Positions 1 to 60,824 of a stretch of DNA of 60,824 bases are shown here, in pieces; the stretch's first letter is position 1; the number at the start of each line of letters is the position of its first letter. The translations under genes and the position numbers were made by a program. This DNA is from an uncultured Pelagibacteraceae bacterium (GTDB lineage Bacteria > Pseudomonadota > Alphaproteobacteria > Pelagibacterales > Pelagibacteraceae): assembly GCA_902579585.1 (NCBI GenBank), contig CACHHJ010000003.1:1-60824 (forward strand), in the 5' to 3' direction. The notes under the pieces are model-generated. The model had not been told where the DNA came from, searched no databases, and saw only the letters and a program-made list of their open reading frames with translations.

Positions 1-642
1 TAAATGATCTTCGTTAAAATAGTTATATGCAAGCTTTAAGATATTTTCTGGCGTTCTATATGATGGGATAATAATTAATTTATATTTAGTTGAAATAAAC
101 ATATTTTTAATTTTCGCAAACATTTTGTCCATTTGCTTTTCTGAGAAACTATAATATTTATTTGGACCACCAATTATAAAAGCAACAACTTTTTTATCGC
201 CTTGATTAGGTTTTAAATAATTTGTATTTTTTTGTATTTCTTTGTTTGTTAGATAGTGTATAGCACCTTTAGTTTTTATTACATTATCACCTAATAAGTC
301 ATCATGTTCAGGGCAAATAATTGAATCAAAATTATTTAAGTTTACTTTTGGATCTTGAATGTGGATATTAAATACTTCATTTTTAAATCTTCTTTTTAAT
401 AAAATTGACGGAATTACACTTTTTCTGCCACAAGAAATTATAACTTTAGAATCACAAACAAATTTTTTTTCAAGTATCCCGTCAAAAACAGGGGTGAACT
501 TAGGTGGGATTAAATTCCAAATATTTTTAAGTTGTATTTTTTCGTGCTTAAAACTTAAGCCTAAAGCATTTGCAAGGCCTTCGACCTGACTAATCATGCC
601 ATGCATACCTTGGGTCAAAAGAAGTGCTTTTAATTTTAACAT
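1..642 (-). CDS. ELM1/DUF1022-like family protein (partial, 3' end beyond the left edge)
   Basis: Reverse-strand reading from CAT at 640-642 gives MLKLKALLLTQGMHGMISQVEGLANALGLSFKHEKIQLKNIWNLIPPKF..., resembling the mitochondrial-fission ELM1 family N-terminus; open to the window edge. Confidence 0.75.
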   Translation of the reverse strand, partial: MLKLKALLLTQGMHGMISQVEGLANALGLSFKHEKIQLKNIWNLIPPKFTPVFDGILEKKFVCDSKVIISCGRKSVIPSILLKRRFKNEVFNIHIQDPKVNLNNFDSIICPEHDDLLGDNVIKTKGAIHYLTNKEIQKNTNYLKPNQGDKKVVAFIIGGPNKYYSFSEKQMDKMFAKIKNMFISTKYKLIIIPSYRTPENILKLAYNYFNEDHL

Positions 643-663
643 TTATAACTATATATAAATATA

Positions 664-1611
664 ATGAACAATAAGTCTACTAAACATACAAAAGTGTTAA
701 TTCTTGGATCTGGACCGGCAGGCTATACTGCGGCCATTTATGCGGCAAGAGCTATGCTAAAACCAATTTTAGTTTTTGGATCTGAACCGGGGGGCCAATT
801 AACCACAACAACTGATGTTGAAAACTTTCCGGGATATTCAAAAGTAATTCAAGGACCATGGTTAATGGAAGAAATGAAAGGTCAGGCAAAAGCGGTTGGA
901 ACTGAAATGATTCAAGACCATATAACTAAAGTAGATCTTTCAAAGAAACCTTTTGAGGCAACTGGTAATAGTGGTCAAGTTTATACTGCTGATAGCTTCA
1001 TTGTTTCAACCGGCGCACAAGCAAGATGGTTAAATTTAAAATCTGAGACAGAATTTAGAGGTTTTGGAGTATCAGCTTGTGCAACTTGTGACGGTTTCTT
1101 CTTTAAAGAAAAAGAAGTCGCAGTTGTTGGTGGAGGTAATGCTGCAGTTGAAGAAGCGATGTTTTTAACTAAATTTGCATCAAAGGTAAAACTAATTCAT
1201 AGAAGAAATGAGTTAAGAGCAGAAAAAATGCTTCAAGCAAAATTAAAAGCAAATAAGAAAATTGAAATTATATGGGACAGTGTTGTAGAAGATGTTATAG
1301 GAGAAAAAAATCCAAAATCAGTTAAAGGTATAAAAATTAAAAATGTTAAAACAAACAAAGTGAGTGAGTTAAAGATAGATGGGCTTTTCATTGCCATTGG
1401 GCATGATCCCGCTACGTCACTTTTTAAAGGTCAACTAAATATGGATAAAGAGGGTTATATAGTTACCAAGCCTGATTCTACAGTTACTAATGTACCTGGG
1501 GTTTTCGCAGCCGGGGATGTAAAAGATAAAATATTTAGACAAGCGGTAACAGCAGCAGGAATGGGCTGTATGGCTGCGCTTGAAGCTGAAAAACATTTAT
1601 CATCAAAATGA
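664..1611 (+). CDS. trxB: Thioredoxin reductase
   Basis: GSGPAGYTAAIYAARA FAD motif, redox CATCDG motif, C-terminal GVFAAGDV. Confidence 0.96.
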   Translation: MNNKSTKHTKVLILGSGPAGYTAAIYAARAMLKPILVFGSEPGGQLTTTTDVENFPGYSKVIQGPWLMEEMKGQAKAVGTEMIQDHITKVDLSKKPFEATGNSGQVYTADSFIVSTGAQARWLNLKSETEFRGFGVSACATCDGFFFKEKEVAVVGGGNAAVEEAMFLTKFASKVKLIHRRNELRAEKMLQAKLKANKKIEIIWDSVVEDVIGEKNPKSVKGIKIKNVKTNKVSELKIDGLFIAIGHDPATSLFKGQLNMDKEGYIVTKPDSTVTNVPGVFAAGDVKDKIFRQAVTAAGMGCMAALEAEKHLSSK

Positions 1612-2630
1612 GCAATAAAGTTTTGTTAACAGGAATAAGTGGATGGATTGCAAAACATACAGCAATAGAATTATTAAATTCTAATTATGAAGTTTTAGGA
1701 ACGGTTAGAAATAAAAATTTAATTGATCAAACAAAAGAAACTATAGGTAAATACGCTTCAACTGATAAATTGTCATTTGTTGAGCTAGATCTTGTAAAAG
1801 ATGATGGATGGAATGATGCAGCGAAGGGATGTAAATATATATTTCATATTGCCTCTCCTTTTCCGATGAAAGTTTCAAACAATAGAGAAATTTTATTACC
1901 TCCTGCTGTAGATGGAACATTAAGAGTTTTAAAAGCCGGAGTAAGTGCAGGTGTGGAACAAATAATTAAAACATCCTCAATTGTTGCAATGTTTAGAAAA
2001 CCCAACAGAAGCAATCCTTATACTTTTGGAGAAAAAGATTGGACAGATGAAAATTGGGTAGAAGGTGTAAATGATTATTTTTTATCAAAAACGAAAGCAG
2101 AAAGAATGGCTTGGGAATTTATGGAAAGTAAGGGATTAAAAAATAAATTAACAACAATTAATCCTGGTGGAGTGTTTGGTGATGCGTTAGATAAAAAAGG
2201 GGGCACATCAATAGAATATGTTAGACAATTTATGGCGGGTAAATTTCCAGGTGCACCTAAATTTGCAGTTTTAATTTCTGATGTTAAAGATATAGCAAAA
2301 GCTCATGTTGCATGTATTGGAAATAAAAAAGTCGGTGGAAGAAGATTGATTGTTGGAAAAGAAGTGAAAAGACTAGTTGAGTTATCTCAATTGATTGCTG
2401 AAGCGATGCCTGAATATGCGAAAAAACTTCCTAAAAAGGAGCTTCCAAATTTCATGGTTAAATTAATAAGCTATATAGATTCAAGCGCTAAAATGATGAT
2501 ACCTGATCTAGGTATTTTAATGCAAACTGACACTTCATACGCTGAAGAACTGCTAGGTTTTAAATTTAAACCTGCAAAAGATTGTATGGCTGAGAATGCT
2601 AGATCAGTCGTTAGACTTGGATTAGTTTAA
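1608..2630 (+). CDS. NAD-dependent epimerase/dehydratase, dihydroflavonol-4-reductase-like extended SDR
   Basis: N-terminal LLTGISGWIAKHTA, YFLSKTKAE motif; ATGA overlap with trxB. Confidence 0.85.
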   Translation: MSNKVLLTGISGWIAKHTAIELLNSNYEVLGTVRNKNLIDQTKETIGKYASTDKLSFVELDLVKDDGWNDAAKGCKYIFHIASPFPMKVSNNREILLPPAVDGTLRVLKAGVSAGVEQIIKTSSIVAMFRKPNRSNPYTFGEKDWTDENWVEGVNDYFLSKTKAERMAWEFMESKGLKNKLTTINPGGVFGDALDKKGGTSIEYVRQFMAGKFPGAPKFAVLISDVKDIAKAHVACIGNKKVGGRRLIVGKEVKRLVELSQLIAEAMPEYAKKLPKKELPNFMVKLISYIDSSAKMMIPDLGILMQTDTSYAEELLGFKFKPAKDCMAENARSVVRLGLV

Positions 2631-3809
2631 ACTTTCACAAAAAGATTTTATTCTATCTAAAGCTTTTTTTAAATTATCCATAGAAGTCGCATAAGAAATT
2701 CTAAAATATCCATCCAAACCAAATGCAGATCCTTGGACTACCGCTACTTCAGCTTTTTCAAGTAGCTTTTCAACAAATTCTTTATCTGTTTTTAATTTTG
2801 TTTTCTCTCCCAGTAATTTTTTACAATTAGGAAATACATAAAAAGCACCATTTGGCTTTAAACAGCTCAAACCTTTAATGCTATTTAAAGTATCAACAAC
2901 GTAATCCCTTCTCTCTTTAAAAGAAGCTGCTCTAGTTTTAATAAAATCTTGAGTTCCATTTAAAGCTTCTACAGCTGCTGCCTGACTTATTGAAGATGGA
3001 TTTGTTGTAGACTGGGATTGAATTTTTGCGACAGCTTTAATTATATCTTTTGGCCCTGCACCATAACCTATTCTCCATCCTGTCATAGAATAAGATTTGC
3101 TTACACCATTCATTGTTAGGGTTCTGTCCTTTAAAGAATTTATCTGTGCAATTGTAAAAAATTTAAAATCATCATAAGTAATATGCTCATAAATATCATC
3201 ACTCAAAATAAAAACATTTTTGTTGTCTTCTAACACTTTTGATAATTCCTCTATCTCTTTTTTTGTATAACAAGATCCAGTTGGATTTGATGGTGAATTT
3301 ATAATCAGCCACTTAGTTTTTTTTCCAATTGCTTTTTTTAATTCTCCTGGGGTTATTTTAAATTCATTCTCTTCAGAGCATTTGATTGTTTTAGGTGTTC
3401 CGCCAGCTAATAAAACCATGTCAGGATAAGATACCCAGTATGGCGCTGGAATAATAACTTCGTCTCCAGGATTTAATGTGGCCATGAAAACGTTATAAAG
3501 AACTTGTTTGCCACCTGTTCCCACAGAAATTTCATCAAGTTCATAAGATAAATTATTTTCTCTTTTAAATTTTCCTTGAATAGCTTTTTTTAATATTGGG
3601 GTTCCATCAACAGCTGTATATTTGGTATCTCCTCTTTTTATAGCCTCTATAGCTGCCTCTTTAATGTTGTCAGGAGTATCAAAATCGGGTTCTCCTGCAC
3701 CAAGTCCAATAACATCTTTACCAGCTGCCCTCATTTCTCTAGCTTTTGAGGTAACCGCTATGGTTGGGGAGGGTTTAATTCGCTTTAAACTATTGGAAAC
3801 TATGCTCAT
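2622..3809 (-). CDS. aspC: Aspartate aminotransferase, class I/II PLP-dependent
   Basis: NSPSNPTGS, SKSYSMTGWRIGY PLP-lysine motif. Confidence 0.92.
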   Translation of the reverse strand: MSIVSNSLKRIKPSPTIAVTSKAREMRAAGKDVIGLGAGEPDFDTPDNIKEAAIEAIKRGDTKYTAVDGTPILKKAIQGKFKRENNLSYELDEISVGTGGKQVLYNVFMATLNPGDEVIIPAPYWVSYPDMVLLAGGTPKTIKCSEENEFKITPGELKKAIGKKTKWLIINSPSNPTGSCYTKKEIEELSKVLEDNKNVFILSDDIYEHITYDDFKFFTIAQINSLKDRTLTMNGVSKSYSMTGWRIGYGAGPKDIIKAVAKIQSQSTTNPSSISQAAAVEALNGTQDFIKTRAASFKERRDYVVDTLNSIKGLSCLKPNGAFYVFPNCKKLLGEKTKLKTDKEFVEKLLEKAEVAVVQGSAFGLDGYFRISYATSMDNLKKALDRIKSFCESLN

Positions 3810-3844
3810 TGAAATTTATAATATTTTGTTATTATTAACACAAA

Positions 3845-6016
3845 ATGCAAAATACATACCAAGAAAAAATAGATAATTTAGAAGCAAATAATGCACCTGT
3901 TAGGAAAAAACTCGAAGGTGGAATTAACTTTAAAATAAAGAGTAATTTTCAACCTGCCGGGGATCAACCTGAGGCAATTAAAAAGATACTTAAAAATTTA
4001 AAAAGTAAACAGAGCGAACAAGTTTTGCTGGGTGTCACTGGATCTGGAAAAACATTTACTATGGCAAAAGTAATAGAGTCTGCAAATCGACCTGCTTTAG
4101 TTTTAGCCCCAAATAAAACTTTGGCGGCACAGTTGTACGGTGAAATGAAAAGTTTTTTTCCTGATAATGCTGTTGAGTATTTCGTATCTTATTACGATTA
4201 TTATACACCTGAGGCATATGTTCCAAGATCAGATACTTATATTGAAAAAGAAGCATCCATAAATGAGCAGATAGATAGAATGAGACATTCAGCAACTAGA
4301 TCTTTGCTTGAACGTGACGATGTAATTATTGTGGCCAGTGTCTCTTGTATTTACGGTTTAGGCTCTGTCGAAGCTTATAGTAAAATGACTCTGGCTTTGA
4401 AAAAAAATTACGAGTATGAAAGAGATGAAATCATAAGAACATTTGTAAATTTGCAATATAAAAGAAATGATCAAAACTTTTTTAGAGGGACTTTTAGAGT
4501 AAGGGGAGAAAATTTAGAAATATTTCCATCGCATTTAGAGGACAGGGCTTGGAGATTAAGTTTAAATGGAAACAAACTTGAAAAGATCGAGGAGTTTGAT
4601 CCTCTTACAGGAGACAAAACAAACGATTTTGCGGTAATAAAGTTATACGCTAACAGTCATTATATAACTCCAAAACCAACTATTGATCAAGCTATCAAAG
4701 AAATCAAAAAAGAGTTGGAAGTAACTCTAGAAGATCATAAGGCAAATAATAAACTTCTTGAGGCTCAAAGATTACGAGAGAGAACAAAGTTTGATCTCGA
4801 AATGATTGAGGCAACAGGAACTTGCGCTGGAATTGAAAATTATTCAAGGTTTTTATCTGGTAGAAAAAAAGGTGAACCGCCTCCTACACTGTTTGAGTAT
4901 TTCCCTGATAATACAATTATCTTTGTAGATGAAAGTCATGTTACCGTACCTCAATTAAATGGTATGTACAAAGGTGATCATACAAGAAAAAGAACTTTGG
5001 CCGAATATGGTTTTAGGTTGCCTTCGTGTATGGATAATAGGCCGCTTAAATTTGAAGAATGGGATGCTATGAGAACTCAAACTGTTTTTGTGTCAGCAAC
5101 ACCTGGTCCTTGGGAATTAAAACAAACTCAAAATAAATATATTGATCAAGTTATACGACCAACAGGTTTAATCGATCCACCCGTTGAGATACGCCCAGCA
5201 AAAACTCAAGTGGATGATTTATTTCATGAATCTAAAAAAGTTATTGATAAAGGATATAGGATTTTAGTTACAACTCTTACAAAAAAAATGGCAGAAGATT
5301 TAACAGAATATCTTCACGAAAACGGTTTGAAAGTAAGATATATGCATTCAGATATAGATACACTTGAGAGGATTGAAATTATCAGAGATTTACGAATGGG
5401 TGTTTTTAATATTTTGGTTGGTATCAATCTATTAAGAGAAGGATTAGATATACCGGAATGTGCTTTAGTTGCAATTTTGGACGCAGACAAAGAAGGTTTT
5501 TTAAGATCGGAAACCTCATTAATTCAAACAATTGGTAGAGCTGCAAGAAATGTGGATGGTAAAGTAATTCTTTATGCAGACAAAGTAACAAAAAGTATTG
5601 ATAAAGCTATTAAGGAGACAGATAGGAGAAGAAGCAGACAGGTCGAATATAATAAAAAAAATAATATAAGCGCCGAGTCTGTTAAAAAAGAGATCACTGA
5701 TATTTTAGAATCTGTTTATGAAAAAGATTATGTCAAAATTAGTGAGGGCTCAAATGTTGGGGGAAACTTAAAAAAACATTTAAAAGCACTTAATAAAAAG
5801 ATGAAAGAATCTGCATCAAATTTAGAATTTGAAGAAGCAGCAAAAATTAGAGACGAAATAAGAAAATTGGAGACAAATGAACTTGAAATTAACTTGAATC
5901 CAAAAATTTCACAGTACAATTTAAACAAAAAGGTATACCCTCAAGGAAGATCAAAAATGGGGATGCCAGGTACCAAACCGAGAAAATCTATAAAAAAATG
6001 GAAGCCAAAAAAATAA
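3845..6016 (+). CDS. uvrB: Excinuclease ABC subunit B
   Basis: [12 protein letters not shown] Walker [14 protein letters not shown] beta-hairpin, C-terminal UVR domain. Confidence 0.98.
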
Positions 6017-6753
6017 TTATTACTGGTGGTGCTACAAGAATTGGCTCAGCTATTGCAAAAAGTTTAGCTGGATATGATATCGATATAATAATTCATTTTA
6101 ATAAATCGAAAAAATTAGCACAAAAATTAAAGATAGAGCTAGAAGAAATGGGTAGTAAAGTTTATTTAATTAAAGCAGATCTTAATAATATTAATCAATT
6201 AAAAAAGATAGTGCCATTTGCTCATAAAAAAATGAAAGGTTTAGACTGTCTTATTAACAATGCATCTTTATTCGAAAAAGATAATTTAGAAAATTTTAAC
6301 GAAAAAAGTTTTTCAAGACATATAAATATAAATTTAAAGGCTCCAGCGTTTTTGATCAAAGACTTTAAAAGATACGTAAAAAATAAAGAGGCAAACGTTA
6401 TAAATATTATTGATCAAAGAGTTAAAAAACTAACTCCTTTCTTTTTTTCCTACACCTTGAGTAAAGCTGCACTTGCAACACTTACAACTACTGCTGCTAT
6501 GAAGCTTGCTCCCAATATTAGAGTAAATGGAATTTCGCCAGGTCCAACTTTAAAAAATAAAAGACAATCAGAAAAACATTTTAAAGCTCAATGGAAATCT
6601 ACTATTCTTCAAAAACAAGTTGATCTAAATAATATATGTGAATCAGTTAAATATTTTCTAGAAAATAATAGCATCACTGGTCAAATAATCAGTGTAGATA
6701 GTGGCCAGAGTTTAGCATGGAAAACACCTGATATAATAAGCTCAAAAGAATGA
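5998..6753 (+). CDS. SDR family oxidoreductase, pteridine reductase/FolM-like
   Basis: SDR fold motifs ([27 protein letters not shown]), placed next to folB. Confidence 0.8.
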
Positions 6754-7154
6754 AAATAATTAAATTTAAACAAAAAAAAATTTATAATTACAAAAGAAAA
6801 GTTTTAATAAAAGATCTTGAATTAAAAATGCTAATTGGCATTCATAAATTTGAAAAAAAGAAAAAACAAAGGGTCAGGTTTAATTTGGTTATAAATATTG
6901 ATCAAAATCTTTTTCCAAACGATAATGATTTGAAAAGTATAGTAAATTATGAACAAGTTATTAAGACTATAAAAAGAATTACTGCCAAAAAGCACTATCC
7001 GCTTCTTGAGACTTTAGCCGAAAAAATTTTCTCTAAACTTTTTGAAAATTTAAGAATTAAAAAAATCCTTTTGAGAATTGAAAAATTAGATGTAATTAAG
7101 AATACTACATCGGTTGGAGTAGAAATAGAAAAAACTAGATCAAATGAGCATTGA
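6750..7154 (+). CDS. folB: Dihydroneopterin aldolase family protein
   Basis: [29 protein letters not shown] and [11 protein letters not shown], FolB-like. Confidence 0.8.
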
Positions 7155-8979
7155 AAAGGGTAAGGATATAATTCGAAAAAAATTAATAAATCTCACAAAT
7201 AATCCTGGGGTTTATAAAATGTTAAGTGATAAAAACGAAATCCTTTATGTTGGAAAAGCCAAAAATATTCCTAATCGCCTAAAAAGTTATGTATCGGATA
7301 GTCACCTTCCAATACGAACAGAAAGAATGCTTTCCCTAACAAGAAAACTTGAAACCACAACAACAACCAATGAGAGTGAGGCTCTTTTATTAGAAGCAAA
7401 CCTTATAAAAAAGCATAAACCAAGATTCAATATTTTGTTGAGAGACGACAAGTCATTCCCCTACATATTTATAGGTCAAAAAGATAAATGGCCACAGTTA
7501 ACCAAATTAAGAGGAAAAAAAAATAGAGATGGCTATTATTTTGGACCTTTTGCATCCGTAGGATCAGCGAACTGGACAATTAAAATACTTCAAAAAATAT
7601 TTTTGTTAAGAGTTTGTGATGATACGGTTTTTAAAAATAGGGATAGAGCATGTATTTTGTACCAAATCAGAAGGTGTTCTGCTCCGTGTGTTGGTAAAAT
7701 TGAGGAGAAAAACTATAAAAATTTAGTGGGTGATGCAGTTGATTTTATCTCTGGTAAATCACAAAGAATTCAAAAAAATTTATCCTCAGAAATGGAGAAA
7801 GCGAGTGAAGATTTAGATTACGAAAAAGCTGCTATTCTCAGAGACAGAATAAAGGCATTAACTCAAATTCAATCTTCTCAAAAAATTAATCAAACCAACC
7901 TCAAAGAAGCAGATGTTATATCAGTTTTTAAAGAGTCTGGTAAAACTTGTGTTCAAGTTTTCTTTTTTCGATCAAAACAAAATTGGGGCAACCAAGGTTA
8001 TTTTCCGAAACATGATCCTGATGAAAAGGAAGAAAAAATTTTATCTTCTTTTTTAAGTCAATTTTATGAAAACAAGACGGTGCCGAAACTTGTACTTTTA
8101 AATATTGAAATTAATGAAAAAACTTTATTAGAAAAAACATTTTCGAATAGAGAAAAAAAAGAGATAGTAATTAAAAAAGCTGCTACTAGAGATGAAAAAA
8201 TTGTCTCTGAAATGGCTCAAAAAAATGCTAAACAGGCATTAACTCAAAAAATTTTAGAAACCGAAAGTAATTCAAAACTGATAGACAACCTAGCTGATAA
8301 ATTTAATTTAAATTTCAATGTTAATTTGATTGAGGTCTATGATAACAGTCATGTACAAGGATCGGACGCAGTCGGTGCGCTTATTACTTTTGGTAAAGAA
8401 GGATTTATCAAAAAAAGATATAGGAAATTTAATATTAAATCAGACGCAGTAAAGGGAGATGACTATGGAATGATGAAAGAAGTTTTAAATAGGAGATTTG
8501 TAAGAGCACTTAAAGATGAAAATACAAATATGAGTTTACCAGATTTAATTCTTATAGATGGCGGTAAAGGTCAATATTCCGTTAGCAGAGAAACATTAAA
8601 TGACCTTGGTCTTCACGAATTACCTATAATTGCAATTGCAAAAGGTAAAAATAGAAATGCAGGCGAAGAAACTTTTTTTTATAAAGATAAAATTATTAAA
8701 TTCAAAAAAAATGACCCTACCCTTTTTTTTCTTCAAAGACTAAGAGATGAGGCGCATAGGTTTGCAATAAGTACCCATAGAGCAAAAAGGAGAAAAAATT
8801 TAAGCAAATCATTGTTAGATCAAATTTCAGGTATAGGGCGAGGTAGAAAAAGAGCCTTGCTAAATCACTTTGGTTCTGCAAGATCTGTGGAGTCTGCAAG
8901 TTTTGAAGATTTAAAAGCTGTTGATGGAATTGAGGAAAAAGTAGCAAAAAAAATTCATGATTTTTTTCATGATGATTAA
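7144..8979 (+). CDS. uvrC: Excinuclease ABC subunit C
   Basis: GIY-YIG N-terminus [23 protein letters not shown], UvrC RNase H-like and HhH regions. Confidence 0.97.
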
Positions 8980-8982
8980 TAT

Positions 8983-9570
8983 ATGATGAAAATACCAAAC
9001 ATCCTTACAATCGGTAGAATTATAATTGTACCTATTTTTGTTTTGTCTTTTTTTATACCAGGAGTGTTTGGAGACCTAGTTCCTTTCTTTCTTTTTGTAA
9101 TAGCAAGTTTTACTGACTATTTAGATGGACTTTTAGCAAGACTATACAAAGAGGAGTCAAAACTGGGGGAACTACTAGATCCAATTGCAGATAAAATTTT
9201 AGTAGCTGCCGCATTAGTACTATTAATAATGAATGGAATTATTAAAAATTATGAAGTGATCGCAGCAATAGTAATATTAACAAGAGAAATTTTAATATCT
9301 GGATTAAGAGAATATTTAGCAAAAAGAAGTAAAGATACGGTTCCAGTTTCAAGTATGTCAAAGTTTAAAACATTTATACAAATGTTTTCTATTGCTTTGT
9401 TACTAACAGGAGAGACAGGCAATAAAATTATTAATTTTCAAGATTATAACGCTCAAACTATTGGAATTATTTTGCTTTGGGTTGCAGCCTTTTTAACGCT
9501 TTATACCGGGTACGATTATTTAAGAAAAGGTATAGACAGTGCAATTAAGGATGACGAGAGTCCTTCATAA
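8983..9570 (+). CDS. pgsA: CDP-diacylglycerol--glycerol-3-phosphate 3-phosphatidyltransferase
   Basis: CDP-alcohol phosphatidyltransferase motif DYLDGLLAR...GELLDPIADK. Confidence 0.95.
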   Translation: MMKIPNILTIGRIIIVPIFVLSFFIPGVFGDLVPFFLFVIASFTDYLDGLLARLYKEESKLGELLDPIADKILVAAALVLLIMNGIIKNYEVIAAIVILTREILISGLREYLAKRSKDTVPVSSMSKFKTFIQMFSIALLLTGETGNKIINFQDYNAQTIGIILLWVAAFLTLYTGYDYLRKGIDSAIKDDESPS

Positions 9571-10948
9571 TTTTTTTATCTTTCAGGTGGCTCAAGGATA
9601 CAATTACTGAAATTATTATGAAAATATAAGTAGAATTCATGGTAGAAAAAAAACTGCCAGAATGTCTGATGGGAAAAATTTCAGAAATTAAAATGAAAAT
9701 GAAGGGAATTAAAAGCTTGCTAGCGTAAATATTCGGAATACCTGACTTGAAAAAATATTTTTTAATTAAAGACTTATAGAGAACCATAAAAAAAATAAAA
9801 CTACTAATCATTAATCCTAATAAACCTAAATCAGTTAAAATTTCTAAATAATAATTATGCGGATGTGTGCTACATGTGCCTCTTTCATTTGTTTGAATAA
9901 CTTTTCGTTTCCAACAATTAATTCTAAAGGATCTAACTCCGCCACCTATATATTTGTTCATTAACCAAGTTCCATAAGAAGTTTTAAACTCTTGATAATA
10001 ATCAGGTATTAAATATCCAGGAATTTTCCATGATTTAGTTATATTTTCATTAACAAAAATTTGAACCATAAATGTTCCTTTTTTTACTAAACCATTAAAA
10101 TGATTTTTAAAAGTTGGATTAAATGAAAAAAACAAATAAAAAATGACAATTGTTGAAATCAATGAAACTGGAACATATTTTCTTGTTTTTTTTTCAAAAG
10201 CTAATATTAAAAATATTGACATTAAGTATAAAATTAAAATCATTCTGTTCCCGCTCAAAATAATTGCTAAAATAAAAATAATAAATAAAGCTGCTGAAAT
10301 TAATGATAAATAAAATTTTTTAAATTTAAAGAAAAATGGAAAAATAAAAAAACTAAATATCGAGAATTTATGAAGATAACCTCCTGCGATCCTCTCATCT
10401 CCGAATGGACCCGATAGTCCGTTGGGATCGGGAGACACTATTCCAAATATATCTTTGGAAAATACCAGCTGATAAAAAATATCAACACTAACGAATAAAC
10501 AAAAAATAGAGCAGGAAATAAAGAACCATTTGAAATTTATTTTATCTTCATTTATCAAAAATCTTATTACCAAATACAAAAAAAAGTATCTTAAATAAAA
10601 TATTGTTTTTCCATAAATTGGATCCTGAAAGCTTATCGTGATAGATTCTATAGTTTCTAATGACTTATTATTATTTAAATTTTCTTTGTTTAAAATATAA
10701 AAGTATTCGATTGTATTTATAAGTCCTGTAAAAATTATAAAAATAAAAAAACATATAATTAATTTATCAACTAATTCATACTTAATTTTGAATATTTTGC
10801 TCTTAAAAAAAAATAAAGAAATAGTGATTAGTAAAAAAACGTTAAGATTTATCGCAAAATTACCAATTATGAAACTTAAAGGAATTAGACAAAATAATAA
10901 ATTTAGGATTATATATTCATTAATTTTAAATAATTTAAAATTTGCCAT
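9545..10948 (-). CDS. O-antigen ligase-like polytopic membrane protein
   Basis: Multiple TM segments, GPFGDERIAGGYLHKF and THPHNYYLEILTDLGLLGL Wzy/WaaL-type motif. Confidence 0.8.
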   Translation of the reverse strand: MANFKLFKINEYIILNLLFCLIPLSFIIGNFAINLNVFLLITISLFFFKSKIFKIKYELVDKLIICFFIFIIFTGLINTIEYFYILNKENLNNNKSLETIESITISFQDPIYGKTIFYLRYFFLYLVIRFLINEDKINFKWFFISCSIFCLFVSVDIFYQLVFSKDIFGIVSPDPNGLSGPFGDERIAGGYLHKFSIFSFFIFPFFFKFKKFYLSLISAALFIIFILAIILSGNRMILILYLMSIFLILAFEKKTRKYVPVSLISTIVIFYLFFSFNPTFKNHFNGLVKKGTFMVQIFVNENITKSWKIPGYLIPDYYQEFKTSYGTWLMNKYIGGGVRSFRINCWKRKVIQTNERGTCSTHPHNYYLEILTDLGLLGLMISSFIFFMVLYKSLIKKYFFKSGIPNIYASKLLIPFIFILISEIFPIRHSGSFFSTMNSTYIFIIISVIVSLSHLKDKKIMKDSRHP

Positions 10949-11018
10949 TACTTTTTTTAAGCCAAGAAGCGCTTTTCATCAATAATAATTTAATCTATAT
11001 TCATTATTACACAACAAT

Positions 11019-11729
11019 ATGCTGAGTATTATAATACCCCTTAGAAACGAAATAGAGAATATAGATAATATTAAAGAGAGTTTTTACAAAAACTTAGTTG
11101 ATATCAAATATGAGGTTATATTTATAAATGATTTTAGCACAGATGGTACCCTCCAAAAAGCAAATGAAATTGCTAAAGAAAATCAAAACTTTAAAGTCTT
11201 TAATAACAGGATAAGAGGTCTGGGCGGTGCTATTAATTTAGGCATAGAGAAATGTAGTGGAAAATACATTTGCATTACTATGGCTGATCTTTCAGATGAT
11301 TTTGAGGATTTAAAAAGATATTATTTTAAAATTAGTAAAGAAAATTTAGACGCAGTATTTGGATCGAGATTTACAAAAACATCAAAAGTTTTGGATTATC
11401 CCTTAAAAAAATTAATTTTAAATAGAATTTTTAATTTCTTTGTCCAAATTTTATTTTTAAATAAGTTCAATGATTATACTAATGCATTCAAAATTTATGA
11501 TACCAAGGTATTAAAAAATATGCTTCCATTTGTATCTGAAAGTTTTAATATATTCTTGGAAATACCTCTTAAAATAATATCAAGAAAATACTCCTATAAG
11601 GTAATACCTATAAATTGGTATGGAAGAAAAGTTGGAAAAGCAAAGTTTAATATAAAAGAACTTAGATCAAAGTACTTATTTACTTTAATTTATTGCTTTA
11701 TTGAAAAAGTATTATTAAATAAAAAATAA
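11019..11729 (+). CDS. Glycosyltransferase family 2 (dolichol-phosphate mannosyltransferase-like)
   Basis: LSIIIPLRNEIENI, FINDFSTDGT, ADLSDD motifs. Confidence 0.88.
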   Translation: MLSIIIPLRNEIENIDNIKESFYKNLVDIKYEVIFINDFSTDGTLQKANEIAKENQNFKVFNNRIRGLGGAINLGIEKCSGKYICITMADLSDDFEDLKRYYFKISKENLDAVFGSRFTKTSKVLDYPLKKLILNRIFNFFVQILFLNKFNDYTNAFKIYDTKVLKNMLPFVSESFNIFLEIPLKIISRKYSYKVIPINWYGRKVGKAKFNIKELRSKYLFTLIYCFIEKVLLNKK

Positions 11730-11735
11730 AATAAA

Positions 11736-12623
11736 TTAGGCTGCAAATTTTTTACGAACAAGTTTTTGATAATTTTCAGACAAATCCCTAATCAAATCAC
11801 ATACCTTAAATTTAAATTTATCTATTTGTGAAACCGGAGTTACTTCTGCAGCGGTCCCGGTCAAAAAACAGCCAACAAAATTTGATATTTCTTCAGGTTT
11901 AATTTTCCTTTCAATTATTTTAATACCTTTTGCTTTAGCTATTTCAATAACACATCTTCTTGTAATTCCATCGAGAAAGGAGTCTGGGATAGGAGTGTGT
12001 AACGTTCCAGAATTATCTTTAAAAAAAATATTTGCACCAGTTGCCTCTGCAATATTTCCTTCGTGATCTAACATTAAAGAGTCGGTAAAGCCTTTGCTTT
12101 CAGCTTCATGCTTCGAAAGTGTACAAATCATATATAAACCTGCCGCTTTGGTATCCCATGGGACAGAATTAGGGTGAGGCCTTCTCCAAGAAGATATATT
12201 TAACTTTATTCCATTCAGTTTAAGTTTTGGGTCAAAATATGAACCCCATTCCCATGCTGCAACAGCAACATGTATTTTATTTTTTTGGGCTGAGATTGCC
12301 ATCATTTCGCTTCCTCGCCACACAACTGGTCTTACGTATCCATCACTTACTTTTTGAACTAGAATAACCTCTTTGCAGGCATGGTTAATATCTTTTTCGG
12401 AATAAGGAATTTTAATTCCCATTCTTTTTGCAGAATAAAATAGTCTTTGAGTGTGTTCCTCGAGTTTAAAAATTTCGCCGTTATAGACTCTTTCACCTTC
12501 AAAAACACAACTGGCATAATGTAAACCGTGATTTAATAAATGGACTCTTGCATCTTTCCAATTGACCATTTCAGAATTATACCAAATTTTTCCAGTTCTT
12601 TTGTCGTAGGGAATGTTTTCCAT
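11736..12623 (-). CDS. ilvE: Branched-chain amino acid aminotransferase
   Basis: Class IV aminotransferase; NHGLHYASCVFEGERVYNG, EATGANIFF. Confidence 0.95.
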   Translation of the reverse strand: MENIPYDKRTGKIWYNSEMVNWKDARVHLLNHGLHYASCVFEGERVYNGEIFKLEEHTQRLFYSAKRMGIKIPYSEKDINHACKEVILVQKVSDGYVRPVVWRGSEMMAISAQKNKIHVAVAAWEWGSYFDPKLKLNGIKLNISSWRRPHPNSVPWDTKAAGLYMICTLSKHEAESKGFTDSLMLDHEGNIAEATGANIFFKDNSGTLHTPIPDSFLDGITRRCVIEIAKAKGIKIIERKIKPEEISNFVGCFLTGTAAEVTPVSQIDKFKFKVCDLIRDLSENYQKLVRKKFAA

Positions 12624-12700
12624 TAATTTAAATTAAATAATTTTTTGCTAACAAAAAAGTATATTTGTTGATAAAATAAGTCAATATATCTGACCAAAAA

Positions 12701-13144
12701 ATGAAAGAACTTCTGTATTTAAAGGACGATCAAATTAAAGATTGCATACAATTGCTTCTTTATGCGTATAGAGAAACATTCTCTGATCCCAAAGATATTT
12801 TAAAAAAAAACTCTATGGGTGCCGCACACCATAGAACGCTTCATTTAATAGAGAGAAATGAGGGTATAAGTGTAAATGAGCTTATAATAAAATTAAAAAT
12901 AAGAAAACAAAGTCTTAATAGAGTTTTGCAAGATTTAAAAAGACTAAAAATTATTAAACAAATAAAAGATAATAACGACTCAAGGAGAAAGCTGCTATAT
13001 TTAGATCAAGTAGGAAAAAAATTTTATAATGAAATATTTCAATCGCAAAAAAAACGTATTTTTAATGCACTTAAAAGTTCAGATTCAGACTCTGTGCTAA
13101 AATTTAAGGAAGTTTTAAAAAAAATTATCAATGGAAAAAAATAA
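12701..13144 (+). CDS. MarR family transcriptional regulator, PetP-like by context
   Basis: wHTH pattern; overlaps the downstream OmpR-type regulator by 14 bp. Confidence 0.8.
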   Translation: MKELLYLKDDQIKDCIQLLLYAYRETFSDPKDILKKNSMGAAHHRTLHLIERNEGISVNELIIKLKIRKQSLNRVLQDLKRLKIIKQIKDNNDSRRKLLYLDQVGKKFYNEIFQSQKKRIFNALKSSDSDSVLKFKEVLKKIINGKK

Positions 13145-13808
13145 ATACCACATATTAGTAGTTGACGATGATACTAAAATTAAAGAATTAATAAAACAGT
13201 TCTTGGTGGAAAATGGCTTAATTGTTTCAACTGCTTCCGATGCCAGAGAAGCAAAGGAAAAAATTGAAATATTTAACTTCAGTCTAGTTGTTCTAGATGT
13301 AATGATGCCGGGGCAAAGCGGTTACGAACTCACTAAGGAACTAAAATCTTCGAAAAATATTCCTATTCTACTTTTAACAGCCAAAGGAGAATCTGAAAAT
13401 AGAATTCATGGTCTTGAAATTGGGGCAGATGATTACTTGGGCAAACCATTTGAACCTAGAGAACTTTTATTAAGAATAAAAAATATTATTAAATCAAACT
13501 CTACTCAAAACTTATTAGAAGATAGTAAAATTGGAGATGCTGAGCTTAATTTAAATAAAATGACAATTAAATTAAATAGAAAAATTAAAAAAATTAATAC
13601 TGCCGAAAAAAACGTTCTTTTAAAAATGCTATCTTCCCCTGGTAAAATTTTTTCAAGAAATGAAATTGGAAAAATATCAAAAATATCACAAGAGAGATCT
13701 ATAGATGTAATGATAACAAGACTGAGAAAAAAAATTGAACTCGATCCTAAAAATCCAAAATTTTTACAAACAATTAGAGGTTCCGGATATGTCCTTTGGA
13801 TTAAATAG
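13131..13808 (+). CDS. OmpR-family response regulator, PetR-like by context
   Basis: Receiver VVDDDTKIKEL...VVLDVMMPGQSG...LLLTAKGE; C-terminal wHTH ending TIRGSGYVLW. Confidence 0.93.
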   Translation: MEKNKYHILVVDDDTKIKELIKQFLVENGLIVSTASDAREAKEKIEIFNFSLVVLDVMMPGQSGYELTKELKSSKNIPILLLTAKGESENRIHGLEIGADDYLGKPFEPRELLLRIKNIIKSNSTQNLLEDSKIGDAELNLNKMTIKLNRKIKKINTAEKNVLLKMLSSPGKIFSRNEIGKISKISQERSIDVMITRLRKKIELDPKNPKFLQTIRGSGYVLWIK

Positions 13809-15108
13809 TCTATTAAAAAAGTTTTTACCAAAAAGATTATTTTATAGAGCTCTAATTATAGTTGCTGCTCCAATTGTTCTTTTACAATTAATAATTTCAG
13901 TAGTTTTTTTTGACAGCATATGGATAAAGGCAAATAAAGGAATGACGAAGTCCCTGGTTAGCGAAGTAAAGACTTTGTTTGAGACGTATAGATCTGGAGA
14001 TACAAAAAATGTAATTTTTTTGACAAATTTGTATAAAAAGAATTTTGACTTCGTAATTAATATAAAGAAAGATGAAAATTTACCTACAACTAAATCAGAT
14101 AGACGCTTTAGTCCGATGGATAGGTCTTTGAGGAGAGAATTAAAACCAGTATTTGGAAATAATTACTGGTTTGATACTGTAACTTATCTAGATTTAGTTG
14201 ACCTAAGAATACGAACCAACAATGAAATTATACAAATTTTCTTTCCAAAAAGTAAAATTGCGCCCTCTTCAGTAAGAGTGTTTGTTTTATGGATAACACT
14301 TCCATCTTTTTTTCTGATATTAATAGCTATTCTCTTTTTAAGAAATCAAACGAGGCCTATTTTAAAACTTTCAAAAGCAGCTGAACGGTTTGGGAGAGGT
14401 GAAAGAGTTGACGATCTTAGACCATCGGGTGCGTCTGAAATAAGAAAAGCAACAATAGAGTTTGACAAAATGATGAAAAGAATAAACAGGCATCTAAATC
14501 AAAGATCAGAAATGTTGTCAGGTATAAGTCATGATTTAAGAACACCATTAACAAGATTGAAATTGCAGTTAGCCATGACAGATAAAAAAGATAATGCGAA
14601 TAAAATGGCCGCAGATATAGATGAAATGGAAAAAATGTTGAACGATTATCTGCAGTATGCAAAATCACAATCTGAAGAAGATTATGTTGAAATAAATATA
14701 AATAATTTATTAGAAGATATTTTGAGAAATTTTGATCGCTCTAAGTTTGAATTTAAAAAAAATGGAAATGTTAAAATTTTTGGAAGAAAAAATTTATTAA
14801 GAAGAGGTCTATCAAATATAGTTGAAAATGGGCTTTCTTACGGTGATAAAATTTTTGTTGAAATAAAGAAGTCAGTTGGAAATGCAATTATTACAATTGA
14901 AGACAATGGTCCAGGCCTTCCTAAAAAAGAATATGAAAACGTTTTTAAGCCTTTTTATAGGGTCGATAAAAGTAGAAGTTTAAATAGATCTGGAGTTGGT
15001 TTAGGTCTTTCTATCTCTTTAGATATAGTAAAATCGCATGGTGGGAATATCGTGTTATCAGAAAGTGAACATAAAGGTTTAGCAGTTAAAGTCTCTTTGC
15101 CTTTTTAG
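13789..15108 (+). CDS. EnvZ-like sensor histidine kinase
   Basis: HAMP, H-box SGISHDLRTPLTRL, N-box, IEDNGPGLP, GVGLGLSI; start chosen at the internal ATG giving MSFGLNSLLKK. Confidence 0.93.
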   Translation: MSFGLNSLLKKFLPKRLFYRALIIVAAPIVLLQLIISVVFFDSIWIKANKGMTKSLVSEVKTLFETYRSGDTKNVIFLTNLYKKNFDFVINIKKDENLPTTKSDRRFSPMDRSLRRELKPVFGNNYWFDTVTYLDLVDLRIRTNNEIIQIFFPKSKIAPSSVRVFVLWITLPSFFLILIAILFLRNQTRPILKLSKAAERFGRGERVDDLRPSGASEIRKATIEFDKMMKRINRHLNQRSEMLSGISHDLRTPLTRLKLQLAMTDKKDNANKMAADIDEMEKMLNDYLQYAKSQSEEDYVEININNLLEDILRNFDRSKFEFKKNGNVKIFGRKNLLRRGLSNIVENGLSYGDKIFVEIKKSVGNAIITIEDNGPGLPKKEYENVFKPFYRVDKSRSLNRSGVGLGLSISLDIVKSHGGNIVLSESEHKGLAVKVSLPF

Positions 15109-15334
15109 TTTTTTTGCGCATTTTTTTTAAATCTAAAATTTCTTTTTGTTGTTTATCAACAATTTTTTTTAAAACTGCAAATTCCTCTTTTGTGACTAAA
15201 TCTAATTTACTTGCTAAATCCTCTTTTTTAAATTTAAGAGATGTTAGAAGCTCTTTCCTAAGATCTTTGGATGTAATTAGACCTGCTTCAATAAAACCTG
15301 ATATCATTTTAAGAATTTTTTGAGAATTATTCAT
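15086..15334 (-). CDS. ubiK: UbiK/BMFP-family accessory factor
   Basis: 82 aa, SGFIEAGLITSKDLRKELLTSL...LDLVTKEEFAVLKKIVDKQQKEI coiled coil. Confidence 0.75.
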   Translation of the reverse strand: MNNSQKILKMISGFIEAGLITSKDLRKELLTSLKFKKEDLASKLDLVTKEEFAVLKKIVDKQQKEILDLKKMRKKTKKAKRL

Positions 15335-15371
15335 AGTTTTACTCTAAATTATAAGTAATTTAATTTCAATT

Positions 15372-16184
15372 GTGATAAATTCAAAGATGATGGTTCACAA
15401 TTTTGATCCAGTGCTAATTGATTTTGGAATGATAAAAATTCACTGGTATTCTTTAGCATATGTGTTTGGTATTTTAATTGGTTGGTGGTATGGAAGATTT
15501 ATAATTACAAAAAAAATACATGTCTCGGAGCAAGAAAATTATTTAAAAAATTTTGATGATTTAATTTCTTACGTCATTATTGGAGTGATTGTTGGAGGAA
15601 GATTAGGTTATGTAATATTTTATAACCCGAAGTTTTTTCTTAACCAACCAATTGAAATTTTTAAATTGTGGGAAGGAGGAATGTCTTTTCATGGGGGCTT
15701 GCTAGGAGTGATTTTGAGTACTTATATTTTTTCAAAAGTTAAAGAATTAAATTACAAAATATATTTTGATATCATTTGTTGTACGGCTCCTATAGGAATT
15801 TTTTTAGGCAGAATTGCAAATTTTATTAATAGTGAACTTTATGGGATACCAACTAACAAACCATGGGGAATTATCTTCCCAAAAATTGATAATTTAAGTA
15901 GACATCCATCTCAGCTATACGAGGCCTTTTTAGAGGGAATAGTTTTGTTTATTTTAATAAATTTTTTATTTTTGAAAAAAAATTTTAATTACGGTTTAAT
16001 TTCATTTGTTTTTTTAATTTTTTACGGAATTTTTAGAATTATTTCTGAGCTTTTTAGAGAACCAGACAAACATATTGGATATGTATTTGACTTTATCAGC
16101 CTTGGTTCATTGTTAAGTATTGGTATGATAATATTTGCAATTGTATTTGTATTAAAAATTAATTTTAATGAACAAAATAAATAA
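15372..16184 (+). CDS. lgt: Prolipoprotein diacylglyceryl transferase
   Basis: IKIHWYSLAYVFGILIGWWYGR, WEGGMSFHGGLLG, GRIANFINSELYG. Confidence 0.96.
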   Translation: MINSKMMVHNFDPVLIDFGMIKIHWYSLAYVFGILIGWWYGRFIITKKIHVSEQENYLKNFDDLISYVIIGVIVGGRLGYVIFYNPKFFLNQPIEIFKLWEGGMSFHGGLLGVILSTYIFSKVKELNYKIYFDIICCTAPIGIFLGRIANFINSELYGIPTNKPWGIIFPKIDNLSRHPSQLYEAFLEGIVLFILINFLFLKKNFNYGLISFVFLIFYGIFRIISELFREPDKHIGYVFDFISLGSLLSIGMIIFAIVFVLKINFNEQNK

Positions 16185-17229
16185 ATATTTTCGAGAAAAT
16201 AAAATTATACCATTAGATTCTTTCTTGGATAAAATTCTTTACGACAAAGACATTGGCTATTATCAAAATAAGAATCCTTTCGGTAAAAAAGGAGACTTTG
16301 TAACCGCCCCAAACATTTCAAACCTTTTTGGAGAAATGATAACTATATGGTTCGTAAGCTTTTGGAAAAAATTAAATAAGCCAAAAAAAATTAATTTTAT
16401 TGAGATGGGGCCTGGAAATGGTGATCTTTGTTTAACATTTTTGAAGACATTAAAAAATTTTCCTGAGGTTTATAATTCAACAAATATAATACTTTACGAA
16501 AAAAGTAAAAATCTTAAGAAAATACAAAAAAATAGAATTTTATCAAAAAAGGTTTCTTGGTTTCAAAAGTTAAGTAAGATAAAGAATGGTCCTGTCGTAT
16601 TTTTTGGAAATGAATTTTTAGATGCTTTGCCCATTAAGCAGTTCAAAAAAATAAACGGAACAATATTTGAAAAATACGTAAAAATTAGAAAAAAAAATGT
16701 GAATTTTTTTTTTAAAAAATCTTTTAAAAAAGAAATTAGAAAGCTAAAAAATTATCGAACTATTAAAAATGAAGGAATAATTGAATATCCGGAATACGGT
16801 TTTAAGGAATTGGAGGTTGTTTGTAACAAAATTAAAAAATTAAATGGAGGGGCTCTTTTTATAGATTATGGATATATAAATGAACACAATATCGATACGT
16901 TACAATCAGTTTTTAAACACAAATATAATGATATTGGAAAAAATATTGGTAAAGCAGATATAACTTATTTGGTAAATTTTAATTTATATAAAGAGTATTT
17001 TAATATGAAAAATTTAAAAGTAGACAAAATTATTTCACAAAGTGAATTTTTACAAAAAATGGGTATTAGGGAAAGGTTTAAAATCTTAAGTAATAAATTA
17101 AATGATAAGGAAAAATCTAACTTATACACTAGGATAAAAAGGTTACTTCACCCCCAAATGATGGGTCAAAAGTTCAAAGTGATTTTTATTAAGAACAAAA
17201 AATGTAATTTTAATTTGGAACTGAAATAA
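16168..17229 (+). CDS. MidA/NDUFAF7-family class I SAM-dependent methyltransferase
   Basis: GYYQNKNPFGKKGDFVTAPNISNLFGEMI, EMGPGNGDL, FFGNEFLDALP. Confidence 0.9.
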   Translation: MNKINKYFRENKIIPLDSFLDKILYDKDIGYYQNKNPFGKKGDFVTAPNISNLFGEMITIWFVSFWKKLNKPKKINFIEMGPGNGDLCLTFLKTLKNFPEVYNSTNIILYEKSKNLKKIQKNRILSKKVSWFQKLSKIKNGPVVFFGNEFLDALPIKQFKKINGTIFEKYVKIRKKNVNFFFKKSFKKEIRKLKNYRTIKNEGIIEYPEYGFKELEVVCNKIKKLNGGALFIDYGYINEHNIDTLQSVFKHKYNDIGKNIGKADITYLVNFNLYKEYFNMKNLKVDKIISQSEFLQKMGIRERFKILSNKLNDKEKSNLYTRIKRLLHPQMMGQKFKVIFIKNKKCNFNLELK

Positions 17230-17993
17230 TGTTTTATTCAAAAAATTTGTTAAATATTAATGATTTAAAACATTGTTTTTTTTCAAGGAAAAATGGGGTA
17301 TCCAAAGGTATATATAAAAGTCTTAATTGCGGTATTGGAAGCAATGATAATCCTAATGATATAAGAAAAAATTTAGAAATAGTTTCAAAAACTTTTAATA
17401 TCCATATAGATAAATTAGCTCTTATGAATCAAACTCACAGTAATAAAGTTTTAATTGTAGAAGATATAAAAAAATCAGAAAGATTTAATTGCGATGCTTT
17501 GTTAACAACGAGTGATAAATTTGCTCTTTGTGTATTAACAGCAGATTGTGCTCCGATATTAATTTATGAAATTGAAAAAAAAATAATTGGATGTATTCAT
17601 GCAGGCTGGAAGGGTGCATATTCAGGTATAATTGAAAATACTTTATCTGAAATAATAAAGATGGGTGGAAGTCTAAATAGACTAATTTCAATTGTGGGAC
17701 CATGTATATCTCAAAATAATTATGAGGTAAAAAAAAATTTTTATTCAAATTTTATGGACCAATCGAAGGATAATTCAAAATTTTTTAAGGAAAAAAATGA
17801 TAATTTTTTTAATTTTGATTTAAGAGGGTATATTAACAAAAAACTTGCAGATTTAAGAGTTTTAAAATTAGAAAACATATCAGTTGATAGTTTTGCCTCT
17901 AAGAGTGAATATTTTAGCCACAGAAGGGCCAAAAAGTTGGGGGAAGATGACTACGGTAGATGCATATCAGCGATTAAGAAAATTAATTTATAA
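17229..17993 (+). CDS. pgeF: Multicopper-type polyphenol oxidase / peptidoglycan editing factor PgeF family
   Basis: NQTHSNKV, LTADCAPIL, CIHAGWKGAY. Confidence 0.92.
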   Translation: MFYSKNLLNINDLKHCFFSRKNGVSKGIYKSLNCGIGSNDNPNDIRKNLEIVSKTFNIHIDKLALMNQTHSNKVLIVEDIKKSERFNCDALLTTSDKFALCVLTADCAPILIYEIEKKIIGCIHAGWKGAYSGIIENTLSEIIKMGGSLNRLISIVGPCISQNNYEVKKNFYSNFMDQSKDNSKFFKEKNDNFFNFDLRGYINKKLADLRVLKLENISVDSFASKSEYFSHRRAKKLGEDDYGRCISAIKKINL

Positions 17994-18040
17994 AATTAAT
18001 TGAAAACTAAACTCATTGGATGTATAAACAAAATGTCCTA

Positions 18041-18973
18041 ATGAAAATCTTATCAGGAACAAGCAATCCCCAGTTAAGCAAAAACATCAGCAAGCAACTT
18101 AAGCTAAAATTAATCAATACAAACATTAAGAATTTTGCCGACGGAGAAATATACGTCGAAATCAATGAAAATATAAGGGGCAACAGTGTTTTTGTGGTTC
18201 AGTCAACATCGACACCAGCAAATGATAATTTAATGGAATTGCTTTTGTGTATAGATGCTTTAAGAAGATCTTCAGCTAAAAATATCACAGCGGTAATTCC
18301 TTACTTTGGTTATGCAAGACAAGATAGAAAAGTAGTTCCTAGAACCTCCATTTCTGCAAAAGTTGTTTCAAATTTAATTACAAATGCTGGAGCGAACAGA
18401 ATTGTGACAGTAGATTTACACGCTGGTCAAATACAAGGTTTTTTTGACATGCCTGTAGACAATTTATTTACTACCCCACTTTTTGCAAGATATATAAAAA
18501 AAAACATCAAAAGCAATAATCTCACATGTGTATCACCTGACGCAGGCGGTATAGAAAGAACAAGAGGTTTAGCAAAAAAAATAAATGCCGATTTAGCAAT
18601 TATTGATAAAAGAAGACCTCAAGCTGGAAAATCACAAGTTATGAATATTATTGGTGATATAAAAAATAAAAATTGCATAATTGTTGATGATATAATCGAT
18701 AGCGGTGGAACTATTGTTAACGCTGTTGAAGCGCTAATTAATAAAGGAGCAAAAGATGTACATGTATTTGTAACTCATGCTGTTTTGAGTGGAGATGCTG
18801 TAAACAAAATTAAAAAATCTAAAATAAAGAAATTAATAATTACTGATACTATAGATAATAGTGGAAGAATAAAAAATGTAAGTAAAATACAAGTTTTGTC
18901 AATCGCACCTCTCATGGCTGAGGCAATAAAAAGGATTTCGAACTCTACTTCAGTGTCAGATCTATTCAATTAA
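18041..18973 (+). CDS. prs: Ribose-phosphate pyrophosphokinase
   Basis: FADGEIYVEINENIRG, RQDRK, VDDIIDSGGTI; start at internal ATG (MKILSGTSNPQ). Confidence 0.96.
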   Translation: MKILSGTSNPQLSKNISKQLKLKLINTNIKNFADGEIYVEINENIRGNSVFVVQSTSTPANDNLMELLLCIDALRRSSAKNITAVIPYFGYARQDRKVVPRTSISAKVVSNLITNAGANRIVTVDLHAGQIQGFFDMPVDNLFTTPLFARYIKKNIKSNNLTCVSPDAGGIERTRGLAKKINADLAIIDKRRPQAGKSQVMNIIGDIKNKNCIIVDDIIDSGGTIVNAVEALINKGAKDVHVFVTHAVLSGDAVNKIKKSKIKKLIITDTIDNSGRIKNVSKIQVLSIAPLMAEAIKRISNSTSVSDLFN

Positions 18974-19015
18974 CTCTTGTTTTATTTTAAAGTTGGGGTA
19001 AATTGGCTCATTCAA

Positions 19016-19762
19016 ATGACAAATAATTTAAAGGCAACGAAGCGAGAAACTAAAACTAAAGGTCAATTAAACACTCTTAGATCAAAAGGATTTATACCAG
19101 CCGTTTTATATGGGGGTGAAAGCCCAAATTTAAAACTTAGTATAAATGAAAAATTTGTTAATGACGTATTAAGATCAGAGAATTTTTTATCAACTGTAAT
19201 TGACTTAGATATTGACGGAAAAAAGGAAAAAGTAATTCCCAGAGATGTTACTTATCATGTAACTTCAGAGAAACCTACTCATATTGATTTTATGAGAATT
19301 ATTCAAGGTTCTAAAATTATATTAGAAATTCCAGTAAAGTTTAAAAACAATGATCAATGTAGCGGTCTTAAAAAAGGTGGAGTTTTAAACATAGTGAGAA
19401 GAAAGATTGAATTACAATGTGAAGCTGGAAATATACCAGAGGACATTGAGGTTGATTTGGCAGGTTTAGATATTGGTACAAGCATAAGAATATCATCTGT
19501 AGCATTGCCTAAGGATGCAAAATTAACGATTACTGATAGAGATTTTGTTGTGGCTACTATAGCTGCTCCAACAATTGTAAAAGAACCTGAAAAAGCTGCT
19601 GAAGAAACTGCTGCCGAAGGAGAAGAAGCTGCCGCTGCTGAAGGGACAGAAACTCCAACACCAGGCAACGAGGGTGATGCTACTAAAAAAGAAGATAAAG
19701 GCAAAGAAGCTCCTGGAGATAAAAAACAGCCAGCTGATAAAAAAACCCCAGAAAAAAAATAA
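19016..19762 (+). CDS. rplY: 50S ribosomal protein L25 (CTC form) with long charged C-terminal tail
   Basis: LKATKRETKTKGQLNTLRSKGFIPAVLYGG; Ala/Glu/Lys/Pro-rich tail after the CTC domain. Confidence 0.92.
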   Translation: MTNNLKATKRETKTKGQLNTLRSKGFIPAVLYGGESPNLKLSINEKFVNDVLRSENFLSTVIDLDIDGKKEKVIPRDVTYHVTSEKPTHIDFMRIIQGSKIILEIPVKFKNNDQCSGLKKGGVLNIVRRKIELQCEAGNIPEDIEVDLAGLDIGTSIRISSVALPKDAKLTITDRDFVVATIAAPTIVKEPEKAAEETAAEGEEAAAAEGTETPTPGNEGDATKKEDKGKEAPGDKKQPADKKTPEKK

Positions 19763-19768
19763 ATATTT

Positions 19769-20341
19769 ATGCTTTTACTTGTAGGTTTAGGAAATCCTGG
19801 TCCAAATAATACTAACAATAGACATAATATTGGTTTCAAAATTATAGATGCAATCAACTCAGAGTTCAGCCTTTCAAAGCAAAAACCTAAATTTAAAGGA
19901 CTTTTAACAACTGGAAATATTCAGGATAAAAAAGTTTATGCGATAAAGCCTTTGACATTTATGAATAATTCAGGAGTTTGTATAAAAGAACTTATTGATT
20001 ATTTTAAAATTGACGCAAAAAATGTAATAGTTTTTCATGATGATTTAGACATAGATTTGGGGAAAGTTAAGGCAAAAGTTGGAGGGAGTAGTGCTGGACA
20101 TAATGGTATTGAGTCTATAGACAAATTTATTGGAAAAGATTACTCAAGAGTGAGAATTGGAATTGGACGACCCAAACAAAAAAATAAAGTTAACACCCAT
20201 GTTTTAGAAGACTTTAGTGAAAATGAAGAGGACAAAATAAAAGATATAACTGATAACATTGTCAAATTAATACCGGCTCTTATTAATAAAGAAATGGATT
20301 TGTTCTCAAGTAAAGTTAATCAGAATTTGAATGGGATTTAA
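19769..20341 (+). CDS. pth: Peptidyl-tRNA hydrolase
   Basis: LLVGLGNPGPNNTNNRHNIGF, KPLTFMNNSG, HDDLD. Confidence 0.97.
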   Translation: MLLLVGLGNPGPNNTNNRHNIGFKIIDAINSEFSLSKQKPKFKGLLTTGNIQDKKVYAIKPLTFMNNSGVCIKELIDYFKIDAKNVIVFHDDLDIDLGKVKAKVGGSSAGHNGIESIDKFIGKDYSRVRIGIGRPKQKNKVNTHVLEDFSENEEDKIKDITDNIVKLIPALINKEMDLFSSKVNQNLNGI

Positions 20342-21404
20342 ATGCGGTATAGTTGGATTGCCAAATGTTGGTAAGTCTACATTATTTAATGCTTTAACTT
20401 CTTCTAAAAATGCACAAGCTGCAAACTTTCCATTTTGCACTATTGATCCAAACATTGGTATAGTAGATGTACCAGACGACCGCTTAAATAATCTTTATTC
20501 AATATCAAAGTCTGACAAAAAAATTAATGCAAATATAACATTTGTTGACATCGCTGGTCTTGTTAAAGGTGCCTCTAAAGGTGAAGGTCTTGGAAATAAG
20601 TTTCTATCACATATTAGAGAAGTAGATGCCATAATTCATTTAGTAAGGTGCTTTGAGTCAGAAAATATTCAACATGTAAATAAAAAGATTGATCCTATAA
20701 ATGATTTAGAAACTATTAAAACCGAAATATTACTTGCAGATATGAGTCAAATAGAGAAAAAACTCGAAAAAAACTCTAAAAAAAAATTAACCGATAAACA
20801 AATTAAATTACTCAAGGATATCTTGGATAGACTAAATAAAGCTGAAACTTTAGATATAAGTAATGATCCTGAAAGTAAAAAATTTCTTAGAGAAATTGGC
20901 TTAATATCAAATAAACCTTATATAATCGTATGTAATGTCGATGAGCAGAGTGTAAAAAATGGAAATAATTTTACAAAGCTTCTAAAGAAAAAATATTCTA
21001 ATCAAAAATTTATTTATATTTGTGCTGATATAGAAAGCCAAATAATAGACCTAAAACCTGAGGAAAGAGAAAATTATATGAAAAATATAGGTTTAGAAAA
21101 AACCGGTTTAGACAAATTAATTACATCTGGATACGATTTACTTAATTTAAACACTTTTTTTACTTCTGGACCGAAAGAAACAAGGGCATGGACTATAAAA
21201 AAAAATACTGAAGCACAAAAAGCTGCGGGTGTAATACATAGTGATTTTGAAAAAAATTTTATAAGGGCAGAAGTAGTATCTTATGATGACTTTAAGAGGT
21301 ATGGTAGTTTTGAAAAAGCCAAAGAAAATGGAAAGTTAAAAGTTGAAGGAAAAAATTACTTTGTAAAAGATGGCGATGTTTTAATCTTTAGGGTCAATCC
21401 TTGA
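20331..21404 (+). CDS. ychF: Redox-regulated ATPase YchF
   Basis: [37 protein letters not shown]. Confidence 0.97.
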
Positions 21405-22160
21405 CCATAATTTACGCATACTAAAATATACCAAGGTTGATAAAATTATTAGAAAAATCACAACTTTGAATCCTAATTTGTGCCGTGTTTCTAGATGAGG
21501 TTCAGCTGCCCAGGTTAGAAAAGTTGTAACATCTTTTGCCATTTGAGCCTGGGTTGCGTTTGTTCCGTCTGCGTATGAAACTAAATCGTCTGCAAGTGGA
21601 TTGGACATTTTAATCTTATTACCGTCCATATATTTATTGTAGTAAACACCGTCCTCTAATTGAAAATCTGCAGGTGGTTCAGTGTAACCCATTAAAACTG
21701 CATAAATGTAGTCGGCTCCGCCTTTACGTGCTTTTACCAAAACTGACATATCTGGTGGATAAGCTCCTCCATTAGCTGCAGTGGCAGCCTCAATATTTGG
21801 GTAGGGTGATACAAATCTATCTGATGGTCTTCCTGGTCTTGTAAACATTTCTCCATCGCTGTTTGGACCATCAGTTACTTCAAAGTTAGCTGCTATTGCT
21901 TTTACTTGCTCAACTGAAAATTCTGGGCCGCCTTTTTCACCAAGGTTTCTATAACTTAGAAGGTTCATGGAATGACATGATGCACATACCTCAGTGTAAA
22001 CTTGATAACCTCTTTGCAGTGCGCTTCTATCAAATGTTCCAGTTATCCCTTTAAAGGTCCAATCGTATTTTGGAATCTTGATCTCTTCGGCATTAGAAAA
22101 ATTTGTGTGAATAAAAAATAGTATTAAAAAGCTTGAAAAAATTCCTTTAAAATTACACAT
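21381..22160 (-). CDS. petC: Cytochrome c1 of the bc1 complex
   Basis: Haem motif CASCHS, Met-ligand region, C-terminal TM helix. Confidence 0.95.
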
Positions 22161-23412
22161 CTGGTTTATCGCTCTTTATAAACTCTACTTTTGGCATCCC
22201 TGTTAAAACCGGCTCTGTTATACTGAGAGGAAGCGGCTGGGTTTTTTCAATTCTGCTAAGTAACGGCAATATTACTAAAAAGTGAGCGAAGTAATATAGA
22301 GTACCGACTCTTGCTACGACAAGATATAAACCTTCGGCTGGCATAGCACCTACATAACCAAGCGCCAAAACATCAATAACTAGCACCCAGAAAAATATTT
22401 TATTAAGAGGTCTAAATACAGATGATCTTACTTTACTACTGTCAAGCCATGGTAATGCCATCAAAATAAAAATTGATCCGAACATTAAAATAACTCCGCC
22501 AAGTTTATCAGGTACTGAACGTAAAATTGCATAAAAAGGCAAAAGATACCATTCAGGCACGATATGTTTGGGAGTAACAAGTGGATTTGCTTGAATATAG
22601 TTATCGCTATGCCCCAAAACATTAGGAGCGAAGAATATAAATCCAGAAAAAATTATTAAAAATATTAATAAGGCAAATAAATCTTTGATAGTAATATATG
22701 GATGAAATGGAACTGTATCTTTTGATGGTTTTTTAACATCAATACCTATTGGATTGTTATTTCCGGGTACGTGTAAAGCCCAAATGTGCAAAATAACTAG
22801 TCCTAAGATTAAAAAAGGAAACAAATAATGCAAACTAAAAAATCTAGTCAAAGTAGGATTATCTACTGAATATCCGCCCCACAACCATGTAGTGATACTC
22901 TCTCCAAATAATGGTATAGCACTAAATAAATTTGTAATTACAGTTGCTCCCCAAAAACTCATTTGACCCCAAGGTAGTACATAGCCCATAAAGGCTGTAG
23001 CCATCATGAGAAGGTAAATTATCATTCCGAGTATCCAAATTATTTCTCTAGGGGATTTATATGATCCATAAAATAATGATCTGAATATATGAATGTATAC
23101 CGCTAAAAAAAACATTGAGGCACCATTACTATGGATATATCTAATTAACCATCCATAATTAACATCTCTCATGATATGTTCAACACTATTGAATGCTAGA
23201 TCTGCATGAGCCACATAATGCATTGCAAGCACAAGTCCAGTTATAATTTGTGATAGCAAACAAAAAGTCAATATACCGCCAAATGTCCACCAATAATTTA
23301 AATTCTTCGGCGTTGGATAATCTGTCAGGTGAGATGCTAAAGATAGAAGTGGAAGTCTATCATTAAACCACTTTCCAAATTTTGATTTAGGGGTATACGT
23401 ATGTTCGCTCAT
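22153..23412 (-). CDS. petB: Cytochrome b of the bc1 complex
   Basis: Cytochrome b N/C domains, [21 protein letters not shown]. Confidence 0.97.
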
Positions 23413-23418
23413 TTAAAT

Positions 23419-23934
23419 TTATCCAATCCTAATTGTGTTATCATCAATAAAAGCGTACTTTGGAATTTCCATATTCGTTGGTGCTGGACCTTTTCTAATT
23501 CTACCTGAAGTATCATAGTGAGATCCGTGGCACGGACAAAACCAACCATTGTAATCTCCCTTATCCGAAAGAGGCACGCACCCAAGATGAGAACAAATAC
23601 CCATCATGACTAACCATTCTGCTTTTTTTACTCTGTCTTCATCTTTTTCAGGATGTTTTAAATCATCCAAGTTTACTGCTTTTGCTTCTGAAATTTCTGT
23701 CTCCGTTCTTCTTTTGATAAACACAGGTTTGCCTCTCCATAAGACTGTAATTGATTTTCCTGGTTCTATTTGACTTATATCTACTTCTGTAGTTGCCAAA
23801 GCCTTAACAGAGCTATCAGGATTCATTTGGTCGATGAATGGCCAAATAGTTGCACCTATACCTACAGCTCCCACTGTATAACTTGCTGTGAAAAGAAAAT
23901 CTCTTCTGTTAGTTTTTTTTTTTGAGTCGTTCAT
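23419..23934 (-). CDS. petA: Ubiquinol-cytochrome c reductase Rieske iron-sulfur subunit
   Basis: CSHLGCVP and CPCHGSHYD, twin-arginine TNRRDFLF; start trimmed to MNDSKKK. Confidence 0.96.
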   Translation of the reverse strand: MNDSKKKTNRRDFLFTASYTVGAVGIGATIWPFIDQMNPDSSVKALATTEVDISQIEPGKSITVLWRGKPVFIKRRTETEISEAKAVNLDDLKHPEKDEDRVKKAEWLVMMGICSHLGCVPLSDKGDYNGWFCPCHGSHYDTSGRIRKGPAPTNMEIPKYAFIDDNTIRIG

Positions 23935-24065
23935 AAAGTTAAAATAATATTGCTTTTTATTATAAAATAGGGTTATTTTAAAGGGTTGCCAGAGGCCAGA
24001 ATGACACACAAATTGAGTTATGTTGTCAAAATTGACTAGTTATAAACATTTAAAATAATTTTTTT

Positions 24066-24917
24066 ATGAAAATAAGTCAGGAAATTGAAAAAAAACTAAC
24101 TGTTCAATGGTTCGGGTTTTTGCAAGAAAAGATAGTAGAAGAGTTTCAAAATCTTGAGTCCGAATTTTCAATAAAAAATAGGAAAAAAGTCACATATTTC
24201 AAAAAAAAGTTTTGGAAAAAGAAAGATCCTAAAGATGGAGGTGGAAAATATTATATTTTAAGAAATGGTCAAATTTTCGATAAGGTAGGGGTTAATCACT
24301 CAACTGTTAAAGGTATATTTCAACAAAATTTTAAATCAAATATACCTGGAACTAGAAAAAATCAAACTTATTGGGCATCAGGGGTATCGGTGGTTGCACA
24401 TATGAAAAATCCAAAAATCCCTGCAGTACATTTTAACACCAGATTTGTTGTTACATCTAAAAGATGGTTTGGCGGAGGTATGGATGTTACACCTAGTCTA
24501 AAAGATTTGAATGAAAAAAAACTGGTTCATAATAACCTAAAACTATTGTGCGATAATAATAATAAAAGCTACAAAAATTACAAAAAATGGTGTGATAATT
24601 ATTTTTTAATTAAACATAGAGAGGAAACAAGAGGTATTGGAGGGATTTTTTTTGATTATCTTTATAAAGATTGGGAAAAAAATTTTAAATTTGTAAGAGA
24701 TGTTGGTATTGGTTTTATTGATATCACCAAAATGTTGATTGAAAAAAAGAGGTTTCTAAATTGGACAAAAAAACAAAAATATAATCAACTTATAAAAAGA
24801 GGAAAGTATGTTGAATTTAATTTGCTTTACGATAGAGGAACAAAATTTGGATTAAACACTGGGGGTAATATTGATGCAATATTTATGTCACTACCACCAG
24901 ATGCTAAATGGAAATAA
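24066..24917 (+). CDS. hemF: Oxygen-dependent coproporphyrinogen III oxidase
   Basis: SVVAHMKNPKIPAVHFNTRF, RWFGGGMDVTP, YDRGTKFGLNTGGNIDAIFMSLPP. Confidence 0.96.
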   Translation: MKISQEIEKKLTVQWFGFLQEKIVEEFQNLESEFSIKNRKKVTYFKKKFWKKKDPKDGGGKYYILRNGQIFDKVGVNHSTVKGIFQQNFKSNIPGTRKNQTYWASGVSVVAHMKNPKIPAVHFNTRFVVTSKRWFGGGMDVTPSLKDLNEKKLVHNNLKLLCDNNNKSYKNYKKWCDNYFLIKHREETRGIGGIFFDYLYKDWEKNFKFVRDVGIGFIDITKMLIEKKRFLNWTKKQKYNQLIKRGKYVEFNLLYDRGTKFGLNTGGNIDAIFMSLPPDAKWK

Positions 24918-25393
24918 TGGAAAAAGAACCAATAACAACCGAAGGATTAAAAAAACTCAAAGATGAGTTAGAAGATCTTAAAAGTAATAAAAGACCCAAG
25001 ACTGTTGCGGCAATAGCGGAGGCAAGAGGGCATGGCGACTTGAAAGAAAATGCCGAATATCATGCAGCAAAAGAACAACAAGGTCATATTGAAACTAGAA
25101 TTTTGCAAATAAATGATTTAATTGCCAGAGCAAATGTCATTGATGTTACTAAAGTTGAAAATGACGGAAAAGTTATTTTTGGATCTACTGTAAGTGTTAA
25201 AGACTTAGAAAATAACAAAAAAATATCTTTTAAAATTGTTGGACGAGATGAAGCAGATGTTAAAAAAAATTTAGTTTATTTTAGATCGCCTATAGGAAAA
25301 TCTTTAATAGGAAAAAAAGTTAAAGACTCTACGATCGTGAATACTCCATCAGGTGAAAAAAACTACGAAATTTTAGAAGTTAAATACATTTAA
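24917..25393 (+). CDS. greA: Transcription elongation factor GreA
   Basis: EPITTEGLKKLKDELEDLKSNKRP, EARGHGDLKENAEYHAAKEQQG. Confidence 0.96.
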   Translation: MEKEPITTEGLKKLKDELEDLKSNKRPKTVAAIAEARGHGDLKENAEYHAAKEQQGHIETRILQINDLIARANVIDVTKVENDGKVIFGSTVSVKDLENNKKISFKIVGRDEADVKKNLVYFRSPIGKSLIGKKVKDSTIVNTPSGEKNYEILEVKYI

Positions 25394-26638
25394 TTAATTA
25401 TATTTTTTAATAAGATTATTTAAATCTTCTTTTTTTAAATCAAAATCATTTTCAATCCAAACTTTTTCGGCTTTTTTAAGTATTTCTCCAATTTTTCTTC
25501 CACTTTTGAAACCTTTATTTATTAAATATTCTCCAGTAAGTGGAAATTCTGGCACTCTTAGGTTTTTTATTTCTTTAATAAGATCATCAATTTTTTTTAA
25601 ATTTTTAGGATTCACTATAGTGTAATAAAATTTTGCTAAAGATATAATTTTCTCTTTGTTATGAAAAAAAACATTTTTTTTTAAGTCTTTGGCAAAAAAG
25701 TTTTTATTTTTTTTCGCTTCGTAGAAATATTTATGTAAAAAATTTAGATATTCTTTTAAAAGATTTGAGGTTTTATATTTATGTACGAAATAATTATGAT
25801 TTTCACCTTGGTCTATTAGTAATAGAGCTAAAACCAAATTATATTCTAACATTATATTTTTTTTAAGTTTTCTATTTTCAAATGTACTTAATCTATTTAA
25901 ATATTTAAATTCAGGGAAAATTATTTCAAAAATTTCCTTAAATTCATCATTTGATACCACTTCATTCAAATTTTTGAGTTTTGTGATTTTTACTATTTCA
26001 GAAAAAATTCTCTCTTTTGAAAGTTTAAGTATTCCTGGAATATTTTTCTTTATTATTTTAATAGTATCTTTGTCCTTTTCAAAATTTTTATATTGAATTG
26101 AAAATCTTAAAAATCTGATAATCCTTAAGTAGTCCTCTTCAATACGTTCTTGCGGGTTTCCGATAAATTTAATCCTTTTATCTTTTAAATCCTTCCTTCC
26201 ATTATGTGGATCAAATATTTTTCCATTTTGATCCAGATAAATTGCATTTATTGTAAAGTCTCTTCTATTTGAGTCTTTTTCCCAACTATTGGTAAATGAG
26301 ACTTTTGCATGCCTACCATCTGTAGAAACATCCTCTCTTAAAGTGGTTATTTCAAAAATTTCCTTATCCTGTTGTAAAGTTAATGTGCCATGATCAATAC
26401 CAGTTTTCAAAACTTTGAAGTTGCTATTTGCAAGTTTTTTTATCACTTCGCCTGGAGTTAGTGTGGTTGCTAAATCAATATCGCCGATTTGTTCATTATT
26501 TAAATAATTTCTAACACAGCCACCAACTAGCATCACATTGTTTTTATTTTTGCCATTAAGATGAACAAATATCTCTTTGATTTTTTTATTTTTATAAAAG
26601 GGGAATAAATATTTTTTTATATTGTCTACAATCAGCAT
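25394..26638 (-). CDS. CCA tRNA nucleotidyltransferase / poly(A) polymerase family
   Basis: LVGGCVRNYL...DIDLAT, RRDFTINAIYLD, RIEEDYLRIIRFLRFS; start placed at 26638 because the longer ORF reads through a tRNA gene. Confidence 0.92.
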   Translation of the reverse strand: MLIVDNIKKYLFPFYKNKKIKEIFVHLNGKNKNNVMLVGGCVRNYLNNEQIGDIDLATTLTPGEVIKKLANSNFKVLKTGIDHGTLTLQQDKEIFEITTLREDVSTDGRHAKVSFTNSWEKDSNRRDFTINAIYLDQNGKIFDPHNGRKDLKDKRIKFIGNPQERIEEDYLRIIRFLRFSIQYKNFEKDKDTIKIIKKNIPGILKLSKERIFSEIVKITKLKNLNEVVSNDEFKEIFEIIFPEFKYLNRLSTFENRKLKKNIMLEYNLVLALLLIDQGENHNYFVHKYKTSNLLKEYLNFLHKYFYEAKKNKNFFAKDLKKNVFFHNKEKIISLAKFYYTIVNPKNLKKIDDLIKEIKNLRVPEFPLTGEYLINKGFKSGRKIGEILKKAEKVWIENDFDLKKEDLNNLIKKYN

Positions 26639-26643
26639 ATTGT

Positions 26644-26717
26644 TGGCTGGGGCGCTAGGATTCGAACCTAGGATGGTGGTACCAAAAACCACTGCCTTAC
26701 CGCTTGGCTACGCCCCA
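26644..26717 (-). tRNA. tRNA-Gln (anticodon TTG) with encoded CCA
   Basis: Reverse complement TGGGGCGTAGCCAAGCGGTAAGGCAGTGGTTTTTGGTACCACCATCCTAGGTTCGAATCCTAGCGCCCCAGCCA folds as a cloverleaf; 7-bp acceptor TGGGGCG/CGCCCCA, anticodon stem GTGGT/ACCAC. Confidence 0.95.
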
Positions 26718-26750
26718 AAGTTTTTTTTGATATATCATAAAAAAACATAT

Positions 26751-27608
26751 TTAAATAGTTCTAGAGAGCACACACCAAAATTTTGGAAATCTCCTTTTTA
26801 TTAATTTTAAGCCAATTAATGCATCCTTTTTATTTAAAAATAAGCCAAAACAAGCCGATCCTGAACCTGTAATTCTTGAAAACTCGCATTTTTTTAACAA
26901 AGATAATTCTTTTAAAACCTTTTTGATAAGTGGAAATTTTGAAATGACAATGTCTTCAAGAGAATTAGTTTCGGACTTTAATTTATCCACCATTTTTAAT
27001 TTCGAAACCCTATTCAAAACATTTAATTTTCTAATTTTTTCGAATTTCCTAATCTTGCTATAAACATCCTTAGTTGAGCTTTTTTTAAAAGGATAGACTA
27101 TCAATAAATAAAAATTGTGCTTAAACTTGAAATTTCTTATATTAAAAAAGTTTTCTTGAATTATTTTATTATTTTTAAAAAATAGTCTGAAATCTGAACC
27201 AAGATATTTTGCAAAATAGTTTATATCTTTATCTATAATTTTACGCTTTTTATAAAAATATTTAATTATTGTTGCGGCATTACTTGAACCTCCCCCGAGC
27301 CCAGAAAACACAGGTATATTTTTTTTTACTTTTATTTCGTATTTTGAACTATTACTAATTATATTTTTTTTTCTTAAAATATACAAACCTTTTGATACAG
27401 AGTTGTTTTTAAGTTTAATATTGTTTTTAAATTTCCCTACAAATTTTAATATATCTTTTTTTCCTGTAATTTTTTTTACTGTTATCTGATCATGAAGATT
27501 AATCAAAAAGATTACAGACTGTATATCGTGATATTGATGATTGATTTTTTTGCCTATTTTTAGTGATAAATTAATTTTAGCTGGTGATTTTAAAAAAATA
27601 TTATCCAT
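26751..27608 (-). CDS. ispE: 4-diphosphocytidyl-2-C-methyl-D-erythritol kinase
   Basis: KSPAKINLSLKIG, IPVFSGLGGGSSNAA GHMP kinase motifs. Confidence 0.92.
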   Translation of the reverse strand: MDNIFLKSPAKINLSLKIGKKINHQYHDIQSVIFLINLHDQITVKKITGKKDILKFVGKFKNNIKLKNNSVSKGLYILRKKNIISNSSKYEIKVKKNIPVFSGLGGGSSNAATIIKYFYKKRKIIDKDINYFAKYLGSDFRLFFKNNKIIQENFFNIRNFKFKHNFYLLIVYPFKKSSTKDVYSKIRKFEKIRKLNVLNRVSKLKMVDKLKSETNSLEDIVISKFPLIKKVLKELSLLKKCEFSRITGSGSACFGLFLNKKDALIGLKLIKRRFPKFWCVLSRTI

Positions 27609-27621
27609 AATACTATAATTA

Positions 27622-29319
27622 TTAAATGTTTTCTAAACCAAATAAAATTTTTCTTTTAATCTTTTTTTTTAGTTTATCGTCTGCATCAAACTCTAAAGCA
27701 TTATTCCAATAATATCTTGCTTGAATTTTATTATTGTTCATCCATAAACAATCTGCGAAATGATCATTTATCACGGGATCTCGTGGCATTAACATAATTG
27801 CAATTTGAAGATATTTTTTTGCTTCCAAAAAATTTTTAGTTTTAAAAAGAGCCCAGCCAAGGGAGTCTGTAATGTAGCCATTATTTTTTTTAAGATTATT
27901 GGCCTCCCTTAACATTTTTAATGCTTCTTCGATATTTTGATTTTTTTCAATCCAACTATAAGCTAAATAATTCATTACAAAGGGCTCTTTGGGTTTTGCC
28001 CTTAATGACTCTATCAAATCTTTCTCCCCAAGTTTCCACTCATTATTTCGCTCATAAGCCATCCCTCTTCTCTCTAAAACTTCAGGATATAAATTATTGG
28101 TTTCATCAATTTCTAACAAAATTTTTGAATATAAATTTATTGCCTCCTCATAATTTTCATTACTTTTTAAAAAGTTTGCTAAATCGAATGTTTCTGAAAT
28201 ACCTACATCTAAAGTTTTGTATATCTGATATAAAAATTTGTTTGAATTAGACTCTTCTTTTTTATTCATTATTAATGCGATCTGCTTAGCGGAATACCAC
28301 TTATAAATTGTTCCATTTTCGTACATTTGTTTATAGATTTTTTTAGCCTGATTATATTTTTCTAAATTATTAAAGTTTTCTGCTAATAAGGCATTATATG
28401 ATTTAAATTTAGGATTTAAAAATTTTGCAATATTTATATAAAAGTTTGATAGTTTATAGTCTTCTTGAGAGGAAAGAACATTTGCCAGTATATAAAAAAG
28501 TTCGGCTATTATATGCGTACTATTATTACAATTGAAAATATTTTTATTTGCTTCTTCACCAATTAAAACTTTTTTAAATTGATTTATTAATAAATTAGAC
28601 GGAAATTTTTCTGAAGCTAAACTTATTATGTTTGTTGCAGATTTTTTATTGTTATTATTATAAAAATAATTTGATACAAAAAAATAGTATCTTGAAAAAT
28701 TAAGCTTATCGTTATTTATAACTTTCATAAACTCTTTCTCGGTATTGTCTAATTTAAGAAAACAATTTCCAAAAGTTTTTTGTATAATAGTTAAATTTTC
28801 AAATGCAGGATTTTGAAAATCAAGAAGATTTAGATCGTCTTGATTTCGAGAGTTTGAAATTTTTGACCATGCTGATAGTGAATTTTGTAAAATTTCAGGT
28901 ACTAAATTACGATTATTTGGAAGCTGGAGTTGATCAAAATAATTTTTGGCCCCTGCAAAGTTATTGGATTTAAATTGATATATTCCTAAAAAAAGAATCG
29001 AGTTGAAATTTGATTGATTTATTTTTTCTAGTTTTTTGGAATATTTATATGCTTCTTGGTATTTTTCTAAGTTTACCAAAGATTGAATACGCATTGATGA
29101 ATACTTTTCATTTCTAGTTTCATTTTTATCCATTTTTTTAAAAAAAACTTGGGATGCTCCATAATCGAAATTGTCAAAAGAGATGATCCCAGAAAAATAA
29201 TTTGAGATAGATTTATCGTCTTGATTGAATTCTAATATTTTTGATAAAGCAGAATTGGATATACCTATAAAAATAAAAGTATATAATAATGTCTTCCAAA
29301 AGAGATTAAATTTATTCAT
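27622..29319 (-). CDS. Tetratricopeptide repeat protein
   Basis: Multiple TPR-like helical repeats (e.g. NGYITDSLGWALFKTKNFLEAKKYLQIAIMLMP), N-terminal signal-like segment. Confidence 0.88.
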   Translation of the reverse strand: MNKFNLFWKTLLYTFIFIGISNSALSKILEFNQDDKSISNYFSGIISFDNFDYGASQVFFKKMDKNETRNEKYSSMRIQSLVNLEKYQEAYKYSKKLEKINQSNFNSILFLGIYQFKSNNFAGAKNYFDQLQLPNNRNLVPEILQNSLSAWSKISNSRNQDDLNLLDFQNPAFENLTIIQKTFGNCFLKLDNTEKEFMKVINNDKLNFSRYYFFVSNYFYNNNNKKSATNIISLASEKFPSNLLINQFKKVLIGEEANKNIFNCNNSTHIIAELFYILANVLSSQEDYKLSNFYINIAKFLNPKFKSYNALLAENFNNLEKYNQAKKIYKQMYENGTIYKWYSAKQIALIMNKKEESNSNKFLYQIYKTLDVGISETFDLANFLKSNENYEEAINLYSKILLEIDETNNLYPEVLERRGMAYERNNEWKLGEKDLIESLRAKPKEPFVMNYLAYSWIEKNQNIEEALKMLREANNLKKNNGYITDSLGWALFKTKNFLEAKKYLQIAIMLMPRDPVINDHFADCLWMNNNKIQARYYWNNALEFDADDKLKKKIKRKILFGLENI

Positions 29320-29331
29320 AATTTATAGTGT

Positions 29332-30051
29332 ATGAAAAATAAATTAATATTTAAAAATACTAAAAATAAGCTTTATCACAAACTATTAAAAAATGAAGTA
29401 ATTTACGACAAAAGACCATTAAAAAGATATAAACAAAATATCACATCAGGGAATTTAAAAGATAAATTTAAAAATCTAGATTCATTAAAAAATAAAATTA
29501 ATTCTATTAAAAATTGTGAACTTAAGAATAGTGCACAACAAATTGTATTTTCAGATGGCAATCCAGATGCGAAAATAATGATAATTGGAGAAGGTCCAGG
29601 CGCAAATGAGGATAAAGAAGGAAAGCCTTTTGTGGGAAGGGCGGGAAAACTTTTAGACAAAATGCTTCAAGCCATAAAACTTGATAGAAATAATGTATAT
29701 ATTTCTAATGTTGTAAATTTTAGACCTCCTATGAATAGAAGGCCAACCGAAACTGAAGTAAAGAGATATCTACCTTTTTTAACCAATCATATAGAAATAA
29801 TAAGTCCAAAAATTCTTTTGTTGCTAGGTAGCACAGCTTTAAATGCATTAATTGGAAGTGAAATCGTAATTTCTAAAGCTAGAGGAAAATGGATAAAAAA
29901 GAAAATTGGTAAAATAAATACCGAAGTAATAGCATCTTTTCACCCTGCTTTTTTAATGAGACAACCTGAACAGAAGAAATATGCTTGGGAAGATTTAAAG
30001 ATGATAAGAAAAAAAATTTCAGAACTAAAAATCAAGTTAAATGGCCGGTAA
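29332..30051 (+). CDS. Family 4-type uracil-DNA glycosylase
   Basis: IIGEGPGANEDKEGKPFVGRAGKLLDKML, SNVVNFRPPMNRRPT, SFHPAFLMRQP. Confidence 0.92.
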   Translation: MKNKLIFKNTKNKLYHKLLKNEVIYDKRPLKRYKQNITSGNLKDKFKNLDSLKNKINSIKNCELKNSAQQIVFSDGNPDAKIMIIGEGPGANEDKEGKPFVGRAGKLLDKMLQAIKLDRNNVYISNVVNFRPPMNRRPTETEVKRYLPFLTNHIEIISPKILLLLGSTALNALIGSEIVISKARGKWIKKKIGKINTEVIASFHPAFLMRQPEQKKYAWEDLKMIRKKISELKIKLNGR

Positions 30052-30610
30052 AATTTTTGCAGGTGTAGACGAAGTCGGAAGAGGTTGTTTGGCTGGCCCG
30101 GTAATTTCTTGTGTAGTTATTTTAAAAAAAAATATAAATAAAAAACTTTTGAAGGACTCAAAAACTATTTCTTACAAAGATAGATTAAAAATTGCTGAAC
30201 ATATAAAAAAAAACTCTTGGTACGCTATTGGCTCCGCTTCTGTTAAAGAAATAGATAAATATAACATTTTTAATGCTACTTTGCTCTCTATGGAAAGGGC
30301 TGTAAAAAAATTAAAAAAAAAACCACATATTTTTCTTGTCGATGGAACACATGCGCCTAAAAAATTGAAGAATTCAAAAACAATAATTAAAGGAGACCAA
30401 AAAGTTAAGTGTATTTCGGCAGCTTCTATTTTAGCAAAAGCTTATAGAGATTTATATATGATAAAATTAGGAAATAAATATCCAAAGTATAAATGGAATA
30501 AAAACTTTGGCTATGGAACTTCACAACATTTGGAGTCCTTAAAAAAATTTGGGGTAACCAGTTACCATAGAAGAAGTTATAAACCAGTACACAACATCTT
30601 GTTCAAATAA
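30041..30610 (+). CDS. rnhB: Ribonuclease HII
   Basis: AGVDEVGRGCLAGPV, VDG, SAASILAKAYRD. Confidence 0.96.
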   Translation: MAGKIFAGVDEVGRGCLAGPVISCVVILKKNINKKLLKDSKTISYKDRLKIAEHIKKNSWYAIGSASVKEIDKYNIFNATLLSMERAVKKLKKKPHIFLVDGTHAPKKLKNSKTIIKGDQKVKCISAASILAKAYRDLYMIKLGNKYPKYKWNKNFGYGTSQHLESLKKFGVTSYHRRSYKPVHNILFK

Positions 30611-30691
30611 GAATCTTAAGCACACAATAGACTCCTATTTTTAGAGAAAAAAAATTTGACGACGGATTCAATTTCGGGTTGAATTAAGTTA
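30611..30691 (+). promoter_or_regulatory. ccrM upstream region with three GANTC sites and a start-proximal inverted repeat
   Basis: GAATC 30611-30615, GACTC 30630-30634, GATTC 30665-30669; ATTCAA(30666-30671)-N7-TTGAAT(30679-30684) ends 7 nt before the ATG. Confidence 0.6.
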
Positions 30692-31762
30692 ATGACAAAG
30701 TTTCTTAACAAAATTGTACATGGTGAGTCTTTGGAAATATTAAAAAAGATTCCAGACAAAACTTTTGATCTAGTTTTTGCTGACCCTCCTTACAATATGC
30801 AAATCGGGGAAAAATTAAAAAGACCCGATGATAGTAAGGTTAATGGAGTTAATGATAAGTGGGATCAATTTTCAAATTTTAATCACTACGATGATTTTTC
30901 TAAAGAATGGTTAAAAGAATGTAAAAGAATTTTAAAGGATAATGGTTCTATTTGGGTGATAGGCACTTACCATAATATTTTTAGACTCGGTTATCATATT
31001 CAAAATTTAAATTACTGGATATTAAACGATGTGATTTGGAGAAAAAATAATCCAATGCCAAATTTTAAAGGAACACGATTTACAAATGCACATGAAACTT
31101 TGATTTGGGCATCAAAAAGTAAAAAGTCAAAATACACATTTAATTATCAATCCTTAAAATGCTTAAATGATGATTTGCAAATGAGATCTGACTGGGCACT
31201 TCCTATTTGTAACGGAAAAGAAAGATTAAAAAAGAATGGGAAAAAAATTCATTCTACGCAAAAACCAGAGGCCTTATTACATAGAATTATATTGGCAACA
31301 ACAAATAAAGACGATTTAATATGTGATCCATTTTTAGGTACTGGAACATCGGCTGTAGTAGCAAAAAAACTTGGTAGAAAGTATTTTGGAATAGAAAAAG
31401 ATAAAAAATATTTTAGCGCAGCAAATATTAGAATAAACTCAGCTAAAACTATTGAAGATAACTATCTCGATACAATTGAGAATACCAAGTCTAAACCCAG
31501 GATACCTTTTGGCTCTTTAGTTGAAATGGGTATAATAAAACCAGGATCTACATTATTTGATCAAAAAAAGAAATTTAATGCAAAAATAATGGCTGATGGA
31601 AGTTTAAAGTATAAAGGCAATGAAGGCTCAATTCATAGAGTAGCAGCTAAAATTATGAGAACCGAAAGTTATAATGGCTGGACATATTGGTATTGTAATA
31701 TAAATGGAAACCCAGTTTGTATTGATAATTTAAGACAGAGGTTAATATCAAAAAATACCTAA
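30692..31762 (+). CDS. ccrM: CcrM-like adenine-N6 DNA methyltransferase (GANTC specificity by family)
   Basis: FADPPYNMQI, CDPFLGTGTSAVVAKKLGRKYFGIE, C-terminal RAMA-like domain; alphaproteobacterial CcrM architecture and rnhB neighbour. Confidence 0.93.
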   Translation: MTKFLNKIVHGESLEILKKIPDKTFDLVFADPPYNMQIGEKLKRPDDSKVNGVNDKWDQFSNFNHYDDFSKEWLKECKRILKDNGSIWVIGTYHNIFRLGYHIQNLNYWILNDVIWRKNNPMPNFKGTRFTNAHETLIWASKSKKSKYTFNYQSLKCLNDDLQMRSDWALPICNGKERLKKNGKKIHSTQKPEALLHRIILATTNKDDLICDPFLGTGTSAVVAKKLGRKYFGIEKDKKYFSAANIRINSAKTIEDNYLDTIENTKSKPRIPFGSLVEMGIIKPGSTLFDQKKKFNAKIMADGSLKYKGNEGSIHRVAAKIMRTESYNGWTYWYCNINGNPVCIDNLRQRLISKNT

Positions 31763-32893
31763 TTAGTTGTAAACTTTTCCAATATAATTATTCAAAAAGA
31801 TTCTATTTTTCACCATTATTTTTAGTGATTTATTTCTTATCGTTTTTAAGAGTGGATTAGAAAAATGAAATATGTGATAGTTTAATTTAGATCTTCGGTT
31901 AATAATTTTTGTTCTCATTAATCTTTTTTTGAAAAAAAGATCTGGCGTTTTTTTGTTATCCTTGGATAATAAATTAAATAATTCATCAGCGGCCTCGATT
32001 GACTGGGAGGCACCCTGGGCCATGGTAGGCGGAAAAGTATAAAAAGCGTCCCCTATATAAAATAAATTTTTGTAAATTGATCTTGAGGGTTTTTTTGAAA
32101 TATAAATCGGCCAATATTTCAATTGGTTCTCAAAAAGATTTTCCAAATTTTTGTTTTGTGAAAGTATTTCTTTTTTAATTAGTGTTTTCAAATCAATACT
32201 ATTAGATAATTTTTGACGTATTATACAAACAACATTGAATTCCCCTTTTTTATTAATTGGATAGATTACAATATGTGCATTTTTAAGCATAACTAAAGAT
32301 ATATTATTTTTGTCATAATTAAATTCTGGTAAACTTTTAAGAATTGTTCTTATTGCAATTGATCCATTGAAGACTGGTTGAATAATTTTATTTTCTATAA
32401 CTGATTTTGTATTTGAAAATACACCATCTGAAACAACAACAAAGTCTACTAAATCATTGGTATTATCTTTAAAATTAATTAAAAGTTTTTCTTTAATTTT
32501 TGAAATTTTTTTAACCTCTTTTCCAAATCTTAAATTATTTGAAAATAATTTATTTTTTAGAAATTCAATTAAAGTTGACCTTTTTAAAGTCGTATATTTT
32601 GATTTTTCTGAACTAAATCTTGATAAATCTAAATCACAAATCTTTTGGTTATCACTTGAATAAAAATCTAATTTAGTTGGATTGAAAAAATCTTTGTTAT
32701 TTATATTTGATAATCCTATTTTATTTAAAATAGATATAGTGTTTGGTGATAATTGAATTCCAAAGCCTTCGTCCAAACTTAAAATTTTTTCTTTTTCATA
32801 AACCATTATCTCAAAGTTTGATGTTTCTTTAAATAAGTTTGCAATAGTGAGACCAGCAATACCAGAACCTATAACTGCAATTTTCTTTTTCAT
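31763..32893 (-). CDS. FAD-dependent monooxygenase (UbiH/salicylate-hydroxylase-like)
   Basis: AVIGSGIAGLTIANLF, YIGDAFYTFPPTMAQGASQSIEAA. Confidence 0.88.
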   Translation of the reverse strand: MKKKIAVIGSGIAGLTIANLFKETSNFEIMVYEKEKILSLDEGFGIQLSPNTISILNKIGLSNINNKDFFNPTKLDFYSSDNQKICDLDLSRFSSEKSKYTTLKRSTLIEFLKNKLFSNNLRFGKEVKKISKIKEKLLINFKDNTNDLVDFVVVSDGVFSNTKSVIENKIIQPVFNGSIAIRTILKSLPEFNYDKNNISLVMLKNAHIVIYPINKKGEFNVVCIIRQKLSNSIDLKTLIKKEILSQNKNLENLFENQLKYWPIYISKKPSRSIYKNLFYIGDAFYTFPPTMAQGASQSIEAADELFNLLSKDNKKTPDLFFKKRLMRTKIINRRSKLNYHIFHFSNPLLKTIRNKSLKIMVKNRIFLNNYIGKVYN

Positions 32894-33894
32894 TAATATA
32901 AGTTTTCTAATCGTCTAAATATTTTTTTGTTAAAAGTTGGAATAAATTCTTTTTTATCATATAATGAATACCAGTTTAAATCTTTTGGAATCTTGTTAGA
33001 AAATTTATAATACAAATCTATATTCAAAGTTTTGTTCGAAATAGAGTTTTTATAATTGCACAAAAAATTCCAGTTTTTGATTTTTAGATTGTCTTTTTTT
33101 TCTTTAACAATAGGAAGATTAAAGTTTTTTAGAAATCCTAAATTATTCTTATTGGTTAAGCCTATTTGTTTATTTTTATTTATATAGCAAAAGATGTTGT
33201 AATTTTTTTTGTTAAAATTGATAGGAGATGTAAGTTTATTTTTTTTATTTGATTTTTTAAATTTACAAAAATTTCTTAAAGTACATATTTTGCAATGAGG
33301 ATCCTGTGGTTTGCATACAAGCGATCCGAACTCCATTATAGCTTCAACAAAATCTGCATTTCTTCCTGATACAAATAATTTTGATTTATTTTTTTTTACA
33401 AAATTTTCAAAATTAATCTTATTTTCTCTTTTGTTAATAAGTCTTGAAAAAATTCTTTTTACATTACCGTCTAAAGCTATTCTTGGCTGGTTATAAACGA
33501 GACCTAATAAAGCATTTCCTGTATAATCCCCAATACCTGGAAGCTTTTTGATATCAATTAAAGTTTTTGGTAAAATTGAATTTTTTTCTTTAATTAAAAT
33601 TTTTGATGTTGCTAATAAATTCCTGGCCCTTCTATAATATCCTAATCCTTCCCAGTATTTAAGGATTTGTTTCTCATTAGTTTTTGATAACTTTTCAAGT
33701 GTTTTAATTTTATTTACGAACCTTAAAAAATAAGGAATTACAGTTTTTACTTGTGTTTGTTGAAGCATAAACTCACTTAACAGTCTGTAGTAAAGCTTTT
33801 TCGATGAGTTTGGCGGTACACGCCAAGGCAACACGCGCTTATTATTATCATACCAACTAATTATCTTTTTTGATAAATTAAATTTTAAATGCAT
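32893..33894 (-). CDS. mutY: A/G-specific adenine glycosylase
   Basis: WYDNNKRVLPWR, LPGIGDYTGNALL HhH, C-X6-C-X2-C-X5-C iron-sulfur ligands; start at internal ATG (MHLKFNLSKK). Confidence 0.94.
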   Translation of the reverse strand: MHLKFNLSKKIISWYDNNKRVLPWRVPPNSSKKLYYRLLSEFMLQQTQVKTVIPYFLRFVNKIKTLEKLSKTNEKQILKYWEGLGYYRRARNLLATSKILIKEKNSILPKTLIDIKKLPGIGDYTGNALLGLVYNQPRIALDGNVKRIFSRLINKRENKINFENFVKKNKSKLFVSGRNADFVEAIMEFGSLVCKPQDPHCKICTLRNFCKFKKSNKKNKLTSPINFNKKNYNIFCYINKNKQIGLTNKNNLGFLKNFNLPIVKEKKDNLKIKNWNFLCNYKNSISNKTLNIDLYYKFSNKIPKDLNWYSLYDKKEFIPTFNKKIFRRLENLY

Positions 33895-34377
33895 AGTAAA
33901 AAAAATTATAATAATAAATTGGACTTCTCTATTCAAGGATTAAGGCCTATGTCAAAATCCCTTCCAAAAGGTTTAAAAACAATTTTAAAAAAAGGTGGAT
34001 ACAACTATGCTTCGATAATTAATTATTGGTCAGATTTTGTTGGCAAACAAATATCAGATGTTTGTTATCCTAAATCGATTAAAACTGGTAAGGAGCTAAA
34101 AGATGGAATTCTTTATTTGAATGTTTTTCATGGCGACCAACTTTTAGTGGAATATAATAAAACAAATATTATTGACAAAATAAATGTTTTTTTTGGGTAT
34201 CAATTTGTAAAAGATATAAGAATTATTTTAATCAAAGAAAGAATTGATCCTAAAAAAGATATAATTTTAACAAATAATAAAGATTCGAAGTATCAAAAAA
34301 AGTTAGAAAAAATAAAAAACCCAGAGTTTAAAAAGAAATTAAATAATTTGATAAATGCATTTAGTAATAAAAAATAA
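33889..34377 (+). CDS. DUF721/DciA-family protein
   Basis: GLRPMSKSLPKGLKTILKKGGYNYASIINYWSDFVG; placed mutY-DUF721-dsbA-smc. Confidence 0.82.
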   Translation: MHSKKNYNNKLDFSIQGLRPMSKSLPKGLKTILKKGGYNYASIINYWSDFVGKQISDVCYPKSIKTGKELKDGILYLNVFHGDQLLVEYNKTNIIDKINVFFGYQFVKDIRIILIKERIDPKKDIILTNNKDSKYQKKLEKIKNPEFKKKLNNLINAFSNKK

Positions 34378-34378
34378 A

Positions 34379-34987
34379 ATGAGATTAAAATATATTAACT
34401 ATTTTATATTTTATTTTTTAATAATATCATCTTTATTAGTCTGTAACTCAAATACCACAGAAAAAGATAAAAATATTAATGTTGGAAATAAGGATGCTAA
34501 AATAATAGTAAAAGTATTTTCCTCTTTAACTTGCCCTTATTGTGCTGATTTTCATAAAAAAATTTTTACTAGTTTAAAAAAAGAATTTATCGATACAAAT
34601 TTAGTTCGATTCGAACATCATGGGTTTCCATTAGATTTAGCTGCTTTAAATGCAGAAAAAATTTTAAGATGTGCGACTGGTCAAAAAAAAAGATTGGCCC
34701 TTTTAGATGAAATTTATGAAAAACAAGAAGAATGGGCCCTGGGTAATGATATTAACAATATTAACTCTAAATTATCAAAAATCGCGAAGAAATATGATTT
34801 AAATGATGTTATGATAAACAGTTGTTTGGTTGATGAAAATTTAGAAGACCAAATACTTGAGATTAGGATTAATGCTAGCAAAAAATATTCTATTCAGTCA
34901 ACCCCGACAATTTTTATAAATGAAAAAAAATATAATGGAAGTCACGATTATGATTTATTTAAAAAAGAAATTGAAAAACTATTATAA
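34379..34987 (+). CDS. DsbA-family thiol:disulfide oxidoreductase
   Basis: TCPYCADFH active site, cis-Pro loop STPTIFIN, N-terminal hydrophobic export signal. Confidence 0.9.
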   Translation: MRLKYINYFIFYFLIISSLLVCNSNTTEKDKNINVGNKDAKIIVKVFSSLTCPYCADFHKKIFTSLKKEFIDTNLVRFEHHGFPLDLAALNAEKILRCATGQKKRLALLDEIYEKQEEWALGNDINNINSKLSKIAKKYDLNDVMINSCLVDENLEDQILEIRINASKKYSIQSTPTIFINEKKYNGSHDYDLFKKEIEKLL

Positions 34988-34990
34988 AAT

Positions 34991-37570
34991 ATGAATTTCA
35001 AAAAATTAGAATTGGTCGGCTTTAAATCATTTTTTGACAAAACAACTTTTTTTATTCAAGAAGGTCTTACGGGAATAGTTGGCCCAAATGGATGTGGAAA
35101 ATCTAACATCGTTGAGTCTTTAAGATGGTGCATGGGTGAAACATCTGCGAAAAGTATGAGGGGTTCAGGTATGGAAGATATTATATTTTCAGGAACATCG
35201 AATAAACCAGCAAAAAATTTATCAGAAGTAACCATCACAATCGACAATTCAAAAAAAGAAGGTCCAGGAAAATATTTAGAAATGGATGAGGTGGTAATTA
35301 AAAGAAAAATTGAACGTGAAAAAGGATCAAAATATTTTATTAATGATAAAGAAGTTAGAGCAAGAGACGTTCAAACTTTTTTTGCTGACTTATCTACTGG
35401 TGCCCATTCTCCATCGATTATAAGCCAAGGAAAGATTGGCATGATTGTTACTGCAAAACCACATGAGAGAAAATCTGTTTTGGAGGAAGCTGCCGGAATT
35501 TCTGGGATCCATATTAGAAGACATGAAGCAGAAACAAGATTAAATGCTGCAGAAAATAATCTTAAAAGAGCTGACGAATTAAAAAAACAACAAGAAAAGC
35601 AACTTGAAAATTTAAAAAAACAAGCTGAGGAAGCAACGAGATATAGAGAAATATCTGAAAAAATTAAAAAAGTTGAAGCAGGACTTTTTTATTTGAAACT
35701 TCAGGATATTGAAAACGAAACCTCTCAAATAAAGGTCAAGCTTTCGGCGATCGATAACGATGTTAATTCAATAAAAAAAGATATTGAACATAATAAAGAT
35801 TTAGTAGATGAAGAAAATAAAAAACTTGAGCCACTTAAAGACAAAAAAATTGAAAATTCATCATCAATTCAAAAGATTAATTTAGAGATTTCCAGTCTAA
35901 ATGAAAAAGAAAAAAGGGTAAAAGATTTAAACGTAAAACTAACAAATAATATTAAAACAATTCAATCAGATCTCGAAAGGGAGAAAAGTATATCTTTAGA
36001 TGCATCATTGAATGAAAAGAGAATCTTGGAAGAAAAAAACGAGCTTCTAAAAACTGAAAGGCAGTTATTTGACATAGAAAAAAAATCTGAGATAGATTTA
36101 GATTTATCAAGAAGTGAGCTCAAAGATCACCAGATTAAGCTTGATGAATTTTTAGAAAAAAAACTAGAATCAATTGACTTAAAAGAACATTTAAAGGTTT
36201 TTAATAAAATTAATGAAATAAATAAATCTGCAATAAGAAGTTTACAAGACTCAAAATTAGATGAGGCAAACTCAAATTTAAACAAAATTAATGAGCTTAT
36301 AGAAAATCAAATTAAAAATATTGAAGTTATAGATAGGAATGATTTGAGTATAAATATAAAGGGACTTATTGAGAATATAACATTATCACAAGAAAGATAT
36401 GCGTCTTCATTTGGTAAAAATCAAACAATTAGAGGTGACTCCATCAAAAGAAAAGAAAGAATAAAAAATATTGATCAGGAATTAGAAAATTGGAAAGATT
36501 TAAAAGTTAATTCAGAAAAAATGATTTTAGAATTAAGCAAAAGAATTGAAAAGGTTGAATTAGAATTGAAGGAGAATCAAAAAAATCCTGAACAAATTGC
36601 AATTAACAAGGGACAAAATATTCAAAAACTTGAAAATACAGAGAAACAAAATATCGATTTGGACTTAGAAATTGAAAAAGTTGAGGCTAATTATATTGAG
36701 GCTAATAATAAATTAAAAAGTATAGAAGAAAAATCTGTTGTATTGAGAGAAAATAAAGCAAGGTTTGAAGCTACTATTGAGGGAATTGATCAAAGAAAAA
36801 TGGATCTTATATACTTAGTAAAAAATGAATTAAAATTAGAAAATATTAACAATTTATTATCTTTCTCTGACCTAAATGGTTTGCCTAAACTACCATCGGT
36901 CAATGAACAAGAAGAAAAATTGAATAATTTCAAAAAAGATAGAGAATCTTTGGGCTCTGTAAATTTAAGAGCCGATGTAGAAACTGAAAAATATAGAAAA
37001 ACTATCAAAAAAATGGAAGAAGATAGAGCTGATCTTGTTTCTGCAATTGTTAAATTGAAGTCCAGTATTAACGAATTAAATCAAAAAGGAAGAGAAAGAC
37101 TTCTAGATGCTTTTAATAAAGTGAACAGAAAGTTTAATGAAGTTTTTACAAAACTTTTTAACGGTGGAAATGCAAAGCTTGAACTAGTCGACTCTGAAGA
37201 TCCTTTGGAAGCTGGATTAGAAATGTTGGTTTCGCCGCCTGGAAAAAGGTTGCAATCAATCACTCTTTTATCTGGTGGCGAGCAGGCCTTAACAGCTATT
37301 TCTCTAATTTTTGCAATTTTTTTGACTAATCCTTCGCCAATATGTATCTTGGACGAAGTAGATGCGCCACTCGATGATGCAAATGTAACTAGATTTTGCT
37401 CTTTATTAGATCAACTAATATCAATTACAAAAACAAAATTTATAATAATTACACATCACGCACTTACTATGTCCAAAATGAATAGGCTTTATGGTGTAAC
37501 AATGCCAGAAAAAGGTGTTAGTAAGCTTGTAGCTGTTGACTTACAAAAAGCTGAAGAGTTAGTAGCTTAA
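34991..37570 (+). CDS. smc: SMC-family chromosome segregation ATPase, short form
   Basis: N-terminal GFKSFFDKT/GPNGCGKSNIVESLRW; C-terminal LLSGGEQALTAISLIFAIF and ICILDEVDAPLDDANV; only 859 aa. Confidence 0.95.
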   Translation: MNFKKLELVGFKSFFDKTTFFIQEGLTGIVGPNGCGKSNIVESLRWCMGETSAKSMRGSGMEDIIFSGTSNKPAKNLSEVTITIDNSKKEGPGKYLEMDEVVIKRKIEREKGSKYFINDKEVRARDVQTFFADLSTGAHSPSIISQGKIGMIVTAKPHERKSVLEEAAGISGIHIRRHEAETRLNAAENNLKRADELKKQQEKQLENLKKQAEEATRYREISEKIKKVEAGLFYLKLQDIENETSQIKVKLSAIDNDVNSIKKDIEHNKDLVDEENKKLEPLKDKKIENSSSIQKINLEISSLNEKEKRVKDLNVKLTNNIKTIQSDLEREKSISLDASLNEKRILEEKNELLKTERQLFDIEKKSEIDLDLSRSELKDHQIKLDEFLEKKLESIDLKEHLKVFNKINEINKSAIRSLQDSKLDEANSNLNKINELIENQIKNIEVIDRNDLSINIKGLIENITLSQERYASSFGKNQTIRGDSIKRKERIKNIDQELENWKDLKVNSEKMILELSKRIEKVELELKENQKNPEQIAINKGQNIQKLENTEKQNIDLDLEIEKVEANYIEANNKLKSIEEKSVVLRENKARFEATIEGIDQRKMDLIYLVKNELKLENINNLLSFSDLNGLPKLPSVNEQEEKLNNFKKDRESLGSVNLRADVETEKYRKTIKKMEEDRADLVSAIVKLKSSINELNQKGRERLLDAFNKVNRKFNEVFTKLFNGGNAKLELVDSEDPLEAGLEMLVSPPGKRLQSITLLSGGEQALTAISLIFAIFLTNPSPICILDEVDAPLDDANVTRFCSLLDQLISITKTKFIIITHHALTMSKMNRLYGVTMPEKGVSKLVAVDLQKAEELVA

Positions 37571-37579
37571 AATTTGCTC

Positions 37580-37867
37580 ATGAGTGATTTGGAGAATTTA
37601 AAAACTCGCCTTAAAATTGCAAAATCAAAATTGCAAAAAAATAAATCTGAAAATGCTGATAAAAAGGGTATTTTTCTTGGTAATGCATTTAAATTAGGAA
37701 CTGAATTAATTGCTGCAGTTATAGTTGGGACAATAATTGGGTTTATTTTGGATAATTGGTTTGGTACTAAACCATTATTAATTATAATATTTTTCTTTTT
37801 TGGAGCTGCAGCTGGAATTATAAACGTAATTAAAACTGCAAAGAAAATGCAAAAGGATATAAAATAA
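37580..37867 (+). CDS. atpI: F0F1 ATP synthase AtpI/AtpZ-like protein
   Basis: Two TM segments with GFILDNWFGTKPLLIIIFFFFGAAAGI; immediately upstream of atpB. Confidence 0.85.
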   Translation: MSDLENLKTRLKIAKSKLQKNKSENADKKGIFLGNAFKLGTELIAAVIVGTIIGFILDNWFGTKPLLIIIFFFFGAAAGIINVIKTAKKMQKDIK

Positions 37868-38601
37868 TGGCAACAAATCCGATGGAACAATTTAAAGTTC
37901 ATAAAATTGGACCAGAAATTGAAGTTTCAGGAATAAATCTATCTTTCACGAACGCAAGTCTTTTTATGGTTATTAGTGCAGGATTAATTTTGGTATTACT
38001 GCTTTTTGGAACTAGGCAAAAGAAGTTAGTTCCGGGTAAAATACAATTAATATCGGAAATGCTTTATAATTTTATTTCAAAAATGATAAGTGATACAGCT
38101 GGAAAAAAAGCTAAACCTTTTTTTCCATTTATATTTAGTTTGTTTGTTTTCATACTTTTTTGCAATATGGTAGGAATGTTGCCGTACTCTTTCACTGTAA
38201 CTAGTCATATTATAGTGACTTTGACTTTCGCTTTATTCATATTTGTTGGTGTTACTATACTTGGATTTGTAATGCATGGATTTAAATATTTAAAAATTTT
38301 TATTCCTAGTGGGGTACCAATAGTTTTGCTGCCAATAATAAGTATTATAGAAATAATTTCTTACCTCAGTAGGCCTATTAGCCTATCGGTTAGACTTTTT
38401 GCGAACATGATGGCTGGACACACAATGTTAAAAGTTTTCGGAGGATTTGTAATTAGTCTTGGTTTGATTGGCGGTTGGTTACCTTTAAGTTTTTCTGTAG
38501 CTTTAACTGGTTTAGAAATTTTAGTTGCTTTTTTACAAGCTTACGTATTTGCAATTTTAACATGCATTTATTTAAATGATGCATTGAATTTACATCACTA
38601 A
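37867..38601 (+). CDS. atpB: F0F1 ATP synthase subunit a
   Basis: SLSVRLFANMMAGH and ALTGLEILVAFLQAYVFAILTCIYLNDA. Confidence 0.97.
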   Translation: MATNPMEQFKVHKIGPEIEVSGINLSFTNASLFMVISAGLILVLLLFGTRQKKLVPGKIQLISEMLYNFISKMISDTAGKKAKPFFPFIFSLFVFILFCNMVGMLPYSFTVTSHIIVTLTFALFIFVGVTILGFVMHGFKYLKIFIPSGVPIVLLPIISIIEIISYLSRPISLSVRLFANMMAGHTMLKVFGGFVISLGLIGGWLPLSFSVALTGLEILVAFLQAYVFAILTCIYLNDALNLHH

Positions 38602-38610
38602 CAATAAACA

Positions 38611-38616
38611 AGGAGG
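38611..38616 (+). promoter_or_regulatory. Strong Shine-Dalgarno sequence (AGGAGG) for atpE
   Basis: aggaggaaacATG, 4-nt spacer to the atpE start at 38621. Confidence 0.85.
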
Positions 38617-38620
38617 AAAC

Positions 38621-38848
38621 ATGGAACTAGAAGCAGCAAAAATGATCGGCGCAGGTCTTGCCGCAATTGCTTTAGCTGGTGCTGGTGTCGGTATTGGAAT
38701 AATTTTTGGAAATTATCTATCCGGTGCAATGAGAAATCCATCTGCAGCTCAAAAACAGTTTCCAAATTTACTTTTGGGATTTGCATTAGCAGAGGCCACT
38801 GGTCTTTTTGGTTTAGTAATAGCTTTGATTATACTTTTTGCATTTTAA
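38621..38848 (+). CDS. atpE: F0F1 ATP synthase subunit c
   Basis: 75-aa hairpin protein, GAGVGIGIIFGNYLSGAMRNPSAA, conserved carboxylate in GFALAEATGLFGLVIAL. Confidence 0.97.
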   Translation: MELEAAKMIGAGLAAIALAGAGVGIGIIFGNYLSGAMRNPSAAQKQFPNLLLGFALAEATGLFGLVIALIILFAF

Positions 38849-38852
38849 TTAA

Positions 38853-39431
38853 ATGAGTATGAAAAAGTTTTTTGCTTTGTTAACTTCTCTATTATTAGTA
38901 GAGAGAAATCTTTATGCAGCTGAGGCAGGTATGCCTCAGCTTGATCCAGAGTATTGGCCTTCACAAGTATTTTGGTTAATAATCATCTTTTTAACAATTT
39001 ACATCCTGATATCAAAAATTTTTATTCCTAAAATAAAAGGTAGTATCGATATGAGGGAAGATAAAATCAGAAAAGATTTAGAAGAAGCAAAGACTTTTAG
39101 AGAGCAAGCTGAATTGAAGTTGAAGGAATACAACAGCTTGATGGAAACTGCAAAAATCGATGTTAAAAAAATTATCTCCAAAAGTAGACAAAAATTGAAT
39201 GAAGATATGCGAATAAAAAGAGAAGACGCTCAAAAAAAAATAGATGCTGAAATTTTAAATGCTGAAACTGAGATTAAAAAATTTAAAATGGATTCTCTCA
39301 ATAAAGTAAATTTGATATCACAAGATATTGTTTCTAATTTAATTAAGGATATATTTGGAGAAGATTTAAATAAAAGTAGCATTGAAGCTTCAGTTTTACA
39401 AACTATTAAAGAATACGAGAAGGGTAAATAA
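38853..39431 (+). CDS. atpF': F0F1 ATP synthase subunit b'
   Basis: MPQLDPEYWPSQVFWLIIIF followed by coiled coil; position between c and b. Confidence 0.93.
   Translation: MSMKKFFALLTSLLLVERNLYAAEAGMPQLDPEYWPSQVFWLIIIFLTIYILISKIFIPKIKGSIDMREDKIRKDLEEAKTFREQAELKLKEYNSLMETAKIDVKKIISKSRQKLNEDMRIKREDAQKKIDAEILNAETEIKKFKMDSLNKVNLISQDIVSNLIKDIFGEDLNKSSIEASVLQTIKEYEKGK
38918..38941. repeat. Perfect 10-bp inverted repeat with 4-nt loop inside the atpF' 5' coding region
   Basis: AGCTGAGGCA (38918-38927) GGTA TGCCTCAGCT (38932-38941). Confidence 0.9.
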
Positions 39432-39433
39432 AA

Positions 39434-39928
39434 ATGATAGACGCAACATTTTGGGTAGCAATTTCTTTTTTACTTTTTGTAGTTTTACTCTTTTACTTTA
39501 AAGTTCCACAGAAAATTGATCAATCATTAAATGAAAGTATTAAAGGTATTAAAAATGAAATTGAACATGCAGAGAAACTTAAAGATGAGGCAAAAAATAT
39601 TTTGAGTGATTACGATACTAAAGTTAGTAAATCAAAAGCGGAAATTAAAAAAATGTTAGAAAATGCCGAAAAACAATCTGAGCAAAATATCATAAAAACA
39701 AATGAGGACTTTCATTTTGTAATTGAGAATAGAAAAAAGACAGCAGAGGACAAGATTAAACAAATGAAATTACAAGCTATCAAAGATATGAAAAATTCGG
39801 CAGTAGAGATAGCGGTTAACTCTGTTGAGAAAATCATTAAAAATTCTATTGATAAGAAAAAGCTTGATAAAATTTATGTTTCAAGCATTGATGAGGCAAA
39901 AAAAATTTTAAAAAATAAATCAATCTAG
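39434..39928 (+). CDS. atpF: F0F1 ATP synthase subunit b
   Basis: N-terminal TM plus long charged coiled coil; operon position. Confidence 0.92.
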   Translation: MIDATFWVAISFLLFVVLLFYFKVPQKIDQSLNESIKGIKNEIEHAEKLKDEAKNILSDYDTKVSKSKAEIKKMLENAEKQSEQNIIKTNEDFHFVIENRKKTAEDKIKQMKLQAIKDMKNSAVEIAVNSVEKIIKNSIDKKKLDKIYVSSIDEAKKILKNKSI

Positions 39929-39944
39929 CGTAAGATCCAAACAT

Positions 39945-41411
39945 ATGACAAAAAAAGTTATTGTTGTCGGATCAGGTTTTGGCGGTCTAGCCTCAGCTCT
40001 AAGGTTAAAAGCAAAAGGTTATGATGTTACTTTAATTGAGAAACACCCTGATTTGGGAGGGCGAGCAAGGGTTTTTAAAAAAGGAAATTTCATTTACGAT
40101 GGTGGCCCCACAGTGATAACTGCTCCTTATCTTTTTGAAGAATTATTTTCTTTATTTAATAAAAAAATTTCAGACTATGTTGAGATCGTCCCACTTAACT
40201 TATGGTACCGTTTTGTTTTTGATGATGGAAAAACTTTTGATTACTCTGGCAATGAAAAATCAATGGAGAAAGAAATTAAAAAATTTTCAAATAAAGATTT
40301 TAAAGGATACAATGAATTAGTTAATTTTACTGAAAAAATTTTTAATAAAGGTTTTACAGATTTATCTGACAAGCCATTTAATAATTTATCATTTATGCTC
40401 AAGCAGGTTCCGGCTTTATTAAAACTTAAAAGCTATAAATCTGTTTATAAATTGGTTTCAAATTTTATATCTAGTGAGAAATTAAGAAGAGTTTTTAGTA
40501 TGCATCCTCTTTTGGTTGGTGGTAATCCTTTTACTACTACTTCAATATATACGCTTATTCTATTTTTAGAAAAAAAATGGGGTATTCATTATTCTATGGG
40601 TGGTACTGGCAAAGTTGTAAAGGCTTTGGAAAAATTGATGCTTGAAGAGGGGATTAAAATTATTAAAGCTTCCGAAGTTACAGAGATTATTACTGAGAAT
40701 AAAAGCGTTAAGTCTGTAAAAATTAATAATTCAAAAATTATTGAATGTAACTATGTGGTATGTAACTCAGATCCACCAAACGTATACAAAAATTTAATTA
40801 AATCTAAAAATAATTATGGTTTTTTATTCAAACAAAAAATGAAAAGAATGGATTATTCTATGGGCCTTTTTGTTTACTATTTTGGATCTAAAAAACAATA
40901 TAAAGATGTAGCACATCACACGATTTATTTTGGTAAGACTTATGAAAAACATTTGGAAAAAATTTTTGAAAATAAAATTCTTTCAGAAGATATAAGCTAC
41001 TATTTACATCGACCATCCGCAACTGATCCTAATATGGCCCCAGACGGGCAAGATGCTTTCTACGTTTTAGTTCCAGTTCCAAATAATCTCTCAAATATAA
41101 ATTGGTCAAATGAGGGTGAAAGATTTAAAAACTTAATTCTAGACAAAATGAATAAATCAGTTTTACCAGATATTAAAAAAAATGTAGTTAATGACTTCTA
41201 TCTTACGCCTGATTATTTTGAAAAAGATTTAGCTACATTACATGGTTCAGGTTTTTCAATTCAACCTAAATTTTCTCAATCTGCATATTTTAGATTTCAT
41301 AATCAATCAGAAATTTTTGAAAATTTATATTTTGTTGGTGCAGGAACGCATCCTGGAGCTGGTATGCCAGGTGTTATTTCTTCAGCAAAAGTTCTAGATA
41401 AAATTTTATAA
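39945..41411 (+). CDS. crtI: Phytoene desaturase
   Basis: VVGSGFGGLASALRLKAKGYDVTLIEKHPDLGGRARVF...YDGGPTVI, C-terminal FVGAGTHPGAGMPGVISSAK. Confidence 0.96.
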   Translation: MTKKVIVVGSGFGGLASALRLKAKGYDVTLIEKHPDLGGRARVFKKGNFIYDGGPTVITAPYLFEELFSLFNKKISDYVEIVPLNLWYRFVFDDGKTFDYSGNEKSMEKEIKKFSNKDFKGYNELVNFTEKIFNKGFTDLSDKPFNNLSFMLKQVPALLKLKSYKSVYKLVSNFISSEKLRRVFSMHPLLVGGNPFTTTSIYTLILFLEKKWGIHYSMGGTGKVVKALEKLMLEEGIKIIKASEVTEIITENKSVKSVKINNSKIIECNYVVCNSDPPNVYKNLIKSKNNYGFLFKQKMKRMDYSMGLFVYYFGSKKQYKDVAHHTIYFGKTYEKHLEKIFENKILSEDISYYLHRPSATDPNMAPDGQDAFYVLVPVPNNLSNINWSNEGERFKNLILDKMNKSVLPDIKKNVVNDFYLTPDYFEKDLATLHGSGFSIQPKFSQSAYFRFHNQSEIFENLYFVGAGTHPGAGMPGVISSAKVLDKIL

Positions 41412-42274
41412 TGAGTACAAAAAATTATTTATCAATTTATGCAAAATCATTTAATTGGTCAGGATTTTTTTTACCAAAAGATATTTATATTAAATGTTCT
41501 AAATTATACGATTTTTGTAGAACTGTGGACAATATTGCAGATCAGGAAGCCAATTTAGATCACAAAAAAAAAGAGCTAATTAAATTTAGAACTAATTTTG
41601 AAAATAAAGATTTAGAAAATGAAATAATAAAAAATATGTGGGAATTAATGGATGAATTTAACATTTCTAAGAAAATAGTAGATGACTTATTTGATGGTAT
41701 AGAGTCAGATTTACAGGAAGAAGTAAAGATTAAAAATGAGAAAGAATTATTTGTTTATTCATATAGAGTTGCTGGAACAGTTGGTTTGATGATGGCAAAA
41801 ATTTTTAATATAAAAAAAAAAGATACTCTTCAAAAAGCTATATATTTAGGAATCGCTATGCAATTAACAAACATTGCAAGAGACGTCGTCGAAGATGAAA
41901 AAAAAAATAGAGTTTACTTAATCAATTACTCAAAAGATAAATTAATGAATATTAAGAAAATTATATATACTGCTGAAACATTTTATAATAGTTCTTTTGC
42001 CGGTATAAAAGATATTCCTTTAAGTTGCCGTTTTTCTATAATTGTGGCTAGAAGAGTTTACAGACAAATTGGAAAAAAAATATTTAATATAAAAGATTTA
42101 AGTACTTATAAAAGGGCTGGAAAAATTTATGTTTCAAATTTTGGTAAAGTTATACAAACAATTCTTTCTTTATTTGATCTAATAATACTTAGTTTTTTAA
42201 AACCCAGAAAAATTGAAAAAGAGTATGAATTCAATTTAATTAATGAGGATATATCATTAAATGAGAGAATTTGA
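41411..42274 (+). CDS. crtB: Phytoene synthase
   Basis: Trans-isoprenyl synthase motifs YDFCRTVDNIAD and AMQLTNIARDVVED. Confidence 0.95.
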   Translation: MSTKNYLSIYAKSFNWSGFFLPKDIYIKCSKLYDFCRTVDNIADQEANLDHKKKELIKFRTNFENKDLENEIIKNMWELMDEFNISKKIVDDLFDGIESDLQEEVKIKNEKELFVYSYRVAGTVGLMMAKIFNIKKKDTLQKAIYLGIAMQLTNIARDVVEDEKKNRVYLINYSKDKLMNIKKIIYTAETFYNSSFAGIKDIPLSCRFSIIVARRVYRQIGKKIFNIKDLSTYKRAGKIYVSNFGKVIQTILSLFDLIILSFLKPRKIEKEYEFNLINEDISLNERI

Positions 42275-43322
42275 TTACGTAATTATCGGGGGTGGATGCG
42301 CAGGATTATCCTTGGCATATGAATTAGATCTTCATCAAAAACTTAGTAATAAAACACTCGCAATTATTGAACCAAGGAAAGAATATTTGAGGGATAAAAC
42401 TTGGTCTTTTTGGAAAGTGAGTCCTCATAATTTCGAAGATTGTGTTAAAAAAAATTGGAGGGAATTTTCGATAAAGAAACCATCGAGTTCAAAAGTTATT
42501 AGATGTGATAATTTTCCCTATCAGAGTATTGATAGTGGGTTATTCTATAATAAAATTATTAATAAATTAAATAAAAATAAAAATATCAAGTTTTTTAAAA
42601 ATATAGGTGATTTGAATGTTAAAAATTCTTTTGTATTTAACAGTGTTCCTTCATTAAAAAAAAATAGTTCGAATCTTTGGCAACATTTTTATGGTGTAGA
42701 AATTGAGACTAGTGAGGATTTTTTCGATGATAAAATTATTGATTTGATGGATTTTAATTGTGATCAAAGAAATAATGTTCATTTTTTTTATGTTCTTCCC
42801 TATGCAAAAAATAAGGCAATGATTGAGACTACTTGGCTATCTAAGAAAGATTTATCTCTTAAAGATTATGAATCTCAAATTAAAAATTATATTAATAGTT
42901 TAGGCATAAAAAATTATAAAATAAATTTTCAAGAAGAAGGAGCTATTCCTCTTTTTTATCCTATTAATAAAGAAGAAAAAAATAGAATTAATATTGGCAC
43001 AGCAGGAGGCATGACACGTTTAAGCACTGGTTACACTTTTTTAAACATTCAAGATCATAGCAAATTTATAAGAAAGAATTTAAATAATATAGAAAAAGCT
43101 CGTAAATATGGGTTAAAAACTAAATATAAATTCTTGGATAAAATATTTTTGAAAGTTTTGGAGAGAAATCCAGAAAAAATGCCTAATATATTTTATAAAA
43201 TGTTTAATGGATATACAGACTCAGTAATAAAGTTTTTATCAAATAAAAGCAATTTTATTGAAGATATATATATAATTCTAAAAATGCCAAAGTGGATATT
43301 TATAAAATCTCTTTTTAATTAA
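42261..43322 (+). CDS. crtY: Lycopene beta-cyclase
   Basis: DYVIIGGGCAGLSLAYEL; RDKTWSFW; TAGGMTRLSTGYTF. Confidence 0.93.
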   Translation: MREFDYVIIGGGCAGLSLAYELDLHQKLSNKTLAIIEPRKEYLRDKTWSFWKVSPHNFEDCVKKNWREFSIKKPSSSKVIRCDNFPYQSIDSGLFYNKIINKLNKNKNIKFFKNIGDLNVKNSFVFNSVPSLKKNSSNLWQHFYGVEIETSEDFFDDKIIDLMDFNCDQRNNVHFFYVLPYAKNKAMIETTWLSKKDLSLKDYESQIKNYINSLGIKNYKINFQEEGAIPLFYPINKEEKNRINIGTAGGMTRLSTGYTFLNIQDHSKFIRKNLNNIEKARKYGLKTKYKFLDKIFLKVLERNPEKMPNIFYKMFNGYTDSVIKFLSNKSNFIEDIYIILKMPKWIFIKSLFN

Positions 43323-43323
43323 A

Positions 43324-44265
43324 ATGATAAAAAAAATTTACGGTAAACATACGTTTTATTTCAGTGTTTCTACAATAACAGTATCAGTAATTGCTTTGCT
43401 CTTTGGTAATAAAATAGGATCTTCGAATGAATTGATAATTTCATTTATATGTTTATTTTTGATTTTATCAATAGGTATATCTCATGGGGCAATGGATAAT
43501 TATAAGGCGAATAAATTATTGGAGATTTATAAAAAAAAAAGTAAGTCAATTTTTTATATTTTATATTTGTCAATTTCAGCAATGATAATTTTACTATGGA
43601 GTTTATATCCCTTAGTCACTTTGTTGATGTTCTTAATTATTGCTTCTTATCATTTTGGTAGAGAGGATACTGCATTCTTGCATCAAGGTAATTATTACGT
43701 TGATCAGGCACTTTATTTAATCAAAGGTTCATTAATTGTATTTGCCCCGCTATTTTTTCACATTGATGAAACTATTGAAATTTTTGAGACGTTACTAATA
43801 AGTGACAATATTCTTATTTATATTAAAAAAGAACATTGGATTATAAATGTGTGCTTGGGTTTCTCTATCTTTGGCTATCTTTATTTTGTTAATAAAAATA
43901 AATATGAAGATTTTGAAGTTTTGTTTTTGGATATGTTATCTATTCTTATTCTAAATTACGTTTTTAATCCATTAATTGCTTTTACAATTTATTTCTGTTT
44001 CCTTCATTCAATTAGGCACATCATATCAATATCTCATGAACTTAACGGTGATAACTTTAATTTAGGTCTAAAGGCTTTTGTCAAAAAAGCCTTACCATTA
44101 ACTATTATTACTGCCGTATTATATTTACTAGCTGCAGTTTTTCTCTCAAACTTTTATGGCCTTAACGATGTGATAATAAAAGTAATATTTATTGGTTTGG
44201 CGTCACTAACATTTCCGCATATATTGCTTGAATATTTATTAGAAATAAATGAAACAAAAAATTAA
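43324..44265 (+). CDS. blh: Beta-carotene 15,15'-dioxygenase, Brp/Blh family
   Basis: Polytopic; conserved His motifs ISHGAMDN, YHFGREDT, FLHSIRHIISISHEL, FPHILLEY. Confidence 0.93.
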   Translation: MIKKIYGKHTFYFSVSTITVSVIALLFGNKIGSSNELIISFICLFLILSIGISHGAMDNYKANKLLEIYKKKSKSIFYILYLSISAMIILLWSLYPLVTLLMFLIIASYHFGREDTAFLHQGNYYVDQALYLIKGSLIVFAPLFFHIDETIEIFETLLISDNILIYIKKEHWIINVCLGFSIFGYLYFVNKNKYEDFEVLFLDMLSILILNYVFNPLIAFTIYFCFLHSIRHIISISHELNGDNFNLGLKAFVKKALPLTIITAVLYLLAAVFLSNFYGLNDVIIKVIFIGLASLTFPHILLEYLLEINETKN

Positions 44266-45184
44266 AATTTTTTTAGCAGCACCAAGGGGATTTTGTGCTG
44301 GTGTAGATAGAGCTATAGAAATAGTTAAAAAGACCCTTTATAAGTACGGTAGCCCAGTTTATGTGAGACATGAAATTGTGCATAACAAAAATGTTGTAGA
44401 AAATCTAAAAAATTTAGGTGCTATATTTGTTGAGGAAATTTCTGAAATTAAAGATAAATCTAGACCAGTTATATTTTCAGCTCACGGAGTCCCTAAGCAA
44501 GTTCCAGAGGAGGCGAAACTTGAAAAAATTTTCTATATTGATGCTACATGTCCTCTTGTTTCAAAAGTACATAGAGAAACTGAGCAATTAAATAAAAAAG
44601 GTTTTGATATCGTTTTAATAGGTCATAAAAATCATCCGGAGGTTATTGGAACAATGGGACAACTTCCAAAAGGATCTATTAAATTAATTGAAAAAAAAGA
44701 GGAAGTTGAAAACTTAAATTTTTCAAAACCTTTGGCATATGTAACGCAAACAACTTTATCTGTGGATGATACTAAAGAAATAATAGATGCTTTGAAAATT
44801 AAGTTTCCTGAAATTAAGGGTCCAATTAAAGAGGATATTTGCTATGCAACAACTAATAGGCAAGCGGCAGTAAAGAAAATTGCTCCAAATTGTGAAATGT
44901 TTTTTGTAATTGGCAGTAGAAACTCTTCAAATTCTGCAAGATTAGTTGAGGTTGCAAAAAAGTCAGGTTGTAAAAATTCCGAGCTAATTTTTTATGGAAA
45001 GAGTGCGCCCCTGGAAAAAATTAAAAGTTGCAAAACTATCGGTCTATCATCTGGAGCCTCTGCACCTGAGGAGTTGGTTCAAAATTTTATTTCCGAAATT
45101 AAAAAGGACATGGATGTATCAATTGAAGAAGTAGTGACAGCCAATGAAAAAGTCGTATTTAAATTACCAAAAGAACTAAATTAA
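44249..45184 (+). CDS. ispH: 4-hydroxy-3-methylbut-2-enyl diphosphate reductase
   Basis: LAAPRGFCAGVDRAIEIV, SAHGVP, DATCPLVSKVH, SSGASAPEELV. Confidence 0.97.
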   Translation: MKQKIKIFLAAPRGFCAGVDRAIEIVKKTLYKYGSPVYVRHEIVHNKNVVENLKNLGAIFVEEISEIKDKSRPVIFSAHGVPKQVPEEAKLEKIFYIDATCPLVSKVHRETEQLNKKGFDIVLIGHKNHPEVIGTMGQLPKGSIKLIEKKEEVENLNFSKPLAYVTQTTLSVDDTKEIIDALKIKFPEIKGPIKEDICYATTNRQAAVKKIAPNCEMFFVIGSRNSSNSARLVEVAKKSGCKNSELIFYGKSAPLEKIKSCKTIGLSSGASAPEELVQNFISEIKKDMDVSIEEVVTANEKVVFKLPKELN

Positions 45185-46153
45185 ATGGCTATTTATACTA
45201 AACTCGATGAAGAGAAAATTGGTTCAATTATTTCCAATTATAATTTGGGAAATATAAAAAATTATGAAGGTATTAAAGAAGGTATAGAAAATACAAATTA
45301 TTTAGTAGAAACCGATAAAGGTAAATTTATTTTAACAATTTACGAAAAAAGGGTGAACAATGATGATCTGCCATTTTTTTCAAAATTAATGGTTGAACTA
45401 AATAATAAAGATTTTATTTGTCCAAAACCTATTTTAAATAAAAATAAAGAGTATATTAGTGATCTTAATACTAAAAAGTTTATGTTAGTAAGTTTTTTAG
45501 AGGGAAAATCTAAAACTAATTTATCTCCAGGTGATTGTAGCTCTGTAGGAAAGCAGGCTGCAAGGCTTCATGAAATTACAAAAAACTTTAATTTTAAAAG
45601 GAGCAACAATCTTTCTATCAAGTCATGGAGAAAAATTTTTGATCAAGTAAAAGATAAATGTAATAAAATTCATCCAGATCTTCCTAAATTAATTGAGACA
45701 AATTTAAATGATGTGGAGAAAGGTTGGCCAGAAGATTTACCTAAAGGCATAATTCATGCAGATCTTTTTCATGACAATATTTTTTTTAAAAATAATAATT
45801 TTTCTGGTTTTATAGATTTTTATTTCTCATGTAATGATTTTTATGCTTTTGAGATTGCAATATGTTTTAATGCTTTATGTTTTGATGGTATTAATGAAAA
45901 TTTAAGCTTTAATGTGACAAAAGCAAAAAAGTTTTTTGATGGTTATAACGAAATAAGAAAAATATCTAATGATGAAAAAAAATATATCAAAGTACTATCT
46001 CAAGGAGCCGCATTAAGATTTCTGCTTACAAGAGTATTTGATTCTATCAACACTGTTGACGATGCTGTAGTTAAAATTAAAGACCCAATTGAATATTTGA
46101 AACGTTTGGAGTTTCACAAAAACTCAAAAAATTTTGAGGACTATGTAGTTTAA
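45185..46153 (+). CDS. thrB: Homoserine kinase, ThrB APH-type
   Basis: GIENTNYLVETDKGKFILTIYEKRV, IHADLFHDNIFF. Confidence 0.93.
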   Translation: MAIYTKLDEEKIGSIISNYNLGNIKNYEGIKEGIENTNYLVETDKGKFILTIYEKRVNNDDLPFFSKLMVELNNKDFICPKPILNKNKEYISDLNTKKFMLVSFLEGKSKTNLSPGDCSSVGKQAARLHEITKNFNFKRSNNLSIKSWRKIFDQVKDKCNKIHPDLPKLIETNLNDVEKGWPEDLPKGIIHADLFHDNIFFKNNNFSGFIDFYFSCNDFYAFEIAICFNALCFDGINENLSFNVTKAKKFFDGYNEIRKISNDEKKYIKVLSQGAALRFLLTRVFDSINTVDDAVVKIKDPIEYLKRLEFHKNSKNFEDYVV

Positions 46154-46154
46154 A

Positions 46155-46583
46155 ATGAAATATAAAATTTATACAGATGGTGCATGTTCAGGAAACCCAG
46201 GTCCAGGTGGTTGGGCAGCCATAATTTTAGTGGATGATAAAATTAAAAATGAAATCACAGGGAGTGAAAATAGCACAACAAATAATAAAATGGAGCTTTT
46301 AGCACCAATAAAAGCAATTCAAAAATTTAAAAAGAAATCAGAAATTTCAATTTATACGGATTCGACATATGTGCGTGATGGGATAACAACGTGGATTAAA
46401 AAATGGGAAAAAAATGGTTGGAAAACTGCATCTAAAAAACCTGTAAAAAATAAAGATCTATGGAAAAGATTAAGAGATTTATCATCAAAACATTCTATTA
46501 AGTGGATTTGGGTTAAAGGGCATTCTCACAATAAATATAATAATATTGTTGATGAACTAGCACAAGGAGCTATAAGAAGATAA
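46155..46583 (+). CDS. rnhA: Ribonuclease HI
   Basis: YTDGACSGNPGPGGWA, NNKMELLA, VKGHSHNKYNNIVDELA. Confidence 0.97.
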   Translation: MKYKIYTDGACSGNPGPGGWAAIILVDDKIKNEITGSENSTTNNKMELLAPIKAIQKFKKKSEISIYTDSTYVRDGITTWIKKWEKNGWKTASKKPVKNKDLWKRLRDLSSKHSIKWIWVKGHSHNKYNNIVDELAQGAIRR

Positions 46584-46606
46584 ATGATTAAACAAATACC
46601 AAATAA

Positions 46607-47095
46607 TTAAATTTTACTTAAAAAATTTTCTGCTGCAGATAATTCGCACGTTGCAGTTTCTTTTTCTACCTCAAATTTTTTAACAATTTCATTTTCAACC
46701 AACATTGTGTATCTGTTTGATCTTATTCCTAGACCTTTCTCTGATTTATCTACTTCAGCACCAATGGCTTTGGTAAAGTTAAGAAAGGGGTCTCCTATCA
46801 TAAAAATTTTTTCACCTACACCTTGATTTTCACCCCATGCTTTCATAACGTTTGGATCGTTCACGGCGACACAGACTATTTTGGATACTCCCTTTTTCTT
46901 AGCAGTTTCATAATTTTTTATGTATCCTGGCAAATGAATTGCAGAGCAAGTTTTGGTGAATGCCCCTGGCATACCCAAAAGTACAATTTTTTGATTTTTA
47001 AAAATATTGCTTGTACTAATTATTTTTACTTCATTTTTTTGGTTTAAGTAAAAAAATTCAGAAACTGGCAGTTTGTCCCCAACCTTAATTTTCAT
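46607..47095 (-). CDS. Peroxiredoxin (Prx5-like)
   Basis: GMPGAFTKTCSAIHLPGY peroxidatic Cys motif. Confidence 0.93.
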   Translation of the reverse strand: MKIKVGDKLPVSEFFYLNQKNEVKIISTSNIFKNQKIVLLGMPGAFTKTCSAIHLPGYIKNYETAKKKGVSKIVCVAVNDPNVMKAWGENQGVGEKIFMIGDPFLNFTKAIGAEVDKSEKGLGIRSNRYTMLVENEIVKKFEVEKETATCELSAAENFLSKI

Positions 47096-48468
47096 TTAAT
47101 CCTTTCTAAAATATAACTTTTCACATCAGAAATATTATTTTCTAAAATATCATATTTTTCTTTTTTATTTAATATTTTGCTTAGTTGATTGGGCATATTA
47201 ACTTCTTTATTTGTCGCTATTTTAATCGTTTCCAAAAATTTATAAGGATGCGCTGTGCCTAGTATCAAAGTTTCATACTCTAAGTTTAATTTTTTTGATG
47301 CACCCACAGCGGTTGCAGTATGTGGATCAATAATAAAATCAAGTTTATCTGCTATATTTTTTATAATTTCCAAAGTTTCTTTATCGCTCACTTTGCAAGC
47401 ACAAAAATCTTTTTTTATAATTTTTTTTTGCTCTTCATCTAAACTAAAAGATCCATTTGAGGAAAGTTCTGACATTAAATTAGAAACTTTTTTATCATCA
47501 TTTTTTACAATATCAAAAAGAAGTCGCTCAAAATTACTTGCAATTTGAACATCCATACTTGGTGACAACGACTGTCTAACCTTGTTGGGCTTGTATTCTC
47601 CTGAGTTAATTGCTCTTTCTAAGATATCATTTTCGTTTGTGGCTACGATCAATTTTTCAATAGGAAGGCCCATTTTTTTTGCCATATATCCAGCAAATAC
47701 ATCACCAAAATTTCCAGTTGGAACTGAAAAATTAATTTTTTTACTTTTAAATTTAAAAGCTGAATAAAAATAGTAAACAATTTGACAAACTATTCTTGCC
47801 CAATTAATAGAATTTACCCCTGACATATTAATTTTTTCTCTAAAACTATTTTCTGAAAACATTTCTTTAACTATTTTTTGACAATCATCGAATGAACCCT
47901 TTATCGCTACATTGTAAATATTATCTGAACCTATCGTTGTCATAATTTTTCTTTGAATTTTAGATATTTTTTTATCAGGATGTAAAACAAAAACATTTAT
48001 ATTTTTTCTATTATTTAATGCTGCTATTGCAGCTGATCCTGTGTCTCCAGAAGTAGCAACTATAATATTAACAGTTTTATTAGCCGAAACTTTAAGTTCA
48101 TCATACATATTACCAAGAACCTGCATAGCTATATCTTTAAAAGCTAGTGTAGGCCCGTGATAAAGTTCCACTAAATTAATATCACCAACTTTATTTATTT
48201 TTATTACTTCTTTATTAGAAAAACTCCTGTAGGAATTTTGAATGAGATTTTTTAGATTTGCTTTTGTTATATCGGATGAACAAAAATTAAAAATTATTTC
48301 AGAAGCAAGGTCTGTATAAGACAATTCGCTAAGTTTTTTTATTTCATCTTCACTATATGTTTTAATATTTTTTGGTACAAATAAACCTCCATCAGGTGCC
48401 AACCCTCTTAGAAATATATCTTTAAAACTATAACTTTGATTTTTGTTTCTAGTGCTTATGTATTCCAC
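47092..48468 (-). CDS. thrC: Threonine synthase (GTG start)
   Basis: MEYISTRNKNQSYSFKDIFLRGLAPDGGLFVP, ELYHGPTLAFKDIAMQ, ATSGDTGSAA. Confidence 0.96.
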   Translation of the reverse strand: MEYISTRNKNQSYSFKDIFLRGLAPDGGLFVPKNIKTYSEDEIKKLSELSYTDLASEIIFNFCSSDITKANLKNLIQNSYRSFSNKEVIKINKVGDINLVELYHGPTLAFKDIAMQVLGNMYDELKVSANKTVNIIVATSGDTGSAAIAALNNRKNINVFVLHPDKKISKIQRKIMTTIGSDNIYNVAIKGSFDDCQKIVKEMFSENSFREKINMSGVNSINWARIVCQIVYYFYSAFKFKSKKINFSVPTGNFGDVFAGYMAKKMGLPIEKLIVATNENDILERAINSGEYKPNKVRQSLSPSMDVQIASNFERLLFDIVKNDDKKVSNLMSELSSNGSFSLDEEQKKIIKKDFCACKVSDKETLEIIKNIADKLDFIIDPHTATAVGASKKLNLEYETLILGTAHPYKFLETIKIATNKEVNMPNQLSKILNKKEKYDILENNISDVKSYILERIK

Positions 48469-48641
48469 TAATTAGACAGTTTCTGTTCTTTTTTAAAATT
48501 TTTTTTCCAGGATGAGTTTAATAATCCTAATAGGATGAATGAGAGCACTATGATTAATAAAGCACTTTGACCACCTGAAGTTTCAGATATACAAACAGCG
48601 CACATACTTAGGACTTCCGAATTTAAACTATTAATAATCAT
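48468..48641 (-). CDS. Small single-TM protein with CxxC motif (57 aa), uncharacterised
   Basis: Translated by hand: MIINSLNSEVLSMCAVCISETSGGQSALLIIVLSFILLGLLNSSWKKNFKKEQKLSN*; start overlaps ctaG stop (ATGA), stop overlaps thrC start (TAGTG); not in the supplied ORF track. Confidence 0.75.
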   Translation of the reverse strand: MIINSLNSEVLSMCAVCISETSGGQSALLIIVLSFILLGLLNSSWKKNFKKEQKLSN

Positions 48642-49084
48642 TTTTTAAAATAAACAAATTGAATTATAGCTTCTTTTATATTCTTTGTCACATTTGGGTC
48701 AACTAATAAAACCAACGCGTATTTTTCTTTTTCTCCACCTTTTAAAGTTTGCTTCTCATAACAAAAACAGTTCATTTTGGTCATATAGTCTTTAAGCTCA
48801 GGAGGGTAAACCTGAAAAGTAGCCATTGCCGATATACTTTTTTTACTTAAATTTTCTACTGAATAATTAATTGTTTGTACCTCACCAGGTTTTAAAATTA
48901 TATTTTTCTCTTTTGCCTCAAATTTAAAAGGTAAATCGCTATGAACACTTGTAATTAATTTTGTTTGGATAAGCTGGCTGTTGCTATTTTCACCTCTAAG
49001 AAAAACAAAAGAAGTAATTATAAGTATAACTAATGAGCTTATTAGGACAGAAATTAACTTTTTGTTTTTAGGCAAATTTATCAA
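48638..49084 (-). CDS. ctaG: Cytochrome c oxidase assembly protein CtaG/Cox11
   Basis: N-terminal TM, VHSDLPFKFEAKE, KMNCFCYEKQTL copper-binding CFC motif. Confidence 0.92.
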   Translation of the reverse strand: MINLPKNKKLISVLISSLVILIITSFVFLRGENSNSQLIQTKLITSVHSDLPFKFEAKEKNIILKPGEVQTINYSVENLSKKSISAMATFQVYPPELKDYMTKMNCFCYEKQTLKGGEKEKYALVLLVDPNVTKNIKEAIIQFVYFKK

Positions 49085-49982
49085 CTAGGATTGAGATGAA
49101 GATTGCAAATAAATAAAGAATTGAGAAAGCAAATATTTGTTTTGAAATACTTTTTTCAGATTTTTTATCTTTTGTTTTCAACAGTTTATAACAAATAAAT
49201 ATATAGTATGCGCTTAAAGGAAAAGAAAATAGCAAATATATTATACCTAAAAATTCTAAATAGTAAGGAGCAACGGCTACTGGAAATAATAAAATTGAAT
49301 ACGCAAATATATTTTTCTTTGTTGTTTCTACACCTGATGTAACTGGTAACATTGGTATATTTGCTTTTTTATAATCTTCTGACTTAAAAAGACTTAGGGC
49401 CCAAAAATGTGACGGGGTCCAAACAAAAATTATCAAAAAAAGAATAATTGGTTCAATAGAAATACTCCCTGTAGCTATTGCCCATCCAATCACGGGAGGC
49501 AAAGCACCTGCTGCTCCGCCAATCACAATATTTTGTGGAGTCTTCCTTTTGAGCCAAATAGTGTAAACAAAAACATAGAATAAAATTGTTAGGGCAAGTA
49601 ATGCGGCTGCCATAAGGTTTGAAAAAAAATATAAAGCTCCAACCGATACAAAAGAAGATACAATACCAAAAACAAGTGCCTCATTTTTAGTTAGCTTTCC
49701 GGTTGGAATTGGTCTTAAGCAAGTTCTAGACATAACTTTATCAACATCAGCTTCATACCAACAATTTAAGGAACCAGCTGCACCAGATCCAAGCGCAACA
49801 GCTGTAATTGATAAGATTGCGTATAAGTAATCTACACTTTTATATGGAGCAATTAGGAAACCAACAACACATGTAAAAATAGCTAGAGACATAACTCTTG
49901 GCTTCATTAATTCAAACAAAGCTTTAATGTAATGAATGGTATCGAATTTAAACTCTCTTACTTTTGTATCGGTATTGAGCAA
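49068..49982 (-). CDS. ctaB: Protoheme IX farnesyltransferase (haem O synthase)
   Basis: UbiA superfamily; NCWYEADVDKVMSRTCLRPIPTGKL, WTPSHFWALSL. Confidence 0.96.
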   Translation of the reverse strand: MLNTDTKVREFKFDTIHYIKALFELMKPRVMSLAIFTCVVGFLIAPYKSVDYLYAILSITAVALGSGAAGSLNCWYEADVDKVMSRTCLRPIPTGKLTKNEALVFGIVSSFVSVGALYFFSNLMAAALLALTILFYVFVYTIWLKRKTPQNIVIGGAAGALPPVIGWAIATGSISIEPIILFLIIFVWTPSHFWALSLFKSEDYKKANIPMLPVTSGVETTKKNIFAYSILLFPVAVAPYYLEFLGIIYLLFSFPLSAYYIFICYKLLKTKDKKSEKSISKQIFAFSILYLFAIFISILVDKFA

Positions 49983-50000
49983 CTGTGATCCTATTATTAA

Positions 50001-50351
50001 TTATCCACCTAAGACAAAATAAATAAGCCTTGTAAAAACAGTGTACTTAGCTTCAGCAACCATTAGGCCTACAAAACATGCTATTGCAGTCATTGGCCAT
50101 AACAAAACATTTACAAGAGCATATCGTTCCCAAAACAGGTGCATAAAAAAAGCCATTATCAAACCTGCTTTTAAAAACATAAAGAATAAAATTAGAGACC
50201 ATCTTAAAAGACCTTGAAATTGGTACCAGTCAACCATGTAGGAAAAAAAACTCAGAACAAATAGAAGGCCCCAAATCCATAGGTATATTCCAATCTTATG
50301 GGTTGTAGCTGGTTTCTCTTTATTTTTATTTACTTCTGTATTTTCATTCAT
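50001..50351 (-). CDS. Prokaryotic cytochrome c oxidase subunit IV family
   Basis: Three TM segments; LKAGLIMAFFMHLFWERYALVNVLLWP. Confidence 0.82.
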   Translation of the reverse strand: MNENTEVNKNKEKPATTHKIGIYLWIWGLLFVLSFFSYMVDWYQFQGLLRWSLILFFMFLKAGLIMAFFMHLFWERYALVNVLLWPMTAIACFVGLMVAEAKYTVFTRLIYFVLGG

Positions 50352-50360
50352 TGTGAAACC

Positions 50361-51065
50361 TTACCAAAGATAGAAGAATGCGAAAATAAAAACCCAAACT
50401 AAATCCACAAAGTGCCAATAAAGACCTAATATTTCAATTGAAACATAGTCTGATTTCATTGTTGTAAAAAATCCACGTCTACCTGTATCAAAATCTCCTC
50501 TGTAAACTTTTCTAGCAAAAATAAAAAGAAATATTACACCTATCGAAACATGGGTACCGTGAAAACCGGTTATCATGAAAAAGTAAGATCCAAATTGACC
50601 AGCACCAAAAGGATTAGACCATGGCCTCACACCCTCGTGTATTAGTTTAGACCACTCAAAAGCTTGCATTCCTACAAAAATTAGTCCACCAATCGCTGTT
50701 GCAAGAATAAGATGGCCACACATTTTCCTATTTTTTTCATAACCATATTTGACAGCTAAAGCCATAGTACCACTACTAGTGATAAGCACAAATGTCATAA
50801 TTGCGATTAGAAGTAATGGTACTGGCACTCCCATAAAATCAAGTGAAAACACGTGACTAGTATTTGGCCAATCAACAACAGTTGAGGCCCTTCCCTTCAT
50901 GTAAGAAATTAAAAAACAGCTAAATATAAAAGTATCACTCAATAGGAATATCCACATCATGGCTTTACCCCACTGTACACCTTTAAAAGCGGTTTGGTCT
51001 GAACCTAAGTCGCTAGGAACACTTTTCCAACCTTTAGGTAGATTGTCTAATGATGAGTCTGACAT
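50361..51065 (-). CDS. Haem-copper oxidase subunit III (CoxP-like)
   Basis: FHGTHVSIGVIFLF and ILGLYWHFVDLVWVFIFAFFYLW. Confidence 0.92.
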   Translation of the reverse strand: MSDSSLDNLPKGWKSVPSDLGSDQTAFKGVQWGKAMMWIFLLSDTFIFSCFLISYMKGRASTVVDWPNTSHVFSLDFMGVPVPLLLIAIMTFVLITSSGTMALAVKYGYEKNRKMCGHLILATAIGGLIFVGMQAFEWSKLIHEGVRPWSNPFGAGQFGSYFFMITGFHGTHVSIGVIFLFIFARKVYRGDFDTGRRGFFTTMKSDYVSIEILGLYWHFVDLVWVFIFAFFYLW

Positions 51066-51077
51066 AATCAGTTTTCC

Positions 51078-51710
51078 TTAACTTGATAACATTAATCCAA
51101 AAAGCACTAACCAAACAGCTAATAAAAAATGCCAGTAAACTGCACAAATATCAATTAAATTATTAATTTCTTCTTTCTTAAGACTTCTTTTTATGAATTT
51201 AGATGTAGTTTTTCCCCAAAAATATATCCCTCCGATAATATGAAGGCCGTGAATTGTAGTGAATAAATAAAAAAAAGCATTAGCAACGTTGCTTGTAGCG
51301 TAAAACCCAGTGTTCATTAATTGATACCACACTATTAGCTGACCAATCAAAAAAGAATATGCTAAAAAACCAATAAAATATAAACCGTTTTTAGTCTTAT
51401 CAAAAAGATCGTTTTTTGCATATTTTACTGTTTGATGAAAAACTAAACTGCTTATTACTAAAATTCCCGTATTAAACCAAAGAAGCCAAGGCTCTGGCAT
51501 ATTTCTCCAGTCATGCACAAGCATTCGGTCGGAGTAAGCAACTATAAATAAAGAAAACAAAACAGTGCTTGCGGCCATTAAGGTTCTTAGACCCAACTTT
51601 TGTTTAGATAAGTTAACTGTCTGACCTTGATGATCGTTGTCAGCTTCTATTTGATCTTGTTCCCAAGGCTTTTCAGTTAGTAATTGAAAGATAGATTTTT
51701 TCTTGCTCAC
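51078..51710 (-). CDS. Second haem-copper oxidase subunit III-like protein (CoxO-like)
   Basis: TTIHGLHIIGGIYFW and CAVYWHFLLAVWLVLFGLML. Confidence 0.87.
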   Translation of the reverse strand: MSKKKSIFQLLTEKPWEQDQIEADNDHQGQTVNLSKQKLGLRTLMAASTVLFSLFIVAYSDRMLVHDWRNMPEPWLLWFNTGILVISSLVFHQTVKYAKNDLFDKTKNGLYFIGFLAYSFLIGQLIVWYQLMNTGFYATSNVANAFFYLFTTIHGLHIIGGIYFWGKTTSKFIKRSLKKEEINNLIDICAVYWHFLLAVWLVLFGLMLSS

Positions 51711-53536
51711 GTCTTCTCAACTTTCGCTCCTATAATCTCACTTGGAGGTTGGGTTTGTGGTATATAATCTTCTTTCGCACCTGGCACACTGAAATCGTAA
51801 GGCCATCTGTACACTTTTGGAAGTTCTTTGCCCCAATTACCATGTTCTGGAGGCATTTGCGGCGTTTGCCACTCTAGAGAGTTAGCTTTCCACGGATTTT
51901 TTTCTGCTTTCTTCCCAAGTCTAGCGCTTGCAAATAGATTGTATAAGAATAGCAATTGTGCAGCCCCAACTATTAAAACTGCAATAGTAATGAATTTATT
52001 TAAAAGCAATGTCGATACATCGATATATGGACTATCATAGATTTCAAAGTATCTTCTCGGCACACCAACGAAACCTTGATAATGCATTGGAAAATAAATT
52101 GCATATGAACCTATAAAGGTAATCCAAAAATGAACTTTTCCTAAAGTTTCATTCATCATTCTGCCCGTAACTAATGGATACCAGTGGTAAATTGCTCCAA
52201 AAACAACTAGTATAGGGGCAATACCCATAACCATATGAAAATGAGCTACAACAAAATAAGTATCAGATAAAGGAACGTCCACCGTTACATTTCCTAAAAA
52301 TAAACCAGTTAATCCTCCGTTTAAAAAAGTCACAATAAAACCAAGAGAAAATAACATAGGAAGAGATAAAACTATATTTCCTCTCCATAAAGTTAAAATC
52401 CAATTATAAACTTTAATAGCTGTTGGAACTGCAATAATTAATGTTGTTGTTGCAAAAAAGAATCCAAACCATGGGTTCATTCCACTTACATACATGTGAT
52501 GAGCCCAAACAAAAAAGCTTAAAGCACCAATCCCTACTATGGCCCAAACCATCATTCTATAACCAAAAATAGTTTTTCTTGAGTGGACTGATAACAAGTC
52601 TGAAACAATACCAAAAGCTGGTAGTGCAACTATATAAACTTCTGGATGGCCAAAGAACCAGAATAAGTGTTGGAATAGAATTGGACTTCCGCCTTCATGA
52701 GTTAATGTTTCTCCTAAAGAAACCATAGCTGGCATGAAGAAACTTGTTCCAAGCAAACTATCGAGCGTCATCATTAAACATCCAACTAATAAAGCTGGAA
52801 ATGCAAACATCGCAAGAACAGTTGCAGTAAAAATTCCCCAAATCGTTAAAGGCAATCTCATTAATGTCATACCTCTAGCTCTTAATTGTAAAACAGTTAT
52901 TATGTAATTTAATCCACCCATTGTGAAACCAGCCACAAATAATATGAGTGAAATTAACATTAGTATTATCCCTCCGTTATAACCGGGTGTCCCGGCTGTG
53001 ATTGCTTGTGGAGGATAAAGTGTCCAGCCTGCTCCGGTGGGCCCTCCAGGAACAAAAAAGCTTGCTAACAAAACTACAACTGCAACAACAAATGCCCAGT
53101 AGCTAAGCATATTTACATAAGGAAATGCCATGTCTCTTGCTCCGCACATGAGCGGTATTAATAAATTTCCAAATCCTCCGAGAAATAGTGCAGTTAATAG
53201 ATATACTACCATTATCATTCCGTGCATCGTCACAAATTGATAATAGGAAGAAGGTTCAAGCCAACCAAGTCCTGGCCAAGCCAACTGAATTCTCATTAAC
53301 CATGATAAAACTAATCCTAAAAGTCCTGTACCTATTGCCGTTAAAGCGTATTGAATTCCGATATATTTTGCGTCTTGTGAAAAAACATATGTGGTCCACC
53401 AGCTGTGTGAATGATAAAGCTCCTGATCAGGTAATTCAGCATCTGGAACTGCATCAATATCTGGTGTTGATACAGATGAAGCGTCACCTGCGTAGTCTGA
53501 TTTGGCTTCTAGTTTATGTTCAAATTCATCTGACAT
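51707..53536 (-). CDS. Cytochrome c oxidase subunit I
   Basis: HPEVYIVALPAFGI, WAHHMYVSGMNP, DTYFVVAHFHMVMG. Confidence 0.97.
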   Translation of the reverse strand: MSDEFEHKLEAKSDYAGDASSVSTPDIDAVPDAELPDQELYHSHSWWTTYVFSQDAKYIGIQYALTAIGTGLLGLVLSWLMRIQLAWPGLGWLEPSSYYQFVTMHGMIMVVYLLTALFLGGFGNLLIPLMCGARDMAFPYVNMLSYWAFVVAVVVLLASFFVPGGPTGAGWTLYPPQAITAGTPGYNGGIILMLISLILFVAGFTMGGLNYIITVLQLRARGMTLMRLPLTIWGIFTATVLAMFAFPALLVGCLMMTLDSLLGTSFFMPAMVSLGETLTHEGGSPILFQHLFWFFGHPEVYIVALPAFGIVSDLLSVHSRKTIFGYRMMVWAIVGIGALSFFVWAHHMYVSGMNPWFGFFFATTTLIIAVPTAIKVYNWILTLWRGNIVLSLPMLFSLGFIVTFLNGGLTGLFLGNVTVDVPLSDTYFVVAHFHMVMGIAPILVVFGAIYHWYPLVTGRMMNETLGKVHFWITFIGSYAIYFPMHYQGFVGVPRRYFEIYDSPYIDVSTLLLNKFITIAVLIVGAAQLLFLYNLFASARLGKKAEKNPWKANSLEWQTPQMPPEHGNWGKELPKVYRWPYDFSVPGAKEDYIPQTQPPSEIIGAKVEKT

Positions 53537-53554
53537 AATTTAGTGTTTTATAGT

Positions 53555-54391
53555 TTATTTATCCTTTTTTACTAGTTGCAAATTGTCATTTTTTCGATTT
53601 TTTGCCAACATTTTCTCAAAAGTTATTTGTTTTGCCTCCCATTTCCTATAATCTTTCTCTTCATCGACTATTACTCTTCCTCTCATGGCATAATGACCTG
53701 TTCCACAATACTCAGCGCATAATACTTCAAAATCCCCTACTCTAGTTGGAGTTAACCAATAGTAAGTTACAATTCCAGGTACCATATCCATTTTGCCTCT
53801 AAACTGAGGAACATAGAAATTATGAAGCACATCAATAGTTCTCAATTCAAATTTAACTGGTCGGTCTTTCAATACATGAAGTTCTTGGGCATCAACTAAT
53901 AAATCATCTTTGCCGTTTGGATCTTCCAAAATTAATCCAAAAGGGTTTTCGTCATTAATGTATTTGATATCAGTTTTTCCAAGAATGTTGTCTTTGCCTG
54001 GTAATCTATACTTCCAGCCCCACTGGTAAGCAAACACCTCTACTTTATATGCATCTTTTGGAACTGTAACATACTGATTCCAAACAACTAATCCGGGAGC
54101 TAATAATGCTGCAACCCCAATTGCAGTTGCCCAAGTTAATCTACTCTCTAATTTTTTATCTTCTGGTTTATACTCAGCCCTTCTATCTCTTTTATAACTA
54201 TACTTCCAAACGCAGTAAGCAACAAAAAAACAAATGGCTATGAATACAGCTCCAGTAATCCAAAACGTTAAAAGAATTGTGTCATCCATGTTGCCCCAAT
54301 TTGATGCGACTTCTGTCCACCACCATGGTGACCAAAAGTGAAAAGCTACTGAGCCAATCGTTATTAAAAATATACTTAAAGCTACTATCAT
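53555..54391 (-). CDS. Cytochrome c oxidase subunit II
   Basis: CuA motif CAEYCGTGHYAM, WGWKYRLPG, DVLHNFYVPQFRGKMDMVPG. Confidence 0.95.
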   Translation of the reverse strand: MIVALSIFLITIGSVAFHFWSPWWWTEVASNWGNMDDTILLTFWITGAVFIAICFFVAYCVWKYSYKRDRRAEYKPEDKKLESRLTWATAIGVAALLAPGLVVWNQYVTVPKDAYKVEVFAYQWGWKYRLPGKDNILGKTDIKYINDENPFGLILEDPNGKDDLLVDAQELHVLKDRPVKFELRTIDVLHNFYVPQFRGKMDMVPGIVTYYWLTPTRVGDFEVLCAEYCGTGHYAMRGRVIVDEEKDYRKWEAKQITFEKMLAKNRKNDNLQLVKKDK

Positions 54392-54392
54392 T

Positions 54393-54653
54393 TTATGCGT
54401 TTGAAATAATAAAAATTCCTATAAGAACAATGCCTGCAATTAAAATATGGTTACCTAAATCAATCAATCCAACTTTTTTATTTTTTGGATCAATTAAATC
54501 TTTCCACCTAAAAGGGACTGATTTTCTTTTTACTGCTATTTCAGCTTCGTTTTCATTTTTTTCTAATCTCAAAGAAACTGAAAAGAAAACAAAGTAAATG
54601 AATAGTACTAAAAATACTACCAATCCAAGCAACAATGCATAAGCTGTACTCAT
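54393..54653 (-). CDS. Small two-TM protein of unknown function, first gene of the cox operon
   Basis: 86 aa, N- and C-terminal hydrophobic helices; stop 1 nt upstream of the subunit II start. Confidence 0.8.
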   Translation of the reverse strand: MSTAYALLLGLVVFLVLFIYFVFFSVSLRLEKNENEAEIAVKRKSVPFRWKDLIDPKNKKVGLIDLGNHILIAGIVLIGIFIISNA

Positions 54654-54669
54654 AATTTATTCTACTAAT

Positions 54670-54683
54670 ACTATATATATAGT
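54670..54683. promoter_or_regulatory. 14-bp perfect palindrome in the putative cox operon promoter region
   Basis: ACTATATATATAGT, 17 bp upstream of the first cox-operon ORF. Confidence 0.5.
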
Positions 54684-54753
54684 CTCTATGCATGTTTAAT
54701 AAGGTTTTGCGACACTTTTGCAAGGTTAAAAATTATTCAAATTTTGGGGATAT

Positions 54754-55473
54754 TTAGTTGTTTTCCAAGTTGTAATTTAAAATTGTTGTTGAAGCTATTG
54801 CTGCTGTCTCTGCACGTAAAATATTCTTGGCTAAAGTGATGGATATTACATTTTTTTTAGTGATTATAAATTGTTTCTCTTCTTCTGAGAAATCACCTTC
54901 TGGCCCAATTAAAATACAAATTGGATTTTTTTGGGGTAATTTATTTTTTAAATCTTTTGACTCAGAATTAATATCACAAAAAATAATTTTACCATTATTG
55001 GGGAAATTTTTAATAAATTCATCAAGCCTCTGTAATTCTTGAATTTTAGGCACAGTCATACGATTAGACTGCTCACAAGCTTCTGTTATAATCTTTTCTA
55101 CCCTTTTAATATTAATTTCTCTAACAACACTTCTTTCGCATAATAATGGAATGAATTTTTGAATTCCCAGTTCCGTAGTTTTTTGTATCATCAAGTCTTG
55201 AGCAACTTTTTTAATTGGTGAAAAGGCTAACCAAATATCTTTTTCATTAGATATAGGCCTTGATAGTATTTCAACTTTGAATTTGGTAAAAATTTTTCCT
55301 TGATCTAAAATTTTTACATCCCACTCACCATCTTGTGAATTAAAAAGTGAAATTTTATCTCCCGCTTTTAATCGCATCACATTCTTTGTATAATGAGATT
55401 GTTTTTCAGAAAGTCTGGAAATAATACCTTTTTCTAATTTGTTTGAGTAAAAAAGTCTTGCTTTTGATGCCAT
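54754..55473 (-). CDS. rsmE: 16S rRNA (uracil1498-N3)-methyltransferase
   Basis: HYTKNVMRLKAGDKISLFN, LIGPEGDFSEEE, LAKNILRAETAAIA. Confidence 0.95.
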   Translation of the reverse strand: MASKARLFYSNKLEKGIISRLSEKQSHYTKNVMRLKAGDKISLFNSQDGEWDVKILDQGKIFTKFKVEILSRPISNEKDIWLAFSPIKKVAQDLMIQKTTELGIQKFIPLLCERSVVREINIKRVEKIITEACEQSNRMTVPKIQELQRLDEFIKNFPNNGKIIFCDINSESKDLKNKLPQKNPICILIGPEGDFSEEEKQFIITKKNVISITLAKNILRAETAAIASTTILNYNLENN

Positions 55474-55494
55474 GAAGAATTTATATAAGTTAGG

Positions 55495-56472
55495 ATGGCA
55501 AAATCAATTATAATTACAAAGCATGGTGGTCCAGAAGTTTTGGAATTAAAGGATGTAAATGTTGGACCTCCTGGTCCTGAGGAAATTAAAATCAAAAATT
55601 TAGCTATTGGTTTAAATTTTATTGATACTTATCATAGATCTGGATTATATAAATTAAATTTACCATCAGGTATTGGGATGGAGGGAGCTGGTATTATTCA
55701 AGAAGTTGGCTCTTCAATTAAAAATTTTAACAAAGGTGATAGAGTAACTTACTCTCAAATGCCATTGGGATCTTACTCTGACGAAAGGATTATTCCTGGA
55801 AAAATTGCAGTTAAAATACCAGAAGGAGTAAGTGATAAAGTTGCCGCAAGTATAATGACAAAAGGTTTAACTTCACATTATCTTTTATTTAAAACTTATA
55901 AAGCAAAAGCTGGTGAGTTAATTTTATTTCATGCTGCTGCGGGTGGTGTTGGACAGGTTTTTTGTCAGTGGGCAAAAAGCATAGGCTGTAGAGTAATCGG
56001 AACTGTTGGATCAGACAGTAAAATTAGTACTGCAAAAAAAAATGGATGCGAATTTGTTATAAATTACAATAAGGAAGATTTTGATAAAAAAGTTCTTGAG
56101 ATAACCGATAATAAAGGTGTCGGAGTAGTTTATGATGGTGTTGGAAAAAAAACTTTTGAAAAATCTATTAATTGTCTAATGCCAATGGGTATGATGGTTT
56201 CTTTCGGAAACGCATCTGGTGCTCTTGATCCTATAGATGTAAAAAAATATATAGCTCATAAAAGTTTATTTTTTACAAGACCAGGATTAGCCCATTATGG
56301 AGCGGGAAGAGTAGCGCTTGAAGAAGGTACTAATGCTCTTTTTGAACAAATTAAATTTGGTAGAATTAAAGTTGATATTTTTAAAGAATATAAACTTTCT
56401 GAAGCAAAAAAAGCCCATGAAGATCTTGAGGGGAGAAAAATTTTGGGTCCAGCTGTATTAGTACCAAATTAA
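55495..56472 (+). CDS. Quinone oxidoreductase (zinc-independent MDR family)
   Basis: GLNFIDTYHRSGLYK, HAAAGGVGQVFCQWAKSIGCRVIGTVGS, VVYDGVGKKTF. Confidence 0.94.
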   Translation: MAKSIIITKHGGPEVLELKDVNVGPPGPEEIKIKNLAIGLNFIDTYHRSGLYKLNLPSGIGMEGAGIIQEVGSSIKNFNKGDRVTYSQMPLGSYSDERIIPGKIAVKIPEGVSDKVAASIMTKGLTSHYLLFKTYKAKAGELILFHAAAGGVGQVFCQWAKSIGCRVIGTVGSDSKISTAKKNGCEFVINYNKEDFDKKVLEITDNKGVGVVYDGVGKKTFEKSINCLMPMGMMVSFGNASGALDPIDVKKYIAHKSLFFTRPGLAHYGAGRVALEEGTNALFEQIKFGRIKVDIFKEYKLSEAKKAHEDLEGRKILGPAVLVPN

Positions 56473-56475
56473 ATT

Positions 56476-56733
56476 ATGAAATTTATAAGTCCCTGTATAA
56501 GTATATGTAAAAGTGATCCTAAAACTGGTTTTTGTTATGGATGTGCAAGAACAGATGAAGAGAAAAAGATTTGGAAAAATCAAGAAACAACAAATTCTTG
56601 GAAAGAGAATAATTTGAATAATTTAAGAAATAGAATGAGTGCAACTCAGCTTAAGACTTTTGATCAGTCCTATAATGAAAAAATTGAGTTCGGAAAAATG
56701 GTTTACTCTAAAAAATTAAAGAAAGAACCATAA
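56476..56733 (+). CDS. DUF1289-family protein
   Basis: SPCISICKSDPKTGFCYGCARTDEEKKIW Cys pattern. Confidence 0.88.
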   Translation: MKFISPCISICKSDPKTGFCYGCARTDEEKKIWKNQETTNSWKENNLNNLRNRMSATQLKTFDQSYNEKIEFGKMVYSKKLKKEP

Positions 56734-56907
56734 AACTATACCCACTAGAGCTAAGATTAATATTAATATTCTTACGCCAAATAAATATTTTTTTAAATTT
56801 TTAGAGTTTTCAATTTCTTTAGTTTTTCCTGCTCCTATTCTAATTACAAAATAAAATAAAAGTAAAAGAACTAATACGATTATAAGTATTACCGGTTTAG
56901 AAAACAT
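56716..56907 (-). CDS. Small two-TM protein of unknown function
   Basis: 63 aa, MFSKPVILIIVLVLLLLFYFVIRI...ILILILALVGIVLWFFL; overlaps upstream small ORF. Confidence 0.65.
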   Translation of the reverse strand: MFSKPVILIIVLVLLLLFYFVIRIGAGKTKEIENSKNLKKYLFGVRILILILALVGIVLWFFL

Positions 56908-57082
56908 TATTTTTATAATGATATTCTAAAACTAATTTATTATCAAAACTTTTAATTGATGAGGATTTTGATGTCATAATTATTGGCAAAAATAATCCAA
57001 GAGCATATAAAATAATTATTATTAATGCAGCGATAATAAAAGCCCTGATAGCGTTAATTTTCATAAATCTAGTCCTTATCAA
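56897..57082 (-). CDS. Small single-TM protein of unknown function (start may be 57064)
   Basis: 61 aa with hydrophobic AFIIAALIIIILYALGLFLPII; overlaps DUF2721 gene and the 63-aa ORF. Confidence 0.6.
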   Translation of the reverse strand: MIRTRFMKINAIRAFIIAALIIIILYALGLFLPIIMTSKSSSIKSFDNKLVLEYHYKNNVF

Positions 57083-57473
57083 TTTTCATATCTGAGAGAT
57101 GTAGCTTTAATGCATTTGTTGATAGAAAAATTTCCAAAAGAAATAGCAATATCGAAATTATCATAGAAATACAACATGATGCAAATATCAATCTTGCAAC
57201 AAAAATAGCATCTAAATATAAAGCTAAAACTGTAGTCATATTAAACAAAAACCCCAAACTGGATGCTCCAATAGAATATTTTAAATAATTTATTCTTTGA
57301 TTGAGGTTTTTGAGTTGTTTTTCCCATTCTGGAGGTATGTGTTTTTCAAATACATGTTCGTCGTGTAATTTTCTTATTAAAGCACTAAGCGTATGAAACC
57401 TATTGCTATAAACTGCCATTATAAGAGGTATGGCAGGAAACATTAGTGCCGTAACAGTGTAGTCAATATTCAT
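57069..57473 (-). CDS. DUF2721-family membrane protein
   Basis: PAIPLIMAVYSNRFHTLSALIRKLH plus C-terminal TM helices. Confidence 0.8.
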   Translation of the reverse strand: MNIDYTVTALMFPAIPLIMAVYSNRFHTLSALIRKLHDEHVFEKHIPPEWEKQLKNLNQRINYLKYSIGASSLGFLFNMTTVLALYLDAIFVARLIFASCCISMIISILLFLLEIFLSTNALKLHLSDMKIDKD

Positions 57474-57524
57474 TTCGAATCGAATTGATTATGTATTTAC
57501 TGTTTGATATTTACAAGAAGAATA

Positions 57525-58385
57525 ATGTCATCACATCTTAGAAATTTTATTGACGTAACGAGATTAAATAAGCCTATAGGATACTTTTTGTTATTTTGGC
57601 CATGTGCTTGTGGTTTATCACTTGCATACCACTTTGATAAAAATCTTAATATTTTTTTATATCATTTGACTCTTTTCTTTTGGGGATCTGTTTTAATGAG
57701 AAGCGCAGGATGTATTGTGAATGATATTGTCGATGAAAAAATAGATAAAAAAATTTCTAGAACAAAAAAAAGGCCGATAGCCTCTGGTTTGTTAGATAAA
57801 AAATTAGCATGGTTATACGTACTAATTTTATGTTTATTAGCTTTCATCATATTAATTCAATTTAATTTTCTAACTATCTGCCTTGGAATTTTTTCAATGA
57901 TATTTGCATTTAGTTATCCTTTCATGAAAAGGTTTACTTATTGGCCACAATTATTTTTAGGATTTACTTTTAATTGGGGGTCGGTGATGGCTTGGGCCTC
58001 CATAATGAACGATATCGATTATTTACCAATAATATTTTATATTGGGGCCATATTTTGGACATTAGGATATGACACGATTTATGGATTACAAGACGCATCG
58101 GAAGATGAAATAATAGGAGTTAAATCTACTGCAATTAAATTTAAAAAAAACTTAACTTTTTTTGTAACAAGCTGTTACTTAATAAGCTCAATTCTGATGA
58201 CATATGTGATAATTAACCTGGAGATAAATTATTTTTTAATATTTTTAATTTTATTTATGTTGAGTTTGTTTTATCAAATTAAAGTTTTTAATTCAAAAAA
58301 ATCCCATGATTGTTTGAAAGCTTTTAAATTAAATAATTATTCAGGTCTTTTTCTATTTTTATCAATTTTTCTTTTATCTAACTAA
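57525..58385 (+). CDS. ubiA: 4-hydroxybenzoate polyprenyltransferase
   Basis: RLNKPIGYFLLFWPCACGLSLA, GCIVNDIVDEKIDKKISRTKKRPIASG, YDTIYGLQDASEDEIIGVKSTA. Confidence 0.95.
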   Translation: MSSHLRNFIDVTRLNKPIGYFLLFWPCACGLSLAYHFDKNLNIFLYHLTLFFWGSVLMRSAGCIVNDIVDEKIDKKISRTKKRPIASGLLDKKLAWLYVLILCLLAFIILIQFNFLTICLGIFSMIFAFSYPFMKRFTYWPQLFLGFTFNWGSVMAWASIMNDIDYLPIIFYIGAIFWTLGYDTIYGLQDASEDEIIGVKSTAIKFKKNLTFFVTSCYLISSILMTYVIINLEINYFLIFLILFMLSLFYQIKVFNSKKSHDCLKAFKLNNYSGLFLFLSIFLLSN

Positions 58386-58389
58386 ATTT

Positions 58390-60132
58390 ATGAAACTTAA
58401 AGAAATAAAAATTTATTTAAAAAGATTATACAAAGATTATGTGAAAAAACATTTATGGAGACTAATATTGGCGCTTGCTCTTTCAGCGGTGGTGGCTGGA
58501 ACCACAGCTTCGATAGCCTGGCTATTAGATCCTGCAGTTAAAAAAATTTTTATCGAAAATGATAGCACTTTTGCATTTCTAATTCCAATTTTTATAATTA
58601 TTGTCTTTAGTGCAAAGGGTCTCTCTCTTTACTTTGCAAGATATTTAATAATAGTTTTAGGATTTAGAGTTATACAAAAAATTCAAAATCAGATGTCTGA
58701 GCATATTTTACTATCAGACACGCAAAGTATTGAGTCAAAACACTCGGGAAGATACGTAGCGAGTTTTCTATATGATGTCGGTATGATCCAAAATTTAATA
58801 AGCACAGGTTTTTTAAATATAATGAAAGATTCTTTAACTTTAATAACACTGCTCTTTGTTATGTTTTATCAAAATTGGAAGCTTGCTTTATTTTCAATGA
58901 TAATGATGCCATTAGCAGCTTTTTTTGCAAAATCACTTGGGAAAAGAATGGGAAAAGCAACAACACAAAGTGCTGTATCTGCTGGAAATTTCACCACTTT
59001 ACTCTCAGAGATATTAAAAGGTTCAAAAATTATAAAAATTTATCAAAGAGAAGATATTGAACAAGAAAAGTCAAAAGAAGCAATTAGAGATTTAGCTGAC
59101 AAACAAATAAAAATTGGAACAGTTTTAATTAGAGCTACGCCAATTATGGAAACCTTAACAGGTATAATGATTGCTGGATTTATTTATTATGCTGGGCAAT
59201 TAATTTCATCTGGAGAAATTGGTATCAATAACTTTTTTTCATTTTTGGCTGCAATGATGCTGTCATATCAACCGGTAAGATCTTTAGCAACGTTAAATAT
59301 GTCAGTTTATCAAGGGACAGCTGCAGCAAAAAGAATCTTTAAAATTATTGATGAGAAAATAGAAATTAAAAATGATGAAAAATTACCACAAATCAAAATT
59401 GATAAAGCAAATATAAAATTTAAAGATGTGAGCTTTAAATATAGCACAGGAAAAGAAAGTGCCATAAAAAATATTGATTTAAATATTGAGGGGGAAAAAA
59501 TCACAGCACTAGTAGGTCATAGTGGCGCTGGAAAAAGCACAATTATGAATTTAATTCCAAGATTTTACCAGCAGCAACAAGGAAAAATTTTTGTAGATAA
59601 TCAAGATATTCAAAAAGTTTCTTTGAATTCACTTAGAAATAAAATCTCACTCGTAAGTCAGGATATAATTTTATTTGATGATACTGTAGAAAATAATATT
59701 AAATTTGCAAAATTTGATGCTAGTAAAGAAGAAATTAAGAGAGCATGTCAATTAGCTGCTGCAGAAGAATTTATTGAGACATTACCAGAAAGATATCAAA
59801 CAATTATTGGCGAAAATGGTGTTAGACTATCAGGTGGCCAAAAACAAAGATTGTCAATAGCAAGAGCTATCCTTAAAAATTCTCCAATAATTTTATTGGA
59901 TGAAGCGACTTCTTCTTTGGACACTGAGTCTGAGGAAAAAGTTCAAAATGCAATATTTAATCTAACTAAAAATAAAACTACATTAGTAATTGCACATAGA
60001 CTATCTACAATAAAGAAAGCAGATAATATTGTTGTAATGAAAGCTGGAAATATTGTAGGTGCTGGAAAACATGATGATCTTATGATGAAATCTAAAGATT
60101 ATGAAAGTCTTTACAGTAAGCAAGTAATTTAA
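58390..60132 (+). CDS. msbA: Lipid A export-type ABC transporter (permease/ATPase fusion)
   Basis: TM domain; GHSGAGKSTIMNLIPRFY, LSGGQKQRLSIARAIL, LLDEATSSLD. Confidence 0.93.
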   Translation: MKLKEIKIYLKRLYKDYVKKHLWRLILALALSAVVAGTTASIAWLLDPAVKKIFIENDSTFAFLIPIFIIIVFSAKGLSLYFARYLIIVLGFRVIQKIQNQMSEHILLSDTQSIESKHSGRYVASFLYDVGMIQNLISTGFLNIMKDSLTLITLLFVMFYQNWKLALFSMIMMPLAAFFAKSLGKRMGKATTQSAVSAGNFTTLLSEILKGSKIIKIYQREDIEQEKSKEAIRDLADKQIKIGTVLIRATPIMETLTGIMIAGFIYYAGQLISSGEIGINNFFSFLAAMMLSYQPVRSLATLNMSVYQGTAAAKRIFKIIDEKIEIKNDEKLPQIKIDKANIKFKDVSFKYSTGKESAIKNIDLNIEGEKITALVGHSGAGKSTIMNLIPRFYQQQQGKIFVDNQDIQKVSLNSLRNKISLVSQDIILFDDTVENNIKFAKFDASKEEIKRACQLAAAEEFIETLPERYQTIIGENGVRLSGGQKQRLSIARAILKNSPIILLDEATSSLDTESEEKVQNAIFNLTKNKTTLVIAHRLSTIKKADNIVVMKAGNIVGAGKHDDLMMKSKDYESLYSKQVI

Positions 60133-60138
60133 ATTGAA

Positions 60139-60824
60139 ATGTTAAAAGTTTTTTATAACTTTTTAATAAATTTTTTTTATTTACCTTATTTATTTATTAT
60201 TTTTTATAGGAAAATTTTAAATAAAGAGCATAAAAATAAATTTAAAGACAAAATTTTATTAAAAAAAATTAGCAGACCTCAGGGGTTTTTATTTTGGTTT
60301 CATGCTGCTAGCATAGGTGAACTAAACTCAATCTTGCCTTTAGTAGATTTTTTTTTAAAAAAAAATAAAAATTATAATTTTCTTATTACAACAGTTACCA
60401 TTAGCTCTTATGGTTTATTTGAAAAAAAATATGGCAATAACGATAGGGTGTACCATCAATTTCTGCCATATGATACAAATATTTTAGTTGAAAATTTTTT
60501 AAAAAACTGGAACCCAAATGTTGTTTCATTCGTAGACTCAGAAATTTGGCCTAATTTCTTTTTAAAAATAAGAAAAAAAAATTTACCTTTAATATTATTA
60601 AATGCAAGATTAACAAATAAAACTTTTAAAAGATGGAAAATTGTAAAAAGTTTTGCATCAGAAATATTTGGTTCTATCAAATTATCCATTTGTTCAAATA
60701 AAGAAACTATAAATTATTTAGAATATTTTAATGCAAAAAATATAAAATATTTTGGTAACTTAAAGTATTGTGCAACTTTACAAAATGTTGAAACAGTCAA
60801 AAATATCAACATAGAAACAGAAAA
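60139..60824 (+). CDS. waaA: 3-deoxy-D-manno-octulosonic acid transferase (partial, runs off the right edge)
   Basis: Hand translation MLKVFYNFLINFFYLPYLFIIFYRKILNKEHKNKFKDKILLKKISRPQGFLFWFHAASIGELNSILPLVD... Confidence 0.9.
   Translation, partial: MLKVFYNFLINFFYLPYLFIIFYRKILNKEHKNKFKDKILLKKISRPQGFLFWFHAASIGELNSILPLVDFFLKKNKNYNFLITTVTISSYGLFEKKYGNNDRVYHQFLPYDTNILVENFLKNWNPNVVSFVDSEIWPNFFLKIRKKNLPLILLNARLTNKTFKRWKIVKSFASEIFGSIKLSICSNKETINYLEYFNAKNIKYFGNLKYCATLQNVETVKNINIETE

Follow-up and report, generated by a model that had tools for sequence, protein, structure and literature searches.

We identified a short gene of 57 codons (48468..48641, reverse strand) whose product, of an undescribed family, accompanies a type-a-like cytochrome oxidase in Pelagibacteraceae and probably serves that enzyme as a lineage-specific helper or small subunit. 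The stretch of DNA analysed, hereafter the window, comprises 60,824 nucleotides with a GC content of 29% and derives from a Pelagibacteraceae (SAR11) genome whose assembly is incomplete. The name IIa.A is carried by another genome of this genus, from a 2013 sample of the eastern tropical North Pacific (ETNP) at 300 m, and the cell represented by the window therefore probably belongs to SAR11 subclade IIa.

The short open reading frame (sORF) is found near the end of a run of oxidase genes, all on the reverse strand. The run begins with u86 (54393..54653), encoding the cluster's other uncharacterised small membrane protein, and continues with ctaC (subunit II, 53555..54391), ctaD (subunit I, 51707..53536), cox3b (51078..51710), which encodes a second COX3-family subunit and marks the type-a-like oxidase, ctaE (a COX3-family subunit, 50361..51065), a gene for a COX4-type subunit IV (PF03626, 50001..50351), and ctaB (heme o synthase of the UbiA family, 49068..49982). 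The gene immediately preceding the sORF is ctaG, or cox11 (48638..49084), which encodes the CuB chaperone, matches PF04442 (E = 4.6e-27) and keeps the CFC motif. The downstream neighbours are thrC (threonine synthase with a GTG start, 47092..48468) and a redoxin gene. The initial annotation had described a 57-codon frame overlapping both ctaG and thrC, and when the window sequence was re-read its coordinates, translation and overlaps were all as claimed. The sORF ATG (48641-48639) overlaps the ctaG TGA (48640-48638) as ATGA, and the sORF TAG (48470-48468) has one base in common with the thrC GTG (48468-48466) as TAGTG. Both overlaps are the rule within the genus. Other genera have a gap of roughly 30-80 bp on each side of the sORF, so the tight overlap is specific to this genus.

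In AT-rich sequence of the window's composition, the probability of 57 open codons by chance is about 1%, which makes the frame by itself weak evidence; conservation decides. A profile search of relatives identified homologues in 38 of 61 Pelagibacteraceae genomes. Among 20 full-length members of the genus the pooled pN/pS is 0.25, and differences by codon position (2099/1276/4567) show an excess at the third. Of the five alternative frames, four have a pN/pS of about 1.0 to 1.9, and one antisense frame has 0.38. Pairwise dN/dS between the window and the five partners for which it was computable ranges from 0.10 to 0.24. Six residues (C14, C17, G23, A27, N42 and K47) are invariant across 23 diverse sequences, down to 40% identity. 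Judged by the pN/pS value, the homologues and the invariant residues, the sORF is a real gene under purifying selection. The earlier claim of a conserved gene with an invariant CxxC therefore holds, and the outcomes named beforehand as refuting it, a frame or CxxC not conserved in relatives and frameshifts in homologues, did not appear. One allele (L017 in genome G009, 1501-1671) contains a stop codon after CAVCI with the remaining frame intact, and may be a true pseudogene or a single-cell amplification error. This nonsense allele and the 1% chance of an open frame would fit a spurious ORF, or a regulatory or unrelated protein merely sharing the operon. However, the selection on the frame, the residues invariant across genera, and an oxidase-side location even in a genome where the gene is placed differently (G055, described below) strongly disfavour such explanations, which we consider very improbable.

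No Pfam or NCBIfam model matches the sORF. A scan of GTDB (84,980 species' genomes) yielded 45 sORF loci and no homologues outside Pelagibacteraceae or SAR11-type loci. Nearly all of the 45 are labelled Pelagibacteraceae or Pelagibacterales; the exceptions are two single-cell genomes labelled Alpha proteobacterium and one MAG labelled Woeseia, and there too the locus is of the SAR11 type. A sample of 385 genomes of the class contained, besides the window, just four weak matches, the best of which (G211) is antisense to a ctaB-like gene and was judged to be due to chance. Weak matches in the f2 genomes (L038-L040) have no CxxC, lie outside any oxidase locus and were rejected. The viral contigs and phages searched contain no sORF.

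The oxidase genes of the window have the layout ctaC-ctaD-COX3b-ctaE-COX4, i.e. ctaC-ctaD-COX3-COX3-COX4. The CtaD translation includes the motif GHPEVYI and matches TIGR02891 (E = 8.8e-197) with 654.7 bits, slightly below the equivalog cut-off of 670.75, while CtaC matches TIGR02866 (E = 4e-39) and contains the CuA motif CAEYCGTGHYAM. By these subunit I and CuA features the host operon is assigned to the family A1 cytochrome c oxidases. The same gene order is present in other Alphaproteobacteria (L103-L127) and on rhizobial plasmids, with relatives of cox3b on Sinorhizobium and Bradyrhizobium plasmids. We describe the enzyme as resembling the CoxMNOP or 'type a' kind, a name that follows from the layout and the literature (PMC5492768, PMC4013037) rather than from direct comparison with type-strain CoxMNOP.

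At the same chromosomal site other SAR11 genomes carry the canonical series ctaC-ctaD-ctaB-ctaG-ctaE-surf1-thrC, and in type-a-like carriers the sORF stands where these genomes have ctaE-surf1. Across a large part of the Pelagibacteraceae, the ispH-thrB-rnhA/thrC site is occupied by the type-a-like oxidase (50001-54391 in the window) in place of the canonical type-b cluster, and SURF1 has been lost. A 2014 survey reported SAR11 with the 'type b' COX operon only (PMC4013037), a generalization that fails for the type-a-like branch. We found no report of a type-a-like oxidase from SAR11 in the open-access literature. One locus (L041, G055) has canonical and type-a-like oxidases side by side and divergent, which is possibly an intermediate of the replacement. 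At another (L072, 1-8150) two type-a-like oxidases are in tandem; the second is without cox3b between ctaD and ctaE, and ctaG is absent. The u86 gene upstream of ctaC encodes a membrane protein of 86 aa that matches no family. It is kept within the genus, is weaker in L066, L069, L071 and L079, and follows COX4 in L123; a second lineage-specific subunit is possible.

All 45 scanned loci are beside oxidase genes, with the sORF after ctaB and mostly accompanied by ctaG, and thrC is next to the sORF wherever the contig continues. Both the sORF and cox3b occur in 37 of the 61 Pelagibacteraceae genomes and neither occurs in 22; the contigs of the two discordant genomes (G013 and G040) end inside the locus. 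The Fisher p-value for this co-occurrence (2e-14) treats genomes as independent despite kinship, and such values overstate independence because the genomes are related and many bins are incomplete.

The presence of ctaG does not predict that of the sORF. In G055 the sORF lies upstream of the type-a-like ctaC, separated from it by 8 bp, and apart from the ctaG-ctaE-surf1-thrC run; when three frames were read upstream of ctaC in twelve clusters, this was the only instance. At L072 (G056) the sORF directly follows ctaB and no Cox11 was found in the bin, and at L086 about 150 bp without a ctaG frame are left in the place of ctaG, yet the sORF is kept. SAR11 with the canonical oxidase have ctaG and no sORF. 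Because the sORF persists in two lineages whose locus has no ctaG, and given its placement in G055 and the canonical genomes with ctaG only, the sORF follows the type-a-like oxidase and not ctaG. Of the links originally proposed, the one to cytochrome oxidase is thus upheld by the 37 genomes shared with cox3b, whereas the one to ctaG is not. In a census of assembly factors in 52 genomes (38 sORF carriers and 14 non-carriers), Cox11 was identified in 37 carriers and in all 14 non-carriers. A protein dedicated to partnering Cox11 during CuB assembly would account for the adjoining and overlapping genes in the genus, for the near-universal Cox11 of carriers and for its periplasmic CFC. However, non-carriers have Cox11 as well, the sORF persists where Cox11 was not found (G056) or is gone from the locus (L086), so Cox11 is not required there, and the G055 copy is not beside ctaG. 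We regard this role as improbable.

All carriers fall within one CtaD clade (support 0.98), and the closest relatives outside it are without the sORF. One sequence nested within the clade, L123/L135, comes from a locus that has Sco and lacks both the sORF and ctaG. This locus (contig C15 of G056) is rearranged, with the order Sco, cox3b, ctaC, ctaD, ctaE, COX4, u86, ctaB, thrC. It may represent a second organism or contaminant in the bin, as another thrC-rnhA-thrB is present on C5. The clusters examined for relatives of the type-a-like oxidase in other Alphaproteobacteria contain no sORF. Since it is absent from these relatives and from L123, the enzyme type as such does not require it. The most parsimonious history has the sORF gained once in the SAR11 type-a-like clade and lost at least once.

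The census also covered SURF1, which is present in 14/14 non-carriers and in a single carrier of 38, G055, which has both SURF1 and the sORF. The absence of SURF1 from carriers results from the cluster swap. CtaA was found in 20 of the 23 carriers tested, so heme A is still made. The location of the sORF in the ctaE-surf1 place, the opposite distributions of the two genes and the retained heme A synthase are consistent with the sORF having taken over part of the SURF1 role in heme a insertion upon the replacement. However, the sORF does not resemble SURF1 and has no conserved histidine for heme, the change of oxidase type explains the negative correlation, and G055 encodes both, making a takeover unlikely. 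Sco and PCuAC are each found in 1/38 carriers and 4/14 non-carriers. The idea that compensation for loss of Sco is the sole reason for the sORF was rejected since most non-carriers are also without Sco; absence of Sco and PCuAC is common across SAR11 and is therefore not the reason for the sORF. Scores of Cox11 against PF04442 are about 86-124 bits in carriers with only the type-a-like oxidase and 155-172 bits in canonical SAR11 (the window gene is at 48638-49084). The lower scores suggest that Cox11 diverged after the change of oxidase.

The sORF product has a single predicted transmembrane (TM) helix, with a mean hydropathy of about 2.0 to 2.6 over the hydrophobic stretch. The N-terminal tail has a net charge of -3 to +1 and the C-terminal tail of +3 to +7. 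Based on the positive-inside rule and the basic C-tail, the protein is predicted to be N-out, with the CxxC outside and beside the membrane. Charge, hydropathy and alignment thus bear out the anatomy first described for it, a CAVC motif, one TM helix and a basic C-terminus. The conserved TM residues (G24, A27, I31, S34, F35, L38, N42 and W45) fall on one face of the helix (permutation p = 0.02), as would be expected if the helix packs on a partner protein in the membrane. The segment C-[AT]-V-C-[IV]-[ST]-[DE] is conserved as well as the best TM positions. An AlphaFold model consists of a single helix (mean pLDDT 69.8), confident in the TM region only and of low confidence around the CxxC. The G055 form is 50 aa and starts at MCAVC, with Met directly preceding the first Cys; the protein of this genome can thus do without the first dozen residues. 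There is no conserved His or Met beyond the CxxC, and metal binding would therefore need a dimer or a partner. A c-type heme site (CxxCH) was rejected because in 23/23 sequences the second Cys is followed by I, V or A.

It is quite possible, if short of probable, that the sORF encodes an accessory protein that acts on thiols or Cu(I) as the type-a-like oxidase matures on the periplasmic side. The short N-tail would lie outside with the C-x-x-C adjoining the membrane, the conserved TM face would pack on the oxidase or an assembly partner, and the lysine-rich C-tail would stay inside. The dithiol could then handle thiols or Cu(I) during maturation, for example by maintaining Cox11 or the CuA cysteines in a reduced or loaded state. 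The absence of both Sco and PCuAC, the usual CuA factors, from 37/38 carriers favours this role. However, 10/14 SAR11 without the sORF have the same gap, so the sORF is no simple stand-in for these factors, and the G009 stop codon, the lack of conserved His or Met and the low-confidence model around the CxxC also count against it. It is a somewhat doubtful but appreciable possibility that the protein is a structural component of the mature oxidase, a small subunit fixed to subunit II or III by a disulfide or thiol contact of the CxxC. Strict co-occurrence with one oxidase type, independence from ctaG and the conserved TM face all agree with it, and family A oxidases usually include a small fourth polypeptide (PMC9145763). 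However, a COX4-type subunit IV is already present in the cluster, and the strongest conservation is in the CxxC outside the TM helix, for which a simple structural subunit has no need. Because the cysteine segment is as conserved as the best TM positions and a COX4 subunit is already encoded, we slightly favour the thiol or copper role over a small subunit. More tentatively, the sORF may define a new family of minimal dithiol factors of the membrane, acquired a single time in Pelagibacteraceae, that mature or tune the replacement oxidase without SURF1, Sco and PCuAC.

SAR11 are among the most abundant marine cells, and a large branch of them has a type-a-like oxidase instead of type b, no SURF1, and a private small protein alongside. 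The oxidase replacement is a larger surprise than the sORF itself. Should the sORF turn out to act in assembly, it would illustrate how cells with a very small genome mature a cytochrome oxidase when the textbook helpers for copper and heme are missing. The motif MC[AT]VC[IV][ST][DE] is a clear marker for this overlooked gene, whose length is below common annotation thresholds. Small accessory proteins of oxidases are already known (PMC9145763).

Like COX4_pro and caa3 subunit IV, the small fourth subunits of family A, the sORF product is a short membrane protein encoded with the oxidase. However, it has no match to PF03626 or a similar profile, PF03626 being matched instead by 50001-50351, and it was rejected as a COX4 subunit IV. 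To our knowledge, these fourth-subunit families are not characterised by an invariant CxxC. Cox11/CtaG likewise combines a single TM helix, a periplasmic cysteine motif and a location in the oxidase cluster. However, Cox11 has its N-terminus inside, a large periplasmic domain and a CxC, whereas the sORF is predicted to be N-out, has no folded domain, occurs where Cox11 is absent, and has neither the CxC nor a Pfam match above cut-off (PF04442). Sco, which acts on CuA, resembles the sORF in having a membrane-anchored periplasmic dithiol, as predicted for the latter. However, the sORF is far too small for Sco/SenC or PCuAC, with no thioredoxin fold, CxxxC...H or Met/His motif; it does not match PF02630 and has CxxC rather than CxxxC and no conserved His. 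SURF1 has two TM helices and the sORF one, with no match to PF02104. The CoxMNOP or type a operons of rhizobia and other Alphaproteobacteria share the layout and homologous CtaC, CtaD, two COX3 and COX4 proteins, and the clusters examined have no match to the sORF, ctaG or u86. As described in the literature, CtaM of Staphylococcus aureus, in a different phylum, is likewise a membrane protein, required at a late stage in the maturation of a family A oxidase. By the sequence features compared, the sORF product represents an undescribed family with an unusual motif, distinct from Cox11, Sco, SURF1 and COX4.
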